From assembly GCF_013177655.1 (NCBI RefSeq), contig NZ_CP035946.1, forward strand, positions 248,001 through 312,000: a DNA stretch of 64,000 nucleotides. Reading direction: 5' to 3'. Under the pieces are notes generated by a model. That model saw only the letters and a program-made list of their open reading frames with translations, searched no databases and was not told the DNA's origin. How positions within the stretch are numbered: the first letter of the stretch is position 1; the number at the start of each line of letters is the position of its first letter. Both the position numbers and the translations under genes were made by a program. This document shows, in pieces, positions 1-64,000 of the stretch. Source of the DNA: Campylobacter canadensis. Lineage in GTDB: Bacteria > Campylobacterota > Campylobacteria > Campylobacterales > Campylobacteraceae.

Positions 1-1811
1 GTTTTGTTTAGTATTTTAATGCTTTCTTTGTATTCTTGTTTTTTAAATAAAATTTGTGCTTGTTTTATACTATAAAAAATATCATCTTCATTAATAAATT
101 CGCTAGCAGCTTTAAAGGCTAAATCGTCTTCATATTTTCTAATCAAACACACAACTAAGCTTTTTTTATTATTCAATTTAGCAAATTCATTAAAATCATA
201 GTCTTTTATTAAATCAAGGGCTATATCGCAATCTTTAGTTTTTAAACTAGAGTCAATTAGTATTTTTAAAGATTTATCAAATAAATCGCTTAAAACATCA
301 TTTTCAAGTTTTTTTATTTTTTTATCATAATTTAAAATTTGCGTGTATTCTTTTTCTTTAAAAAGTAATTTTACTTCTTCAAGCAAGGCACGGTCTGATA
401 TTTCATTATCATATTTTGCCATTAATAATTTATAATATTCGTGTAATTTAAAACTATCTGTTTCTTTGCTATGAAAATATAATAAATCAATAGCTTCATC
501 AATAACGCTTAAATATTCTCCGTTTGAATAGAGTTTTTTATATTCGTTTAGATATTTTTGCGCTTTATCGTATTCTTTGATTTTACTTAAAGAAAGAGCT
601 AAATTTTTTAAAGATTTTTCATAATATTGGTTTTGGCTATTTGAATTATCAAGCACGAATTCATAAATAACTGCTGCAATATCATAAAGTTTATTATTGT
701 AAAAATCATCAGCTAAGGCTATTGTTTTTTCTTTATCTTCAAGTAAAAAAGGTTTATTTGCATTAAAAACTTTTAATACAAATTCCTTTGCCTCAGCAAT
801 TTTTTTATCACTTATATTTATTCTTGCTAAAGCTATTGCGGCTTTACTTGCTAGAGTTGTGCTATTTGAAGTAAAAAGCGTGTTATTGTACAACAGACTA
901 GCTTGTTGTTTTTTATTATGCGCTAATAAATAATCAGCATAATCTAAATTAGCTAATTTTGTGTAATAAGAATTAGGATGTTCATTGTTTAAAATATCTA
1001 TAAAATATTGTGCGTTTGAGCTTTGCTCTATTTTTAAATAAGTTTTAATTAATAATTGCAAAGTTTCAGGGTAGTTTTCACTGCTTGCAAATTTTTTAGC
1101 ATAGTCTTTTACATCTTTTATGATTTCATCAGCATAGGTTGAATCTTGATGCAATAATTCTACCATAGCTCTTATTTTATATAAATAAAATTCACTTAAA
1201 AAAATACTTTTTCCATATTTATTAATTGCTTGCAAGCTTAAGTCTAATAGCTCTTTATATTTTTTGCTTTCATAAAATTTTTTTAAATCCAAATATGTGC
1301 TAATATCAGCATTATCACTAATATTTACAGGATTTTTATCTAAATCTAATCCTCCTACAAAGGGTAAGTTTAAATTAGGATATAAAACATCAAAATCTAA
1401 GCCATTTACAGCATTTTTTACCTTGTAATCTGGATAAAAAATAATACTCCAGTATTTTGACTTATCGCTTGTTTTATTTTTTATTTCTTTTTTTAAAAAA
1501 TCATTTTCATCTAAGGGTAAAATTAGGCTTTGAGTTTTTGGATATATAAAAATATCTAATTTTTCTTTTTTATTTTGAAAGACAATTTTAAACAATTTTA
1601 AATCTTGATTAGCTATTAATTTTGCTCTTCCTAAAACGCTGCATTTATAATAAATATTTGTATTATTATCTTGCAAAGTAAGGCAGTTTATATCTTGCTC
1701 GTCTTTTATGTGCAAAATATCAATTTGAGTATTATTCTCTTTTCCTGTGTTTAAAAAAACTTCAAAAGCAAAAGAATTTAAAACTAGAAAAAAGAATAAT
1801 ATTTTTTTCAT
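1..1811 (-). CDS. pflA: Paralysed-flagellum protein PflA, 5' part (C-terminus outside window)
   Basis: The reading frame is open from the ATG at 1811 down to base 1, so about 600 residues are visible and the C-terminus lies outside the window. The protein starts with a short signal peptide (MKKILFFLVLNSFAF). It continues as a mostly helical, repeat-like protein of the TPR type, with many Lys/Leu/Tyr-rich helix pairs from about residue 165 on. In Campylobacter, PflA is a periplasmic protein of about 790 residues needed for flagellar rotation, where it helps build the periplasmic scaffold of the motor, and its gene lies directly after nuoN. The start codon overlaps the nuoN stop (ATGA), so translation is probably coupled to the nuo operon. 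The call rests on position, size and architecture; the sequence identity was not measured. Confidence 0.85.
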   Translation of the reverse strand, partial: MKKILFFFLVLNSFAFEVFLNTGKENNTQIDILHIKDEQDINCLTLQDNNTNIYYKCSVLGRAKLIANQDLKLFKIVFQNKKEKLDIFIYPKTQSLILPLDENDFLKKEIKNKTSDKSKYWSIIFYPDYKVKNAVNGLDFDVLYPNLNLPFVGGLDLDKNPVNISDNADISTYLDLKKFYESKKYKELLDLSLQAINKYGKSIFLSEFYLYKIRAMVELLHQDSTYADEIIKDVKDYAKKFASSENYPETLQLLIKTYLKIEQSSNAQYFIDILNNEHPNSYYTKLANLDYADYLLAHNKKQQASLLYNNTLFTSNSTTLASKAAIALARINISDKKIAEAKEFVLKVFNANKPFLLEDKEKTIALADDFYNNKLYDIAAVIYEFVLDNSNSQNQYYEKSLKNLALSLSKIKEYDKAQKYLNEYKKLYSNGEYLSVIDEAIDLLYFHSKETDSFKLHEYYKLLMAKYDNEISDRALLEEVKLLFKEKEYTQILNYDKKIKKLENDVLSDLFDKSLKILIDSSLKTKDCDIALDLIKDYDFNEFAKLNNKKSLVVCLIRKYEDDLAFKAASEFINEDDIFYSIKQAQILFKKQEYKESIKILNK

Positions 1812-3115
1812 ATGTAATTTAATACCAAGCTAGAAATAAAGCTAACGATTATTGAAAACGCTATTAATGCTTTTTGAGTGTTTGTAAAATAAATAAAGTA
1901 TTTTGTACTTGAATCAGCAAAAATTGCTTTTATAAATTTTAAATAAGCAAAAAGCATAATTAAAGATGAAAGCGCCATACAAAGTGCTATTATGAAATTA
2001 AATTTCAAACTCGCATAGATTGCTAAAACTTTTGCAAAAAATACTCCAAATGGTGGAATTGCAGCTAAGTTTAATAATAAAACAACTAAGGCTATAGCAT
2101 AAAGTGGGTATGCTTTAAAAAAGCCATTTATATCTTCATATTTAGTACTTTTAAAGCTACTTAAAATTAAAAATACAGCCAAATTTACAAAGGCAAAAGA
2201 AATAAAATAAAATAAAGCATAATTTAAATACGCCCCTTGATTGCTTATAGTAGCTATTATCAAAGCAAAAGATGAGTGCGAAATAGAACTTAAAACAAGC
2301 ATTGATTTTGCATCTGTTTGCTTTAAAGACATAAAACTAGCAAAAAGCATTGAAAAAGCTGCAATTATGCAAAATGCAAAAGAATTTTGCGCATTTGCTA
2401 ATAAAATATTAGCCACAATAATAATCGCACTCTTAGGAGCTACGGAAATAAATCCAGCCAATAAGGTATCGCTTTTTAAATATACATCTTTAAGCCATAA
2501 GTGAAAAGGTGCAACAGAAAGTTTAAATAAAATAGTAGCTCCTATCATAGCAAAGGCAATAATTTGCACAGGGCTTGAGAGTTCAATATATTCTATGTTT
2601 AAATCAGCACTTGAGTAATAATACATAGCACTTCCAAAAGCAAAAAATGCCGATGAAATCATACCGTAATTAAAATATTTTAAACTTGCTTTAATTGCAC
2701 TCTTTTTAAAAGCTATTAAAGAATAAAGAGCCAAAGAAGAGCCTTCTAAGCATACAAAAATCATAATTAAATTCTTTGTGCTTACTAAGAAAGAAAAGCA
2801 AGTTAGCATAAATAATAATAAAGCATAAAATTCACTTTTGTATTCGTTTTTAATACTTAAAATATAATAAATATTTATACTAGCAATAAGAATTATTGCG
2901 TATTGTGATATTTTTGTAAAGCTAAGTAAGTTAAAAAAACTAGTGTTATATTCTTGATTAAATATAAAAATTATATTTAAAACTATTGATAAAATACTTA
3001 CCGATTTTAAAGCACTTTGTGTAAAAAACTTTGAAAAAAGCAATAAAACACAAGCTGCAAAAGTAGGTAATAAATAAGGTAAAAGTAAGCTAAAATTTAA
3101 TTCACTACTTATCAT
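1808..3115 (-). CDS. nuoN: NADH-quinone oxidoreductase-type complex I subunit N
   Basis: Antiporter-like membrane subunit of complex I that takes part in proton pumping in the inner membrane. The 435 residues form about 12-14 hydrophobic helices. The lysine-bearing segment FKLSVAPFHLWLKDVY near residue 195 is the family's conserved channel motif. It is shorter than the E. coli protein (485 residues), as is usual in Campylobacter. It is the last nuo gene: nuoM ends 9 bp upstream of its start and its stop overlaps the pflA start. Confidence 0.95.
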   Translation of the reverse strand: MISSELNFSLLLPYLLPTFAACVLLLFSKFFTQSALKSVSILSIVLNIIFIFNQEYNTSFFNLLSFTKISQYAIILIASINIYYILSIKNEYKSEFYALLLFMLTCFSFLVSTKNLIMIFVCLEGSSLALYSLIAFKKSAIKASLKYFNYGMISSAFFAFGSAMYYYSSADLNIEYIELSSPVQIIAFAMIGATILFKLSVAPFHLWLKDVYLKSDTLLAGFISVAPKSAIIIVANILLANAQNSFAFCIIAAFSMLFASFMSLKQTDAKSMLVLSSISHSSFALIIATISNQGAYLNYALFYFISFAFVNLAVFLILSSFKSTKYEDINGFFKAYPLYAIALVVLLLNLAAIPPFGVFFAKVLAIYASLKFNFIIALCMALSSLIMLFAYLKFIKAIFADSSTKYFIYFTNTQKALIAFSIIVSFISSLVLNYI

Positions 3116-3124
3116 CTTTTCTCC

Positions 3125-4483
3125 TTATATTAATTCTAAAATTAAATTAGGCACAACGCCTAGCAACACGCATAAAAAGCATAAAAAGCCTAGAATGATT
3201 TTTTGATATAAATTTGCTTTTAAAATCAATTTATTATCTTGTCCTAAAAAGCATTCTCTAAACATTTTTAACATATAAATTGCACCTAAAACAACAATAA
3301 AAGTAGCAATAATTCCATAAATTCTTGCATTTTCAAATAAGCCATAAAGAACCATAAATTCGCCAACAAAATTAATAGTAAGCGGTAAAGAAATTGAACT
3401 AAACAATAAAATTCCAAAAACTAAGCTAAGTTTAGGATTTGCAAAGGCTAATCCTTTTAGCTTATCTAATTCATATGTTTTTGTGTTTTTATAGATTATA
3501 TCAGCAAATAAAAACATAGCTCCACTTACAATAGCGTGTGCTATCATATAAAAAACTGCTCCTGTGATTGCTATTTGATTTAATGAAAAAACTCCAAGAC
3601 TTAAAATACCAATGTGAGATATTGAGCTTAAAGCACATAATTCTTTATAATTTTTTGCACTTGCTGCTAATAAAGCTGCATAAAGTGCAGAAATTAGACA
3701 TAAAGATAAAATAATATTATGATATTGAGCGATAACATCAGCAAATAAAGGCACTAAGAATTTTAAAAAGCCAAAGGGAGCCATTTTAAAAGCAACTAAC
3801 ATAACGCTAACAAAATTAGGTGCTTTATCATAGGTTTTAATCGCCCAACTATGCATTGGAAAAATAGGGGCTTTTATTATAAAAGCTAGAAAAAATCCTA
3901 AAAATAATAAAGTTTTTTCTTTCATAGTAAATGATGAGGTTGAAAAATAAACCATATTAAAATTCATAATACTTGAATTAAAAGAATTTAAAGCAAGATA
4001 AATAATGCTAAGCAACATTAAAATTGAACCTAAAAATGCAAAAATAAAAAATCTTTTTGCTAATACAGCTTGATTGTGCTTTAACATTAAATATAGTAAA
4101 GGCAGTAATGATACTTCCCAGAAAATATAAAACAATAAAGCATCATTTGTAAAAAATAAGCCATTCATACAAGAGCTTAAAATCATAGCGCAAATTAAAA
4201 AGTCTTTTTTGTAATCATCAAAAAAGCACATTGAAATAAAAAGCATAAAATTAGCAACTAAAGCTAACAATAAAGCAATATTATTTGCATCTAAGATAAT
4301 GCCAAAATTAATTGTATTTATTAAAGTATAGGCAAACCTTAAATCATTTGAAATAAAAGCATAAATGTTTAAAATAACAATTATTAATGAAAAAATTACA
4401 GCATTAATTTTTACACTTTTATCGTTTAAAAAATAAGCAAAAATAGCAAAAAGTAATGGTAAAAAAACTAAATAACTAAGCAT
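3125..4483 (-). CDS. nuoM: Complex I subunit M
   Basis: Second antiporter-like proton-pumping subunit of the complex I membrane arm. The 452 residues are almost entirely transmembrane. The conserved glutamate is visible in FYIFWEVSLLPL (about residue 123) and the channel lysine in FIIKAPIFPMHSW (about 205). The start overlaps the end of nuoL by 8 bp, which fits translational coupling within the operon. Confidence 0.95.
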   Translation of the reverse strand: MLSYLVFLPLLFAIFAYFLNDKSVKINAVIFSLIIVILNIYAFISNDLRFAYTLINTINFGIILDANNIALLLALVANFMLFISMCFFDDYKKDFLICAMILSSCMNGLFFTNDALLFYIFWEVSLLPLLYLMLKHNQAVLAKRFFIFAFLGSILMLLSIIYLALNSFNSSIMNFNMVYFSTSSFTMKEKTLLFLGFFLAFIIKAPIFPMHSWAIKTYDKAPNFVSVMLVAFKMAPFGFLKFLVPLFADVIAQYHNIILSLCLISALYAALLAASAKNYKELCALSSISHIGILSLGVFSLNQIAITGAVFYMIAHAIVSGAMFLFADIIYKNTKTYELDKLKGLAFANPKLSLVFGILLFSSISLPLTINFVGEFMVLYGLFENARIYGIIATFIVVLGAIYMLKMFRECFLGQDNKLILKANLYQKIILGFLCFLCVLLGVVPNLILELI

Positions 4484-6275
4484 ACATCACCACCAATATA
4501 GATAAAATTAAAAGCACAAAAAAGGCAAATATAAACATTATATGTTGAGTTAAATGCCCATCTTTGCAATCTTTTGAGGATAAAGATAAAATAAATTTTT
4601 TAGAATCTTCAAAAATCAAACTATAAAGATTTTCTTCAAATGAACGCATAAAATTAGAGAATTTTAAATAAGGATTTATAAAAATAAGCTCATAAAATGC
4701 AGCTATGTAATATTCATTTTCTAAAAGTTTTCTTATTTTACAAGAACATTGTTTTTCTTTTTTTCTAAATTTAAATATAGCAAGTACAATCGCACTAAGC
4801 GCAACAAGTAAGGATATTGCTATTAAAAGATAATCACTTTTTAACTCTTGAGCATTTGTAAATGCAAAGAATTTAGTATGGAAAAACCCAGCAATAATAG
4901 CCAAAATAACTAAAGGCAGCATAGCAAAAAGTGCTACAAAATTAGCTTCGTGAGCGTGATTTTTATCAGTACTTGGTGCAAAAAATACTAGCATTAATAA
5001 TCTAAAAGAATAAAAAGCAGTTAAAAAAGCAGTAAAGAGCAATACAGCATATAAAATATAATGCTCTGTATGCATTGAATAATCTAAAATTAAATCCTTG
5101 CTAAAAAAACCTGCAAAAGGATAAATACCGCTTAAGGCTAAAGAAGCAATTATCATAAAAATAGCAGTTATTTTCATCTTTTTAAATAAAGCACCCATTT
5201 TATGAATATTTAACTCATCATTCATAGCGTGCATTACATTACCAGCACCTAAAAATAATAAAGCCTTAAAAAAAGCATGTGTAATTAAATGAAATAAGGC
5301 TATTTTATAAGCTCCTAAACCACAAGCTACAAACATATAACCTAATTGAGATAGGGTAGAAAAGGCAATAATTCTTTTTAAATCACTTGCAACAACAGCC
5401 ATACTTGCAGCAAAAATAGCAACAAAGGCTCCTAAACAAGCTATAAAATAGCTAACTTGAGTTGTTAAAGTATAAAGCGGCTCTAATCTTATTAGTAAAT
5501 AAACTCCAGCAGTAACCATAGTTGCAGCATGAATTAGCGCTGAAACAGGTGTAGGGCCTGCCATAGCATTTGCTAACCAAGTATGAAAAGGAAATTGTGC
5601 TGATTTTCCCATTGCTCCAACAAATAATAAAGCTGCAATCAAAGTTAATGTATTATCTTCGTTTAATAATTCAATATAAGAAAGCATACTACTTAAGTGG
5701 AAAAATGAAAAAGTTTGAAAATTTAAATATATTAAAAATATTCCAAGCAGCATTGCAAAATCGCTTATTCTATTCATAATAAATGCTTCATTTGCTGCTT
5801 TTGAATATTTTGTATTTGTATGCCAAAAGCCAATTAATAGCCAAGAGCATAAGCCAACTCCCTCCCAGCCAACAAACATAAATAAGATATTATCACTTAG
5901 AACAAGAATTAGCATACAAAATACAAATAAACCTAAAAATGAAAAGAATTTATTAAATTTTTCATCATTTTGCATATAGTAAATACTATAAAAATGCACA
6001 CAAGTAGCAACTAAACTTACAACACAAATCATTGCTAAGCTTGTACTATCAACATAAATCCCAAAATTAGCATTTATAGTACTAATCCAAGGAGCAAGCA
6101 CAAAAGCACCTTCAATATTTGCATATAAATACAAAGAAATAAGAGCAAAAACAAAGGATAAAAACAATAAATACGAGCAAAAATATCCTAAAAGCTTATT
6201 TTTAGGAGAAAAACTATAAAAAGCAGCTACAAGTGCTGAAAATAAAGGTAAAAATAAGGTATAAATTAAACTCAT
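4476..6275 (-). CDS. nuoL: Complex I subunit L
   Basis: Distal antiporter-like subunit of complex I, with a long lateral helix at its C-terminus. The 599 residues match the family length (E. coli about 613). Motifs seen: VGWEGVGLCSWLLIGFW near residue 140 and FPFHTWLANAMAGPTPVSA near 230, both typical of NuoL/ND5. A hydrophilic stretch around residues 500-570 is followed by a final membrane helix. The start overlaps the nuoK stop by 4 bp (ATGA). Confidence 0.96.
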   Translation of the reverse strand: MSLIYTLFLPLFSALVAAFYSFSPKNKLLGYFCSYLLFLSFVFALISLYLYANIEGAFVLAPWISTINANFGIYVDSTSLAMICVVSLVATCVHFYSIYYMQNDEKFNKFFSFLGLFVFCMLILVLSDNILFMFVGWEGVGLCSWLLIGFWHTNTKYSKAANEAFIMNRISDFAMLLGIFLIYLNFQTFSFFHLSSMLSYIELLNEDNTLTLIAALLFVGAMGKSAQFPFHTWLANAMAGPTPVSALIHAATMVTAGVYLLIRLEPLYTLTTQVSYFIACLGAFVAIFAASMAVVASDLKRIIAFSTLSQLGYMFVACGLGAYKIALFHLITHAFFKALLFLGAGNVMHAMNDELNIHKMGALFKKMKITAIFMIIASLALSGIYPFAGFFSKDLILDYSMHTEHYILYAVLLFTAFLTAFYSFRLLMLVFFAPSTDKNHAHEANFVALFAMLPLVILAIIAGFFHTKFFAFTNAQELKSDYLLIAISLLVALSAIVLAIFKFRKKEKQCSCKIRKLLENEYYIAAFYELIFINPYLKFSNFMRSFEENLYSLIFEDSKKFILSLSSKDCKDGHLTQHIMFIFAFFVLLILSILVVMYA

Positions 6276-6559
6276 TTGCTTTCTCCTAAATCAAAATCCA
6301 AGCTCTTATCTTGTCTAAATTTAATAACACAAAGACTAAGTCCAACAACGATTTCACAAGCAGCAATAGCCATTATAAAAATTGCAAATATTTGCCCATT
6401 TAAGTCATTGTGAATTTTAGAAATACTTACAAAGGCTAAATTAGCAGCATTTAGCATAATTTCAGTGCTAATAAAAAACATTATTAAATTCTGTCTTTTT
6501 AAAATCCCAATAATGCCTATTACAAAAAGTATAAATGATAAAATAAGGTAATTATTCAT
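6272..6559 (-). CDS. nuoK: Complex I subunit K
   Basis: Small three-helix membrane subunit of complex I. The two buried glutamates needed for proton transfer in this family are present, in FISTEIMLNAANLAF (about residue 33) and in ACEIVVGLSL (about residue 69). The 95-residue length is close to the usual 100. It overlaps nuoJ and nuoL by 4 bp each. Confidence 0.95.
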   Translation of the reverse strand: MNNYLILSFILFVIGIIGILKRQNLIMFFISTEIMLNAANLAFVSISKIHNDLNGQIFAIFIMAIAACEIVVGLSLCVIKFRQDKSLDFDLGESK

Positions 6560-7065
6560 TGTTCTTCCTTTATTTTTTTAGCAACTAAGGCAATAGCACA
6601 TACTAAAACAATAAGCATAACTAAGGCTATTAATTCAAAGGCTAATAAATATTTTGTAAATAATACAACGCCTATATTTTGAGTATTATTAAAATCGTTA
6701 TCTATAGGCACGCTAGCGGTTTTATTGCTTATTTTTGGCATACAAAGCATAAAAATTAGCATAAGAATACTTAAAATACTAAGCGTAAAAAAACTTTTTT
6801 TATGTTTTAATTTTTCATTTAATTCTTTATTTAAATCAAAAAACATCATTGCAAAACTATAAAGCCCTAAAACAGCTCCGCTATAAACTATAATTTGTGC
6901 TGCACCTATAAATTCAGCATCAAGTAAAAAATAATGCGCACTTAAAAGCACCATACCGCAAGCAAGAGAGCTTATAGAATATAAAACATTTTTTGAGCTA
7001 ATTGCAATTATAAAAAATGCAATTACAAGTACTGCAAAAATATAAAAGCCAATAAGTTCAAACAT
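6556..7065 (-). CDS. nuoJ: Complex I subunit J
   Basis: Membrane subunit of complex I with five predicted helices in 169 residues. The conserved third-helix segment [21 protein letters not shown] (near residues 54-74) is recognisable. In the family this helix turns during coupling of quinone reduction to proton pumping. The gene overlaps nuoI by 8 bp. Confidence 0.94.
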
Positions 7066-7672
7066 TTTCTTCTCCTTTAGCTGCTAGTTCAATTTCATAA
7101 TAATTAGGCGTTTTTTTAACAAAAGCACTAGCATCTTTTCTTAAAGCTCCTGCACCTTCAAATTCTACTTGTTCTTTGAGTTTATCAATTGGAGTAAGAA
7201 TATCTTTTTTGTGTGCAAAATAAGCTCTTTGCTCACAAGCATTTTCATACTCAACTCCATGTACAATTGCAAGTTCAGGACAAACTTCAGCACAAAAACC
7301 ACAATAAATACATCTTCCAAGATTAATAGAATAATTACTAACTAATTTTCTTCCATCGCTTCCTAGCTCTGTTTGCATTCTAATGCAATTACTAATGCAA
7401 ATCTTTTCACATAATCCACAGCCAATACAACGCTCGCTTTCACTTTCTATAAATCTTTGTAATCTATGCACAGCACGATAGCGATTATCTAATTTTATTT
7501 TCTCAAAAGGATATTTAATAGTAGCGGTGTTAAACTTAAATGTTTCATTTATTACTGAAAATACCCCTACTAATAATTCGGTATTTAAACATCTTTTAAC
7601 GCTTTTAATAAATTTTTCATAAGGACTTAAGAGTAGCTTTCTATTTTCATCTACTTTTTTGTATCTTTGCAT
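7058..7672 (-). CDS. nuoI: Complex I iron-sulfur subunit I
   Basis: Peripheral-arm subunit that holds the two [4Fe-4S] clusters (N6a and N6b) passing electrons toward NuoB. Both ferredoxin motifs are intact: [15 protein letters not shown] (about residue 82) and [13 protein letters not shown] (about residue 121). The 204 residues include a longer N-terminus than in E. coli (180). The gene lies 9 bp after nuoH. Confidence 0.95.
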
Positions 7673-7681
7673 TTTTTCTCC

Positions 7682-8677
7682 TTATAAAGCACAAATAGCA
7701 GTTATAATTAAATTAATTGCTGCTAAAGGTAATAATATTAAATAACAAGTTCTCATAACTTGGTCAGCTCTTAAGTGCGGATAAGCGCCCCTTGCCCAAA
7801 AGTACCAAGAAAAAACAAAGCATATTTTTAAAATCATAGCAATAAAACCTGGTATGAAATAAAAATCATTAAAACCACCCAAGAAAATTAAGCTAATTAA
7901 AATTGAGCCTAAAATCATACTTGCATATTCACCGATAAAAAACATACCCCAGCGAAGTCCGCTATATTCAGTACCATAACCAGCAACTAATTCAGCATCA
8001 TTTTCACTTAAACAAAGTGGAGTTCTATTTGTTTCAATAAAGATTGCTATTGTAAATAATACAAAGGCTATTGGCTGCTTAAATATTAGCCAAGAAAAAA
8101 TTCCACCTTCTTGATAATTATTTATGTCAATAAAACTCATAGAACCAGTTAGTAAAACAATTGCTAATAAGCAAAGTCCGCTAACGCCTTCATAAGAAAT
8201 TATAGTTACTAAAGCTCTTGCTCCACCTATTAATGCCCATTTATTATTACTTGCCATACCACCTAAAAAGATTGCGTAAAAACACAAAGATGAACAACCA
8301 GCAACATAAAGCACAGCAATGTTAATATCAGCTACAATAGGCTTAATTGTATGACCAAAAAGGCTAAATTCAGGAAAAATAGGAACAGCAGCAAAGGCTA
8401 AAAAAGCACAAATAGCAGATATTAAAGGTGCAATTTTAAACACAATACTATTGCTCATATAAGGAATAATATCTTCTTTTGTAAAAAGTTTTATCATATC
8501 AGGAACTATTTGTAAAACACCAGCAGGTCCTAGCATATCAGGTCCTAAACGGCGATGAACATAACCTAAAACCTTTCTTTCTAAATAAGTAGCAAAACCA
8601 GCTAAGGCTGCAAAAATTGCTATTATTAAAAGACATTTTATTAAGGTAATGATTATAAAAAACAAAGTTTGGCTCAT
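7682..8677 (-). CDS. nuoH: Complex I subunit H
   Basis: Membrane subunit at the junction with the quinone site, about 331 residues and eight helices. Family motifs include YLERKVLGYVHRRLGPD (about residues 33-49) and SENDAELVAGYGTEYSG (about 225-241). I chose the ATG at 8677 rather than the upstream in-frame start at 8704. It is preceded by AAGGAG at normal spacing and overlaps the nuoG stop as ATGA, and the protein then begins MSQTLFF, like other Campylobacter NuoH. The longer form would add nine residues rich in Cys and Lys inside nuoG. Confidence 0.95.
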   Translation of the reverse strand: MSQTLFFIIITLIKCLLIIAIFAALAGFATYLERKVLGYVHRRLGPDMLGPAGVLQIVPDMIKLFTKEDIIPYMSNSIVFKIAPLISAICAFLAFAAVPIFPEFSLFGHTIKPIVADINIAVLYVAGCSSLCFYAIFLGGMASNNKWALIGGARALVTIISYEGVSGLCLLAIVLLTGSMSFIDINNYQEGGIFSWLIFKQPIAFVLFTIAIFIETNRTPLCLSENDAELVAGYGTEYSGLRWGMFFIGEYASMILGSILISLIFLGGFNDFYFIPGFIAMILKICFVFSWYFWARGAYPHLRADQVMRTCYLILLPLAAINLIITAICAL

Positions 8678-11067
8678 ACAATCTCCTTTACATTTAAGCT
8701 GCAATAACGATGAGTTTTAAAGAATTTAAAAGGATTGATTTTATCATCGTAAGTTGGTAAATAAGCTGAATTTTCTATGTTTTCATCAAGTACTACTTTT
8801 ACAATTAGTTCTTCATTTTCATTGCTGATTTTAACCATTGAATTTTCTTTTAAATTATGTTTAGTTAGATAGTTTTTACTTGCGTATAAACATGCACATT
8901 CATTAAAAGAGCTTGATTTATTTGTATATTTACTAAAATTAGCAATTGGATTTGCTAAAACAATTACATCATCATTGTTTAATTCAAATTTTTTATATTC
9001 TTTTATACTTGCTTGAAAATCAAGATTTTTTACATATTCTTGAGTGTTTAGTAAGTAGCCTCTGTGGTTATTTCCAGCATTGTCATAATAATTGCTTAAA
9101 TTATCAAAATCTATATTTTTAAAGCCTTTATTTAAAGGTAATTTTTTTGTATATTCAATTGTATATTCAGCATTTAAACCTAAAGCATTTGCTAAGTCAT
9201 TTAAAAAATAACCATCAAATTTAAGGGCTGCATTCGTAGGCACTAATCTTTTATCATAGTTTGTAAAAGTACCTTCTTGCTGATTTAGCATTGAGCTTAA
9301 AAGGTTATTATGCTCATCATTAGAAAAAGAAAAATCTCCCCTTTCATTGTAACCTAAAGTAAATCCATCTTCTTCTTTGCTTAGTTTGCATAACAAGCTA
9401 ACCCCTAAGGTGTTTGTGCGTGGTGGGATTATAAATACTTTAAAATTTGTGTATTTTTGAACACAAGCACATAAATAAGCGATATAACTAGCGTTTGGAT
9501 TATAAATACAATCAGCACCAATTATTAAGGTAAAGTTATTTTTTTTGATTAATAAATCTTTTAATTTATCTTCATCAAAATTAATCATTTTTGCTAGGCT
9601 TGATTTTTTAATTATTTCGCTTTGAATTTGCTTTACTTCGTTGCCTTGTTCATCTTTTGTTTTTACTTCAACTTCTTTTGTGCATTCTTCATATTCATTT
9701 GCTAAATGTGAAAGTTCGCTTGGCAAGTCTTTTGCAAAATATTGTAAAATAAATTCTAAAACCTTAGCCTCATCGCTAAAATTATAATTAACATTAATAA
9801 AATTCTTAGATATTTTATCAATTTTCTTATCTTTAATAGGATAAAAATTAAGCCCAGCACCCTTATTCATAACAATAGCATTATTTATATTGTAATATAA
9901 AGAAATATGGTCATTTCTTAAAAAAGAACCAAGGCTAATAATAAAATCAGACTTTTTAATATCATTGCTACTTGCGTTATAAAATTCTTTTGCGTGATAG
10001 ATAAAATTATTTATAAAATTCTGAAAACATAAAGCTTCATTATTTACTAAGTTAAATGAATATTTTTGTCTTAAAAGCTCTAAAATATAAGCTTCTTCGT
10101 TTGTTATGTAGCTATTAAATTTTACATTTTTAATCTTGCCATCTTTAAATAAAGATACTAAATGATTAAATTCTTTTTCATCTTTAAACTTGCATTCATT
10201 AGCAATATCAAAGGCAAAACGAGCAGCTTTGCTTAATGAAGCAAAATGAAAATCATTTGATACTCTATAAATCATTTTAGAATTATCATTTATGCTTTTT
10301 TGCTTTACATCATAATACATTAATTCACAATCGCTACTATGTGGATTGCTAGCAGGTATTTTACTTAATTCCCAAGCGTTTGAGCGATATTGAAAATTTT
10401 TGTTAATTAAAGCGCCAGTAGGGCAAACGCTAACGCATTCAGCACATTCTTGACACTGCAAACTTTCTTCATTTTGTGGTGCAATAAGGCTTTTTTGAAA
10501 CTTAGCCCAAACAGCATTTGCGTCCTTGCTCATTGTTTCTTTAAATTCTTTTGCAGGTGCCTCGCCCCCTCTTGCTACTGTTTTTAACTCGTTATCGCCT
10601 ATTTTATCCTTGCAAACAGTAATACATCTTTCACAAACAATACATAAACTTGGGTCATACTGCAACATTCCCCAATCTTTATGCCTTCTATCAATATCCT
10701 TTATGTAAAAACTTTGAGTATCAACCTTTGCTTTATGTGTGAAATTTTGCAATTCGCATTCGCCGCTCTTATCACAAACTCCACATTGTAAAGGGTGATT
10801 AATGCAATAAGTTTGCATAATTGCATTTCTTTCATCCCATAATTCTTTTGTATTTGTAAGTATTTGCATACCTTCTTTTACCTTTGTGTTACAAGCGTAT
10901 GAGCGTTTTGAATCAACCTCAATCATACACATTCTACACGCTAAAGTAGGTGAGCAATCATTTAAATAACAAATCGCAGGTATGAAAATATCATTTGCTC
11001 TAGCAACTTGTAAAACATAATCTCCATCATTTGCATTAACAACCTTGCCATTTATTGTAATTTTCAT
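8674..11067 (-). CDS. nuoG: Complex I iron-sulfur subunit G
   Basis: Large peripheral-arm subunit. In this complex it is probably the entry point for electrons from flavodoxin. N-terminal cluster ligands are intact: a [2Fe-2S] set in CYLNDCSPTLACRMC with a later Cys (about residues 33-58), a His/Cys cluster in HPLQCGVCDKSGEC (about 92-105), then CIVCERCITVC (about 142-152) and CQECAECVSVCPTGA (about 204-218). The C-terminal two thirds are a degenerate molybdopterin-oxidoreductase fold. The cysteine set for the extra N7 cluster of some NuoG proteins was not seen. Length 797. The start abuts the gene at 11708. Confidence 0.93.
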   Translation of the reverse strand: MKITINGKVVNANDGDYVLQVARANDIFIPAICYLNDCSPTLACRMCMIEVDSKRSYACNTKVKEGMQILTNTKELWDERNAIMQTYCINHPLQCGVCDKSGECELQNFTHKAKVDTQSFYIKDIDRRHKDWGMLQYDPSLCIVCERCITVCKDKIGDNELKTVARGGEAPAKEFKETMSKDANAVWAKFQKSLIAPQNEESLQCQECAECVSVCPTGALINKNFQYRSNAWELSKIPASNPHSSDCELMYYDVKQKSINDNSKMIYRVSNDFHFASLSKAARFAFDIANECKFKDEKEFNHLVSLFKDGKIKNVKFNSYITNEEAYILELLRQKYSFNLVNNEALCFQNFINNFIYHAKEFYNASSNDIKKSDFIISLGSFLRNDHISLYYNINNAIVMNKGAGLNFYPIKDKKIDKISKNFINVNYNFSDEAKVLEFILQYFAKDLPSELSHLANEYEECTKEVEVKTKDEQGNEVKQIQSEIIKKSSLAKMINFDEDKLKDLLIKKNNFTLIIGADCIYNPNASYIAYLCACVQKYTNFKVFIIPPRTNTLGVSLLCKLSKEEDGFTLGYNERGDFSFSNDEHNNLLSSMLNQQEGTFTNYDKRLVPTNAALKFDGYFLNDLANALGLNAEYTIEYTKKLPLNKGFKNIDFDNLSNYYDNAGNNHRGYLLNTQEYVKNLDFQASIKEYKKFELNNDDVIVLANPIANFSKYTNKSSSFNECACLYASKNYLTKHNLKENSMVKISNENEELIVKVVLDENIENSAYLPTYDDKINPFKFFKTHRYCSLNVKEIV

Positions 11068-11708
11068 TAAGCTTCTCCTATCTTAGTAACAACGCAATCA
11101 CTAAAAGCATAACCTTTTGCTTTTTTACTTAAAGCTATAATCGCACTTAAATTATTATCTATACTAACTTTTGATTTAAATTCTTTATCTTTTGTTTTGA
11201 CTAAAACTTCATCATTTTCTTTAACAGAACATAATTTTGCAAAAGATGAAGAAATAATAAATTTATCTTCTTCTAAGCATTCATAAATTCTTAAATTATT
11301 ATTTTCTTGCACTTCTTCATATCTTAATTCGTGCAATTCATTATCAAAAACAAGTTTTAAATCATAATGACTTGCTAATTTTTTTGCTAAAGGGTAAATA
11401 TTTTTATCAGGATGAGCTAATAAATTTGAGTCTAATAAAAGTACAGTAGCACCTTGAGCCATATGCAAAATTTCTTGAGCTTCTTCTTCGCCTAGGCAAG
11501 ATTCTGCTGCAAGCTCTGCATTATCAAATTCGCATAAATCACTCATAGAGCATAATAAGGCTAAAACATAAGCTTCATAACCTTGTTCTATTTTATAAAA
11601 GCGTTGATTTAGTCTTTCATCTTTTATAGAACCAATATTTATAAATTCTTTATTTGAATAAGTTTGTAAAACTTCTTTACTAGCGTAATTTAAAAAACTA
11701 ATTATCAT
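11067..11708 (-). CDS. Complex I accessory protein in the nuoF position (Campylobacter type)
   Basis: A 213-residue protein sits where nuoF would be. It lacks everything that defines NuoF: there is no glycine-rich NADH/FMN site and no four-cysteine [4Fe-4S] motif, and it is half the usual length. It resembles, by position and size, the Campylobacter protein annotated in the nuo operon of C. jejuni as Cj1574c. The likely role is to cap NuoG and help dock an electron donor other than NADH, reported to be flavodoxin in C. jejuni. It overlaps its upstream neighbour by 11 bp and shares one base with nuoG, so it belongs to the operon. Confidence 0.8.
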   Translation of the reverse strand: MIISFLNYASKEVLQTYSNKEFINIGSIKDERLNQRFYKIEQGYEAYVLALLCSMSDLCEFDNAELAAESCLGEEEAQEILHMAQGATVLLLDSNLLAHPDKNIYPLAKKLASHYDLKLVFDNELHELRYEEVQENNNLRIYECLEEDKFIISSSFAKLCSVKENDEVLVKTKDKEFKSKVSIDNNLSAIIALSKKAKGYAFSDCVVTKIGEA

Positions 11709-11928
11709 TTTTTTTCCTTACACAAATTGTCCAATCGCATTGATTAAATTTTAAAGAATTTAATAATTCACAATTGTTTTCATATACAAAAGAAAAAGAT
11801 TTTTCAACATTAGAAAAATCTCCAATCTCAAATAAAACAACAAGCACATCATTGCACGCTAAGTTGTCTAAATGTATTTTTAAATCAGCAAAAAAATCTT
11901 TGCTTTTTCTAAGGTCAATCCTTTTCAT
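11698..11928 (-). CDS. Complex I accessory protein in the nuoE position (Campylobacter type)
   Basis: A 76-residue protein in the nuoE position. NuoE is normally about 160 residues with a four-cysteine [2Fe-2S] site. Here only scattered cysteines are seen (near residues 25, 53 and 64) and there is no such site. The segment VYENNCELLNSLKFNQCDW resembles the small protein Cj1575c at this place in C. jejuni. It overlaps nuoD by 4 bp (ATGA). The function is inferred from context only. Confidence 0.8.
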   Translation of the reverse strand: MKRIDLRKSKDFFADLKIHLDNLACNDVLVVLFEIGDFSNVEKSFSFVYENNCELLNSLKFNQCDWTICVRKKNDN

Positions 11929-13151
11929 CTATCAATCTCCCCTAAAACAATATTAGTTGAACCCATAATAGCAACAACATCAGCTATATAAGTGCCTACT
12001 AACAATTCTTCATAAAATGCACAATGCCAAAAGCTAGGCGTTCTAGCTTTAAGACGATAAGGTCTTGTAGAACCATCACTTTTAATAAAATATCCAAGCT
12101 CTCCTTTAGGACTTTCTGTTGGTACATAACAATCTCCTTTTGGAGGGCGAAGACCTTGAGTAATTAAAACAAAATGCTGCATTAAAGAATAGTTTTGAGT
12201 TAAAATTTGCTCTTTACTTGCGCTTACAAATTCTTTATCGTTGCATAATAATTCTGGTGAGCTTTCTTTATACATAGGCACTAATTGTCTTAAGATTTTA
12301 AGACTTTGGCGAAATTCTTCCATATAACATTTATATCTTGCATAAGAATCACCTGCCTTTGCCACAGGAATTTCAAATTGAACTTCATCGTATAATAAAT
12401 AAGGTTCTTCTTTTCTAATATCCCATTTAACCCCACTTCCTCTTAGCATTACTCCGCTACAACCCCAATTAAGTGCATTATCAGCGCTTACTACTCCAAC
12501 GCCTTCTGTTCTAAGACGCCAAATTCTATTATCATCAAGCAAGGTTTCATAGTCTTTTATATCGTTTATAAATTTATCGCAAAATGCAAGTACTTTCGTA
12601 CAGTAATCATCAGGTAAATCTAAATAACATCCGCCAATTCTCATAGATGAGTGAGTAAGTCTAGCACCACAGTACATCTCAATTAAATCCATTACATATT
12701 CACGCTCTCTAAAGCAGTATAAAAATACAGTCATTGCGCCAATATCAAGTGCGTGAGTTGCAAGCCAAAGCAAATGAGATGCTATGCGATTTAGCTCTAA
12801 AATCATCATTCTAATAATTTGCGCTCTTCTTGGTATTTTTAAGCCACATAATTTTTCTACACAGGCTACATAAGCATAATTATTTGCACTTGCTGCAACA
12901 TAATCCATTCTATCAGTGGTTGGAATAAATTCTTGGTAAATCATATTTTCAGCCATTTTTTCCATACCACGGTGCATATAGCCAATCATAGGAGTACATT
13001 TTGTAACTTTTTCTCCATCAAGCTCTAAGCATAATCTAAGGTTACCGTGAGAGCTAGGGTGTTGTGGCCCTAGATTTATAATCATTTGAGAACCTTCTTT
13101 TTCAAAGGCTATATTTTCATAATATGGTTTTAATTTTGAAGGTATTTGCAT
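11925..13151 (-). CDS. nuoD: Complex I 49-kDa subunit D
   Basis: Quinone-site subunit of the peripheral arm, related to [NiFe]-hydrogenase large subunits. The 408 residues carry the family motifs NLGPQHPSSHGNLRL (about residue 26), PTTDRMDYVAASANN (about 77) and GSGVKWDIRKEEPYLLYD (about 237). The C-terminus VAIMGSTNIVLGEIDR is the canonical end. It is separate from nuoC, unlike the fused nuoCD of E. coli. The start touches the nuoC stop. Confidence 0.96.
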   Translation of the reverse strand: MQIPSKLKPYYENIAFEKEGSQMIINLGPQHPSSHGNLRLCLELDGEKVTKCTPMIGYMHRGMEKMAENMIYQEFIPTTDRMDYVAASANNYAYVACVEKLCGLKIPRRAQIIRMMILELNRIASHLLWLATHALDIGAMTVFLYCFREREYVMDLIEMYCGARLTHSSMRIGGCYLDLPDDYCTKVLAFCDKFINDIKDYETLLDDNRIWRLRTEGVGVVSADNALNWGCSGVMLRGSGVKWDIRKEEPYLLYDEVQFEIPVAKAGDSYARYKCYMEEFRQSLKILRQLVPMYKESSPELLCNDKEFVSASKEQILTQNYSLMQHFVLITQGLRPPKGDCYVPTESPKGELGYFIKSDGSTRPYRLKARTPSFWHCAFYEELLVGTYIADVVAIMGSTNIVLGEIDR

Positions 13152-13939
13152 TATCTTCTCCCTTCAATAAATTTACTATCATTTCTTTTAATTTTCTTGA
13201 CAAACATCACGCCTTCTTCTTCTTGATATTCTTGCTTATATGCTATTTCAATTGGTTGAGCGCCATTTGCAACTTCGTGATAAATTCTTCCGAATTTTGT
13301 AGTATCTTTATCATCTACAAAAGCTGGGTCTCTGTTTTCTTCTTTTACTACGCTTCTGTATTCTTTTCCAAAAATTCTATCAATCTCATACCATTGTGCG
13401 TGTTCATCACCTTGTAAAGGGTATGATTTTTTAAGAGGATGCTCAAACCAATCATCAGGCATTAATAACCTTTTTAAATTTGGATGATTTATAATTTTAA
13501 TTCCAAGCATATCATAAGCTTCTCTTTCACTCCAGTTAAGCCCCTTATAAACACTAACGCCGCTATTTAAGCATTCATTTATATTGCAAGTTGTTTGTAT
13601 TTGCAGCCTTAGCTTTTCTTCTAAATTTAATAATAAATATTGAATTAAATAATAACCATCTTTTATATAGTCGCTAACTACCAATTCAGTAAAACTTAAA
13701 AAATTTAAATCTTTAGCTAGATTAAGTGCTTTTAAATTATCATCTTTATTTATTTTTATAACTAAAAAATCATTTTCAATAAAGGCTTCATTTATTTGCA
13801 TTAGAGCTTTAAATTCATTAAGAATTTTTTGAAAATTTGTAGAACTTACTTCGCTTTTTTTAGTCTCAGGAGCATGGTAAAATCTATCTTTATAATAATC
13901 TTGTTTTTGAGCGTTTATTTTATCTTTATATTCTCTCAT
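13151..13939 (-). CDS. nuoC: Complex I 30-kDa subunit C
   Basis: Peripheral-arm structural subunit that packs against NuoD. The conserved block is at about residues 133-155: GLNWSEREAYDMLGIKIINHP, followed by a LLMPDDW motif. The N-terminal 60 residues are charged and variable, and a C-terminal tail of about 60 residues extends past the core. Length 262. It joins nuoB by a TAATG overlap. Confidence 0.94.
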   Translation of the reverse strand: MREYKDKINAQKQDYYKDRFYHAPETKKSEVSSTNFQKILNEFKALMQINEAFIENDFLVIKINKDDNLKALNLAKDLNFLSFTELVVSDYIKDGYYLIQYLLLNLEEKLRLQIQTTCNINECLNSGVSVYKGLNWSEREAYDMLGIKIINHPNLKRLLMPDDWFEHPLKKSYPLQGDEHAQWYEIDRIFGKEYRSVVKEENRDPAFVDDKDTTKFGRIYHEVANGAQPIEIAYKQEYQEEEGVMFVKKIKRNDSKFIEGRR

Positions 13940-14436
13940 TATATCAACCTTTTAGCAGCTATTTTTTTACTTGCTTTTTGAGTTCTAATTTTCTTTTGTA
14001 AAATCATTAGGGCAAATTGAAAAGTCTCAGGGCGTGGAGCACAACCAGGTACATAAATATCTACAGGTATAATTCTATCAACGCCTTGAACTGTTGAATA
14101 AGTATTAAACATACCGCCTGTATTAGCGCAAGAACCAACTGAAATAACCCATTTAGGATCAGGCATCATATCATAAAGCCTTCTTGTAAATTCTGCATGT
14201 TTTTTACTTAAAGTTCCTGCAACTAACATTACATCGCTATGTCTTGGACTAGCTCTAAAAATAGTACCAAATCTATCAAAATCATATCTTGAACCGCCGC
14301 CAGCCATCATTTCAATCGCACAACAGGCAAGTCCGTATGAAAAAGCCCATAAAGAATTACTTCTACCCCAACTTACTAATTTATCAACCGATGTTAAAAC
14401 AATAGGCATTCCTTTGCTTAATTGATGCTCTGCCAT
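13939..14436 (-). CDS. nuoB: Complex I iron-sulfur subunit B
   Basis: Carries the terminal [4Fe-4S] cluster N2 that reduces quinone. The ligands are visible as the adjacent cysteine pair in [11 protein letters not shown] (about residues 36-46), one Cys in [12 protein letters not shown] (about 100) and one in VPGCAPRPE (about 130). Length 165. The start lies 19 bp inside nuoA, so translation is coupled. Confidence 0.96.
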
Positions 14437-14807
14437 TGTAAAGCTCCTTTTTTAAACGCATAAATAAAACCAACTAATAATAAAATAAAAAAGCACAGCA
14501 TTTCAATAAGTGCAAATAGCCCTAAATGCTTATACATAAGCGCCCAAGGATACATAAAAATAACTTCTATATCAAACAATATAAAAATAAGTGCAAAAAT
14601 GAAAAATTGTGAATTTATTTTATTAGCTTGTTTTTGTGGTAAAGGACCACACTCATAAGATGATAAGCCTAATTTTTTTCTATTTTTTGCTGCATAATTA
14701 TTACCTATTGTTTTTGCTAAAAATACAAGAGCAAAAAACAAAGCAGTAGCTATAACAAGCATTGCAAATACACCAAAATACTGCCCTTCTAATGTAGAAT
14801 GCGACAT
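14418..14807 (-). CDS. nuoA: Complex I subunit A
   Basis: First gene of the nuo operon. The 129-residue, three-helix membrane subunit has the conserved loop [13 protein letters not shown] (about residues 51-63), whose cysteine faces the quinone cavity, and the acidic helix [19 protein letters not shown]. An AGAAAGGAG ribosome-binding site precedes the ATG. The operon promoter must lie in the 175 bp shared with the divergent rpsL gene; I could not pick one -10 element with confidence. Confidence 0.95.
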
Positions 14808-14982
14808 TTTTTCTCCTTTCTAAGAAAAGTTTAAAGCTAATAAAATCTAAAGAATTTTATTATGCTAATAAAATTAACTTAATGCTTTTTTAATGCTAAA
14901 TTATTTGCAAAATTAAATATAGATTAAGTATTTTCTAATAAAATATCACCTTTTTTAAATTTTATTACAGAAAGGATACATC

Positions 14983-15390
14983 GTGCCTACCATTAATCAA
15001 TTGGTTAGAAAAGAACGCAAAAAAGTGATTGTAAAATCAAAATCACCAGCGTTAAAAGATTGCCCTCAAAGAAGAGGCGTTTGTACAAGAGTTTATACTA
15101 CAACTCCTAAAAAACCTAACTCAGCTTTAAGAAAGGTTGCAAAAGTTAGATTAACAACAGGATTTGAAGTTATTAGTTATATTGGTGGTGAAGGACACAA
15201 CCTGCAAGAGCACAGCATTGTTTTAGTGCGTGGCGGAAGGGTTAAGGACTTACCAGGTGTTAAATATCATATCGTGCGTGGAGCATTAGATACTGCAGGT
15301 GTTGCAAAAAGAACAGTTTCTCGTTCTAAATACGGTGCTAAAAGACCAAAACCAGGTCAAGCAGCAGCTCCTACAAAAGGTAAAAAATAA
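14983..15390 (+). CDS. rpsL: Ribosomal protein S12
   Basis: Decoding-centre protein of the 30S subunit. It starts at GTG (14983), preceded by AGAAAGGA; the product begins [13 protein letters not shown] as in other S12 proteins. Lysines 43 and about 88, in [14 protein letters not shown] and [14 protein letters not shown], are the wild-type residues, so the known streptomycin-resistance changes at these sites are absent. The 135 residues include a C-terminal tail of about ten ([12 protein letters not shown]) beyond the E. coli length. It is first in the rpsL-rpsG-fusA unit. Confidence 0.98.
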
Positions 15391-15450
15391 TTTTTTATTA
15401 AACAGGTGTATTGCTTAGATTTATGCAATGCTATTTGAGTAAATTTTTAA

Positions 15451-15936
<486 letters not shown>

Positions 15937-15948
15937 TAAGGAGATAAA

Positions 15949-18024
15949 ATGTCAAGAAAAACTCCTTTATCTAAAGTTAGAAATATCGGTATTGCAGCGC
16001 ATATTGATGCTGGTAAAACAACTACATCTGAAAGAATTTTATTCTTTACAGGTGTTTCTCATAAAATTGGTGAAACACACGAAGGTACAGCAACAATGGA
16101 CTGGATGGCACAAGAGCAAGAGCGTGGTATTACAATTACTTCAGCTGCTACAACTTGCTTTTGGAAAGAACATCAAATTAACTTAATTGACACCCCAGGC
16201 CACGTTGATTTTACTATTGAAGTTGAAAGATCAATGCGTGTTTTAGATGGTGCAGTTGCGGTATTTTGTTCTGTTGGTGGGGTTCAACCACAAAGTGAAA
16301 CAGTTTGGAGACAAGCAAATAAATACGGAGTTCCAAGAATAGTATTTGTAAATAAAATGGATAGAGTTGGAGCAAATTTTTATAATGTTGAAAGTCAAAT
16401 TAAAAATCGCTTAAAAGCAAACCCTATTCCAATTCAAATTCCAATTGGTGCTGAAGATACATTCCGTGGTGTTGTAGATTTAGTAAAAATGGTTGCTTAT
16501 GTTTGGGAAGATGATAAAACTCCTACAAACTATACAGAAATAGAAATTCCAGCTGAAGTAATGGAAAAAGCACAAGAATATCGCACAAAATTAGTTGAAG
16601 CAGTTGCTGAAACTAGTGAAGAATTAATGGAAAAATACCTAGGCGGAGAAGAATTAAGCATAGAGGAAATTAAAAAGGGTATTAAGGCTGGTTGTTTAGA
16701 TTTATCTATGATTCCAATGTGCTGCGGTACAGCGTTTAAAAATAAAGGTGTTCAACCTTTACTTGATGCGGTTGTTGATTACTTACCAGCTCCAGACGAA
16801 GTTGCTGACATTCGTGGTGAGTATGAAGATGGTAGTGAAATTAGTGTTAAATCAACTGATGATGGTGAATTTGCAGGACTTGCATTTAAAATTATGACAG
16901 ACCCATTTGTTGGACAACTTACTTTCGTGCGTGTTTATCGTGGTAAGCTTGAAAGCGGTTCTTATGTTTATAATTCAACTAAAGATAAGAAAGAAAGAAT
17001 TGGTCGTTTATTAAAAATGCACTCTAATAAAAGAGAAGAAATTAAAGAACTTTATGCAGGTGAAATTGGCGCTATAGTTGGGCTTAAAGATACATTAACA
17101 GGAGATACACTAGCAAGTGAAGAAGATAAAGTAATTCTTGAAAGAATGGAATTCCCTGACCCAGTTATTTCAGTTGCAGTTGAGCCAAAAACTAAGGCTG
17201 ACCAAGAAAAAATGGGTATTGCTTTAAATAAACTTGCACAAGAAGACCCAAGCTTTAGAGTTTCAACTGATGAAGAAAGCGGACAAACTATTATTTCAGG
17301 TATGGGAGAATTACACCTTGAAATTATTGTTGATAGAATGCTTCGTGAATTTAAAGTTGAAGCAGAAGTAGGTAAGCCGCAAGTTGCATATCGTGAAACT
17401 ATTAGAAAAGCAGTTGAACAAGAATATAAATATGCAAAACAATCAGGTGGTCGTGGTCAGTACGGACATGTATTCTTACGCCTTGAGCCAATGGAAGCAG
17501 GTAGTGGATACGAATTTGTTAATGATATTAAAGGTGGGGTTGTTCCAAAAGAATATATTCCAGCAGTTGATAAAGGTATTCAAGAAGCATTACAAAGCGG
17601 TGTTTTAGCTGGTTATCCTGTTGAAGATGTTAAAGTTACACTTTTTGATGGAAGTTACCACGAAGTGGATTCATCTGAAATGGCATTTAAACTTGCTGCA
17701 TCAATGGGCTTTAAAGAAGGTGCAAGAAAAGCAGGAGCGGTTATACTTGAGCCTATTATGAAGGTTGAAGTTGAAACTCCTGAAGATTATATGGGTGATG
17801 TTATTGGTGATTTAAATAAACGCCGTGGTCAGGTAAATAGTATGGATGAGCGTGGCGGAAATAAAATTATTGCAGCATTTTGCCCTTTAGCTGAAATGTT
17901 TGGCTATTCAACTGACCTTAGAAGTCAAACTCAAGGTCGTGCAACTTATTCAATGGAATTTGACCATTATAGTGAAGTTCCAAAAAATGTTTCTGAAGAA
18001 ATTATTAAACAAAGAAATATGTAA
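15949..18024 (+). CDS. fusA: Elongation factor G
   Basis: GTPase that drives ribosomal translocation. GTP-binding motifs are in order: AHIDAGKTT (G1, about residue 17), RGITI (G2), DTPGHVDF (G3, about 81) and NKMDR (G4, about 135). Domains II-V follow, with the domain IV loop around [11 protein letters not shown] (about residue 505). Length 691 is normal. No tuf gene follows, in contrast to the str operon of many bacteria. Confidence 0.98.
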
Positions 18025-18029
18025 AACTT

Positions 18030-18052
18030 ATAGGCAAGAAAATCTTGCCTAT
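18030..18052 (+). terminator. Hairpin terminator after fusA
   Basis: A perfect 10-bp inverted repeat, ATAGGCAAGA and TCTTGCCTAT, is separated by AAA and begins 6 bp after the fusA stop. The following ACTTTCT is only a weak U tract, so termination may be partial. Confidence 0.7.
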
Positions 18053-18769
18053 ACTTTCTAAATAAATAATCTTTTATCTAATATCTTAAAATGTAATTTA
18101 TAATTTTTAAAATTATTTATTGCTATGTACAAATATAAAAATTGAATAAAAATTAAAACAAAATTTATAGTTAATTTTATAATGAATTTTATTGTGTTAA
18201 TAAGTATAAAAGCACGCTGCAAATTTTTAGAATTTAATGTACTTATTTAAAAAGAGTTCAAATTAAAAATAAGATATAAATTTGTAATATAAAAATATAT
18301 AAATTAATAGCACTAAAGTGTTTCAAGCTAGTGTTTAATGGTTTAAAATTATATTAATATCATCTTAAAAATAATTTCAAAATGCTATTAAAGCACAATT
18401 ATAAAACATCATAAAAAATAAAATAAATTTCATAATTTTAATATACACCTTAGTTTATACAATATTTTAGACTTAAGCATTATCTTAAAATCTTTAATTT
18501 TTTGATGGAGGTTAATTATTTTTAGAAAAAGAGTGCTAAGTAAATTTATATAAAGCAGCAAATTACTAAAATAAATAATTGCAAATAGCACATTAATAAT
18601 ATAAATAAAAAAATTTTAATTATTTTTAATTTCAAGTGATAGTGAAATTTTATTTATCTTATTTTTTAAAAAAAAAATATAAATACGCTAAAAATATTGT
18701 TAATAAGCATTTTAAGCAAGTTTAAAAGCTTTAAGGCCTTTAAACTTTTATGTGAAATTCTTGTGAAAT
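18053..18769. other. Long gene-free AT-rich gap between convergent genes
   Basis: About 717 bp after the fusA terminator hold no open frame longer than a few dozen codons in any frame I read, no tRNA-like sequence and no recognisable decayed gene. Composition is almost pure A/T runs. Near the far end is an inverted repeat (AAGTTTAAA at 18718 and TTTAAACTT at 18739) that could end transcription of the minus-strand phosphatase gene, though it lacks a U tract. Since both flanking genes end here, no promoter is needed for either. Confidence 0.6.
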
Positions 18770-19459
18770 TTATTTAGAAAATATATGCTCTACGCATTCA
18801 AGTGGAGTATTAAATACTAGCACACCTTCATCTTTCATAACATCACTTGGCGCATATTCAAAAAGAGTTACTAAAGCATTTACCCCAGCGTTTTTTGCAG
18901 CCTTTGTATCGTTTGTGGTATCGCCTATCATATAAATTTTGTTAAAATCAAATTCTTTTTGTAGCTCTTCTTTACTTAAATAATTCTCACAACGCAAATC
19001 ATTTAATTTTAATCTTGTTAAGGCCTTTAAAATAGGTTCTGCATTAGGTTTGCATTTGCTAACTTCATCTCCGCCAACAATAACGCTAAAATACTTATCT
19101 AAGCCGTAATTTTCTAATATTTTCTTAGAAAAATCATAAGATTTAGTTGTTACTAAACCTATTGTGGCATTATTTTTATGAGCTAACAAAACAGCTTCTT
19201 TAGCACCATTTAAAATATGAGTATGACTTACATAAAATTTAGCATAATGCGTTCTATAGGCACTTACGATATTTTTAATATCTTCATCTTTAACTCCAAG
19301 TGTGCTAAACATATCTTCGGTTGAAATTCCAATTAATCTTTTTGCTTCTTTGCTATCTACAAAAGAATATCCGTAATCTTTTAAAGCAAGTTCAAGGCTA
19401 TTTATTATAGCTTGAGTTGAATCAATTAATGTGCCATCTAAATCAAAAAAAATAATCAT
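18770..19459 (-). CDS. HAD-family phosphatase (Gph-like)
   Basis: A 229-residue haloacid-dehalogenase-type hydrolase. Motif I FDLDGTLIDST (Asp near residues 6 and 8), motif II VTTKS (about residue 103), and motif IV IGDTTNDTKAAKNAG (about 175) are intact. A helical cap lies between residues 15 and 85. The family includes phosphoglycolate phosphatase and pyrophosphatase-like enzymes; the substrate cannot be read from sequence. It lies 11 bp after the DUF5718 gene and is probably co-transcribed with it. Confidence 0.85.
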   Translation of the reverse strand: MIIFFDLDGTLIDSTQAIINSLELALKDYGYSFVDSKEAKRLIGISTEDMFSTLGVKDEDIKNIVSAYRTHYAKFYVSHTHILNGAKEAVLLAHKNNATIGLVTTKSYDFSKKILENYGLDKYFSVIVGGDEVSKCKPNAEPILKALTRLKLNDLRCENYLSKEELQKEFDFNKIYMIGDTTNDTKAAKNAGVNALVTLFEYAPSDVMKDEGVLVFNTPLECVEHIFSK

Positions 19460-19470
19460 TTTATCTCCTT

Positions 19471-20208
19471 TTATAATTTTATTTCTTGTATAAGTTCTGA
19501 TTTATTTATATTGTTTGAAACTATAATTTTTATCTTATCTCCTACTTTTAAGGAATTATTTAAAGCATATTCACTATAAGGAGTTGCGCCAATGCTAATT
19601 AAAATATGCTTTGGTTGATTTTTAAAATAAGGCAATAGCTCTTCTAAAGAGGCTTCATTTTTTTGCTCATTTACATTCTTACAAATCCATTCTAGCAATT
19701 CATCAGCATAGCATAAATAATCTTTTACACTCTCTTTACTTCCATATTCGTATTCATTATTATCTTTATATACAAAAGAGCTAATGTTGTATTTTGCTAA
19801 ATCATCAAAATTTGTAAATTCTATGAAATTTCCACAAGCCTTTGAGCTAGTTGAGAAATTCTTTTTTTTGCTAATAAAATTTTCGTCTATTCTTAAACTA
19901 GCATCGTTAAATGCACAAAAATGTGTAACCTTTAATGAAGATAATAAATTGTTTTTATACTCTGCTTCGCATAAAAGCGCTAATTCTGCTTCTGCTTGGA
20001 GATTATCTTTATATGTAAGATAAGTGTTATCTACACAAAATCTATTTAAAAAACTATTACAATCTTTTGAATATATTACAAAAATTCCTTTTGGTTTATT
20101 TTTATCAACTTTTAAACTTTTAAAAAATTCTTCTTCTTTTGCTTGTTCTAAATGTTTTGCATAATTGCCAACTACGCCTAAAATTAAGCATTCTTTTAAA
20201 TCAATCAT
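19471..20208 (-). CDS. DUF5718-family protein
   Basis: A 245-residue soluble protein of unknown function. The segments LGVVGNYAKHLEQAKE near the start, KVTHFCAFNDASLR near residue 95 and ILISIGATPYSEYALN near residue 210 match my recollection of the DUF5718 family, which has a fold related to fumarylacetoacetate hydrolases; I could not search to confirm this. I take the ATG at 20208 as start because AAAGGA lies six bases before it; the GTG one codon upstream is too close. The start codon lies inside a perfect 13-bp inverted repeat (separate entry). In C. jejuni a similar protein also neighbours a HAD hydrolase, as far as I recall. Confidence 0.7.
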   Translation of the reverse strand: MIDLKECLILGVVGNYAKHLEQAKEEEFFKSLKVDKNKPKGIFVIYSKDCNSFLNRFCVDNTYLTYKDNLQAEAELALLCEAEYKNNLLSSLKVTHFCAFNDASLRIDENFISKKKNFSTSSKACGNFIEFTNFDDLAKYNISSFVYKDNNEYEYGSKESVKDYLCYADELLEWICKNVNEQKNEASLEELLPYFKNQPKHILISIGATPYSEYALNNSLKVGDKIKIIVSNNINKSELIQEIKL

Positions 20209-20236
20209 CACAAATCCTTTATAATTTGTGATGATT
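20203..20236 (-). promoter_or_regulatory. Inverted repeat enclosing the ribosome-binding site of the DUF5718 gene
   Basis: AATCATCACAAAT (20203-20215) and ATTTGTGATGATT (20224-20236) form a perfect 13-bp repeat with an 8-base loop. In the minus-strand transcript the loop holds the Shine-Dalgarno AAAGG and one arm holds the start codon. It could act as an RNA hairpin controlling translation, as an attenuator between the chemoreceptor and this gene, or as an operator. No U tract follows, so a plain terminator is less likely. Confidence 0.55.
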
Positions 20237-20254
20237 ATAACTAAACTTTGTTTT

Positions 20255-22228
20255 TTATTTGCTTATTAATTTTATTAATTCTTCATAAACTTTAATTTTT
20301 TCAAGCTCTTTATCTAACTCAAGTCCAGCTTTACCTTTTTTGCTAAGTTCTTGTGCGATTTTATTCCCATCATTTACTAGGTCTTTAATTAGATTTGAAA
20401 TATTGCTTGTAGCGTTATTTACATCAAGCATATTTTTTGAAGTTGCTTTTATGTTATGGTTAATATTTTGAACAGTTTGTTCAACCAACATAACAGCACT
20501 TTTTGTTTCTTTTAAAGAACTTTGTGTTTTTTCAGCAAGATTTCTAACCTCATCAGCCACAACAGCAAATCCACGCCCAAATTCTCCAGCTCTAGCTGCT
20601 TCAATAGCTGCGTTTAAGGCTAGTAAATTAGTTTGGTCGGCAACATCAGAAATAATTTCAAAAATTCTCGTAAGATTATCAATATTTTTAAGCAGTTGTT
20701 CAATATCTTGCTCAACATTCATACTATCGCTACCATCTTGTAAGCTTTTGCTTAAATAATTTGAAAAAGTATTAAAATTATCACCAACCTGACTTAATTT
20801 GTTTTGAACTAAAGCAAATTCATTTGTTGCGCCTTGCAGTGTTTGAGATACACTAGAAATAACAGGAATAGATGATTTTAATTGGTTTAACATAGTTGTG
20901 TTTATACTATTTAGTAGTTGCATTTGCTTTAATTGCCTTGATAAAAAATATGCAACAAAGGCACTATATCTTTGCACGAAAGTATCTTTAAAATAATCGC
21001 TTACTTCTTTTTCACTTTTATAAAAAAAGACTGCTGTTAGTGTTTCATTGATATTAATTCCTAAAAGTTCTCCAAAGGTTGAAAAACCAACAGTAGGAAA
21101 AGAATTAAAATAATTCATATTTTGTAAATTATCAATATTGTGTAATCTTCTTAAAATGCAATCATTAAATATTGCTCCTAGTGGTTCTGGTTTGTTTCTT
21201 TTAAAGTTTTCATAATCTTTTAATGTGCTTTGTAAAAAGTCAGTTCTTTGAATTAAAATTAATTCTTCAGCACTAGCAACATCGCAATATAAATATATAA
21301 TTTTATTTGTATAATCAATATTTGCAATCGCTCTTGTGTAAATTTCGTTATTAACTTTAATACCAAAAGAATAATTTTGCATTATTTTTTCAAGATTAGA
21401 AATATCACATTTAAAGTGATTGCATAAAGCATCAATAACATTTATTGCTCTATTATTGCTTTCATCTAAAAATTCTTTTATACTTCTTTTTGAAACATCT
21501 GCTTGTAAAACAATGAATTTTTTATTTGTAGTATTAAAATTTTGTGATTTAAAAATTCCATAGTGATAATTTTTACTAAGTTTAATATAAACGCTAACTG
21601 CACAAGCTTGAACCACTCTTTGATTGTTGTAAATATAGGTATTTTTAAAATCAAGCTTTCCGCCAGCAGAACCACCTACAAATAAGCAAGGAATATTAGC
21701 TGCATTATAAACTGCTTGCATAAAAAAGCTCTCACTTGCACTAAGCCCATCAATTAATGTATATGCAATAGTATTTGCAGAAGATATTTTAAATGGAAAA
21801 TGTATTTTTTTTAATTGCTCTTCAATATAGTTTATTCTTTCATTTACATTGTTTTTATTTAATCCTAAATCTATTGTGCTTACAAAGCAATCTTCAATCA
21901 TTTTGCTAGAAAAAATCATCATAGCAACTTCATCGCCTTGCTCACTATTTGCATAAAAATGCTTAGTAGCAATGTTGTTATCCATAGAGCATAAAACACC
22001 AGCAGAAGAAGCAATTAATAAAACACAATTATTTGGTAGTAAAGATTTTAATTTTGAGCTTAATAAATGTACATCAACATTAGGTTTAGAATAAGCTAAA
22101 ACAAGTTTTGCATCAATTATTTTATTAAGGTCTTTTAAATTAAAATCTAAAGAAGAAACTTTAGAATACAAGCTTAAAATATCTTGTTTATTATCTATGT
22201 TTATATTTTTATCTTTTTTAAAAAACAT
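20255..22228 (-). CDS. Soluble FIST-domain methyl-accepting chemotaxis protein
   Basis: A 657-residue chemoreceptor without any membrane segment, so probably cytoplasmic. Residues about 35-230 look like a FIST N-terminal domain ([34 protein letters not shown]) and about 230-425 like a FIST_C domain ([22 protein letters not shown]). The C-terminal 200 residues are the MCP signalling hairpin with the conserved tip [20 protein letters not shown] followed by [23 protein letters not shown] domains are thought to bind small ligands such as amino acids. I place the start at the ATG at 22228, five bases after AGGAG; the upstream GTG at 22234 abuts the SD. No C-terminal methylation pentapeptide is seen. 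Confidence 0.85.
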
Positions 22229-22256
22229 TTTCACTCCTATTTTAAAAAAGATATAA

Positions 22257-22292
22257 TTTTATTGTGCTTTTTTTTATAAAAACACAATAAAA
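22257..22292 (-). terminator. Possible terminator after the DASS transporter gene
   Basis: Inverted repeat TTTTATTGTG (22257-22266) and CACAATAAAA (22283-22292) lies between the transporter stop and the chemoreceptor start, with a T-rich stretch downstream on the minus strand. The low GC content of the stem makes this uncertain. Confidence 0.5.
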
Positions 22293-22317
22293 AATATATA
22301 AAAACTAATAATACTTT

Positions 22318-23784
22318 TTAATAAATTCCAAGAAATTTAAGCCATAAAAGTCCAGCACTTGCAAAGATGATTTGATTTATTAAACTTACAAAAAAACCAA
22401 CCTTCCACCAAGTTGCAGTAGGAACATATCCAGAACCATACAAAATAGGAGCTTTTGCGTGAGTGTATTGAGTTAGCGAACAAGATAAATGACAAGAAAA
22501 TGCAAACATAAATGCAGCTGCTAAAGGTGGTACATTTAAAGATATTGCAACCGTTAAAAACACGCTATAAGTTGCTAAAACTTTAGCATTTCCACTAGCA
22601 AAAAAGTAGTGAATATAAATAAAAATAGCATTTAAAATAATTAAAATCACACTCCAATGTACCCCAGTTAATGATTCTTTTAAAACAGAACTAATACAAA
22701 AACCAAGATAATCAACAAAACCTGTATTTTTTACTTGCGCTGCTAGCATTAATAAGGCTGCAAACCAAATTAATGTATCATAAGCACTGCTTTCTTTTTT
22801 TACATCATCCCAGCTTAAAACCTTAGTTAATAATAATATACTAAGCCCTAATAATGCCGTTGTAGTAGCATCTACACCCAAGCTTTTTCCAAAAATCCAA
22901 AGTATTAATAAAAAAATCATAGTAGCGCATAAAATTAATTCATCTTTTGTAATTTTTCCTAATTTTATTAATTCTTCTTTTGCATATTGAGAAGCTAGTG
23001 GAGTTTTTTTAAGTTCTGGTTTTGCTAACACATATACAACAAAAGGTAATAAAATAAGCCCAATAATAGTTGGAACACTAGCTGCTTTAAACCACTCAAG
23101 CCAAGAAATATGATGCCCTGTAATTCCAGCTGCAAGTCCTATTACAACTAAGTTAATACTGCTTGCTGTAACAAACAAATTCGCCGTTAGGTCGTTTGAA
23201 TTACCAATAAAACTCATAAGATAAGTACCTAATTTTTTAGGGTTATTTTCAGGTGTACTTTCGTATTGTCTTGCTAAAGAATTTGCAATAGGATACACAA
23301 TACCACCGCATCTTGCTGTGTTTGATGGTGTTCCAGGTGCTATTATTAAATCACTAAACATAAGTCCATAAGCAAGTCCTATTGGGCTTTTTCCAAAGAT
23401 TTTTATCATATACAAAGCAATTCTTTTGCCAAGTCCTGTTTTTAAAAAGCCTCTAGCTATTAAATAAGCAACAACAATTAACCAAATAGTAGAGTTATTT
23501 ATATTTGATAAAGCTAATTTTATACTTTCTTTTGAACTTGCAACATTGGTTGGATTTATTAACGCAAATAAGGCAATACTAATAAGCCCAATAGCGCCAA
23601 TTGGCATAACACCAGCAATAATACAAGCAATAACACTAATAAAAAATACTGCTGTGTGATAAGCTTGAATACTTAAAGTATTTGAACCTTTAACATAATT
23701 TGCATCTATTGTTAGCACAGGAAATAAGTATAAAATACTTGCTATTATTAGTATGATGAATAATCTTGTATATTTAATATTCAT
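22318..23784 (-). CDS. DASS-family dicarboxylate/tricarboxylate transporter
   Basis: Inner-membrane anion transporter of the divalent anion:sodium symporter (SLC13/CitT) type, 488 residues with about 11-12 membrane helices. The two substrate-loop signatures are seen as APGTPSNTARCGGI (about residue 148) and FIGNSNDLTANLFVTASSIN (about 192), and a third near SGNAKVLATYS (about 393). Members move malate, oxoglutarate, citrate, tartrate or aconitate-type acids. Its start overlaps the end of the PrpF-like gene by 4 bp, so the two are translationally coupled and probably handle one substrate. Confidence 0.88.
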   Translation of the reverse strand: MNIKYTRLFIILIIASILYLFPVLTIDANYVKGSNTLSIQAYHTAVFFISVIACIIAGVMPIGAIGLISIALFALINPTNVASSKESIKLALSNINNSTIWLIVVAYLIARGFLKTGLGKRIALYMIKIFGKSPIGLAYGLMFSDLIIAPGTPSNTARCGGIVYPIANSLARQYESTPENNPKKLGTYLMSFIGNSNDLTANLFVTASSINLVVIGLAAGITGHHISWLEWFKAASVPTIIGLILLPFVVYVLAKPELKKTPLASQYAKEELIKLGKITKDELILCATMIFLLILWIFGKSLGVDATTTALLGLSILLLTKVLSWDDVKKESSAYDTLIWFAALLMLAAQVKNTGFVDYLGFCISSVLKESLTGVHWSVILIILNAIFIYIHYFFASGNAKVLATYSVFLTVAISLNVPPLAAAFMFAFSCHLSCSLTQYTHAKAPILYGSGYVPTATWWKVGFFVSLINQIIFASAGLLWLKFLGIY

Positions 23785-24896
23785 AATATAGCCCTTATAA
23801 AATTACTTTTTGTATAAATAAAGCCTTTCATTAATCTTCTTGCCGTTCTTGTTATTTTTACTTCATTATCTAAAACTTCACATTCAATAATTCCGCTTGG
23901 ATGAGATATTTTTAAAATATTTGACTCGCAATTTTTTAGATGTTTATAAACTAAAGTATCTTTTAATTTGCTAGCCATTGCAATGCACACTGTGCCAGTA
24001 ATAGCTATTGCTTGATGGGGCTTTTGCATACTCATCATTCTTATTGCTACATTACTATCGTGTTTTGTTATTAATTGCCCGTTCATATCTAAATAATCAT
24101 AAGAAAAATCAACTAAGGCTGCTTTTGGTACAGCAGGATTTTTATAAGTTGCTTCTTTGCGGTTTGCTAAGCCTAAAATTTCACTTGCAATTGAGCGTAT
24201 TTCTTCAATTTTATCTAATTCTTCTTGAGAAATTTCATCATAAAGCATATTTTTTAAGACATCTCTTGCTTGGATAAATACAAGTGCAGCCCCAGCATCA
24301 ATTATGCTAATTTGTATTTGACCAAATGAAGTTTGTATTGTTTGAATTTGTTTTTTAGTAGGTAATAAACCTTTACCTAATGAGCCTTCAGGGTTTAAAA
24401 AAGATATTTCTATTTTACTAGCACTTCCTGGTACGCCTGCTATTTGATGATTTCCTTCTTCATCAAAAAGATTATCTTTGATTTTAAAACGAGACTTAAT
24501 GTATTTTTTCGTATTTGTATTAAAAATTCTAAGGCAAATATGATTTTCATCGCATTCATCTTTAAAAAGCATTTCATCTTTTATTAAACCGCTATCGTAA
24601 GCAAAAGGTCCAACGCAAGATGAGATATTGCCACAATTGCTTTTGTAATCTACTACATTTTTATCAATTGCAACTTGTGCAAAAGTATAATTTATACAAT
24701 CATCTGCAGCGCTAATTATGGCTACTTTTGAAGTAAGCGAATTTGCTCCACCCATTCCATCAATTTGTTTTGTATATCCGCCCATTGCTTCACATAAAAA
24801 ATCATCCCATCTTGATTTTTCAGGCAAATCTCTTTCTAAAAAGCATAAGGCCTTTGAAGTACCACCTCTATACACGCTACAATTAAATTCTTTCAT
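23781..24896 (-). CDS. PrpF-family isomerase/tautomerase
   Basis: A 371-residue protein of the PrpF (DUF453, diaminopimelate-epimerase-like) family. The N-terminal FNCSVYRGGTSKALCF, the catalytic-cysteine region YKSNCGNISSCVGPFA (about residue 90) and the C-terminal ISHPSGIIECEV (about 335) are all typical. Known members isomerise 2-methylaconitate, trans-aconitate or 4-oxalomesaconate, moving a double bond in a tricarboxylic acid. No prpB/prpC genes are present here. Coupling to the DASS transporter suggests uptake and isomerisation of an aconitate-like acid. The start is preceded by AAGGAGGA. Confidence 0.82.
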   Translation of the reverse strand: MKEFNCSVYRGGTSKALCFLERDLPEKSRWDDFLCEAMGGYTKQIDGMGGANSLTSKVAIISAADDCINYTFAQVAIDKNVVDYKSNCGNISSCVGPFAYDSGLIKDEMLFKDECDENHICLRIFNTNTKKYIKSRFKIKDNLFDEEGNHQIAGVPGSASKIEISFLNPEGSLGKGLLPTKKQIQTIQTSFGQIQISIIDAGAALVFIQARDVLKNMLYDEISQEELDKIEEIRSIASEILGLANRKEATYKNPAVPKAALVDFSYDYLDMNGQLITKHDSNVAIRMMSMQKPHQAIAITGTVCIAMASKLKDTLVYKHLKNCESNILKISHPSGIIECEVLDNEVKITRTARRLMKGFIYTKSNFIRAIL

Positions 24897-25076
24897 ATTC
24901 TCCTCCTTAAAATATTAAAAAGTTAGCATTTATTATATATTTTATAAATATAAAATTATTGTTATCTTAATAAAAGCTAAGAAAAGTGTTACATTTTTAC
25001 ACATTTTTAAAAAAATCCATTAAAAAACAAGTTATAAAAAGAAAAATCAAATATCATTTTACAAAGAATATAAGGA

Positions 25077-26429
25077 GTGAAAATGGATATCTTTTTAGCC
25101 TTGCTAGGCTTTATTGGTTTAGGACTTATTGTGTATTTGCTTTTAAAAGAATACACAAGCCCTGCATTAGCTTTTATTAGCGTTAGTCTTATTTGTGCTT
25201 GTATTTTATTGCTTATGCAAAAACTTGGTTTTAATGTAGGCGAAAGTTTGGGTGTAAAGGGTGGGGAATTTAATTTAAAAATATTAAAAACTCTTATAAA
25301 AGATGGGGTAAAAAGCGTTAGCGATACGGCAGCTTTATTTGTTTTTTCAATATTGTTTTTTTCTGTTTTAAATGCGAGTGGTTTTTTTACAAGGATTATT
25401 AATTTTTTACTTTCTAAAATGAGTGCAAATGTTTATAAAGTAACAATATTAACAGTTTTTATAGCAAGTTTAGTGCATTTAGATGGAAGTGGAGCGGCCA
25501 CATTTTTAATTGTAGTTCCTGCATTATTACCTATTTATGAAAGATTAAATATGAAAGCTTCATCTTTATTGTTAATTTGTGCTGCTTCAATGGGTATTAT
25601 GAATGTTTTGCCATGGGGCGGACCTACGCTAAGAGCAGCAAGTAATATTCAAATGGAAGCAAATACTCTTTATTTTATGCTTTATCCTATTCAAATTATT
25701 GGACTTATTTTAGCACTAGCATTAGCAATAATCATTGCAAGGATTGAGATTAAAAGAGGCGCAGGAAATGTTAATTTAGATAATATAAATCTAAGCGTAA
25801 AAGAAAGTGAATTTGAAAACAATAAATTCTTTTTTGCAAATATGTTTATTTTATTTTTTGTTATTGGACTTTTAATTAGTGGAGCTTTACCAAGTTATGT
25901 GTGTTTTATGGTTGGGCTTTGCATTATTTTACCACTTAATTATCCTAATTTAAAAATAGCAAAAAAAGTTTTAGATTCATCAAGTTCTAGTGCTATTATG
26001 ATGTATATTACCTTGCTTGGAGCGGGGATTTTAATAGGAATTTTTGAAAAAAGTGGCATTATGAATAAAATGGGCGCTTTAATACTTAATTATCTACCAT
26101 CTTATATGGGTGCTTACATTCCTATGATGGTTGGTATTTTGGCTGTACCTATGGCGATTATTTTTTGTACAGATTCTTATTTTTATGGCGTAATGCCTAT
26201 CGTTTTAAGCGTTACAAAGGCTTTTGGTATTGAGCCTAGCGTTATTGCTATAATAATGGTTGTTGCTAGAAATTGTGCTACTTTTATAAGTCCTGTTGTA
26301 CCTGCAACCTTGCTTGGTTGTGGCTTGGCAAATGTTAGCATTAAAGAGCATATTAAAACTAGCTTTTTTTATATTTGGGGAATTAGTATTATTTGTTTAG
26401 TTTTTGCAAAATTTATTAATATAATTTAA
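25077..26429 (+). CDS. CitMHS-family citrate-type transporter
   Basis: An inner-membrane transporter of 450 residues and about 11-12 helices. The stretch LVHLDGSGAATFLIVVPALLP (about residues 135-155) followed by IYERLNM is the most characteristic block of the CitMHS family, whose Bacillus members import citrate complexed with a divalent metal. A second block is IIMVVARNCATFISPVVPAT (about 400). The ATG at 25083 is an alternative only if the first codon is skipped; the ATG used, at 25083 in base terms ATGGATATC, and the listed start GTG at 25077 differ by two codons, with AAGGAG favouring the ATG. It is divergent from the PrpF gene across 180 bp. Confidence 0.8.
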   Translation: MKMDIFLALLGFIGLGLIVYLLLKEYTSPALAFISVSLICACILLLMQKLGFNVGESLGVKGGEFNLKILKTLIKDGVKSVSDTAALFVFSILFFSVLNASGFFTRIINFLLSKMSANVYKVTILTVFIASLVHLDGSGAATFLIVVPALLPIYERLNMKASSLLLICAASMGIMNVLPWGGPTLRAASNIQMEANTLYFMLYPIQIIGLILALALAIIIARIEIKRGAGNVNLDNINLSVKESEFENNKFFFANMFILFFVIGLLISGALPSYVCFMVGLCIILPLNYPNLKIAKKVLDSSSSSAIMMYITLLGAGILIGIFEKSGIMNKMGALILNYLPSYMGAYIPMMVGILAVPMAIIFCTDSYFYGVMPIVLSVTKAFGIEPSVIAIIMVVARNCATFISPVVPATLLGCGLANVSIKEHIKTSFFYIWGISIICLVFAKFINII

Positions 26430-26456
26430 TTTTATCTCTTTAATAGAGATAAAATT
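26428..26456. terminator. Bidirectional terminator between the CitMHS gene and bcp
   Basis: AATTTTATCTC and GAGATAAAATT form an 11-bp perfect stem with a 7-base loop. It overlaps the stop codons of both convergent genes and gives a T-rich 3' side in either direction. Confidence 0.75.
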
Positions 26457-26886
26457 ATAAAAGTTCTTTTGCTAATTTAGCAGCAATTGTACTTGCTTTA
26501 TGATTTTTATATTCTTTAATTATTTGACCTTTTTCATCTATTACAAAGCTGCTTCTAATTAGCCCTTCGTATTCTTTGCCATAATTTTTCTTAATACCCC
26601 AAGCGTTAAATTGCTTAGCTACTTCTTTATTGATATCACTTAGTAATATTTGATTTAACTTGTATTCTTCTTTAAATTTTGCTAATTTTTCAACACTATC
26701 AGGGCTAATTCCTATTAAAACATAGCCTTTTTTTAAAAATTCATCATAATTTTGGCTTAATTCACAGTTTTGTTTAGTGCAACCTGGTGTAAAAGCTCTT
26801 GGATAAAAAAATAAAATTACTTTTTTTCCTAAAAAATCACTTAAATTAATATTAACTCCATCTTGATTTTGCAATGTAAAATCCAT
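26455..26886 (-). CDS. bcp: Bcp-type thioredoxin-dependent peroxiredoxin
   Basis: Thiol peroxidase that reduces hydroperoxides in the cytoplasm. The peroxidatic Cys36 and the resolving Cys41, five residues on, lie in FTPGCTKQNC, the arrangement of the Bcp/PrxQ subgroup. A conserved Arg lies in GLIRSSFVIDEKG (about residue 108). Length 143 is usual (about 150). A single gene: the cupin gene upstream ends 36 bp away on the same strand. Confidence 0.93.
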   Translation of the reverse strand: MDFTLQNQDGVNINLSDFLGKKVILFFYPRAFTPGCTKQNCELSQNYDEFLKKGYVLIGISPDSVEKLAKFKEEYKLNQILLSDINKEVAKQFNAWGIKKNYGKEYEGLIRSSFVIDEKGQIIKEYKNHKASTIAAKLAKELL

Positions 26887-26922
26887 TTAAACTCCTAATT
26901 TTGATTTGTTTAATGATAATAT

Positions 26923-27273
26923 TTATTGCTTAATCTTTACACTACACACCCTTGAAAAAGTATCATTTTTAAATAAGCTTAATCTTATTATTGAATTATC
27001 TTTTGCTATTAAACTATGAGCGATATTTGCTTTTACTCTAATGCAATCAAATTCTTTTAAATTATTTGCTTTATTATCTATTATGAAATCAATTTCACCT
27101 TTTAAAACTTGTACTATTATAGGTGCTGGTGCGCTATGTTCTTGCATCATTGAGCCTTTTGGCATTAGAATTTGTATTTCTTTAGAATAAGAATCATTAA
27201 AAATTGCTTGAACCTTAAATTCATTAATATCTGCATTAAAACTTGTTACTTCGTATTTATTTTCAAACGACAT
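26923..27273 (-). CDS. Small cupin-domain protein
   Basis: A 116-residue single-domain beta-barrel protein. The cupin core is seen as PKGSMMQEHSAPAPIIVQVLKGEI (glycine-containing motif 1 with one His, about residue 44) and a second half around DCIRVKANIAHSLIAKDNS (about 80). Only one metal-ligand histidine of motif 1 and one of motif 2 are obvious, so metal binding is uncertain. It is probably co-transcribed with bcp. Confidence 0.7.
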   Translation of the reverse strand: MSFENKYEVTSFNADINEFKVQAIFNDSYSKEIQILMPKGSMMQEHSAPAPIIVQVLKGEIDFIIDNKANNLKEFDCIRVKANIAHSLIAKDNSIIRLSLFKNDTFSRVCSVKIKQ

Positions 27274-27421
27274 ATTTTCTCCTTTTTTTTATTTTTTCTA
27301 AAAAAGAATAATTATTTTTTGATTAAGGTCAAAAATATAAAAAAAATTTAAATTTAAAAAATATTTTAAAAATACTTAAAAAGCAAAAATATAATGAATT
27401 AAATAAGTTTAAAGGAAAAAT

Positions 27422-28282
27422 ATGTTTAAACAATATTTTTTATTATTTGCAATTATTTTTAATTTACATGCATTATCTTTAATATATCCAACAACGCAAA
27501 GTATTGAAGATATAGATATTTCAGAATATTTAGCTAGTGAAAAATTAGTTGGTTTAAGAGGCTATTGGGATGGTGAAAAATTACTTGATTCAAATGGTTT
27601 AGCTTATAGCGTTCCAAAAGAATTTATAAAAGATTTTCCACCTTTTGAACTTGATGGTGAGCTTTATTGTCATACTCGTTTTGATAATATTATGAAAGAT
27701 GTTTATTCTTCTAAATTCAATTGTGTTAAATTGTATGTTTTTGAAGTGCCAAATCAAAAAGGTTCTTTAATTGATAGATTAAAGGTTTTAGATAATTATT
27801 TAAAAGAGCATCCAAATGATAATATAGTAATTTTAAAACAAAAGCGTTTTAAAGATAAATCAGCGTTAATGCAATATTACAATGAATTAATTGCTTCTGG
27901 CTCAAGGGGTATTATTTTGCACAAGATTGATGAAAATTACACAACAACAATGGGTGATGTAATGATAAAATTAGAACCTGATTATGAAAGTTATTGCATA
28001 TTATCTAATTATATTTTTGATAAAGATAATAACTTAAAAGCCTATGTATGTAAATTCTTTTTACACAATGCAGTTAGAGGGGTTAGGGGTAAAGAGCAAT
28101 TTCAACCCTTTAGTGAAAGTGAAAAAAATTATATAAATATTGTTATTGATAATAATATTCCACAAGAATATTTACAAAATCCACCTAGCATAGGTACAAA
28201 AATTAGATTTTCTTATAAAAAATTAGATGATAGTGCCTATCCTATTGATAGCAAGTTTTTAAGATTTGAAGCTTTTTATTAA
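27422..28282 (+). CDS. Secreted ATP-dependent DNA ligase-like protein with altered catalytic motifs
   Basis: A 286-residue protein with a signal peptide (about residues 1-19) and the layout of the small periplasmic LigE-type ligases: nucleotidyltransferase core plus C-terminal OB fold. Motif I is EKLVGLRG, with the adenylated Lys41 and Arg46 kept but Val43 in place of the Asp of KxDGxR. Motif III FELDGEL keeps Glu80. Motif IIIa is VFEVPN where VFD is usual. Motif IV is SGSRGIILHK with Arg162 where a Glu is expected. Motif V is IKLEP, Glu185 replacing the second Lys. The end, PPSIGTKIRF...FLRFEAFY, fits the ligase OB fold. It may be inactive or bind DNA only. AAAGGA precedes the ATG. Confidence 0.75.
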   Translation: MFKQYFLLFAIIFNLHALSLIYPTTQSIEDIDISEYLASEKLVGLRGYWDGEKLLDSNGLAYSVPKEFIKDFPPFELDGELYCHTRFDNIMKDVYSSKFNCVKLYVFEVPNQKGSLIDRLKVLDNYLKEHPNDNIVILKQKRFKDKSALMQYYNELIASGSRGIILHKIDENYTTTMGDVMIKLEPDYESYCILSNYIFDKDNNLKAYVCKFFLHNAVRGVRGKEQFQPFSESEKNYINIVIDNNIPQEYLQNPPSIGTKIRFSYKKLDDSAYPIDSKFLRFEAFY

Positions 28283-28292
28283 TTTAAAAAGC

Positions 28293-28835
28293 TCATTTTC
28301 TTTTTATTTTTTTAAAGAAGGTGGATATTTTTTTACATTTATATTTAAAAAATATTATAGCGATTGCAAGTATTATAAAAAGCCCAGCAATCATAAATGT
28401 AATTTCTTTTTGCTTTACATCAAAAATTGTATTAAAAGAATCAACAGCAGGAATAAGAGAAAATATCGTAATTATTATTATTAGCCATTCAAATAATGTG
28501 CTATGATTTATTTTATTTTCTTCAATATTAATTTGTGCCATTTTTGCTATGTCTTTAATTTGTTCTTTTAATTCATTTTTAATTTCTTTTACTTTATAAA
28601 AAGTTGCAATCATTTCATAAATATCATAAAGTTCGTATCTATTATATTTAACTGGATTATTAAAAAAATGTTTAATTTCAAATTCTAAAACCTTTGTTCT
28701 AATTTTTAAATAATCTTTATCTTTATTACAATTTGCAGCTTCGTTTATAAAATTTATACATTTGTTTAAGTAAGTAAGAACTAATAAATAATTAATTAGT
28801 ATTTTTTTCTTTGTGCTGCAAAAGGAGAAAAGCAA
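28293..28835 (-). CDS. Membrane protein, 3' part of a gene split at an A7 run
   Basis: A 180-residue frame whose first codon would be a TTG. The N-terminal half is helical and Lys/Asn-rich. Residues about 110-165 form two membrane helices (LFEWLIIIITIFSLIPAV and ITFMIAGLFIILAIAIIFF) with a basic tail. Its true beginning is probably upstream in the other frame: a -1 shift in the A7 run at 28802-28808 fuses the 168-residue protein upstream to this one, giving a single product of about 335 residues. GAGGA precedes the TTG, so re-initiation is also possible. I recognise no family. Confidence 0.55.
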   Translation of the reverse strand: MLFSFCSTKKKILINYLLVLTYLNKCINFINEAANCNKDKDYLKIRTKVLEFEIKHFFNNPVKYNRYELYDIYEMIATFYKVKEIKNELKEQIKDIAKMAQINIEENKINHSTLFEWLIIIITIFSLIPAVDSFNTIFDVKQKEITFMIAGLFIILAIAIIFFKYKCKKISTFFKKIKRK

Positions 28836-29302
28836 TAAATTCCTCTTTTAGAAACGATAAATTCTAAGCTTTGATTAATTAATTTTTGTTCATCTTGTAA
28901 ATTATCTAATGTATGACTTCCTCTTAAAGCATAAGAAATAGCTAATAAAACATCGTTATGATTTTTTTTATTTAATATTCTTTCTTCGCTAAAAAGCATA
29001 TAATTATTTTCATATCTTATTGCTTGTTTGTAAGAAAAAATATCCATTATTTTTGTATTTTTTTCAATAATCTCATCTAAAGTTATAATTTTTTCTTCTA
29101 TTAAATAATAAATATCAATTATTTTTACATAAAAAATGTTTTCATTATTATTTAAAGGATGATAAACATCAATTTCCTTTTCTAAATTACCTAAAAAGTG
29201 ATAAAGATTTTTTTCATTATTTTTACTTAATAAATCTTTATCATTATGCACTAAATCTATTTTTGATATTTGTTTTATTAAATAATATTTTAATTTATTC
29301 AT
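28796..29302 (-). CDS. Hypothetical protein, 5' part of a gene split at an A7 run
   Basis: A 168-residue soluble, mixed alpha/beta protein with a good start (AAAGGAAAAAATG) and no recognised domain. It ends in FAAQRKKY just after a run of seven A. Read in the -1 frame, the protein would go on as RKKILINYLLVL into the membrane-anchored part encoded at 28293-28835. The heptamer lies as A AAA AAA relative to the codons, the layout of a -1 slippery site, but a plain frameshift mutation or a phase-variable run explains it equally. Confidence 0.55.
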   Translation of the reverse strand: MNKLKYYLIKQISKIDLVHNDKDLLSKNNEKNLYHFLGNLEKEIDVYHPLNNNENIFYVKIIDIYYLIEEKIITLDEIIEKNTKIMDIFSYKQAIRYENNYMLFSEERILNKKNHNDVLLAISYALRGSHTLDNLQDEQKLINQSLEFIVSKRGIYCFSPFAAQRKKY

Positions 29303-29459
29303 TTTTTTCCTTTATTTAATTATATATTTTTTTTAAAGAAAAATAAAATTTTATTTTTTAAGTATTCTTAATAAAAACTAAATTTATTTAAATAGCTATT
29401 ATTAAGGTATATTATCTCTTTTTTGTAATAGTTTTTGGAATTAATTTTGCTTAAAATCT

Positions 29460-29489
29460 TTAATATTTTTATGTATTTAAAAATATTAA
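29460..29489 (+). repeat. Inverted repeat in the leader of the dms operon
   Basis: TTAATATTTTTA (29460-29471) and TAAAAATATTAA (29478-29489) are a perfect 12-bp inverted repeat with the loop TGTATT, ending 21 bp before the dmsA ATG. It could be an operator or a leader-RNA hairpin upstream of the AAGGA ribosome-binding site. As all pairs are A-T, chance is not excluded. Confidence 0.5.
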
Positions 29490-29510
29490 TTTTCATATAA
29501 GGATTGTTTT

Positions 29511-31874
29511 ATGCAACAACAAAGAAGAGACTTTTTAAAGTGGAGTTCTTTATTTGGTGGCTTAGCTTTAAGCCCTGTAAATCTTAGTGCAAATATGCTA
29601 AAAACTTCTCCTATTGTAAGCAAATGGGCAGGTTGCAATGTAAATTGCGGTACAAAATGCCCTGTTAAAGTGCATACTCAAGATGGTGTAATTAAGTATG
29701 TAAGCACTGATGATGAAGGCGATGATAGTTTTGATAATCGCCAAGCAAGAGCCTGTATTAGAGGGCGTAGCTCAAGATATAAAGTTTATAATGCAAACCG
29801 CTTAAAAAGACCACTAAAAAGAGTGGGAAAAAGAGGCGAAGGTAAATTTATGCCTATTTCTTGGGAGCAAGCTTTTGATGAAATTGCTGCTAAAATGAAA
29901 GAAGTAAAAGCAAAATACGGCAACGAAGCCTTTTTTATTACATACGCAACAGGTACAACAGGAACAATTATTAATCGTTGCACAAAAGGACCTTGGGCTA
30001 GACTTTTAAGCCTTTATGGTGGTTATTTAAATTATCATAATTCTTATTCTACAGCTCAAATTTCAAATGCTATGAATTTTTTCTATGGTGGATCTTTTGC
30101 TAGCGATATTGCTACTTTACGCTCGGCAAAATTAGCTATATTTTTTGGAGCAAATCATGTTGAAACTAGAATGGGAGGCGGTGGAGTAGGCTATGCTTAT
30201 CAAAAAGCCTTAGAAGAAAGTGGGTGCAAAATAATTCACATTGACCCAAGATATAATGATTCTATGATAGGGCATTGCGATGAGTGGATACCTATAGCAG
30301 CAGGAACTGACGCTGCTTTAATTGCTGGGCTTATTTATGTGATGATAAAAGAAGATTTGCTTGATAGAGCTTTTATTGATAAATATACCATAGGTTTTAG
30401 TGAAAACACTTTGCCACAAGATGCAGCTAAAAACTCAAGCTATGAAAGTTATGTTTTAGGCTTAAGTGATGGGGTAGAAAAAACTCCTGCTTGGGCAAGT
30501 AAAATTACAAAAATTCCAGAGCGTCGCATTATTCAACTTGCAAGAGAAATAGCAACAATTAAGCCTTGTTTTATTGAGCAAGGTTGGGGAGTACAAAGGC
30601 ATTCAAATGGAGAGCAGGGCGCAAGAGCAATAGCAACCCTAGCCTGTGTTACAGCAAATATTGGCATAGAAGGCACAAATACAGGAGCAAGAACAGGCTC
30701 AAGTAAAACATATGATATTATGGGAATGCCTTGTGATAATCCTATAAAAGATTCTATTCCTTGTTTTTTATTTACTGATGCTATTTATCGTGGTAAGCAA
30801 ATGAGTGATATTAGTGATGGGGTGCGTGGTACAACACAATTAAAACAAAATATTAAATTTATTTTCAATACAGCAGGAAATTGTCTTACAAATCAGCATA
30901 GCACCATTAAAGAAGTGCATGATATTTTAAGCGATGAAAGTTTGTGTGAGTGTATAGTAGATATTAATGTAACAAGAACTCCATCAAATAATTATGCTGA
31001 TTATATCTTACCTGATGCAACTATGCTAGAGCAAGAAGATTTTATAAGACCTAGCGCAGGATATTATAGCAATAAGCCTTATATTATTTATTGTCAAAAA
31101 GCCATTAATCCAGTTGGCGAAGCAAAACCTATTTATGAAATGTGTCTTGAACTTGCTAAAAGACTTGGCATAGAAAAAGAATTTAGCGAAGGAAGAACGC
31201 AAAAAGATTGGTTAAAATACCTTTATGAAGAAAGTATGAAAAAAAATCCACTTTTGCCTAGTTTTGATAAAATGTGCGAAAAAGGACTTGTAAAATTTGA
31301 GCCTGTAAAAGCTGCAGTTGCACTAGAAAATTTTATAAAAGACCCTATTAAGTATCCTTTAAAAACTCCTAGTAAAAAGATAGAAATTTATAGTATTGAA
31401 TTAGCTAAAATGCAAAAAACTTGGAAATTAAAAGAAGGACAACAAATAGTGCCTATTCCTGTTTTTGAAAGTCAAAGAGAAGGTATTTTAGACCCACTAA
31501 AACAAAAGTATCCTTTACAATTTTTTGGCTATCACTACAAAGGCAGAACGCATTCTAGCTTTTGGGAAATTCCACAAATTAGAGAAGCTAATCCGCAAGA
31601 AATTTGGATAAATACCATAGATGCAGAACAAAGAAATATTAAAACGGGCGATGTGGTGCAAGTAAGAAACGATTTAGGAATAATTCAAGGCATAGCAAAA
31701 GTTACTCCAAAAATCATACCAGGTTGTGCAGTAACTCCACAAGGTGCTTGGGCTAAGTTTAAAAATGGTATTGATGTTGGAACTTGTGTAAATTCTTTAG
31801 CAAGTTTGCTGCCAACGGCTATTTCTAAAGGAAACGCTCAACATTCTATTTTAGTTGAAATTGCAAAAGTTTAA
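29511..31874 (+). CDS. dmsA: DMSO reductase-type molybdopterin subunit A
   Basis: Catalytic subunit of an anaerobic terminal reductase that accepts electrons from DmsB. The Tat signal is QQQRRDFLKWSS (Arg5-Arg6) with a hydrophobic stretch after it, so it is exported folded. The [4Fe-4S] ligands lie in GCNVNCGTKCP (about residues 41-51) and ACIRGRS (about 84). The region YLNYHNSYSTAQISNAM (about 178-194) supplies a Ser at the Mo-ligand place, as in DmsA rather than the Cys of nitrate or thiosulfate reductases. Length 787. DMSO or another S-/N-oxide is the expected acceptor. Confidence 0.87.
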   Translation: MQQQRRDFLKWSSLFGGLALSPVNLSANMLKTSPIVSKWAGCNVNCGTKCPVKVHTQDGVIKYVSTDDEGDDSFDNRQARACIRGRSSRYKVYNANRLKRPLKRVGKRGEGKFMPISWEQAFDEIAAKMKEVKAKYGNEAFFITYATGTTGTIINRCTKGPWARLLSLYGGYLNYHNSYSTAQISNAMNFFYGGSFASDIATLRSAKLAIFFGANHVETRMGGGGVGYAYQKALEESGCKIIHIDPRYNDSMIGHCDEWIPIAAGTDAALIAGLIYVMIKEDLLDRAFIDKYTIGFSENTLPQDAAKNSSYESYVLGLSDGVEKTPAWASKITKIPERRIIQLAREIATIKPCFIEQGWGVQRHSNGEQGARAIATLACVTANIGIEGTNTGARTGSSKTYDIMGMPCDNPIKDSIPCFLFTDAIYRGKQMSDISDGVRGTTQLKQNIKFIFNTAGNCLTNQHSTIKEVHDILSDESLCECIVDINVTRTPSNNYADYILPDATMLEQEDFIRPSAGYYSNKPYIIYCQKAINPVGEAKPIYEMCLELAKRLGIEKEFSEGRTQKDWLKYLYEESMKKNPLLPSFDKMCEKGLVKFEPVKAAVALENFIKDPIKYPLKTPSKKIEIYSIELAKMQKTWKLKEGQQIVPIPVFESQREGILDPLKQKYPLQFFGYHYKGRTHSSFWEIPQIREANPQEIWINTIDAEQRNIKTGDVVQVRNDLGIIQGIAKVTPKIIPGCAVTPQGAWAKFKNGIDVGTCVNSLASLLPTAISKGNAQHSILVEIAKV

Positions 31875-31884
31875 GGAGAAAAAG

Positions 31885-32541
31885 ATGAAATTAGAAGAAA
31901 ATTCACAATTTGGCTTTATGCTAGACCAAAGCAAATGCGTAGGTTGTAGGACTTGCTTGCTTTCTTGCAAGGATTATAAAGATATGCCTGTGGGAGTTAA
32001 TTTTCGCCGTGTGTTTGAAACTGAAGGGGGAAATTGGACAGCTAAAGAAGATGGAAGTTTTGAGCAAAATGTTTTTGCTTATTACACTTCTATATCTTGT
32101 AATCATTGTTCTAATCCATCTTGTCTTAAAGCTTGTCCAACTGGTGCAACGATGAAGGTAAAATGGGGCGTAGTGATAGTAGAAGAAAGTATGTGCATAG
32201 GCTGCAAGGCTTGTGCTATGGCTTGTCCTTATGGTGCACCACAATTTAATGAAAAAACAGGACATATGAGCAAATGTAATGGGTGTTATGAAAGATTAAA
32301 AGAAGGTAAAAATCCAATTTGCGTAGATTCTTGCCCTTTTAGAGCTTTAAAAGCAGGTGATATAGCAAAACTAAGAGAAGAATATGGAAATTTAGCCTCT
32401 ATCACACCTTTACCTAATGCAAACATAACAAGACCTAATTTATGTATAGTGCCTGAAAAACATAGTTTGCCTTCAGGTAATAAAAGTGCAATTTTTCACC
32501 TACCGCAAAATATTCAAGGAGTAAATTATGACATCGTTTAA
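31885..32541 (+). CDS. dmsB: DMSO reductase-type iron-sulfur subunit B
   Basis: Four-cluster ferredoxin that links the quinol-oxidising membrane subunit to DmsA. Cysteine motifs: CVGCRTCLLSCKD (about residue 16), CNHCSNPSCLKACP (about 70), CIGCKACAMACPYG (about 103) and CNGCYERLKEGKNPICVDSC (about 130). The ATG at 31885 is used because TAAGGAG sits just upstream; an in-frame start at 31855 would place ten extra residues inside dmsA. Length 218. Confidence 0.92.
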   Translation: MKLEENSQFGFMLDQSKCVGCRTCLLSCKDYKDMPVGVNFRRVFETEGGNWTAKEDGSFEQNVFAYYTSISCNHCSNPSCLKACPTGATMKVKWGVVIVEESMCIGCKACAMACPYGAPQFNEKTGHMSKCNGCYERLKEGKNPICVDSCPFRALKAGDIAKLREEYGNLASITPLPNANITRPNLCIVPEKHSLPSGNKSAIFHLPQNIQGVNYDIV

Positions 32542-33394
32542 TCATATTTTTAGCGAAATGCCTTTAGTGTTTTTTACAATTTTTGCTCAAGCGGTTGTTG
32601 GGCTTAGTTTAGTTTATGCACCTGCGTTTATAAATGGTTATAAAAATAATGCGAATTTAAAATCTTTTGGACTTTGCTTAACTTTAGCAATGTTTGTTGC
32701 ATTTATACCTTCATTTTTTCATTTAAATGATATTACGCATATTTTTAATGTGCTAAATAGAATGGGTGTTTTTTATGCAAATAATGAATGGCACATAGGC
32801 TGGATGAATAATGAAATCTTATTTTTAGGCTTATTTTGTATTTTGTCTTTTTTACTTTATTTTAAAACAAATACTTTTTTATTTTTCTTTGTTTTACTAA
32901 GTGGAATTTTAGGACTTTTTTTTATGAGTGGAGCGTATGGTGCTATGCAAGAAAGCGTGCCTACTTGGGATTTTAAAATCACTTTGCTTTATTTTTTTGC
33001 TAGTGCTATATTTTTAGGTGCTATTGTTTATTATTGCTTTTTTGAAAATGGCGAACACGAAAGAAAAATGTCTTTTTTTGCAGGACTTATAGGAATAGGG
33101 CTTTTAAGCACAGCTATAGTTTTACAAACCTTGCATGTAGGGCAAACTTGGATTATGGGGCTTGTTAATCCTTTTGAACTTTTAAGCGGAGCTTATATTT
33201 GGTTTATATCGCTTTCATTTTTCTTTTTAGGGCTTAGTATTGTTACTTGGTATTTGCATAATTATTTGCAAGAAAAATTTAAAAGCAAATTCTTTGCTTA
33301 TTTTGCTTTATTTAGCGCTTTTTTAGGTGTTTTTATAACAAGAATGCTATTTTATGGCTTAATTAACACTCAAATAATGTTAGGGCAGTTTTAA
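32528..33394 (+). CDS. dmsC: DMSO reductase-type membrane anchor subunit C
   Basis: Menaquinol-oxidising membrane anchor, 288 residues with eight predicted helices, as usual for DmsC. Family features include FHLNDITHIFNVLNRMG (about residue 63) and W-rich loops facing the periplasm. The start lies 14 bp inside dmsB and the stop shares a base with the next ATG, so all four genes are coupled. Confidence 0.88.
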   Translation: MTSFNHIFSEMPLVFFTIFAQAVVGLSLVYAPAFINGYKNNANLKSFGLCLTLAMFVAFIPSFFHLNDITHIFNVLNRMGVFYANNEWHIGWMNNEILFLGLFCILSFLLYFKTNTFLFFFVLLSGILGLFFMSGAYGAMQESVPTWDFKITLLYFFASAIFLGAIVYYCFFENGEHERKMSFFAGLIGIGLLSTAIVLQTLHVGQTWIMGLVNPFELLSGAYIWFISLSFFFLGLSIVTWYLHNYLQEKFKSKFFAYFALFSAFLGVFITRMLFYGLINTQIMLGQF

Positions 33395-33957
33395 TGAAAA
33401 ATTTAGCAATAGATATTTTTATTAATTTTTTGCAAAATCCGCCAAAAAATATTTTGTTAAAAAAGCTTAAAAAAGAAGAGTTTTGGCAAAATTGGTTTTT
33501 AAAAAATAATACTAAATTGCAATATGCTGCTTTAAAGCTTTTATCATCTTCAAACGAAGATGATAAATTAATAGCGAGTGATTTTACTTCTTTGTTTTTA
33601 AGCGATGTTGATTATGTAAAAGCACCGCCTTTTGCTTCTTTTTATCTTGATGAAAATAAAGAAATTTATTCAGATAATTCCGATAAAGTTAAGCAAATTT
33701 TTATGCAAAATAACTTTTTTTCTTTTTTAAACGAAGAACCTGCAGATAGCTTGATAAATGAATTATTATTCATTAGCTTTTTAATCAAAAAACAAGATGA
33801 TATAACTTTGCAAAAATTCTTAAAAGAAGAATTTTTTACTTGGTTTAATATGTGGAGTTTTGATGTTTATAATAAAGCAAAATCTAATTTTTACAAAGCT
33901 TTAATAATGCTAATGAAAGATTTTTTTAAAAGAGAAAATAAACCTTGCTTGTTCTAG
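33394..33957 (+). CDS. TorD/DmsD-type reductase maturation chaperone
   Basis: A 187-residue all-helical protein. The segment NEEPADSLINELLFISFL (about residue 110) corresponds to the E-P-D/H motif of TorD/DmsD chaperones. Such chaperones bind the Tat signal of the molybdoenzyme and hold it until the cofactor is inserted; here the likely client is DmsA. It is the last gene of the operon and begins at TAATG with dmsC. Confidence 0.78.
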   Translation: MKNLAIDIFINFLQNPPKNILLKKLKKEEFWQNWFLKNNTKLQYAALKLLSSSNEDDKLIASDFTSLFLSDVDYVKAPPFASFYLDENKEIYSDNSDKVKQIFMQNNFFSFLNEEPADSLINELLFISFLIKKQDDITLQKFLKEEFFTWFNMWSFDVYNKAKSNFYKALIMLMKDFFKRENKPCLF

Positions 33958-33967
33958 CAAGGTTTTT
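33941..33967 (+). terminator. Terminator of the dms operon
   Basis: AACCTTGCT (33941-33949) and AGCAAGGTT (33956-33964) form a 9-bp stem with a six-base loop, followed by TTT. It overlaps the end of the chaperone gene and abuts the stop of the convergent gene. Confidence 0.8.
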
Positions 33968-35018
33968 AAGCATCTTGTAAAAAAGAATTATTTAAAAATA
34001 TTTTTAAAAGCATAAAAAATTGAATAATAAATGATAAAAAAAGGCAAATTATAGCAAAGTCATTAATATTTAAATATCGTAATAGCAAAGTTAAAAATAA
34101 TAATATAAAGGATAAATATGTCCTTTTAAAAAATCTTAAAACTAAGCCATTATGCCTTAAACCTGCTATATTAAAAACCAGTAAAATATTTATGCAAATT
34201 GAACTAAGAAAAATAAGGTGCAAACTAGCACTAGTAGTATTTAATCCATAAATTAAGTAAGCAAGTCCTAAAATAAATATGCTTATGTATAAAAATAATA
34301 CATAATGAGTTTTTAAAAGCTCTTTATGATGAAAATCCTTAAGCCTTGCAAAAATCATAAATGCACTTGCAATATATAAAAATTTTAAATCTATATTGCT
34401 AAAAATAACACTAAAAATACTAAGTAAAATCAAAGTAAATACGCTAAGATTTTTATAATAAACATTGGGTATAAAATGATAATCTTTATAATTTTTTTCA
34501 TCTAAAGCACTTCTTGAGACTGCTATAGAAATTTTAAAATTTATAAGCATAATAGCAGCTGAATTAAGATGAATTAGTGCTTTTAAAAAATCAGTATTTA
34601 ATGTAAAAAAATAAGCGAATTTTAAAAAGCAAAATCCAAATAAAATTAATATTAAGCTATTAAAATTTTTAGTCTTAAAACACATAAAAGAACAAATAAA
34701 ACTAAGGCTAAGCCAAAAAATACACATAAAAAACATCGCAAAAAAAGTATTTATAAAATAAGTTAAAGCTGATGTTAAAAATAAAAAAAGTAAAAATATA
34801 TTTATATTTTTAAGAGTTTTATTAAAACCTAGCCAAGCTGGTAAGGCAGTTAAAATAAAGCCTGTGTATGCAGCACTTAAAGCAATATCAAAAAATAAAA
34901 AAATATGATTATTATAAAAATCATCACTAAAAAAATATACAAAAATACCCAAACTAAAAGAAATGCTACATAATAAAAAAAATGATTTCATAGGGATAAA
35001 AAATATTTCTTTATTCAT
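33966..35018 (-). CDS. NnrS-family membrane protein
   Basis: A 350-residue integral membrane protein with about 12 helices. AAYTGFILTALPAWLGF (about residue 49) matches the AFxGFxLTAxPxWTG block of NnrS, and INILLVFNIAGLRHNGL (about 290) matches the C-terminal RVALGHTGR block, though less closely. NnrS is a haem- and copper-containing inner-membrane protein linked to tolerance of nitric oxide. I take the ATG at 35018; the TTG at 35030 also overlaps the ABC gene. Last gene of the operon started by the TonB-type receptor. Confidence 0.75.
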   Translation of the reverse strand: MNKEIFFIPMKSFFLLCSISFSLGIFVYFFSDDFYNNHIFLFFDIALSAAYTGFILTALPAWLGFNKTLKNINIFLLFLFLTSALTYFINTFFAMFFMCIFWLSLSFICSFMCFKTKNFNSLILILFGFCFLKFAYFFTLNTDFLKALIHLNSAAIMLINFKISIAVSRSALDEKNYKDYHFIPNVYYKNLSVFTLILLSIFSVIFSNIDLKFLYIASAFMIFARLKDFHHKELLKTHYVLFLYISIFILGLAYLIYGLNTTSASLHLIFLSSICINILLVFNIAGLRHNGLVLRFFKRTYLSFILLFLTLLLRYLNINDFAIICLFLSFIIQFFMLLKIFLNNSFLQDA

Positions 35019-35706
35019 AATAAAGCTCAAAATTATTTAAGTATTGTTTATAAAAATCATCATTTCTTTTGCTTTGTGCGGTATCTAATTTGATGATTTT
35101 TTTCACGTAAGAGTTTTTACCTAAAAAATATATATAATCAGCTATTTTTAAGGCTTCTAATCTATCGTGAGTTACCATAATTGCACTTTTATTGTTATTT
35201 TTTATAAAAGTGATTAAAAAATTAATCAAAAAGTCTTTTAATTCATAATTAATTCCATTAAAAGGCTCATCTAATAATAACAATGTAGGATTGGCTAATA
35301 TTGCTCTTGCAAAATTAATTCTAGTTTTCATTCCACCGCTAAGCTCATTTGGATATTTTAAAGCGTCGTTTTTGTTTAAATTCAGCAATGAAAGTATTTT
35401 ATATATTTCTTCATCATTAAGTTTATTATTTGCTAATTTTATATTTTTAAAAGCATTATAAAAAGGTATTAAATTTGCTTCTTGAAAGACATAAGAAATA
35501 TTTATTTTTTGCATAAAAAATTTATCAAAATAAGCCTTGTTAATTCCTGCAATGGTGTTTAAAATACTAGTTTTTCCACAACCACTTGCCCCAAGTAAAA
35601 CAATAATTTCTCCTAAATGCACTTTTAAAGAAAAATTATTTACAATATTTATATTTGCAATATCGTAATTTAGCTTATGAATATCTAAGATGAGGGGTTT
35701 AAACAT
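35011..35706 (-). CDS. ABC importer ATP-binding protein
   Basis: A 231-residue ATPase of the nitrate/sulfonate/taurine type. Walker A is LLGASGCGKTS (about residue 36), the Q-loop YVFQEANLIP, signature LSGGMKTRINFARA (about 122), Walker B LLLLDEPF (about 143) and the switch VTHDRLEA (about 178). It partners with the permease upstream (overlap 8 bp) and the binding protein before it. Confidence 0.9.
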   Translation of the reverse strand: MFKPLILDIHKLNYDIANINIVNNFSLKVHLGEIIVLLGASGCGKTSILNTIAGINKAYFDKFFMQKINISYVFQEANLIPFYNAFKNIKLANNKLNDEEIYKILSLLNLNKNDALKYPNELSGGMKTRINFARAILANPTLLLLDEPFNGINYELKDFLINFLITFIKNNNKSAIMVTHDRLEALKIADYIYFLGKNSYVKKIIKLDTAQSKRNDDFYKQYLNNFELYYE

Positions 35707-36502
35707 TTGTTTTATCCTTGTAAATTATTAGCTCTAAATTTTTAATTATTAAAAACTCAAAAGCTGCTAAAAAAACTACACATATTAATAAATAAGCCAA
35801 AACCACATCATTTTCCAAAAAGCTTCTTGCATCGGCTATTTTTGAACCTATGCCGTTATTTGCACCTAATAATTCAGCCATTATTGTAAGCTTGAAAGCA
35901 TTGCTAATTGAAATTAAACTTGCTGGTAAAAGATGAGCTAGGCTAAAGGGTAAATATAAATTTATAAAAAGTGATTTTTTAGAGAATTTATATATTTTTG
36001 CCATATCTTTAAGTCCTTTAGGAATATCATTTAAAGCGTTTAGCGTGCAAGAAAATGTATAAGCATAAGTGCAAATAATCACAACAAAAATTACACTAAA
36101 ATCACTAAAGCCAAACCAAAATAAGGCTAAAACCACCCAAGCAATAGGCGCAATGCTAAGATTTATTGAAATTATTGGCTTTATAAATAATAAAAAAGTT
36201 TTAAATTTATATGAAATTATACCTAAAACAATACCTAAACAAAGACTTATAAAAGAGCCAATAAAAGCTCTTTTTAAGCTAATTATTAAATCAAATTCAT
36301 CATAGTTTTTAATAATTTCTAAAGCTTTTAATATTACATTTTGTGGATTTGCTAAAATAAAATCGCTTGTGTAATAATTAGCAATTTGCCAAAGGCTTAA
36401 AAAAATAAAAAAAACGCCAATGCTAATAAAACTAGAAAAGCAATAATCAAGCATTCTAGTAAAATATGAGCGATTAATGCTTTTATTATTAGTAATTAAC
36501 AT
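35699..36502 (-). CDS. ABC importer permease protein
   Basis: A 267-residue inner-membrane permease of the SsuC/TauC type, with six helices. The coupling loop is at about residues 165-200 (ALNDIPKGLKDMAKIYKFS and on to LPFSLAHLLPA), the EAA-like motif facing the ATPase. The gene starts 4 bp after the binding-protein gene. Confidence 0.88.
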   Translation of the reverse strand: MLITNNKSINRSYFTRMLDYCFSSFISIGVFFIFLSLWQIANYYTSDFILANPQNVILKALEIIKNYDEFDLIISLKRAFIGSFISLCLGIVLGIISYKFKTFLLFIKPIISINLSIAPIAWVVLALFWFGFSDFSVIFVVIICTYAYTFSCTLNALNDIPKGLKDMAKIYKFSKKSLFINLYLPFSLAHLLPASLISISNAFKLTIMAELLGANNGIGSKIADARSFLENDVVLAYLLICVVFLAAFEFLIIKNLELIIYKDKTNV

Positions 36503-36505
36503 AAC

Positions 36506-37450
36506 TTATCCTAAAAATATATCATCATGCACTTTGCCACCCACTAAGGCAGGATTGTATTCATGGATTATTTTTAAAAATTCTAAAACTTCTTTTTTTA
36601 CATCTTTTGCATTTTCTACGCATAAATTTGCATTATTAATTGATAATTCAATTGCTTTTTGCGGAGCATTTAATAAATTTGCACCGATTAATGCTGCTTC
36701 GCTTTTATTTTGCAAAATCCACTTTAATGATGCTTTTAAATCATTTTCTAAACTTATAAAATACGATTTATTTTCTTCATAAAATTTATGATTTGCTATT
36801 ATTCCTGCTTGATATATAGACTCATTAAAGCATTCTTTCCATAATTTATCACTTGAAATTCCATCATAAATATTAATTGATTTTAATTTTGCTTTTAGCT
36901 TAGCTGCACTTGCCATTGGCTCTGGCAAATAGGCTGCATCAATTTCATTCTTGCTTAAAAATAAGGCTAAGGCTTCGGGTGGAGTATTTGTGTAAATAAA
37001 ATTAATTTTATTAAAATCAATCCCTAAATGTTTTAATAAAGTTCTTAAGATAATATCAGGCATATCGTTTTTAAAAGGTAAAATTATACTTTTGCCTACT
37101 AATTGTTTTAATTCATTTATAGCCTTGTTTTTGCTTATTAATGAAGTTTGCAGTGTGGTTAGAAAATTAACATATCCAACATCAAAACCTTTATTATAAA
37201 GCATAGTGCATACATTTGTAGGGCTCATCATTATTTGCATTTTATTACTTGCTACACCTACTCTTAATTCATCAGGGTTTTTCCATACTTTTACACTTGT
37301 ATCTACTCTATTTAAAGCAGCTTTTGCTATTGTTATGCTTGGAATTGATGGTGCTACAAATATTTTATAATGATTGTTTGCAAATAAATTTGGTGCATTT
37401 AAAACACATAATCCTGCTGCACAAATATTTAAAAATTCTCTTCTTTTCAT
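36506..37450 (-). CDS. ABC importer substrate-binding protein (NMT1/SsuA type)
   Basis: A 314-residue periplasmic protein. Its leader MKRREFLNICAAGLCVL followed by NLFAN has a twin-arginine-like motif, so export by Tat is possible. The fold pattern (VAPSIPSITIAKAALNR, KSIILPFKNDMPDIILRTLL, IDAAYLPEPMASAAK) fits the NMT1/SsuA group that binds sulfonates, nitrate, thiamine precursors or similar. The ligand is unknown. Its place behind an outer-membrane barrel suggests that this is the periplasmic carrier for what the barrel admits. Confidence 0.82.
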   Translation of the reverse strand: MKRREFLNICAAGLCVLNAPNLFANNHYKIFVAPSIPSITIAKAALNRVDTSVKVWKNPDELRVGVASNKMQIMMSPTNVCTMLYNKGFDVGYVNFLTTLQTSLISKNKAINELKQLVGKSIILPFKNDMPDIILRTLLKHLGIDFNKINFIYTNTPPEALALFLSKNEIDAAYLPEPMASAAKLKAKLKSINIYDGISSDKLWKECFNESIYQAGIIANHKFYEENKSYFISLENDLKASLKWILQNKSEAALIGANLLNAPQKAIELSINNANLCVENAKDVKKEVLEFLKIIHEYNPALVGGKVHDDIFLG

Positions 37451-37459
37451 AAAATCTCC

Positions 37460-39274
37460 TTAAAAACTAGCGTTAAATTTTGCATAAATTGCTCTTGCTG
37501 GTGCATTTATATTTAAATATTTAAAAGATTCCACATGATATGGACTTATAAATTCTTGATATTTTTTATTAAGTAGGTTGTTAATTGCAAAAGTTATGCT
37601 AAAAGTATCTTTAAATTTGATATTAGAATACAAATCAAGCACCCCAAATCCACCTAGCTTTTTATCAATTCCAAGTCCATTACTTTTTTCAAAATCTCCT
37701 CTATTTTGAGAAAACGCATATCTATAAGCAGCACCTATTGTATAAAGCCCATTGCTAAAATAGTTTTTATAATCAATTTTTGCATTTATTTCAAATGGTC
37801 TTATTTGATATAAAGCTCTTTTATCGCTTGTGTTTTGTCCGTAATTATAAGTTAATGCGATTTTAGTACCAAAATGATTTAAAAAATTATAATTTAAGCT
37901 AAGCTTAGAGCTAAATAAATAAGCATTTACATTTCTTGAAATAACCGCTCCATCGCCTTTATTAGAATTATTAGCTCTTGCTCTATCAAAGATTATTAAA
38001 TCTTGCACCTTATCAAAACTAATTTTAGCATTTATTAAATAGCCATTTTCAAAAAGTGAATTTAAATAATCTTTATAAGCTTCATTTTTAAAGGCAAAAT
38101 CTAATTTAATCAAATTATGAATTTCTGGCTTTATAAAAGGATTAGATACATTTATATTAGTTGAAATTGGAGCAAAAATACTTGTAAATCTTTCTAAATT
38201 ATTAGGCATTCTTGAAAGTCTTTTATAATCAATTAAGGCTTTGTTTAGTCCATCATCATATTCATATCCTATAGCGTAATTTAAAGCATTTTGAGTAATT
38301 TTACCATTAAAAGTTTTTGCATAATACATCTGCCATAAATTATTTGAATTAGGAAAAAATGCTGACTTAGCACTAGGATTACTTAATTTAATATCTTGTT
38401 TTGTGGTCTTTGCAATATTTTTTGTGTAATTTAATGCAAAATTAATTTTACTAAAATCGCTAATTTTATAATAATTATTTATATAAAAAACATATTCATT
38501 TGTCTTTACATCTGGATATTTGTAAGCATTTAAAATATCATTGGCAAATCTTTTTGCAATATGAGTATCGTAAAAATAAGATAATCCTAATTGGGTATGA
38601 AAATTATTAAAATCTTTATCATAACTAATATCAGTATTAAAGCTATTTTTATCAACTTGCATTCTCATTTTTTGCATTGCAGTTCTTAATTTATAATTAT
38701 TAGCCTTTCTTAAAAAATCAATATATTTAAAACTAATATTTAAGGTGTTGCTTAAATCGCTTTGTCCTAATCTATGGCTTAGCATATATATTGTTCTTGT
38801 AGTTTTTACAGGGTCCATTTGATAGTGTGCTTGTTTATCATCTTTTATATCATCTTGTAAAAATACAAATTTTGTATCATTTAATTCATTTGGTGTAAAG
38901 CCTAAAATTGCAGCTAAATTAAATCTTTTATAAGCAAAATCAATTTTTTTACCACCTGCATCTTTGTATGAATTTGCTTTAGTGTTTGCTATATTAAATA
39001 TAGAATAATATTTTGCTTCTTTTGTTTTAAACAAAAATGAATTGTAAAAACTATTGTGAAATAAGGCTGTAGTAAAATTATAAGTTTTATTAAGCTCATC
39101 ATCTAAATAATTTACCCTATTCGTTAAATCATATTGATTTTCTAAATAATATTTATCAAGTGGTTTAATTAGTGGCGGCGGGGAAAATGTTTTTAAGGGA
39201 TTTATTGTTTCATTTAAAATAACATCTGCCTTTAAACTAGCTATAAATAAGCACAATAATGATAATTTTTTCAT
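37460..39274 (-). CDS. TonB-dependent receptor-like outer-membrane barrel lacking a plug domain
   Basis: A 604-residue outer-membrane protein with a signal peptide (MKKLSLLCLFIASLKA). From about residue 50 to the end it reads as a porin-like barrel of alternating aromatic strands, and its end, ITFAINNLLNKKYQEF...AIYAKFNASF, is a classic TonB-receptor C-terminus. The region around ANSYKDAGGKKIDFAYKRFN (about 104-124) recalls barrels of the copper receptor OprC/NosA group. The 130-150-residue plug that normally precedes the barrel is missing; only about 40 residues of a proline-rich linker follow the signal. No plug coding was found in the 214 bp upstream. First gene of a five-gene operon. Confidence 0.75.
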   Translation of the reverse strand: MKKLSLLCLFIASLKADVILNETINPLKTFSPPPLIKPLDKYYLENQYDLTNRVNYLDDELNKTYNFTTALFHNSFYNSFLFKTKEAKYYSIFNIANTKANSYKDAGGKKIDFAYKRFNLAAILGFTPNELNDTKFVFLQDDIKDDKQAHYQMDPVKTTRTIYMLSHRLGQSDLSNTLNISFKYIDFLRKANNYKLRTAMQKMRMQVDKNSFNTDISYDKDFNNFHTQLGLSYFYDTHIAKRFANDILNAYKYPDVKTNEYVFYINNYYKISDFSKINFALNYTKNIAKTTKQDIKLSNPSAKSAFFPNSNNLWQMYYAKTFNGKITQNALNYAIGYEYDDGLNKALIDYKRLSRMPNNLERFTSIFAPISTNINVSNPFIKPEIHNLIKLDFAFKNEAYKDYLNSLFENGYLINAKISFDKVQDLIIFDRARANNSNKGDGAVISRNVNAYLFSSKLSLNYNFLNHFGTKIALTYNYGQNTSDKRALYQIRPFEINAKIDYKNYFSNGLYTIGAAYRYAFSQNRGDFEKSNGLGIDKKLGGFGVLDLYSNIKFKDTFSITFAINNLLNKKYQEFISPYHVESFKYLNINAPARAIYAKFNASF

Positions 39275-39306
39275 AAGTAATCCTCCTTTTTAAATGAAAG
39301 CATAAC

Positions 39307-39321
39307 TAATAATCATTTTCA
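39307..39321 (-). promoter_or_regulatory. Possible Fur-like box before the TonB-type receptor gene
   Basis: TAATAATCATTTTCA lies 33 bp before the ATG and resembles the AT-rich Fur box consensus (GATAATNATTATC), with mismatches at both edges. In this composition such matches are frequent. Confidence 0.3.
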
Positions 39322-39327
39322 AATTAA

Positions 39328-39388
39328 TGATTCAAATCAATAAAATTTAAATACTTTCTAAAAATATAAAACTTTGATTATTGAATCA
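39328..39388. repeat. Twin TGATT/AATCA dyads in the divergent promoter region
   Basis: TGATT-N2-AATCA (39328-39339) and TGATT-N4-AATCA (39375-39388) lie about five helical turns apart between the receptor operon and cgb. They may be operator sites of a dimeric regulator, possibly FNR/CRP-like given the half-site, but spacing differs between the two. Confidence 0.4.
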
Positions 39389-39418
39389 TTTTTAAAATTT
39401 CTTATAAATATCTTAATT

Positions 39419-39432
39419 TTAACACAAGTCAA
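39419..39432 (+). promoter_or_regulatory. NssR-type box upstream of cgb
   Basis: TTAACACAAGTCAA fits TTAAC-N4-GTTAA, the site of the nitrosative-stress regulator NssR of Campylobacter, with one mismatch (GTCAA). Its centre is about 40 bases before the start point predicted from the -10 at 39453, the expected place for activation. Confidence 0.65.
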
Positions 39433-39452
39433 TTTTTTTCTCCTTTTTAGGA

Positions 39453-39460
39453 TATAAAAT
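39453..39460 (+). promoter_or_regulatory. -10 element of the cgb promoter
   Basis: TATAAAAT lies 21 bp after the NssR-type box and 29 bp before the ATG. Transcription would start near 39466. Confidence 0.5.
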
Positions 39461-39488
39461 ATCTTTTTTACATTACAAAGGAGAAATT

Positions 39489-39905
39489 ATGACAAAAGAA
39501 CAAATTCAAATCATTAAAGATTGTGTACCTATTTTGCAAAAAAATGGAGTAGATTTAAGCAATGAGTTTTATAAAATAATGTTTAATGATTATCCTGAGG
39601 TAAAGCCTATGTTTAATATGGAAAAACAAATTTCAGGAGAGCAACCAAAAGCTTTAGCGATGGCGATTTTAATGGCGGCTAAAAATATAGAAAATTTAGA
39701 AAATATGAGAAGCTTTGTTGATAAAGTTGCCATAACTCATGTTAATTTAGGGGTTAAAGAAGAGCATTATCCTATAGTTGGAGCTTGCCTTTTAAAGGCT
39801 ATTAAAAATCTTTTAAATCCTGACGAAGACACTCTTAAAGCTTGGGAAGTTGCTTATAGCAAAATTGCTGAATTTTATATCAATATAGAAAAAAAACTTT
39901 ATTAA
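39489..39905 (+). CDS. cgb: Single-domain haemoglobin Cgb
   Basis: A 138-residue globin without a reductase domain, of the Vitreoscilla-haemoglobin type. The Campylobacter homologue turns nitric oxide into nitrate. Positions seen: the E-helix region EQPKALAMAILMAAKN (about residues 54-69) and the proximal His in KVAITHVNLGVKEEHYPIVG (about residues 79-98). AAAGGAG precedes the ATG. The NssR-like site just upstream supports induction by nitrosative stress. Confidence 0.92.
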   Translation: MTKEQIQIIKDCVPILQKNGVDLSNEFYKIMFNDYPEVKPMFNMEKQISGEQPKALAMAILMAAKNIENLENMRSFVDKVAITHVNLGVKEEHYPIVGACLLKAIKNLLNPDEDTLKAWEVAYSKIAEFYINIEKKLY

Positions 39906-39914
39906 TGATATGAT

Positions 39915-39944
39915 AAACCTTTTAAAATAAATACTAAAAGGTTT
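39915..39944 (+). terminator. Hairpin between cgb and the DMT transporter gene
   Basis: AAACCTTTTA (39915-39924) and TAAAAGGTTT (39935-39944) form a 10-bp stem with a 10-base loop. It may end cgb transcription. The 3' arm contains AAAAGG, the likely ribosome-binding site of the next gene, so it could also hide that site. Confidence 0.5.
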
Positions 39945-39947
39945 GTT

Positions 39948-40835
39948 GTGAAAGAAAGATATTTATTAATTTTACTTATTATTGCTATGTTTTTGTGGGG
40001 TAGTTCTTGGCCTAGTTCAAAGATTTTAACTACTTATGCTGATGCTAGTGTGGTAGCGTTTTGGAGATTTTTTTTCGTATTTTTAGGAACACTATTTGTT
40101 ATTATCGCTTTAAAAATTCCTTTAAAAATAAATAAATCAGCCTTAAAATGGGTTTTAATCGCCGCATTTTTAAATGCACTTTATACCTTTATTTTTTTTA
40201 TAGCCTTAAGATATGGATTTGCTGGTAAAGGCGGGGTTTTAGTAACTACTATGATTCCTATGTTTTCTTATTTAATTTTTATTGTTGTATTGCTTTTTAG
40301 TAAGAATAAATTAAGAGATAAAATTAGCAAATACGAACTTTTAGGATTATTTTTAGGTTTATTATCAGGTCTTTGTTTGCTTAATTTAAATTCCATAGAC
40401 GAGCTTTTTGGAAGATTTAATATTTTATTTTTATCTTGTGCTTTTATTTGGGCTTTAATTGGTGTTTTTACAAAAAAAGCAGGGAAAATTCATCCTTTAA
40501 GCATTAGTTTTTATATAAATCTTATTAGTCTTTTACTTTTTTCTTGGGTGCTTTTTGATGAAAAAAGCCTTTTAGTTTTTACTTATGATTTTAAATTCTG
40601 GGCAAATCTTTTAAGCGTAGCCTTTTTATCAACCGTAATTGGAACTAGCATTTATTATTATGCTATTTTTGTTTTAGGCAGCATAAAGGCTAATTCTTTT
40701 ATATTAATTACACCTGCAAGTGCTTTAATTTGTAGCTATTTTTTACTTAACGAAAAGCCAAATTTTATTACCTTGATTGGTTGTTGTTTGTCTATTTTAG
40801 CGATATTTTTTATGAATATTTATTCTAAAAAATAA
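39948..40835 (+). CDS. EamA/DMT-family transporter
   Basis: A 295-residue inner-membrane protein with ten helices in two repeated EamA halves, as in drug/metabolite transporters. The motif FLWGSSWPSSKILT (about residue 18) and the second-half YYYAIFVLGSIKANSFILI (about 235) are typical. It starts with GTG at 39948. The substrate is unknown. It ends flush with the convergent sbmA-like gene. Confidence 0.83.
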   Translation: MKERYLLILLIIAMFLWGSSWPSSKILTTYADASVVAFWRFFFVFLGTLFVIIALKIPLKINKSALKWVLIAAFLNALYTFIFFIALRYGFAGKGGVLVTTMIPMFSYLIFIVVLLFSKNKLRDKISKYELLGLFLGLLSGLCLLNLNSIDELFGRFNILFLSCAFIWALIGVFTKKAGKIHPLSISFYINLISLLLFSWVLFDEKSLLVFTYDFKFWANLLSVAFLSTVIGTSIYYYAIFVLGSIKANSFILITPASALICSYFLLNEKPNFITLIGCCLSILAIFFMNIYSKK

Positions 40836-41993
40836 TTATTTTCTTTTATAGTTAATGTGAAGTTCAAATTCTTTCAAACGCTTGTAAATACTTCTTAGCT
40901 GGGTTATGCTTGTGTAATTTGTAATAAAAACGCTAAAAGAACTACGAACTTGAGAAAAAGCATTATTAATTTGCATAAGAATTCCTAAGCTAATTATACC
41001 TGCAAAAAGACTTGGTGCCATAACTAAAAATGGTATTATTACTATAATTTGCTCAAATAAAATAAGCCAAATGTTAAAATACCCATAATGCAAAAATAAC
41101 CTTTTGTAGTTTAATTTCAAGCCCGTAAAAAGCTCTAATATGGTTTTAGAATCAGCATAAAGAGTGCGATTATCTTCAGCATAAACTAATTCTTTTCTAA
41201 ATGCTGCTTCTGCTTTTTGGTTGTTGTATTCAAGATTTGGTAATTTAAAGCCAACAAACCAAGAAATAATAAGTCCGCCAATAGATATAAATAAAGCTAC
41301 ATAAACTAATAAGCCTTTTATATCTTTTAAAAAATAAAAAGAACTTTGGCTATCTTTAAACAAGCTTTGAGTAATGCTGTCGCTTAAATTCCACAAAATA
41401 GGAATAAAGGCGATTAAAATCATCAAGGCTTTTATAAAAGATAAGCCTAAGCTTTCTACTAATTTTGAAAAATTATAACAATCTTCTTGAATTCTTTGAG
41501 AGCTACCTTCTATATTATCATCTTTATTTTTCCAATATTTTAAATATTCATAAGTCATTGCTTCACGCCATTTAAAAGCATAAACACTAGCAAAATAATT
41601 ATTTATAGTAGCTATTAAAACATAAGGGATTGCTATAAATAAAAAAACCCATATAAGAAAATAAAAGTCATTAATATCATAAAAAGTTTTTAAGCTTATA
41701 TTCTTTGTTTGAAAAAAATAATTTATTAAGCTCTGATAATAAAATAAAGAAAATTTATTTATTAAATTTGCGTTGTTTAATTCTTCTTGAGCAATTTTTT
41801 GCGCTTGTTCTAATGAAAATTCCACACTTTGATTACTTAAATTTGGCTTTTGCAAAAGGTTGTAAAAATCTTTATACCATTCATTAATAGCTACATTTAA
41901 GCTAGTTTGCAAATATAAAAAAAATAATAATAAAAACAAGCCAAAATACGCAAAAACAAAGTATTTTTTATTGCAAAAAAAAGCTTTAAACAT
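40836..41993 (-). CDS. sbmA: SbmA/BacA-like peptide transporter
   Basis: An inner-membrane protein of 385 residues of the SbmA/BacA family, which imports proline-rich peptides, microcins and bleomycin. The segments WREAMTYEYLKYWKN, NIEGSSQRIQEDC and NFSKLVESLGLSFIKALM (about residues 143-192) correspond closely to the family core, and helices flank it on both sides. There is no nucleotide-binding domain, as expected for SbmA-like proteins. Its ATG shares a base with the PBP1A stop (TAATG), so the two are coupled. Confidence 0.85.
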   Translation of the reverse strand: MFKAFFCNKKYFVFAYFGLFLLLFFLYLQTSLNVAINEWYKDFYNLLQKPNLSNQSVEFSLEQAQKIAQEELNNANLINKFSLFYYQSLINYFFQTKNISLKTFYDINDFYFLIWVFLFIAIPYVLIATINNYFASVYAFKWREAMTYEYLKYWKNKDDNIEGSSQRIQEDCYNFSKLVESLGLSFIKALMILIAFIPILWNLSDSITQSLFKDSQSSFYFLKDIKGLLVYVALFISIGGLIISWFVGFKLPNLEYNNQKAEAAFRKELVYAEDNRTLYADSKTILELFTGLKLNYKRLFLHYGYFNIWLILFEQIIVIIPFLVMAPSLFAGIISLGILMQINNAFSQVRSSFSVFITNYTSITQLRSIYKRLKEFELHINYKRK

Positions 41994-43939
41994 TAAAACA
42001 TAAGCCCTTCTTCTTCAATTTGCTCTAAGGTAATATCAGAATTATTTATTTTAGGTAATAAAGAAGTATTTGTATAATACCAAGTTTTACCATCAATTTG
42101 TCTTTTAAAAACCCCATCTGGTATATCAAAGGTGCGTTTTGTATCAGGGTGTAATTTTATGTAATTTTGCATAAAATATTTAAAAGCAGGTACAGCTGTT
42201 CTAGCACCACCTTCGTATTTTTTCATAGGCTTATTGTTATCGTTTCCAAACCAAGTTACAACTTGAATTTCAGGACTAAAGCCTACAAACCAAGCATCAA
42301 TACTTTTATTTGAAGTACCTGTTTTTCCTGCTAATTCAATATCAGCTAACTTAGCTCCACGCCCACTTCCATTATTTACAACATCCATAAGCATATCAAT
42401 CATCAAAAATGCTTGTTCTGCTTTTACAATCTCTTTAGGGCTTTTATCTGCTATGCTAATTTCATTACCATCTTTATCATAAATATGAGATATTAAATAA
42501 ATAGGCTGTTTTAAGCCGTAATTTGAAATTATACTATACAATTCTGCATATTCATAAGGGCTAACACCAAAGCTACCAAGCCCAATTGATAGATTTTTAG
42601 GCACCGAGTGAAAGCCAAAATCACTAATGCTAGAATGAATTACATTAAGTCCGCAATCAAGCATAAGATTGATAGTAGCTAGGTTTCTGCTTTTTGATAA
42701 GGCTTCTTTTAAGGTTATTAAACCGCTAAAATTTTTAGTAATATTACTTGGTTTCCAAATTAGCTTTTCTCCTTTTGCATCAACGGTTTCAAAAACTCTA
42801 GCAATATCAGCTATTTTACTAGCTGGAGAATAGCCTAAATCAAGCGCACTAAGATATACAAAAGGTTTAAAGCTTGAACCAAGCTGCCTATTACTCATTG
42901 TGGCTCTATTAAATTTAGATGCTTCATAATCAATCCCGCCAACTAAGGCTAATACCTCTCCTGTATGTGGATTAGTTACAACCATAGCACCGTTTATTTG
43001 ATTTAAATCAATATTAGCATCTCTTTTAACAATTGCATCCCAAGCGAATTTCAAAGCATCTTGTGCAAGTTGCTGGGTGTTTAAATCTATGCTAAGCTCA
43101 ATTTTATATCCACCTGTTTTTACATCTTCAATGCCTGCATTTTTTAGTTGTCTTATCACTTCATCAACTATGTAAGGTGCTTGATTTTTGCTAAGGCTTT
43201 CATCATAAATTACTGGTTTGTAATTTAAGTTTTGTTCATATTCATCTTTGCTAATCCAGCCTAAAGAATACATTCTTTTAATAACAGCATTTGCTCTTGA
43301 AAGAGATAAATCCAGTCTTTTTGTTGGGTCGTATGTGCTAGGTGCTTTTGGTAAGCCAACTAAAATTGCCATTTCTTTTAGGTTTAATTCATCTAAATTC
43401 TTATGAAAATATCCTTGTGCTGCAGTTTTAATGCCGTAATATCCGTGTCCTAAAAATATTGTATTTAGATATCTTTCTAAGATTTCTTCCTTGCTTAAAT
43501 TATCTTCTATTTCATAGCTAATTATTGCTTCTTTTAGTTTTCTTTGTAAGCTTTTTTCATTGGTTAAATAAACATTTTTTACTAATTGTTGAGTAAGAGT
43601 TGATGCTCCTTCTGCTAAGCGACCTTTTTGAATATCTTTAATTATTGCTCTAAAAATAGCATCAATATTTATTCCTCCGTGTTCAAAAAAGCTTGTATCT
43701 TCTATAGCAACTAAGGCTTCAATTAATTTTGGTGGAATTTCATCAAATTTTGCATAAAGTCTATTTTCATCAAAAACATTTGCAATTAAAACTCCATTTC
43801 TATCATAGATTTGAGTGCTAAGTTTTACTTTGTAATTATTTATATCTATATCAGTTGAATGAACAAAAAAATATAAAGCAATAAAAGCAACAGCAAGGCT
43901 AAGTAAACAAAAGCTTAAAAAATATATTAGCACTCTCAT
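41993..43939 (-). CDS. pbpA: Penicillin-binding protein 1A (bifunctional)
   Basis: A 648-residue peptidoglycan synthase with an N-terminal membrane anchor. The glycosyltransferase domain has EDTSFFEHGGINIDAIFRA (about residue 81) and GASTLTQQLVKN (about 111). The transpeptidase domain has SxxK in LGSSFKPF (Ser about 351), a SRN-type motif SKSRNLATINL (about 411) and KTGTSNKSIDAWF (about 533). It heads the pair with the SbmA-like gene and ends an alaS-containing cluster. Confidence 0.94.
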   Translation of the reverse strand: MRVLIYFLSFCLLSLAVAFIALYFFVHSTDIDINNYKVKLSTQIYDRNGVLIANVFDENRLYAKFDEIPPKLIEALVAIEDTSFFEHGGINIDAIFRAIIKDIQKGRLAEGASTLTQQLVKNVYLTNEKSLQRKLKEAIISYEIEDNLSKEEILERYLNTIFLGHGYYGIKTAAQGYFHKNLDELNLKEMAILVGLPKAPSTYDPTKRLDLSLSRANAVIKRMYSLGWISKDEYEQNLNYKPVIYDESLSKNQAPYIVDEVIRQLKNAGIEDVKTGGYKIELSIDLNTQQLAQDALKFAWDAIVKRDANIDLNQINGAMVVTNPHTGEVLALVGGIDYEASKFNRATMSNRQLGSSFKPFVYLSALDLGYSPASKIADIARVFETVDAKGEKLIWKPSNITKNFSGLITLKEALSKSRNLATINLMLDCGLNVIHSSISDFGFHSVPKNLSIGLGSFGVSPYEYAELYSIISNYGLKQPIYLISHIYDKDGNEISIADKSPKEIVKAEQAFLMIDMLMDVVNNGSGRGAKLADIELAGKTGTSNKSIDAWFVGFSPEIQVVTWFGNDNNKPMKKYEGGARTAVPAFKYFMQNYIKLHPDTKRTFDIPDGVFKRQIDGKTWYYTNTSLLPKINNSDITLEQIEEEGLMF

Positions 43940-43948
43940 AATAACTCC

Positions 43949-44398
43949 TTAAATAATCACACTTATAATTAAAGCAAATAAAATTCCAATGCAAGAAACA
44001 AGTAAATTCAAAGGAACAAAATAATATAAAATAAGAGTAAGTTTTTCGTTTATAAATAATGTTTCTTTGTTTTTATAACAAGCTAAAAATTGATAATACA
44101 TATAAGCTAAATTAAGTCCAATAAAAGCATAAAGCAACCATTGTGTAAATGCTAAAGAATGAAAAATAGGATTTTTAACAGCATAATCAAACATAAAAAT
44201 AGCACTAAGTGCAAGTATTATCATAAGAATAATAATAGAATAAAATTGTATTTTTATATGCTCTAAAACCTTTTTTAAATACTCTTTATTATCTTGCAAA
44301 TAAAATTTTGCATTTATCCTTAAAGATAAATGCAATCCTACAAAACAAACACCAGCAATTATGTGTATAAAAGGTAAAATAACTTGATTAATTTGCAT
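43949..44398 (-). CDS. Four-helix membrane protein of unknown function
   Basis: A 149-residue inner-membrane protein with four predicted helices. The first holds a His and the motif IHIIAGVCFVGLHLSLRINAK with two more histidines in helix 1 and the loop after it, a pattern found in haem- or copper-linked membrane families, but I do not recognise the family. The gene overlaps alaS by 11 bp and lies 10 bp before pbpA, so it is co-transcribed. Confidence 0.6.
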   Translation of the reverse strand: MQINQVILPFIHIIAGVCFVGLHLSLRINAKFYLQDNKEYLKKVLEHIKIQFYSIIILMIILALSAIFMFDYAVKNPIFHSLAFTQWLLYAFIGLNLAYMYYQFLACYKNKETLFINEKLTLILYYFVPLNLLVSCIGILFALIISVII

Positions 44399-46931
44399 TA
44401 ATCTCCTTAGAATTTATTTTAATAAATTCTATTACTTCTTTTATATTTGTATTTTTCAAAGCTCCACTAGAAAAATCATCTCTACCGCCGCCACCGCCGC
44501 CAAATTCTTTTCCTAAAAGTTTAATAAAATCATTAGCCTTAATATTGCAGTTTTTAGAGCCAATTACTACTTGGGTTTTATCTTCATTAGAACTTAGTAA
44601 AACTATAAAAGAATTATTATGTTTATTTTTAAAATCATCTACGCTGCTTTTTAAATCAAAACCATTAAATTCACTTATGCAAACTTCAACATTATTTATT
44701 TTAGAACTTGTTAAATCTTCTTTAGAATTTTTTAAAGCATTTTTTAATTCTTTAATTTCATTTTTTAAATTTGCAAAGCTTTTTACTAAATTATCGCTTT
44801 TTAATTCTTGTTTAACTAAATTAAACTCATCAGCTTGATTTTTAAGATATAAATAAGCATATTTGCTAGTAAGTGCTTCTATTCTTCTTACGCCAGAACT
44901 TAAAGCACTTTCTTTAGTGATTACAAATAAGCCTATATCAGCACTATTTCTTACATGCGTTCCACCGCAAAGCTCAATACTTTTTCCTAATTTTAAAACT
45001 CTTACATTTTCTTTATATTTTGTATCAAATAAAGCCATAGCTCCCATTTGTTTTGCTTGTTCAATTGACATTGTTTTGATATCTGCTTCGTAAGAAGCAT
45101 AAATCATATCATTTACCATAGTTTGAATTTTTTCTAATTCTTCTTTGTTTAAAACTCTTGTATAGTTAAAATCAAATCTTAAACGGTTGTAATCTACAAA
45201 AGAACCAGCTTGAGTTGCAGTAGGTCCTAAAACCTCTCTTAAAGCATAATGCAATAAGTGGGTTGCTGAGTGGTTTTTTGCTATGCTAAATCTTCTTTCT
45301 TCATCAATTTTAATTAAAACTTCATCGTTAATCTTAACTTCTTCATTTAGTTGTAAATAAGCTAAATTTAAATCATAAAATTTTTCTACTTCTTTTACTT
45401 CAGCTATTTTTTTATTATCTTTAAAAATACTTCCTAAATCATAGTTTTGACCACCGCTTGTAGCATATAAAACACTATTATCAAATAAAACCCAAGCATT
45501 ATTTTTTGCAGAAGAAATTTGTTTAAAATCATCATCTAAAAGAGCAAGAATTTTAGCTTTACATTCTGTTTTTTCATAGCCAAGAAAATTATTTTCGCCG
45601 AATTTTTCAAGCAAAAGTTTAAAATCTCCGCTAACATCTTTATCTCCACTTCCTTTCCAAGAAGCTTTTGCAAGCATTTTTTGCTTATTCATAAGTTCGT
45701 TAAATTCATCTTCATTTAAAGATATATTTTTTTCTCTTAGCATATCAATAGTTAAATCAAGTGGAAAACCATAAGTATCATAAAGTTTAAAAGCAACATT
45801 AGCGCTAAATACATCCTTTGTATTTTTTAATTCTTCATTAAAAATTACAATTCCTTTTTCAATTGTGCTTAAGAATTTTTCCTCTTCATTAAATAATTGC
45901 TCTTTTATAAAGTCTTTTTTTTCATTTAAATAAGTGTAATGTTTGCCCATTAAATCACACACAACATCAACTAATTTATACATAAAAGCTTGTTTAAAAC
46001 CTAGTAAATATCCGTGTCTTAAAGCTCTTCTTACTATTCTTCTTAATACATAACCTCTACCTTCTTTATCAAAACTAAGACCTTGTGCAAGTAAAAATAC
46101 ACTTGTTCTAATATGATCAGCTATCACTCTAAAACTTGCTCCGCTTTCATAAACATAAGTTTTGTTACAAAGCTTTGAAATTTCATTGATAATTGGCATA
46201 AAAAGCGAGCTATCAAAATTGCTAAATTTGCCTTCTTTAATTGCAGTTACTCTTTCAAGCCCCATTCCTGTATCAATACTTGGTTTTGGCAGTGGGCTAA
46301 GCACTCCATCAGCACTTCTTTCATATTGCATAAAAACAAGATTCCAGATTTCTAAAAATCTATCTCCATCTCCGCCCATATAATCTTCGCTTGAGTTAAA
46401 ATGCTCTTGCCCTTGATCATAAAAAATCTCACTACAAGGACCACAAGGACCTGTATCGCCCATTTGCCAGAAGTTATCTTTATCGCCAAATTTGTAAATT
46501 CTTTCTTTTTGAATGTGTTTTTGCCATAGATTAAAAGCTTCATCATCATTTTCATGCACGGTTACATAAAGTCTATCTTTAGGTAGTTTTAAAACTTCAG
46601 TTACAAATTCCCAAGCATAAGCTATGGCTTGTTCTTTAAAATAATCTCCAAAGCTAAAATTTCCAAGCATTTCAAAAAAGGTATGATGGCGTGCGGTATA
46701 GCCAACATTATCTAAGTCATTGTGCTTTCCACCCGCTCTTATGCAGGTTTGACAGCTTGTTTTGCGTGGAGGGTTTGGGATTTGCTCGTTGCCTGTAAAA
46801 ATACCCTTAAAAGGTACCATTCCTGCGTTTGCAAAAAGTAAAGTAGCATCGCTTGGCACAAGCGGACTTGATGGTGTTACTTCGTGATTTTTTGATGCAA
46901 AAAAATCTAAATAAGCTTTTCTAATATCCAT
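44388..46931 (-). CDS. alaS: Alanyl-tRNA synthetase
   Basis: Charges tRNA-Ala. The 847 residues include the class II catalytic core with PSSPLVPSDATLLFANAGM (about residue 19) and TSCQTCIRAGGKHNDLDNVG (about residue 60), the editing domain with zinc ligands HSATHLLHYAL (about 552) and LCGGTHVRNSADIG (about 653), and a C-terminal Gly-rich segment LGKEFGGGGGGRDDFSSG near residue 815. The ATG follows AAGGA. Confidence 0.97.
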   Translation of the reverse strand: MDIRKAYLDFFASKNHEVTPSSPLVPSDATLLFANAGMVPFKGIFTGNEQIPNPPRKTSCQTCIRAGGKHNDLDNVGYTARHHTFFEMLGNFSFGDYFKEQAIAYAWEFVTEVLKLPKDRLYVTVHENDDEAFNLWQKHIQKERIYKFGDKDNFWQMGDTGPCGPCSEIFYDQGQEHFNSSEDYMGGDGDRFLEIWNLVFMQYERSADGVLSPLPKPSIDTGMGLERVTAIKEGKFSNFDSSLFMPIINEISKLCNKTYVYESGASFRVIADHIRTSVFLLAQGLSFDKEGRGYVLRRIVRRALRHGYLLGFKQAFMYKLVDVVCDLMGKHYTYLNEKKDFIKEQLFNEEEKFLSTIEKGIVIFNEELKNTKDVFSANVAFKLYDTYGFPLDLTIDMLREKNISLNEDEFNELMNKQKMLAKASWKGSGDKDVSGDFKLLLEKFGENNFLGYEKTECKAKILALLDDDFKQISSAKNNAWVLFDNSVLYATSGGQNYDLGSIFKDNKKIAEVKEVEKFYDLNLAYLQLNEEVKINDEVLIKIDEERRFSIAKNHSATHLLHYALREVLGPTATQAGSFVDYNRLRFDFNYTRVLNKEELEKIQTMVNDMIYASYEADIKTMSIEQAKQMGAMALFDTKYKENVRVLKLGKSIELCGGTHVRNSADIGLFVITKESALSSGVRRIEALTSKYAYLYLKNQADEFNLVKQELKSDNLVKSFANLKNEIKELKNALKNSKEDLTSSKINNVEVCISEFNGFDLKSSVDDFKNKHNNSFIVLLSSNEDKTQVVIGSKNCNIKANDFIKLLGKEFGGGGGGRDDFSSGALKNTNIKEVIEFIKINSKEINAN

Positions 46932-46995
46932 TTTTTTTCCTTGAATTTTTTATTAGTTAAATGATAAAAAAAATTTTATAAATATTCAAGGCTTT

Positions 46996-47325
46996 TTAAT
47001 CGCCTTGATAATAATTTTTTTCTACTTCATCATCTTCTATTATTGTTGTATTTTGTTTTGCATATTCGCACATTGCATCTCTTAAAAGTTGATATTTTTT
47101 GTAACTTAATTGCTCTTTTTCATTTAAATCATCTTTATTTAAAAGCTTGATTTTAAAATAAGTATCATCGCTTTTTGAGTATTTTAAAAAAAATTCTACA
47201 AAATCAAAATACTCTTTTTCGCTTTCATATTCAACTATTTCTTCTACATAAATCGTTGGTCCAAAACCTAAGTGATTGTGCTCGTTAAAACCAAAACCAG
47301 CTTTATATTCAACCTTATAAATCAT
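46996..47325 (-). CDS. Hypothetical acidic protein
   Basis: A 109-residue soluble, acidic protein with no recognised domain. Short features: an N-terminal beta-rich part (MIYKVEYKAGFGFNEHNHLGF) and a helical, charged rest. It overlaps the end of the ABC-F gene by 11 bp, so translation is coupled to it and a role near the ribosome-acting ABC-F protein is possible but unproven. The alaS gene follows 64 bp later. Confidence 0.5.
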   Translation of the reverse strand: MIYKVEYKAGFGFNEHNHLGFGPTIYVEEIVEYESEKEYFDFVEFFLKYSKSDDTYFKIKLLNKDDLNEKEQLSYKKYQLLRDAMCEYAKQNTTIIEDDEVEKNYYQGD

Positions 47326-48904
47326 TTGTTTGCCTTTGTTCTAAAAATTCTTCATAACTTCCTTGAAAATCAATTAATTTTGAATCTTCAATGCACCAAA
47401 TACGATTAGCGTAAGAATTAATCAATTCTCTATCGTGGCTAATGCAAATAACTACTCCGCTAAATTCGTACAAGGCCTCGCCAAGTGCAATTATGCTTTC
47501 TAAATCTAAATGGTTATTTGGCTCATCAAGTAATAAAAAGTTTGCCCTTTCAAGCATTATTTTACTTAGCATAAGTCTATGTTTTTCTCCACCGCTTAAA
47601 TCTTTTGCCTTTTTTTCTTGATCAGCCCCGCTAAAAAGCATTCTTCCAAGACATTTTCTAATTTCATCAATATCTTTGTGTTTTTGTGTGATTAAATAAT
47701 CATATAATTTTGCATCTTCATTTATAATGCTTGAAGTATCTTGTGCAAAATAGCTAAGCTCAATTGTTGCACCTAGTTTTACATCTCCGCTATCTGGCTT
47801 AACTTCATTCATTATTATTTTTGCTAATGTACTTTTGCCAACACCACTTGCACCAATAATAGCTATTTTATCGCCCTTATTTACTTTAAGATTTAGATTT
47901 TCAAAAAGGCTTTTATCGTATTTTTTACTTATATTATTTAATTCTAAAACCTCATTTCCAATCTCACGATTTGCCCTAAATAAAATAGAAGGGTCACGCC
48001 TACTTGAAATCTCAATCTCACTTACATCAAGTTTTGCTAAGTTTTTTGCTCTACTTGTTGCTTGTCTTGCCTTTGAAGCGTTTGCACTAAAACGAGCGAT
48101 GAATTTTTCAAGCGCTTCTTTTTCTTTTAAGTTTTTAGCTAGGCTTGCTTCTTTTTGTCTTTTAATAAGCGTACTTTGCATATACCAATCATCGTAATTT
48201 CCAGCAAATTCACGAATTTGTTTAAAATCAACATCAAGCATTCTTGTGCAAATACTATTTAAGAAAAATCTATCGTGAGAGATAATAACCATTGTTCCTT
48301 CGTGGCGTTTAAGTTCATTTTCTAGCCAATTTATTGCTTCTAAATCAAGGTTGTTTGTAGGCTCATCTAAAAATAATACATCAGGTTTTAAAAATAAAAC
48401 TTGAGCAATTAAAACTTTAAATTTATCAGCATTTTGAATATTTTTCATAAGCTCATCATAATTATTTAATTTTAAAGAGCTAAGAATTTTTTCTATTCTT
48501 GTTTCATATTCATAATTTGGGTCTTCTTCAGCACAAATCATCTCAAGTTCGCTTAGTTTATTGTTTATTTCATCAGTATAATCAGTGCAAGTTGCATAAA
48601 TATTTTCTTTTTCTTTTACAGCATTATAAAGTCTTGCATTTCCCATTAAAACAGCATCTTTTATGCTAAATTCTTCATATTTAAATTGATTTTGTTCTAA
48701 TACTCCAAATCTAACACCATTTTCAAAACTAACCTCTCCACTAGTTGCTTCAAGCTGTCCTGCTAAGATTTTTAAAAAAGTAGATTTTCCAGCGCCATTT
48801 GCACCGATAAGTCCGTATTTTTCGCCCCTTTTTAAACTTAAATTTACATTTTCAAATAAAACACCAGTTGGGTATCTCATTGTGATTTGTTTAATTTCTA
48901 CCAT
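47315..48904 (-). CDS. ABC-F-family ATP-binding protein (YbiT-like)
   Basis: A 529-residue duplicated ABC ATPase without membrane domains. Walker A motifs are IGANGAGKST (about residue 33) and IGASGVGKST (about 352); signatures are not fully standard in the first half but LSGGEKHRL (about 441) is in the second; Walker B motifs are VLFLDEPTNNLDLE and FLLLDEPNNHLDLE. The linker of about residues 240-300 is helical and basic. ABC-F proteins bind ribosomes and free stalled translation or protect against antibiotics. No resistance role is indicated. Confidence 0.88.
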   Translation of the reverse strand: MVEIKQITMRYPTGVLFENVNLSLKRGEKYGLIGANGAGKSTFLKILAGQLEATSGEVSFENGVRFGVLEQNQFKYEEFSIKDAVLMGNARLYNAVKEKENIYATCTDYTDEINNKLSELEMICAEEDPNYEYETRIEKILSSLKLNNYDELMKNIQNADKFKVLIAQVLFLKPDVLFLDEPTNNLDLEAINWLENELKRHEGTMVIISHDRFFLNSICTRMLDVDFKQIREFAGNYDDWYMQSTLIKRQKEASLAKNLKEKEALEKFIARFSANASKARQATSRAKNLAKLDVSEIEISSRRDPSILFRANREIGNEVLELNNISKKYDKSLFENLNLKVNKGDKIAIIGASGVGKSTLAKIIMNEVKPDSGDVKLGATIELSYFAQDTSSIINEDAKLYDYLITQKHKDIDEIRKCLGRMLFSGADQEKKAKDLSGGEKHRLMLSKIMLERANFLLLDEPNNHLDLESIIALGEALYEFSGVVICISHDRELINSYANRIWCIEDSKLIDFQGSYEEFLEQRQTNDL

Positions 48905-48958
48905 TTTTTTAATCCTTTTTTGTAATATTATTAAAAATTATATATAAAAGGCAAAAAA

Positions 48959-49984
48959 TTGCAAACATCATTTATAAATGACTTATTAAATTCTTTACCA
49001 GTTGCAACATTTATTTTAGAAATACTAGCTTTTATTGCGGCTTTGTATTTTAAAAAATATAAAGAAAGCGTAATAATACTTTTATTTTTTTGCACTAGAT
49101 TAATAAGCTTATTTACAAACATATATCAATTTCATAATTTTATATCAATTTTTAATCCTTTGTTTTATGTTATCTTAGCTTGTATTAATGTAAAATTAAT
49201 TAATTATAAATCTTACGCAAGTTTATCTTTGCTAGGTATTTTATATTTTGTTTTAGCTTTTAGCTTGCAAAATAATACCCAGTTTAACATCTTAGCTAGT
49301 AAGCCAATATTTTTGCAGCATTATGCTATTACTGATTTGTTTTGCATTATTTTTGTTTTTTTCTTTTTTTATATTCTTTTTGCTTATTTTGTGCAAAAAT
49401 TTAGTTTTAGTATAGTTTTAGCTTATATTTTTGCTTTTATACAATTTGTATTTTATAAAAAAATTGAAGATTATAATGCAAATTATTTTGAATTTTCTTC
49501 TTTAATTTTTATTATTTTTATTGCTTATGAAAGTAAAAAAATGGTTTATTATGATGCTTTAACAGGGGTTTTAAACCGTAGAGCCTTTGATATGCTTGCT
49601 ACAAAAGAAAATTCTATAATAGCAATTTGCGATATTGATTTTTTTAAAAAGGTTAATGATACTTATGGTCATGATGCTGGAGATTTAGTTTTAAAAGAGG
49701 TGGCAAAAGTACTTAAAAAAAATGCACAAGCTTATAGATTTGGTGGGGAAGAATTTATACTTTTATTTTATGATATGAACTATAAAGATTGTATAAATAA
49801 GCTAAATGATATAAGATTGCAAGTACAAGCTTTGAAAATTCAAGTAAAAAAGAATATAATTAATGTTACAATAAGTATGGGGGCTTGCCTTGTAAATAAT
49901 TTCAAAAATGATGCTTTAAAAATAGCTGATGAAAGGCTATATAAAGCAAAACAAAATGGAAGGAATAGGGTAGTATATGAATGA
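48959..49984 (+). CDS. Membrane-bound diguanylate cyclase
   Basis: A 341-residue protein that would make cyclic di-GMP. It starts at TTG (48959) after AAAAGG, with about six membrane helices in residues 12-185 forming a sensor domain. The GGDEF domain follows (about 190-341) with DALTGVLNRRAFD, DIDFFKKVNDTYGHDAGD and the active-site GGEEF. No RxxD product-inhibition site is seen upstream of GGEEF. It overlaps the next gene by 8 bp. Confidence 0.85.
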   Translation: MQTSFINDLLNSLPVATFILEILAFIAALYFKKYKESVIILLFFCTRLISLFTNIYQFHNFISIFNPLFYVILACINVKLINYKSYASLSLLGILYFVLAFSLQNNTQFNILASKPIFLQHYAITDLFCIIFVFFFFYILFAYFVQKFSFSIVLAYIFAFIQFVFYKKIEDYNANYFEFSSLIFIIFIAYESKKMVYYDALTGVLNRRAFDMLATKENSIIAICDIDFFKKVNDTYGHDAGDLVLKEVAKVLKKNAQAYRFGGEEFILLFYDMNYKDCINKLNDIRLQVQALKIQVKKNIINVTISMGACLVNNFKNDALKIADERLYKAKQNGRNRVVYE

Positions 49985-51194
49985 TAGTTTAAATAAAAAA
50001 ATACAAGAAGCAGTATGGAGTAGCGATTTAGATATAGGCTTAGAAGAAGTTGATAGCGAACATAGAATTTTTATGGATTTAATAAAAAAAGCTTATATTT
50101 CAATTAACAATAGCTATGTAGAATTTGATAAAAATTTTAAAGAAATAATACAGCATTTATTAATACATTTTAGAAATGAAGAAGCTTTTATGAAGGCTCA
50201 AGGAATTTATTCTAAATATATTGAAGAACACCAAGTTATACATTCAGATTTTATTATTCAAATACAAAATTTACAAAGAAATTTCATCAAAGTTAATTCA
50301 GATTCAGAGGTAAATTACCAAGTCGCTTTTGCAATTAATGCTATTGATTTTATTAAAGAATGGCTTATTTTTCATATTGTAGGACAAGATAGCGACATAG
50401 CAAAGCAAATAGAATTAATACAAGATAAACATATGAGCGCAGAAGAAGCTTATAAAACAATGCAAGAAAGTAAAAATAAAAATGTATCAATCCTAATAAA
50501 AACAATTAATTCCTTACTAAAAATCTTAGAAATAAGGAATTCTAAGCTAAATGAAATAGAGCAAGATGTTGAAAATAGACTTAAAAAATCTCAAGAAGAA
50601 AACGAAAGAATAATTTCTGATAATAAAATGAAGTCTTTAACAGACCAATTAACAGGTATTTTTAACCGCCGCTACGCAATGGAGCTTTTAGAAGATATTT
50701 CAAAAAATGAGAATTTAATTTATTCTATTATTTCTTTTGACCTTGATGGTTTTAAGGGGGTAAATGATACTTATGGGCATGAAGCAGGAGATAAGGTATT
50801 AAAGGTATTTTCAAATACAGTTGAAGATTATTTAATAAGAGCAAATTATCGTGGAAAAGACCCAATGTTTCATGAAAATAAAGCGTTTTTTTGCCGTTTT
50901 GGTGGCGATGAATTTGCTATTATTTTACCAAATACAAATATTGATGATGCTTTAAAATTAGCAAATGGAATTCACGCAGCAATAAATAACATTACCGTTT
51001 ATACTGACGCTGGTGTTGTGCTTTGGAAGGGTAAATCATCTTTAGGTGTTGCTTCTAAAAGCTTAGAGCATACAACTTATAATGATGTTATTAAAGAAGC
51101 TGATGAATATTTATATGAAGTAAAAAATAGTGGTAAAAATCGTGTTGGCTCAAGAAATACAAAAATGCAGCAAGGGGGGGGGGTGAGCCTATAA
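49977..51194 (+). CDS. Bacteriohemerythrin-GGDEF diguanylate cyclase
   Basis: A 405-residue cytoplasmic protein. Residues about 10-145 are a hemerythrin domain with iron ligands HRIFM, HFRNEE, HQVIHSDF and WLIFHIVGQDSDIA; such domains bind O2 or NO at a di-iron site. A coiled linker (about 150-220) leads to a GGDEF domain with DQLTGIFNRRYAM, FDLDGFKGVNDTYGH and GGDEF. Together they would make cyclic di-GMP in response to oxygen or NO. The last codons lie in a G10 run (51174-51183), so run length alters only the C-terminal tail. Confidence 0.88.
   Translation: MNDSLNKKIQEAVWSSDLDIGLEEVDSEHRIFMDLIKKAYISINNSYVEFDKNFKEIIQHLLIHFRNEEAFMKAQGIYSKYIEEHQVIHSDFIIQIQNLQRNFIKVNSDSEVNYQVAFAINAIDFIKEWLIFHIVGQDSDIAKQIELIQDKHMSAEEAYKTMQESKNKNVSILIKTINSLLKILEIRNSKLNEIEQDVENRLKKSQEENERIISDNKMKSLTDQLTGIFNRRYAMELLEDISKNENLIYSIISFDLDGFKGVNDTYGHEAGDKVLKVFSNTVEDYLIRANYRGKDPMFHENKAFFCRFGGDEFAIILPNTNIDDALKLANGIHAAINNITVYTDAGVVLWKGKSSLGVASKSLEHTTYNDVIKEADEYLYEVKNSGKNRVGSRNTKMQQGGGVSL
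51174..51183 (+). repeat. Poly-G tract G10 at the end of the hemerythrin-GGDEF gene
   Basis: Ten consecutive G in an AT-rich genome is the typical Campylobacter phase-variable tract. By reading frame, G10 gives a tail QQGGGVSL, G9 gives a stop right after QQGGG, and G11 gives QQGGGGEPIKA. The catalytic domain is complete upstream, so only the tail would vary. Confidence 0.9.
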
Positions 51195-52097
51195 AAGCTT
51201 AATTTTATTTAGTATATAGGCACAAAAATCATCGCTATCATTTAAGCATTCGCATAAATTATATTTATGTTTGTATTGGTGTTTGTATTCAATAGCAAGT
51301 TCAAAGACTGTTTCAGAGCAATCAATACAAAAAGATAAAGGATAAATTAAAACCGATAAGCCTTTTTTATCGTACTGCGTTAAAACATCACTAATGCTAG
51401 GCTCTAGCCATTTTACAGGGCCTAGTTTTGATTGGTATGCTAATTCAATATATTTAAAATCATATTTTAATCTTTCTTTTAGTAGTGAAAATTGTTTTAA
51501 AATATGCTTTTCATAAGCATCGCCCTTGTTAATAATTTTTTGCGGTAAAGAATGAGCGCTTAATATTAAAACATTTGCCTTAGCTTCTTCTTGTTTTGCT
51601 AGAATTTGTTTTATTATTAAATCATTATAATCCATATCATCGTAAAAAACATCAACTATTTTTACCTTTGCTAAAGCTTTATAATGCTTTTTAAAATCAT
51701 TTAAAGCAGATTTTACGGTAGTTTGAGAATAATGCGGATATAAAGGAAATAAAATTACTTCATCATCATCGCTAAATTGATATTTTGCTAAAACATCTTT
51801 TGCAAAAGGCGGAACATAAGTTGATATATAATCAAATAAATATTCGCTTTGCATTTGATTTAATTTATCACATAAAGAGCTTTGAATATCGCTTAATGGG
51901 CTTTTTGAGCCAATTTGAATATAATTTTTTTTCATTTGTTTTATTCTTGATTTTCTTATAAAAAATGAAATCATCTTTCTTAAAAAAGTTGATTTTATAT
52001 CTAAAATATTTTCATCATTAAACATATTTTTTAAAAATAATTCACATTCATCAAGTTTATTTACTCCGCCCATATTTAAAAAATAAACTACCTTCAT
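51189..52097 (-). CDS. hemH: Ferrochelatase
   Basis: Inserts Fe2+ into protoporphyrin IX. The 302-residue protein has the family start VVYFLNMGGVNKLDECELFLKN split as NMGGVNK (about residue 8), the metal-binding His in LILSAHSLPQKI (about residue 188) and the acidic FCIDCSETVFELAIE motif (about 260), where most members have a HisGlu/Glu-Thr pair. It follows the degenerate proC gene (overlap 4 bp) and ends convergent with the cyclase gene (overlap 6 bp). Confidence 0.88.
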   Translation of the reverse strand: MKVVYFLNMGGVNKLDECELFLKNMFNDENILDIKSTFLRKMISFFIRKSRIKQMKKNYIQIGSKSPLSDIQSSLCDKLNQMQSEYLFDYISTYVPPFAKDVLAKYQFSDDDEVILFPLYPHYSQTTVKSALNDFKKHYKALAKVKIVDVFYDDMDYNDLIIKQILAKQEEAKANVLILSAHSLPQKIINKGDAYEKHILKQFSLLKERLKYDFKYIELAYQSKLGPVKWLEPSISDVLTQYDKKGLSVLIYPLSFCIDCSETVFELAIEYKHQYKHKYNLCECLNDSDDFCAYILNKIKLL

Positions 52098-52828
52098 TCT
52101 TCATTCTCCAAGTTTAAAATTGCTTGTGTAATTGCATAACGCATATTGTTTTTTTCTAAAATATTTAAAGAATTTATGATTTTATTATTTTGTATTAATT
52201 CTTCTTTAAGTTCGTTTGGATGATTGAAATTACAAAATAATTCATTAAAAATTGTAGAATTTTGTTTTAGTAATTTTAAAGCTAAATCTTTATTTAAACC
52301 AGCACTAAAAGCAGCATTTAAAGTAGATTCAAAAACAAAAGAAAGCAAGGCTATGTGATTATTTGTAAAATTTTTTATTTTTTGTAATTCTTCTTCACTT
52401 TTAGATCTTATTAAGTTACAGTGAAAATATTTATTAAGCAAGTTATTAAATTCTTCATCATCAAAAGGTGAATAAAAGCTAGTAAAACTCAAATTTTCTT
52501 TATTAAAATTTATACTTAAATAATATTTTGCATCAATAATTCTTGCTAAATTTAGCTTATTATTCATACAAATTAACATCTTTGCTTTAGCATTATTTGT
52601 TGTTTGCTCTTTTAAAGAATAAATATTTTTTATAAATTCTTCTTCTTTAAAAGATAAAAGTATAACTTTTTCTTCTAGTGTAAAATCTTTTAAGCTAATG
52701 CAAGCAAAATTATCAAAATCATTTAAATTATTTGTAACAATTGCATAATCTATGTGCATTTTTTTAAATGAAGAAGCAATATCTTTTGAAACTTCTTCAT
52801 CTGCTATTATGTATATTTTATTCTGCAT
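52094..52828 (-). CDS. Degenerate pyrroline-5-carboxylate reductase-like protein
   Basis: A 244-residue protein with the length of ProC. The C-terminal part, LALKLLKQNSTIFNELF and HPNELKEELIQNN...NMRYAITQAIL, aligns by eye with the ProC dimer domain. The usual SPGGTT substrate motif is replaced by QNNKIINS, and the N-terminal NADPH motif GxGxMG is absent (IYIIADEEVSKDI). It is therefore probably not active as ProC. C. jejuni has proC next to fliW, so this seems to be the relic of that gene. It overlaps fliW by 11 bp and hemH by 4 bp. Confidence 0.7.
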   Translation of the reverse strand: MQNKIYIIADEEVSKDIASSFKKMHIDYAIVTNNLNDFDNFACISLKDFTLEEKVILLSFKEEEFIKNIYSLKEQTTNNAKAKMLICMNNKLNLARIIDAKYYLSINFNKENLSFTSFYSPFDDEEFNNLLNKYFHCNLIRSKSEEELQKIKNFTNNHIALLSFVFESTLNAAFSAGLNKDLALKLLKQNSTIFNELFCNFNHPNELKEELIQNNKIINSLNILEKNNMRYAITQAILNLENEE

Positions 52829-53225
52829 TATTTTCCAGCTGTTTTAAAAAGGTAATAATTTTTTCTGTTGGATTGTAAAAAGGGTATTGGCTAGGGTCAA
52901 GGATGATTTGAGCCATAGTTTTATTATCGTAATTTAAAATTACAGGAGCTAACATATTAATAGTTGTTTCTTCAATTTTAGAATTTAGCATTAAAATATT
53001 GTATATTTCAATATTTGAACTCATAGTTACATCTAAAAGTGCTTTATACGAAATAGGTAAATCAAATTCATAATTTTTGCAAATTACATAAGGATTTAGC
53101 ATAGTAAAAACAAATTTTTTACCATCTTCGCTTTTTAATTTTGCAAAACCATCTTCTAGTTTTTCAATACTAACCTTGCTTACATCTTCAAAGCCGTAAA
53201 TTGGGAATTTAACATCAAAAATCAT
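52818..53225 (-). CDS. fliW: Flagellar assembly factor FliW
   Basis: A 135-residue protein that binds flagellin and the translational regulator CsrA, so it couples flagellin secretion to its synthesis. Family features include FPIYGFEDVSKVSIEKLEDGF (start), FVFTMLNPYVICKNYEF (about residues 39-55) and NMLAPVILNYDNKTMAQIIL (about 89-108), followed by the YP segment. It is divergent from bamD by 88 bp, as in C. jejuni. Confidence 0.9.
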   Translation of the reverse strand: MIFDVKFPIYGFEDVSKVSIEKLEDGFAKLKSEDGKKFVFTMLNPYVICKNYEFDLPISYKALLDVTMSSNIEIYNILMLNSKIEETTINMLAPVILNYDNKTMAQIILDPSQYPFYNPTEKIITFLKQLENNAE

Positions 53226-53313
53226 TTTTAATCTCCTTAATAAAGTTAAGAAAATTATATTAATTAATGTTAAATATTAATATCTATAATTTGCTATTTT
53301 TAGAAAGGTTTGA

Positions 53314-53958
53314 ATGAAAAAAAATATTATTTTAGCTTTAATTTTTAGCTTTTTTTTAATTTCTTGTGCTGGTAAGAAAGATTTGTTTGATGATTATAAC
53401 TTAAGTGATAAAGCTTGGCTTGAAAGAATTATTAATAATATTAAAAAAGATAGACTTGATGATGCAGATAATGATTATATATCTTTATATAGCGAGCATA
53501 TTAATAGTGAGCTTTTAAAAAGCGCAATGCTAATTTTAGCAAATGCACACTCAAACGAAGGAGAGTATTTATTAGCAAATTATTATTTAGATGAATATTT
53601 AAAACTGTTTGGCTCTAAACAAAATTACGAATGGATAAAATATTTAAAGATTAAAAATGCTTATTCATCTTTAAAATTACCAAATAGAAATCAGTATTTT
53701 TTACTTGATGTAATAAAATTAATCCAAGATTTTAAGTTTGAATATCCAAATTCTCAATACATTTTTCTAATTAGACATTATGAAAGTAAGCTTGAATTAG
53801 CAAATTATATTCTAAATAAGGATATTTTAAAATTATATAAAAGAATGGGCTATGAGCAAAGTGTTGAGGTTTATAAACAAAGACTTGAAAATAGTAATTT
53901 TAATGATATAAAAGTTATTAAAGGCTATTTGCCTTGGTATAGAAAAATCTTTGAATAA
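53314..53958 (+). CDS. bamD: Outer-membrane assembly lipoprotein BamD
   Basis: Essential lipoprotein of the BAM complex. The signal ends in the lipobox LISC (Cys about 18), giving a lipid-anchored 197-residue protein. The rest is TPR-like helical (AMLILANAHSNEGEYLLANY and following), as in BamD. In C. jejuni the gene likewise neighbours fliW. Its length (214) is typical. It is 8 bp upstream of the next gene and likely co-transcribed. Confidence 0.85.
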   Translation: MKKNIILALIFSFFLISCAGKKDLFDDYNLSDKAWLERIINNIKKDRLDDADNDYISLYSEHINSELLKSAMLILANAHSNEGEYLLANYYLDEYLKLFGSKQNYEWIKYLKIKNAYSSLKLPNRNQYFLLDVIKLIQDFKFEYPNSQYIFLIRHYESKLELANYILNKDILKLYKRMGYEQSVEVYKQRLENSNFNDIKVIKGYLPWYRKIFE

Positions 53959-53966
53959 GGAAAAAA

Positions 53967-54269
53967 ATGAGCGTTACAATGGATTTTTGTATTTTTTCTA
54001 TGAGCGATGATTCTAAAAGTGATGAGATTGCACCAATTATTAAGTATTTAAAAGATAAAAATATTCCTTACAAATTAGGCGCAATGGGAACAAGCGTAGA
54101 ATGTGATAATTTAAAAAAGGCTTTAAAGATTTTAAATAAAGCAAATAAATTAATTGATAAACAAAGAGTTTATTTAGTGGCAAAATTTGATATTCATAAA
54201 AATAGAGAAGATAATTTAACTTACAAGGTTAAAAGTGTAAAAGAAAAGCTTAAAAAATTAGAAAAATAA
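53967..54269 (+). CDS. MTH1187-family thiamine-binding protein
   Basis: A 100-residue ferredoxin-like fold protein of the MTH1187/YkoF-like family (formerly DUF77). Motifs MSVTMDFCIFSMSD and KLGAMGTSVECDNL (about residue 37) match the family, members of which bind thiamine. The physiological role is not known. AAGGAAAAAA precedes the ATG. Confidence 0.8.
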   Translation: MSVTMDFCIFSMSDDSKSDEIAPIIKYLKDKNIPYKLGAMGTSVECDNLKKALKILNKANKLIDKQRVYLVAKFDIHKNREDNLTYKVKSVKEKLKKLEK

Positions 54270-54279
54270 TTTAAGCTTT

Positions 54280-54741
54280 TTAAATAATTACACTTTTATG
54301 TTTTCTTTTTAATATTAATTCTTTTAAGATTATTAGTCCTACACCAATATTTATACACACATCAGCTATATTAAAAACTGCAAAGTTAAAATAATAATGC
54401 CAAGCAAAAAAATCAATCACTCCAACATAAAAAAACCTATCAATAATATTAGCCACTCCACCAGAAAAAATAATGCAAAGTGAGTATAAATGCGTATTTA
54501 AAATCTTTTTTTCTCTTAGTAAAAATACAAAGGCTATTAATAAAATAGCAATTTGTATATATTTTAGGTATTCATCTAAGAAAGAAAACATTGAAAATGC
54601 TACTCCTTTATTAAATACTAAATATAAAGAAAAAAACTCGCATTCCCAAGTAAATCCATTTAAAAAAATATTTTTGCTTATTCTATCAAGTGCAAAAACT
54701 AAAATAAATAAAATAATACATATAAAATATTTTTTATTCAT
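54280..54741 (-). CDS. lspA: Lipoprotein signal peptidase
   Basis: Aspartic protease that cleaves lipidated prolipoproteins in the inner membrane. Four helices in 153 residues. The catalytic Asp pair is in [15 protein letters not shown] (about residue 99) and [11 protein letters not shown] (about 124). The start lies 8 bp inside glmM, as in C. jejuni where glmM and lspA are adjacent. Confidence 0.95.
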
Positions 54742-56065
54742 TTTTTAACCTAGCTTCAAAAAATTCAATACACTCTTTTTTAGCCTTGATTAATTCCTTT
54801 TCATTTTTGCATTCAAGTAAAATTCTTAGTAGTTTTTCAGTACCTGAATATCTAAATAAATAAGATATTTTTCTTGCTTCTAAATCTTTTTTTAATTCAT
54901 TTATTCCCTTTATTTTTTCTAAAGGAATTTTTTCTTTTATTTCTAAATTACACAATACCTGTGGAAATAATTTTATATCAGCAAAAATTTCACTAGCTTT
55001 TTTATTATTTATAAGCATACTTGCAACTTGTAAAGCAGCCACAATTCCATCTCCTGTTTTTGCAAATTCGCTAAAAATAATATGCCCACTTTGTTCAGCA
55101 CCAAAAATAAAATCATTTTCTTGCATAGCTTTTAAAATATATTTATCTCCAACATCTGTGCTAATGTAATTAATATTATTTTCTTGTAAAAATTCAAGCA
55201 AGCCAGCATTAGACATTTTTGTAAGAGCTATGCCTTTTATTTTTTTATATTTATTTAAATGTTTTGCTAAAACACCTATTAAAACATCACCATTAATAAT
55301 ATCTCCTTTTTCATCAACAACCACCAATCTATCAGCATCTCCATCAAAAGCAAAGCCAATATCAGCCCTTAATCTTTTTACTTCTTTAGCTAAAGTATTT
55401 GCATGTAAAGCACCGCAATTGTCATTAATATTTACTCCATTTGGCTCACATCCGATACAAAAAACATCAGCTCCAAGCTCATTAAATACAAGTGGCGCAA
55501 CCTTATAAGCAGCACCATTAGCACAATCAATTACTATTCTAAGATTTTTTAAAGTATGATTTTTTAAAAATGAATTTTTAATATGTACAACATATCTTCC
55601 AATAACATCATCAATTCTTTTTGCAAAACCAATGTTTGCATCGGTTGCAAGGGCGGATAATAGCTCTTTTTCATCGTTATATAATTTATTGATTTCTTTT
55701 TCTGCTTCTTCACTTAATTTAAGTCCATTTGCATCAAAAACCTTAATCCCATTATCGTAATAAGGATTATGTGAAGCACTAATCATAATTGCAAAATCAC
55801 ATCTTAAATCTTCGCTTAAAAAAGCAACCGCAGGTGTAGGCATAGGTCCTATTTGATAAACATTAAAACCTATTGAATTTAATGCGCTAACAATTGCATT
55901 TTCAATCATATAACCACTTTTTCTTGTATCTTTTCCGACTATTACTTTATTAGTATTTGCACTTTTTTTAAAATAAATTCCAATAGCTAAAGCTGATTTT
56001 ATTACTTTAAAAATATTTAAATCTTCTCCAGCTTTTCCACGAATTCCATCAGTTCCAAAAATCAT
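54734..56065 (-). CDS. glmM: Phosphoglucosamine mutase
   Basis: Converts glucosamine-6-phosphate to glucosamine-1-phosphate for the UDP-GlcNAc pathway. Motifs: [10 protein letters not shown] (residues 4-13), the phosphoserine loop [14 protein letters not shown] (Ser about 98), the metal loop [12 protein letters not shown] (about 238) and the sugar-phosphate loop [12 protein letters not shown] (about 412). Length 443 is normal. Confidence 0.96.
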
Positions 56066-56155
56066 TTTTAATCCTTAAAAAAATATTTTTTTAAGAATAT
56101 TTTAACCAAAATAGATTAAAATTATTGCTTTTTATTTTTTACAAAAGGAAGAAAA

Positions 56156-56422
56156 ATGGCAAATCATAAGTCATCTGAAAAAAGAGCAAGACAAACAATT
56201 AAAAAGACTATTAGAAATAGATTTTACAAAACAAGATTAAAAAATGTAACTCGTGCAGTGCGTGAAGCTGCTGCTAGTAATGATGCTGCAAAAGCTGCTG
56301 AAGCTTTAAAAATAGCTAACAAAAAAATTCACGAAATGGTAAGTCGTGGTGTTCTTAAAAAACAAACCGCTTCAAGAAAGGTAAGCCGCTTAGCACTTTT
56401 AGTAAATAAAATTGGTGCATAA
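56156..56422 (+). CDS. rpsT: Ribosomal protein S20
   Basis: 16S rRNA-binding helical protein of 88 residues, with the typical start [18 protein letters not shown] and many basic residues. AAAAGGAAG precedes the ATG. It is 6 bp upstream of prfA, the same pairing as in C. jejuni. Confidence 0.97.
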
Positions 56423-56428
56423 TTTTTA

Positions 56429-57493
56429 ATGCTTGTAGATAAACTTGAGCCATTTTTAAAACGCTATGAAGAAATTCAAGCGTTTTTAAGTGATATAAAT
56501 AATAGTAAAGATTTAGAGCAGGTTACAAAGCTTTCTAAAGAACAAAAAAATATTGAAGATATTGTTTATAAAGCAAGAGAGTATAAAGAAGTATTAAAAC
56601 AAATTCTTGAAAACAAAGAGCTTTTATCAAATAGTGAATTTTCAGAACTCGCAAAAGAAGAATTAAAAGAGTTAGAAAATTTAAAAGAAAAAATTGAAGA
56701 AGAAATCAGGATTTTATTATTACCAAAAGACCCAAACGATGATAAAAATATCTTTTTAGAACTCCGTGCAGGTACTGGTGGAGATGAGGCTGCATTATTT
56801 GTTGGAGATTTATTTAAAACTTATGTTAGATATGCTGAGAACAAAGGTTTTAAAGTTGAGATTGTAAGTCAAAGCGAAGGCAGTATGGGTGGTTTTAAAG
56901 AAATCATTTTGCTTGTAAAGGGTGATAAAGCTTATTCAAGATTAAAATTTGAAGGTGGCACTCACAGAGTTCAAAGAATTCCACAAACAGAATCTCAAGG
57001 AAGAGTACATACAAGTGCAATTACTGTTGCTGTTATGCCAGAGGTTGAAGATAGTGATATACAAATTAACCCAAATGATTTAAAAATTGATGTAATGAGA
57101 AGTAGTGGTCATGGTGGGCAAAGTGTTAATACTACTGATTCTGCAGTAAGAATTACTCATATTCCTACAGGCTTAGTTGTTGTTAATCAAGATGGCAAGT
57201 CTCAACACAAAAATAAAGAAAATGCGTTAAAAGTTTTAAAATCTCGTTTATATGAAATACAAGAAAACGAAAGATTAGCTCAACAAAGAGAACAAAGAAA
57301 ATCTCAAGTTGGAAGCGGAGATAGAAGTGAGCGTATTAGAACTTATAATTATCCGCAAAATAGAATTAGCGAGCATAGAATTAATTTAACCTTACATAGA
57401 TTAGATTACATAATGCAAGATGGTTTGTTAGATGAAATAATAGAGCCATTAATCGCACACTATCAAGCACAAAATCTTAGTGAATGTGAGTGA
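56429..57493 (+). CDS. prfA: Peptide chain release factor 1
   Basis: Recognises UAA and UAG and hydrolyses peptidyl-tRNA. The codon-reading PxT motif is PQT in [14 protein letters not shown] (about residue 185) and the catalytic GGQ is in [13 protein letters not shown] (about 227). The Gln after GG is modified by PrmC in other species. Length 354 is normal. It shares its stop with the next gene. Confidence 0.96.
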
Positions 57494-58377
57494 TGAAAAA
57501 GGCATTTATTCTTATTCTTTTTTTTAGCTTGTTCCTTTGCTTAATATATATTTTTATTGAGCAAGATGGTAAAACTCAAAAAGATATAAAGATAAAAAAA
57601 GAAGAAATAATTACAAAAGAGCAGCTAGAAGAAAGAGCTATTGATTTTTTATTAAAATCTCATATGAGCGGTAAGGTTGAATGCCAACAGGGAGAATTTT
57701 GTAAATTTAGTAATGTTGTAGCAAATAATTTTTCTTTTGATACTCTTAGTGTAGATAATTATGAAGATATGATGGATTTTTTAAATCTTTTAACTTTTGA
57801 ATTAAAAGAAAATTTAAAAGATTTAATAGCTACAAAAGAGCTTTCAAGAATTAGCTCAGACCCAATTTTTGATGCTTTAATTAAACAATACCCAGATGAT
57901 TTTAATAAAAAAGCAGATTTTACATTAAAAATAACTAATTTTAAACCAAATAAAAAATTAGAATTTGATTTTGCTTTTTTATCTTGGTTTGTAAGCGAAA
58001 AAACCTATGATTTAATAGTAAAAAATGCAAAGAAAATGGATATTTTCTTAAATTTAAATTATAATATTGAAAATTCTAAAATTTCTCTTTTACAAAGTAA
58101 TTTTTTATTAAAAGTTAATCTTGCAAAAGAAAGTGTAATAACAATCAATAAACAAAATAAAACAATACTTATTAATATTGAAAATTACAAAAATATAAAA
58201 CCAATTTTTGAAGAAATAAACCCATTTTTACTTAGTTTTTTTAAGACAAAAAATTCTTCACTAAAACAAAGTATGATGAATTTTTTAAAAATTATAAATA
58301 AAACAAATGCATCAAATTTATTAATAAAATCTAGTGATTTACTTGATATAAATTCATATTCTATAAGCGAATTTTAA
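57493..58377 (+). CDS. Hypothetical anchored periplasmic protein
   Basis: A 294-residue protein with one N-terminal membrane helix (about residues 4-24) and a hydrophilic, Lys/Asn-rich remainder. No family is recognised. It contains a two-Cys segment CQQGEFCKFSN near residue 57, possibly a small disulfide loop, which supports a periplasmic location. The ATG at 57493 overlaps the prfA stop (TGATG); a GTG at 57490 is an alternative. It is co-transcribed with prfA. Confidence 0.65.
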   Translation: MKKAFILILFFSLFLCLIYIFIEQDGKTQKDIKIKKEEIITKEQLEERAIDFLLKSHMSGKVECQQGEFCKFSNVVANNFSFDTLSVDNYEDMMDFLNLLTFELKENLKDLIATKELSRISSDPIFDALIKQYPDDFNKKADFTLKITNFKPNKKLEFDFAFLSWFVSEKTYDLIVKNAKKMDIFLNLNYNIENSKISLLQSNFLLKVNLAKESVITINKQNKTILINIENYKNIKPIFEEINPFLLSFFKTKNSSLKQSMMNFLKIINKTNASNLLIKSSDLLDINSYSISEF

Positions 58378-58388
58378 CTATAAAAAAA

Positions 58389-58394
58389 TATAAT
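58389..58394 (+). promoter_or_regulatory. -10 element before the pyruvate oxidoreductase gene
   Basis: A perfect TATAAT lies 31 bp before the ATG, within an A-rich run. Campylobacter promoters often lack a clear -35, so only the -10 is called. Confidence 0.55.
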
Positions 58395-58425
58395 CTATGC
58401 TCTTATAAACTTAAAAGGATTTACT

Positions 58426-61400
58426 ATGGCAAAGATTATGAAAACAATGGACGGCAATGAAGCCGCTGCATACGCTGCGTATGCTTTTACAGAAGTCGCA
58501 GGAATTTTCCCAATCACACCAAGCTCACCAATGGCTGATTATACAGATATGTGGGCTGCTGCAGGCAAAAAAAATATTTTTGGAATGCCTGTTAAAATTG
58601 TTGAAATGCAAAGTGAAGCAGGTGCTGCAGGAACTGTGCATGGTTCGCTTCAAGCAGGTGCTTTAACTACAACCTACACAGCTTCACAAGGTTTGTTACT
58701 TAAAATACCTAATATGTATAAAATTGCAGGTCAAATGTTACCTTGTGTTATTCATGTTGCTGCAAGAGCTATTGCTGCTCAAGCCTTATCAATTTTTGGA
58801 GACCATCAAGATGTTTATGCTGCAAGACAAACAGGTTTTGCAATGCTATGTTCAAACAGTGTTCAAGAAGCTATGGATTTAGCTGGTGTTGCTCACTTAA
58901 GTGCTATTAAAGGTCGTGTTCCATTTATGCACTTTTTTGATGGTTTTAGAACTTCTCATGAAATTCAAAAAATTGAAGTGATGGATTATGAAGTATTTAA
59001 AAACTTAATTGATATGGACGCAGTGCAAGAATTCCGCAATACCTGTTTAAACCCAGAGCATCCAAAAACTCGTGGAACAGCGCAAAATGATGATATATAT
59101 TTTCAAACAAGAGAATTATCAAATAAATATTATGATGCCCTGCCAGATGTTGTAAATGAATATATGCAAGAGATTTCAAAAGTAACAGGAAGAACTTATA
59201 AACCTTTTGTGTATTATGGAGCAAGCGATGCTACTAAGGTTATTGTAGCTATGGGTAGCGTAAATGAGGCTTTAAAAGAAGTTGTTGATTATTTAAATTC
59301 TCAAGGCGAAAAAGTAGGGGTTATGATGGTTCATTTATATAGACCATTTAGCTTAAAATACTTCTTTAATGAAATGCCAAAAAGTGTAGAAAAAATCGCA
59401 GTTTTAGATAGAACAAAAGAGCCAGGTAGTATAGGCGAACCACTTTATTTAGATATTAAAGCTGCATATTATGGTATGCAAAAGCAACCTTTAATTATTG
59501 GTGGTAGATACGGTCTTTCTTCAAAAGATGTTGACCCAGCACAATTAATAGCAGTATTTAAAAACTTAGATTCACAAAATCCAAAATCTCCATTTACAAT
59601 AGGTATTAATGATGATGTTACTCATCTTAGTTTAGAAGTTGCAGAAAAGATTTCTTTAGGCGATGCTAGTACAAAAGAATGCTTATTTTATGGACTTGGT
59701 GCTGATGGAACAGTAGGTGCAAATAAAAATTCAATTAAAATTATCGGTGATAAAACTGAATTTTATGCACAAGCTTATTTTGCTTATGATTCTAAAAAAT
59801 CAGGTGGATATACAAGAAGCCACTTAAGATTTTCTAAAAAACCGATTACTTCAACTTATTTAGTAAGCACTCCTCACTTTATTGCTTGCAGTGTTGCAGC
59901 GTATTTAGATATTTATGATGTTTTAGCAGGAATTAGAAAAGGTGGAACATTCTTACTAAACTCAATTTGGGATGCAAAAACAACTGTAGAAAAAATTCCA
60001 AATAAGGTAAAAAAAGTTTTAGCGCAAAAAGAAGTAAAATTTTATATTATTAATGCTACAAAACTAGCAAGAGAAATAGGCTTAGGCAATCGTACTAATA
60101 CAATTATGCAAAGTGCATTCTTTAAACTTGCAGATATTATTCCTTACGAAGATGCACAAAAATATATGAAAGAATTTGCATATAAAAGCTATATTAAAAA
60201 AGGCGAAAAAATCGTTGAAATGAATTATAAGGCTATTGATGTTGGTGCTGATGGTTTAGAACAAATTAGTGTTGATCCTAGCTGGGCTAATTTAAGCGTA
60301 GAAGAAAATAAAGCTGATGACAAATATAAAGGCACAGAATTTGTTGAAAAAATCGTAAAACCAATGAATGCTGCAAAGGGCGATGATTTACCAGTTTCAG
60401 CATTTTTAGGTTACGAAGATGGAAGTTTTGAACACGGTACAACTACTTTTGAAAAAAGAGGCGTTGGTGTGATGGTTCCAAAATGGATTGAAGAAAATTG
60501 TATTCAATGTAATCAATGTGCTTCAGTTTGTCCGCACGCAGTAATTAGACCTTTCTTAATTAATGATGAAGAAATGCAAAATGCACCTGCAGGTGTAAAA
60601 GAGCATAGCCTAGATGCAAAAGGCGTAAAAGGCGAAAGCTTGAAATTTAAAATCCAAGTATCATCGCTAGATTGTACAGGTTGTGAGCTTTGTGTAACTG
60701 AATGTCCAAGCAAAGAAAAATCACTTGTTATGGTTCCACTTGAAGAAGAACTTGAAAGAGGTGAGCAAGAAAATGCTGATTATTTATTCTATAAAGTTAC
60801 CTATAAAGACCAATTTATGGCAAAAGATAGCACAAAAGGTGCTCAATTTGCACAACCTTTATTTGAATTCCACGGTGCATGCCCTGGTTGTGGAGAAACT
60901 CCATATATTACATTAACAACCCGTATGTTCGGCGAAAATATGATGATTGCAAATGCTACAGGTTGTAGTTCAATTTATGGTGGTTCAGCTCCATCAACTC
61001 CATATCGCAAAAACGATAAAGGTCATGGTCCTGCTTGGGGTAATTCATTATTTGAAGACAATGCTGAATTTGGTATGGGTATGAGAGTTGCAACAGAAAC
61101 TCTTCGCCATAGAATTGAAGATATTATGATTAATACTAAAGACAAAGCGCCTAATGCGATTGCAGGTCTTTATGATTATTGGTTAGCTAATAAGAAAAAT
61201 ACAGATATTACAGCAGATGTAAGAGATAAATTAATACCATTATTAATGCAACATTCAGAGCTTGAAGGTGCTAAAGAAATTCTTGGCTTAAAAAATTTCA
61301 TTGCTAAAAAATCTCAATGGATTTTTGGTGGCGATGGCTGGGCTTATGATATTGGTTATGGCGGACTTGACCATGTTTTAGCTAGTGGAGAAGATGTAAA

Positions 61401-61983
61401 TGTTTTAGTACTTGATACTGAGGTTTATTCAAATACAGGTGGTCAAAGTTCTAAATCTACAAGAACAGGTGCGGTAGCACAGTTTGCAGCAGCAGGTAAG
61501 CCAACACAGAAAAAAGACTTAGGTCAAATTGCTATGACTTATGGCAATATCTTTGTTGCGCAAGTAAATTCAAATGCAAACTACAATCATTTTATAAAAG
61601 CTTTAATAGCAGCAGAAGCTTATGATGGACCAAGCTTAATTATTTGCTACAGCCCTTGTATTGCACACGGAATTAAAGGTGGTATGGGTGCTAGTGGTGA
61701 CCATGCAGAAGTTGCTACAAAGTGTGGATACTGGCCGCTTTACACCTTTGACCCAAGATTAGAAAAAGAAGGCAAAAATCCATTAAAAATCACATCTAAA
61801 GAGCCTGATTGGTCTTTATATGAAGAGTTTTTAATGGCAGAAGTTCGCTACAATTCACTTAAAAAGTCTAATCCAAACGAAGCAGCAGCTTTATTTGAAT
61901 TAAATAAAAAAGATGCTCAAAGAAGATATAGACAATTAAAAAGACTAGCAAACGCTGATTACAGCGATGAAGTAAATTCATAA
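58426..61983 (+). CDS. por: Pyruvate:flavodoxin/ferredoxin oxidoreductase (fused)
   Basis: A single 1185-residue chain of the NifJ/PFOR type. It oxidises pyruvate to acetyl-CoA and CO2 with thiamine diphosphate and passes electrons to flavodoxin or ferredoxin. Order: domain with GIFPITPSSPMADY (about 26), TPP-binding-like start, the two [4Fe-4S] motifs CIQCNQCASVCPHA (about 692) and CTGCELCVTECPS (about 748), then the TPP domain with GACPGCGETPYI (about 822), GDGWAYDIGYGGLDH (about 967) and NTGGQSSKSTRTG (about 1003). In this window it is the natural electron source for the flavodoxin-linked complex I. Confidence 0.95.
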   Translation: MAKIMKTMDGNEAAAYAAYAFTEVAGIFPITPSSPMADYTDMWAAAGKKNIFGMPVKIVEMQSEAGAAGTVHGSLQAGALTTTYTASQGLLLKIPNMYKIAGQMLPCVIHVAARAIAAQALSIFGDHQDVYAARQTGFAMLCSNSVQEAMDLAGVAHLSAIKGRVPFMHFFDGFRTSHEIQKIEVMDYEVFKNLIDMDAVQEFRNTCLNPEHPKTRGTAQNDDIYFQTRELSNKYYDALPDVVNEYMQEISKVTGRTYKPFVYYGASDATKVIVAMGSVNEALKEVVDYLNSQGEKVGVMMVHLYRPFSLKYFFNEMPKSVEKIAVLDRTKEPGSIGEPLYLDIKAAYYGMQKQPLIIGGRYGLSSKDVDPAQLIAVFKNLDSQNPKSPFTIGINDDVTHLSLEVAEKISLGDASTKECLFYGLGADGTVGANKNSIKIIGDKTEFYAQAYFAYDSKKSGGYTRSHLRFSKKPITSTYLVSTPHFIACSVAAYLDIYDVLAGIRKGGTFLLNSIWDAKTTVEKIPNKVKKVLAQKEVKFYIINATKLAREIGLGNRTNTIMQSAFFKLADIIPYEDAQKYMKEFAYKSYIKKGEKIVEMNYKAIDVGADGLEQISVDPSWANLSVEENKADDKYKGTEFVEKIVKPMNAAKGDDLPVSAFLGYEDGSFEHGTTTFEKRGVGVMVPKWIEENCIQCNQCASVCPHAVIRPFLINDEEMQNAPAGVKEHSLDAKGVKGESLKFKIQVSSLDCTGCELCVTECPSKEKSLVMVPLEEELERGEQENADYLFYKVTYKDQFMAKDSTKGAQFAQPLFEFHGACPGCGETPYITLTTRMFGENMMIANATGCSSIYGGSAPSTPYRKNDKGHGPAWGNSLFEDNAEFGMGMRVATETLRHRIEDIMINTKDKAPNAIAGLYDYWLANKKNTDITADVRDKLIPLLMQHSELEGAKEILGLKNFIAKKSQWIFGGDGWAYDIGYGGLDHVLASGEDVNVLVLDTEVYSNTGGQSSKSTRTGAVAQFAAAGKPTQKKDLGQIAMTYGNIFVAQVNSNANYNHFIKALIAAEAYDGPSLIICYSPCIAHGIKGGMGASGDHAEVATKCGYWPLYTFDPRLEKEGKNPLKITSKEPDWSLYEEFLMAEVRYNSLKKSNPNEAAALFELNKKDAQRRYRQLKRLANADYSDEVNS

Positions 61984-61986
61984 AAC

Positions 61987-62017
61987 AATTATGGCTATTT
62001 TTATAGCCATAATTTTT
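61987..62017 (+). terminator. Terminator after the pyruvate oxidoreductase gene
   Basis: AATTATGGCTAT (61987-61998) and ATAGCCATAATT (62003-62014) form a perfect 12-bp stem with loop TTTT and a further TTT tail. Confidence 0.88.
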
Positions 62018-62259
62018 CCATTTAAGAATAATCCTAATTATTAGCTTTTAACTTAAGTTTAGTAAGTATTAAAAAGTAAGTTATATTTTTAGCAAATAAT
62101 GTTTTTTAATTTAGTTAATTTCATACACTATCCAAAAGCACAAAAAACATCATTTACAAAGTTGTTTAATTTAAGATTGCATCTAAAGGCTATAAAAAAA
62201 GCTTTTTAGTAAAGCTTAATTAGCAAGCTCTTTTTATTTTAGGTAGCAGGGTAGGGGGT
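62018..62259. other. Non-coding spacer between convergent genes
   Basis: AT-rich, without a gene. It holds a small hairpin (AAGCTTTTTAGTAAAGCTT near 62200-62218) and a G-rich patch, GGTAGCAGGGTAGGGGGT (62242-62259), which is unusual in this genome. Function unknown. Confidence 0.5.
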
Positions 62260-62300
62260 AATAAGGTTTTTACTATTTTTGTATAGTTTAAAACCTTATT
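62260..62300 (-). terminator. Terminator of the ridA-decarboxylase unit
   Basis: AATAAGGTTTT (62260-62270) and AAAACCTTATT (62290-62300) pair over 11 bp, with an inner ACTAT/ATAGT extension. It lies 33 bp after the stop codon of the minus-strand gene. Confidence 0.75.
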
Positions 62301-62332
62301 TATCAATATAATATGCAAATAATTTTTTAACT

Positions 62333-63727
62333 TTAGTAAATATCACAGCTTAAAATATCATCAAAACTATCTTCTCTTCTAATTAAAAAATCATTTTTAT
62401 TTTCATCAATTAATATAACCGCACTTCTTGGTCTATTGTTATAAGTCGTTTGAGATTCAATCGTGTAAGCACCAGCATCTAAAAATACTATTAAATCATC
62501 AATATTGCTATCTTTTGGTAACAAGAATTCCTTATTTGAATTAGTGCCTATTTTAAACCAATCTCCACCATCGCAAAGCGGACCTGCAAGTCTAAAGCTA
62601 GTATCATGCTTTTTAGTAATTTTACTTGCATTATAAACATAGTAAAACCAATCAAAATGCTGAGAATCAGATAAAATAGAATACCCAGCATTAAGAAATT
62701 TCCATTCAATTTGTATTGCTTTATCATCTTTTGTTAAAGGATGTAATGTTTTTTGCTTGTAAGCTGCAATTTTGCTAAGTAAAATTCCTGCTGATGAAAC
62801 TATTTTTCTTCCAGGTTCAATGCAAATTGTAATATCTCCTAATCTTTTTACTTCATTTATAATTGCCTTAGCGTAGTCATTTGCATTAAAGTGTATTTTC
62901 ATATTTTCTTGCTTTGTTTTAATATTATCTTTTTCATACTTATAAGCTGTGCTAATACCACCGCCTACATTAATAAGTTCAAATTTTATATTTAAAGCAT
63001 TTTGAATTTTTATACACTCATCAACCAAAACCTTAGCAGCATTTGCAAAAGGTTCTACAATTGGTAATTGGTCGCCTACATGCATATGCAATCCTTTTAG
63101 TTTTACATAAGGCATATTTAGCATTCTTTTACACAAAGCAAGTGCTTGTTCTTTATCAACCCCAGCCTTAGCGTGAAAACTTGTATCAAGTTGTTCGTGA
63201 GTTCCTTTTGCTTTTACGCTAGGCTCAATTCTTAAAGCAAGATTAGCAACTTTTTTTAACTTAGTACTTATTTGCTCAATTAAATCAAGCTCATATTCGC
63301 TATCAACATTTATTAAAAATAAATCATTTTCAATAGCAAATTCAAGCTCTTCTTTGCTTTTTACAACCCCATTAAATATAATTTGTTCAGGCTTAAAACC
63401 AATTTTTAAAGCCTTTTTAACTTCATATATTGAGTTTGCTTCAATGTCAATTGAGTTATCTTTAATACATTTTAAAATTCCCATAACCGAACAAGCCTTA
63501 CTAGCATAAAAAATCCTAGTTTTATGTTCTTTAAAAGCTTGTTTTATTTCATTTATATTATTGCTAATTTCTTCTTTTGAATAAACATAGGCTGGAGAAG
63601 GGTATTTATTGCTAAGCTCAACTAAATCTACACCAAAAAAAGCCAAATGTTCATTTACACAAGAAAATCTTCTATCATTGCTTAGTAAATCTTGTCTTAA
63701 TTCTTCATAATTTGCAATTATTTGCAT
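62333..63727 (-). CDS. PLP-dependent decarboxylase, diaminopimelate/ornithine-type fold III
   Basis: A 464-residue enzyme of the alanine-racemase-like fold with a LysA-type layout. The PLP lysine is in IFYASKACS (about residue 75), the phosphate loop in NVGGGISTAY (about residue 253), and EPGRKIV (about 303) and LCDGGDWF (about 390) correspond to the LysA EPGR and CESxD motifs. It is longer than typical LysA (about 400), with an N-terminal extension, and has HMHVGDQ where LysA has HxHxGSQ. So it may act on another amino acid. A second copy elsewhere cannot be excluded. It is coupled to ridA (11 bp gap). Confidence 0.72.
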   Translation of the reverse strand: MQIIANYEELRQDLLSNDRRFSCVNEHLAFFGVDLVELSNKYPSPAYVYSKEEISNNINEIKQAFKEHKTRIFYASKACSVMGILKCIKDNSIDIEANSIYEVKKALKIGFKPEQIIFNGVVKSKEELEFAIENDLFLINVDSEYELDLIEQISTKLKKVANLALRIEPSVKAKGTHEQLDTSFHAKAGVDKEQALALCKRMLNMPYVKLKGLHMHVGDQLPIVEPFANAAKVLVDECIKIQNALNIKFELINVGGGISTAYKYEKDNIKTKQENMKIHFNANDYAKAIINEVKRLGDITICIEPGRKIVSSAGILLSKIAAYKQKTLHPLTKDDKAIQIEWKFLNAGYSILSDSQHFDWFYYVYNASKITKKHDTSFRLAGPLCDGGDWFKIGTNSNKEFLLPKDSNIDDLIVFLDAGAYTIESQTTYNNRPRSAVILIDENKNDFLIRREDSFDDILSCDIY

Positions 63728-63738
63728 ATTTTTTCCTA

Positions 63739-64000
63739 TTATTTACAACTTGCTATTGCTTCTATTTCAATTCTTGCATTTTTAGGTAAGGCAGCAACAG
63801 CAAAGCAAGACCTTGCAGGATAAGGTGCGCTAAAAAACTCAGCATAAGCTTCATTTACACTAGCAAAATCATTAATATCAGCTAACAAAATCGTAGTTTT
63901 AATAACATCTTTCATACTTAAACCTTGCTCTTTTAAAATAGCTTCAATATTTCTTAAACTTTGTCTTGTTAATTCTTTAATATCATTACTTGCAAAGTCT
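63739..64000 (-). CDS. ridA: RidA-family enamine/imine deaminase (5' end outside window)
   Basis: The C-terminal 86 residues, open to the window edge, carry the YjgF/RidA pattern: KTTILLADINDFASVN and the conserved YPARSCFAVAALP with the active-site Arg. The N-terminus is outside the window. RidA removes reactive enamines formed by PLP enzymes, which fits its place directly upstream of a PLP-dependent decarboxylase. Confidence 0.88.
   Translation of the reverse strand, partial: DFASNDIKELTRQSLRNIEAILKEQGLSMKDVIKTTILLADINDFASVNEAYAEFFSAPYPARSCFAVAALPKNARIEIEAIASCK

Follow-up and report, generated by a model that had tools for sequence, protein, structure and literature searches.

The first gene of an importer-NnrS operon in the window, a 64,000 nt stretch of Campylobacter canadensis DNA (NZ_CP035946.1, positions 248,001 to 312,000), encodes what is virtually certain to be a complete TonB-receptor barrel without a plug, one of a group of proteins that almost certainly form a single conserved clade. 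We judge it somewhat better than an even bet that the barrel is an OprC-derived, TonB-independent outer-membrane channel with a preferred substrate. The gate that defines TonB-dependent receptors is their plug. A natural clade without it, found in two phyla and in a fixed operon, would test which functions require plug and TonB and would show a route from active receptor to channel. The gene and its parts are as follows:

37460..39274, minus strand: gene for the plugless outer-membrane barrel of OprC type (604 aa), at the head of the cluster
39227..39274, minus strand: signal peptide, residues 1-16, recognized by eye (MKK, a hydrophobic stretch and LKA)
39086..39226, minus strand: residues 17-63, a conserved N-terminal tail that stands where the plug would be and bears the family motif PLKxFxPPxxITPNxAQ...ENQFDxTxR
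37463..39085, minus strand: 22-strand barrel, residues 64-604, with a C-terminal Phe (AlphaFold, Foldseek)
38702..38710, minus strand: R189-x-A191, at the position of the OprC HxM ligands His323/Met325 (alignment columns)

The open reading frame (37460-39274, minus strand) runs uninterrupted for 604 residues, and its hydrophobic N-terminus is also present in orthologs. A Pfam search detected the PF00593 barrel at residues 105-567 (E 1.2e-7) and did not find the PF07715 plug. The NCBIfam model TIGR01778 (TonB-dependent copper receptor) matched with an E value of 9.4e-45 over profile positions 139-637 only, the 153.5 bits falling short of the equivalog cut-off of 472 bits; plugged OprC-type relatives run likewise were matched from position 3. 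OprC was the sole strong match in a phmmer search of the PDB (query residues 93-601 against OprC 227-720), with the matches to OprC entries beginning at OprC residue 224-230. An AlphaFold model built on an 18-sequence alignment (pLDDT 74.7, pTM 0.72) has 22 strands spanning residues 64-603, and all OprC chains rank first when this model is searched with Foldseek. Collectively, these results indicate that the barrel is complete and that the plug is absent rather than hidden, and they make the barrel structure and the family assignment firm. They bear out the first-pass annotation, which had described a TonB-receptor barrel lacking its plug and had noted, by eye, a resemblance to OprC/NosA. It had also named two findings that would overturn its reading: neither Pfam, profile nor structure places a plug domain in residues 17-150, where the barrel begins at about residue 64, and an upstream reading error is excluded by about 50 Campylobacteraceae orthologs of the same length, with the same signal peptide and tail followed by the barrel.

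An initial scan of genome contigs with a single barrel protein as the query gave no match. When 153 genomes from the window's family were searched, relatives were found in 56, about 46 of which carry the plugless form. Scans of named genomes also detected plugless barrels in Campylobacter concisus, C. majalis, C. troglodytis and Helicobacter sp. 11-8110, in Neisseria elongata, N. polysaccharea, N. bergeri and N. viridiae, and in Lonepinella koalarum and Neisseriaceae MAGs. In a tree computed from the barrel columns alone, the 25 plugless proteins lie on one side of a branch with SH-aLRT 100, apart from the 56 plugged OprC-type proteins. Campylobacterota and Neisseriaceae rows are intermixed within the plugless clade (for example, L038 of the window's family with L069 of a Neisseriaceae MAG), a pattern that points to probable movement of the gene between phyla. 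Certain Neisseria species carry a plugged OprC-type receptor together with the plugless protein. TdfF of pathogenic Neisseria, an 80 kDa receptor described in papers as restricted to pathogens, was considered as the same protein and rejected, as the plugless members found here are in commensals. Three other genomes of the window's genus (G128, G129 and G130) are without barrel and binding protein, so the cluster was either gained in the window's genome or lost in those. MAGs of another Campylobacteraceae genus (L056, L058, L059 and L060) encode plugged OprC-type receptors with the CxxxM-HxM site.

The residues that stand where a plug would be expected are themselves conserved. Tail residues 28-53 average 3.32 bits per column, compared to 2.97 for the barrel, while AlphaFold gives residues 1-57 a pLDDT <50 and no fold. 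Local profile alignment starts only at residue 86 and shows no tail-plug similarity, and the idea that the tail retains the final strand of the plug was rejected. Residues 17-63 are a conserved tail that is not recognizable as a shortened plug. One could still suppose that the barrel remains TonB-driven, with the tail serving as a minimal plug that contacts TonB through a sequence not recognised as such, given that the tail is conserved and N-terminal, as expected of a TonB box, and that the genome encodes other TonB-dependent receptors. We regard this as improbable: with a crude pattern, TonB-box-like sequences were found in 0 of 25 plugless tails compared to 31 of 56 plugged relatives, about 45 residues are too few for the usual plug fold, and neither the AlphaFold model nor the profile alignment reveals one. 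Measured against TonB-dependent receptors, the protein therefore shares the barrel homologous to PF00593 receptors and lacks both the plug and, by this crude pattern, the TonB box.

In OprC, copper is bound by two plug residues, Cys143 and Met147, and two barrel residues, His323 and Met325 (PMC8610252). Among the plugged proteins, the HxM columns hold H and M in 56/56 and CxxxM is present in 55/56. In the plugless proteins, the H column is R in 25/25 and the M column is mostly A, and cysteine is absent throughout the mature sequences. The window's barrel has neither part of the CxxxM-HxM signature and very probably lacks an OprC-type copper site. Since both halves of the site are absent, the copper specificity implied by the OprC/NosA name is not supported, nor does the barrel's sequence support the name "TonB-dependent copper receptor" taken from the closest model. 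Supply of copper to NnrS or N2O reductase by an OprC/NosA-like receptor might nonetheless be considered, with OprC the closest family, NnrS described as a cuproprotein (PMC6769254), FNR-type boxes upstream of the cluster, and NosA expressed anaerobically (PMC8610252). This is quite improbable, not only because all four copper ligands are missing or replaced but also because the binding protein encoded next to the barrel resembles organic-anion binders, not copper proteins. NosZ is absent from 11 of the 46 genomes with a plugless barrel, and its absence from the window's own genome led us to reject copper delivery to N2O reductase there.

As the first-pass annotation had proposed, the barrel gene heads an ABC/NnrS operon. 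The operon is conserved and, preceded by a candidate regulatory site, continues in the window with:

39327..39340, minus strand: FNR-type box TTGATTTGAATCAT with a single mismatch, 53-66 bases upstream of the start codon
36506..37450, minus strand: periplasmic binding protein with a Tat-type start (MKRREFL) and an NMT1/SsuA fold
35699..36502, minus strand: ABC permease, BPD_transp_1, NitT/TauT type (profile matches)
35011..35706, minus strand: ABC ATPase (profile matches)
33966..35030, minus strand: NnrS-family membrane protein with invariant His42, His234, His271 and His293

The order barrel, Tat binding protein, permease, ATPase and NnrS-like protein is kept in nearly all carriers and is common to Campylobacterota, Neisseriaceae and Pasteurellaceae. 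The NMT1/SsuA-like binding protein, BPD_transp_1 permease and ATPase together constitute a NitT/TauT-type importer, and the NnrS gene scores 87 bits against PF05940 (gathering score 28). The fold of the binding protein is nearest to 3hn0, an uncharacterised structure, and to SsuA/TauA/PqqT/Thi5-type proteins, whose ligands are small, mainly anionic organic molecules. The many conserved arginines of the barrel (lumen-facing and other positions taken together) and the type of binding protein suggest an anion preference, and we suppose that the substrate is small and not copper; that it is also anionic we would put at slightly less than an even chance.

FNR-type boxes matching TTGATN4ATCAA exactly were found in 7 of 31 upstream regions, compared to 0.045 expected from shuffled sequence, and Fur-box-like sequences matching at least 14 of 19 positions in 7 upstream regions of the group, compared to 0.5 expected, though these counts somewhat overstate the evidence because related sequences are not independent. 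The window's own FNR-type site is not significant alone, and the Fur-box scan of its promoter was at shuffle level with no significant site. A single-domain globin gene (39489-39905, plus strand), whose product most resembles the globin portion of NO-inducible flavohemoproteins, is transcribed divergently from the barrel gene in the window; this neighbour is not conserved in relatives.

These features can be assembled into a scheme in which loss of the plug would have removed the TonB-coupled gate together with half of the copper site, and the other half would have been replaced, with the histidine becoming an invariant arginine. A small, probably anionic solute would then diffuse passively through the barrel and be captured by the Tat-exported binding protein, the permease and ATPase would pump it into the cytoplasm, and the NnrS-like protein may use or respond to the product. 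Expression would be under FNR-type control (low oxygen or nitrogen oxide) and possibly Fur control (iron). The tail of ~45 residues is probably located within the lumen or beneath it, where it could narrow the passage or serve as a strap on which the binding protein docks. Some considerations weigh against the channel. With 22 strands and no plug, the barrel should form a very wide pore (the FhuA barrel measures about 41 A from C-alpha to C-alpha), which should be costly if neither loops nor the tail constrict it; in the AlphaFold model, the tail that might do so is placed without confidence (pLDDT <50). Support for the FNR and Fur motifs comes from the group and does not extend to the window's own promoter.

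The first-pass annotation had offered a choice between an open pore and a plug supplied by another protein. All PF07715 matches in the window's genome fall within full-length receptor frames of 662-826 codons, and an OprC-plug profile run across eight genomes found receptor-linked plugs only. No extra conserved gene accompanies the cluster; the Neisseria gene upstream of it begins like DnaK. The part of the proposal that called for a separate plug gene thus found no match in these profile searches, though a trans-acting plug could exist if too divergent for the profiles used, and the open pore is the part that we carry forward as a likely state of the barrel. Alternatively, the binding protein and a tail anchor might constitute the plug in trans, the binding protein docking below the barrel, shutting it when empty and departing with ligand. 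Barrel and binding protein stay together more than any other pair of the cluster, a transposon copy retains both alongside a FecCD-type ABC transporter, and the highly conserved tail has no detectable counterpart in plugged relatives. A diffusible protein would be a poor permanent plug, however, and the binding protein remains intact in clusters with a broken or missing barrel and is used without a barrel in free-living relatives, making this alternative unlikely. We are similarly doubtful of a two-part importer in which a binding protein tethered by the tail replaces both plug and TonB and the barrel opens only onto the docked, empty binding protein, which, if true, would be a TonB receptor rebuilt as an energy-independent ligand-handover channel.

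The transposon is a Tn5053-like element (rve/Mu-type transposase, TniB and TniQ) seen at L042 (321-11379, G047:C8), L055 and L156. In it, a FecB/FecCD/ATPase importer and a methyltransferase lie behind the plugless barrel and binding protein, where the permease, ATPase and NnrS genes would usually be; at L156, this importer set comes with the binding protein and without the barrel.

Interruptions, at differing places, were found in 10 of 52 barrel copies within the family, compared to 1 of 56 binding-protein copies. In the pairs compared, the breaks are scattered indels and stops and do not lie at repeat tracts, and phase variation was therefore rejected as their origin. The barrel homolog of a Neisseria gonorrhoeae record (L179, NZ_CP119140.1 1331856-1349752) is likewise broken, lying in two reading frames. 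This is one of two chromosome-size N. gonorrhoeae records that are filed as plasmids in PLSDB. The interruptions in both groups could be taken to mean that the barrel is a decaying, functionless receptor remnant, but the majority of copies, drawn from two phyla, are intact and, at 35-47% identity, retain 60+ invariant positions together with the conserved tail; we consider decay highly improbable. The broken copies, together with several clusters from which the barrel is missing, indicate that it is dispensable or replaceable, a further point to be set against the channel.

A binding protein-permease-ATPase-NnrS operon is common among free-living Campylobacterales (loci L158-L177). Among 17 free-living binding-protein loci, seven have an ordinary TonB receptor nearby and most have no adjoining receptor. 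At L158, the receptor carries a PF07715 plug (E 1.6e-25), and it is heme/siderophore receptors, rather than OprC, that it most resembles. In a tree of the binding proteins, those of plugless operons form one clade, with four barrel-less clusters dispersed inside it. The variation in receptors, the losses and breaks of the barrel and the intact binding protein suggest that the importer-NnrS unit is the core and the outer-membrane part an exchangeable accessory. Since the free-living operon is usually without a receptor and sometimes has a plugged one, the substrate is probably small enough not to need a dedicated receptor, which fits a channel that improves substrate access yet can be lost. In the Campylobacterales, one conserved importer-NnrS operon is thus combined with three outer-membrane solutions: none, a plugged receptor or a plugless barrel.

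The window's operon overlaps with several known systems. It shares with OprC/NosA (TIGR01778; PDB 6fok, 6z8y) a 22-strand barrel, homology along the whole barrel and the top structural match, but lacks plug, TonB-box-like sequence and CxxxM-HxM, has a new conserved tail and lies in a different operon. The free-living receptor-SBP-ABC-NnrS operons (for example, L158, L159 and L160) have the same gene order and a homologous binding protein, permease, ATPase and NnrS, but the L158 receptor is heme/siderophore-like with a normal plug, whereas the window's barrel is plugless and OprC-type. NitT/TauT importers (SsuABC/TauABC/NMT1-like, including the PQQ-binding PqqT) are alike in binding-protein fold, permease and ATPase type and differ in that the window's operon has a Tat-type leader and includes barrel and NnrS. 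Engineered plugless FhuA and plug-free SusC (PMC10418385, PMC7782687) are also TonB-type barrels without a plug; these are deletions or detergent/proteolysis states, whereas the present family is plugless by nature. Our search of the open-access literature for naturally plugless TonB-type barrels found only these FhuA deletions and SusC states; the lack of natural cases in it is weak evidence. A second, divergent plugless barrel of 596 aa, with no ABC operon, is encoded at L052 (8858-10648) and L053 (8844-10634), after a DsbA-DsbB pair, before an arylsulfate sulfotransferase gene and upstream of nosZ.
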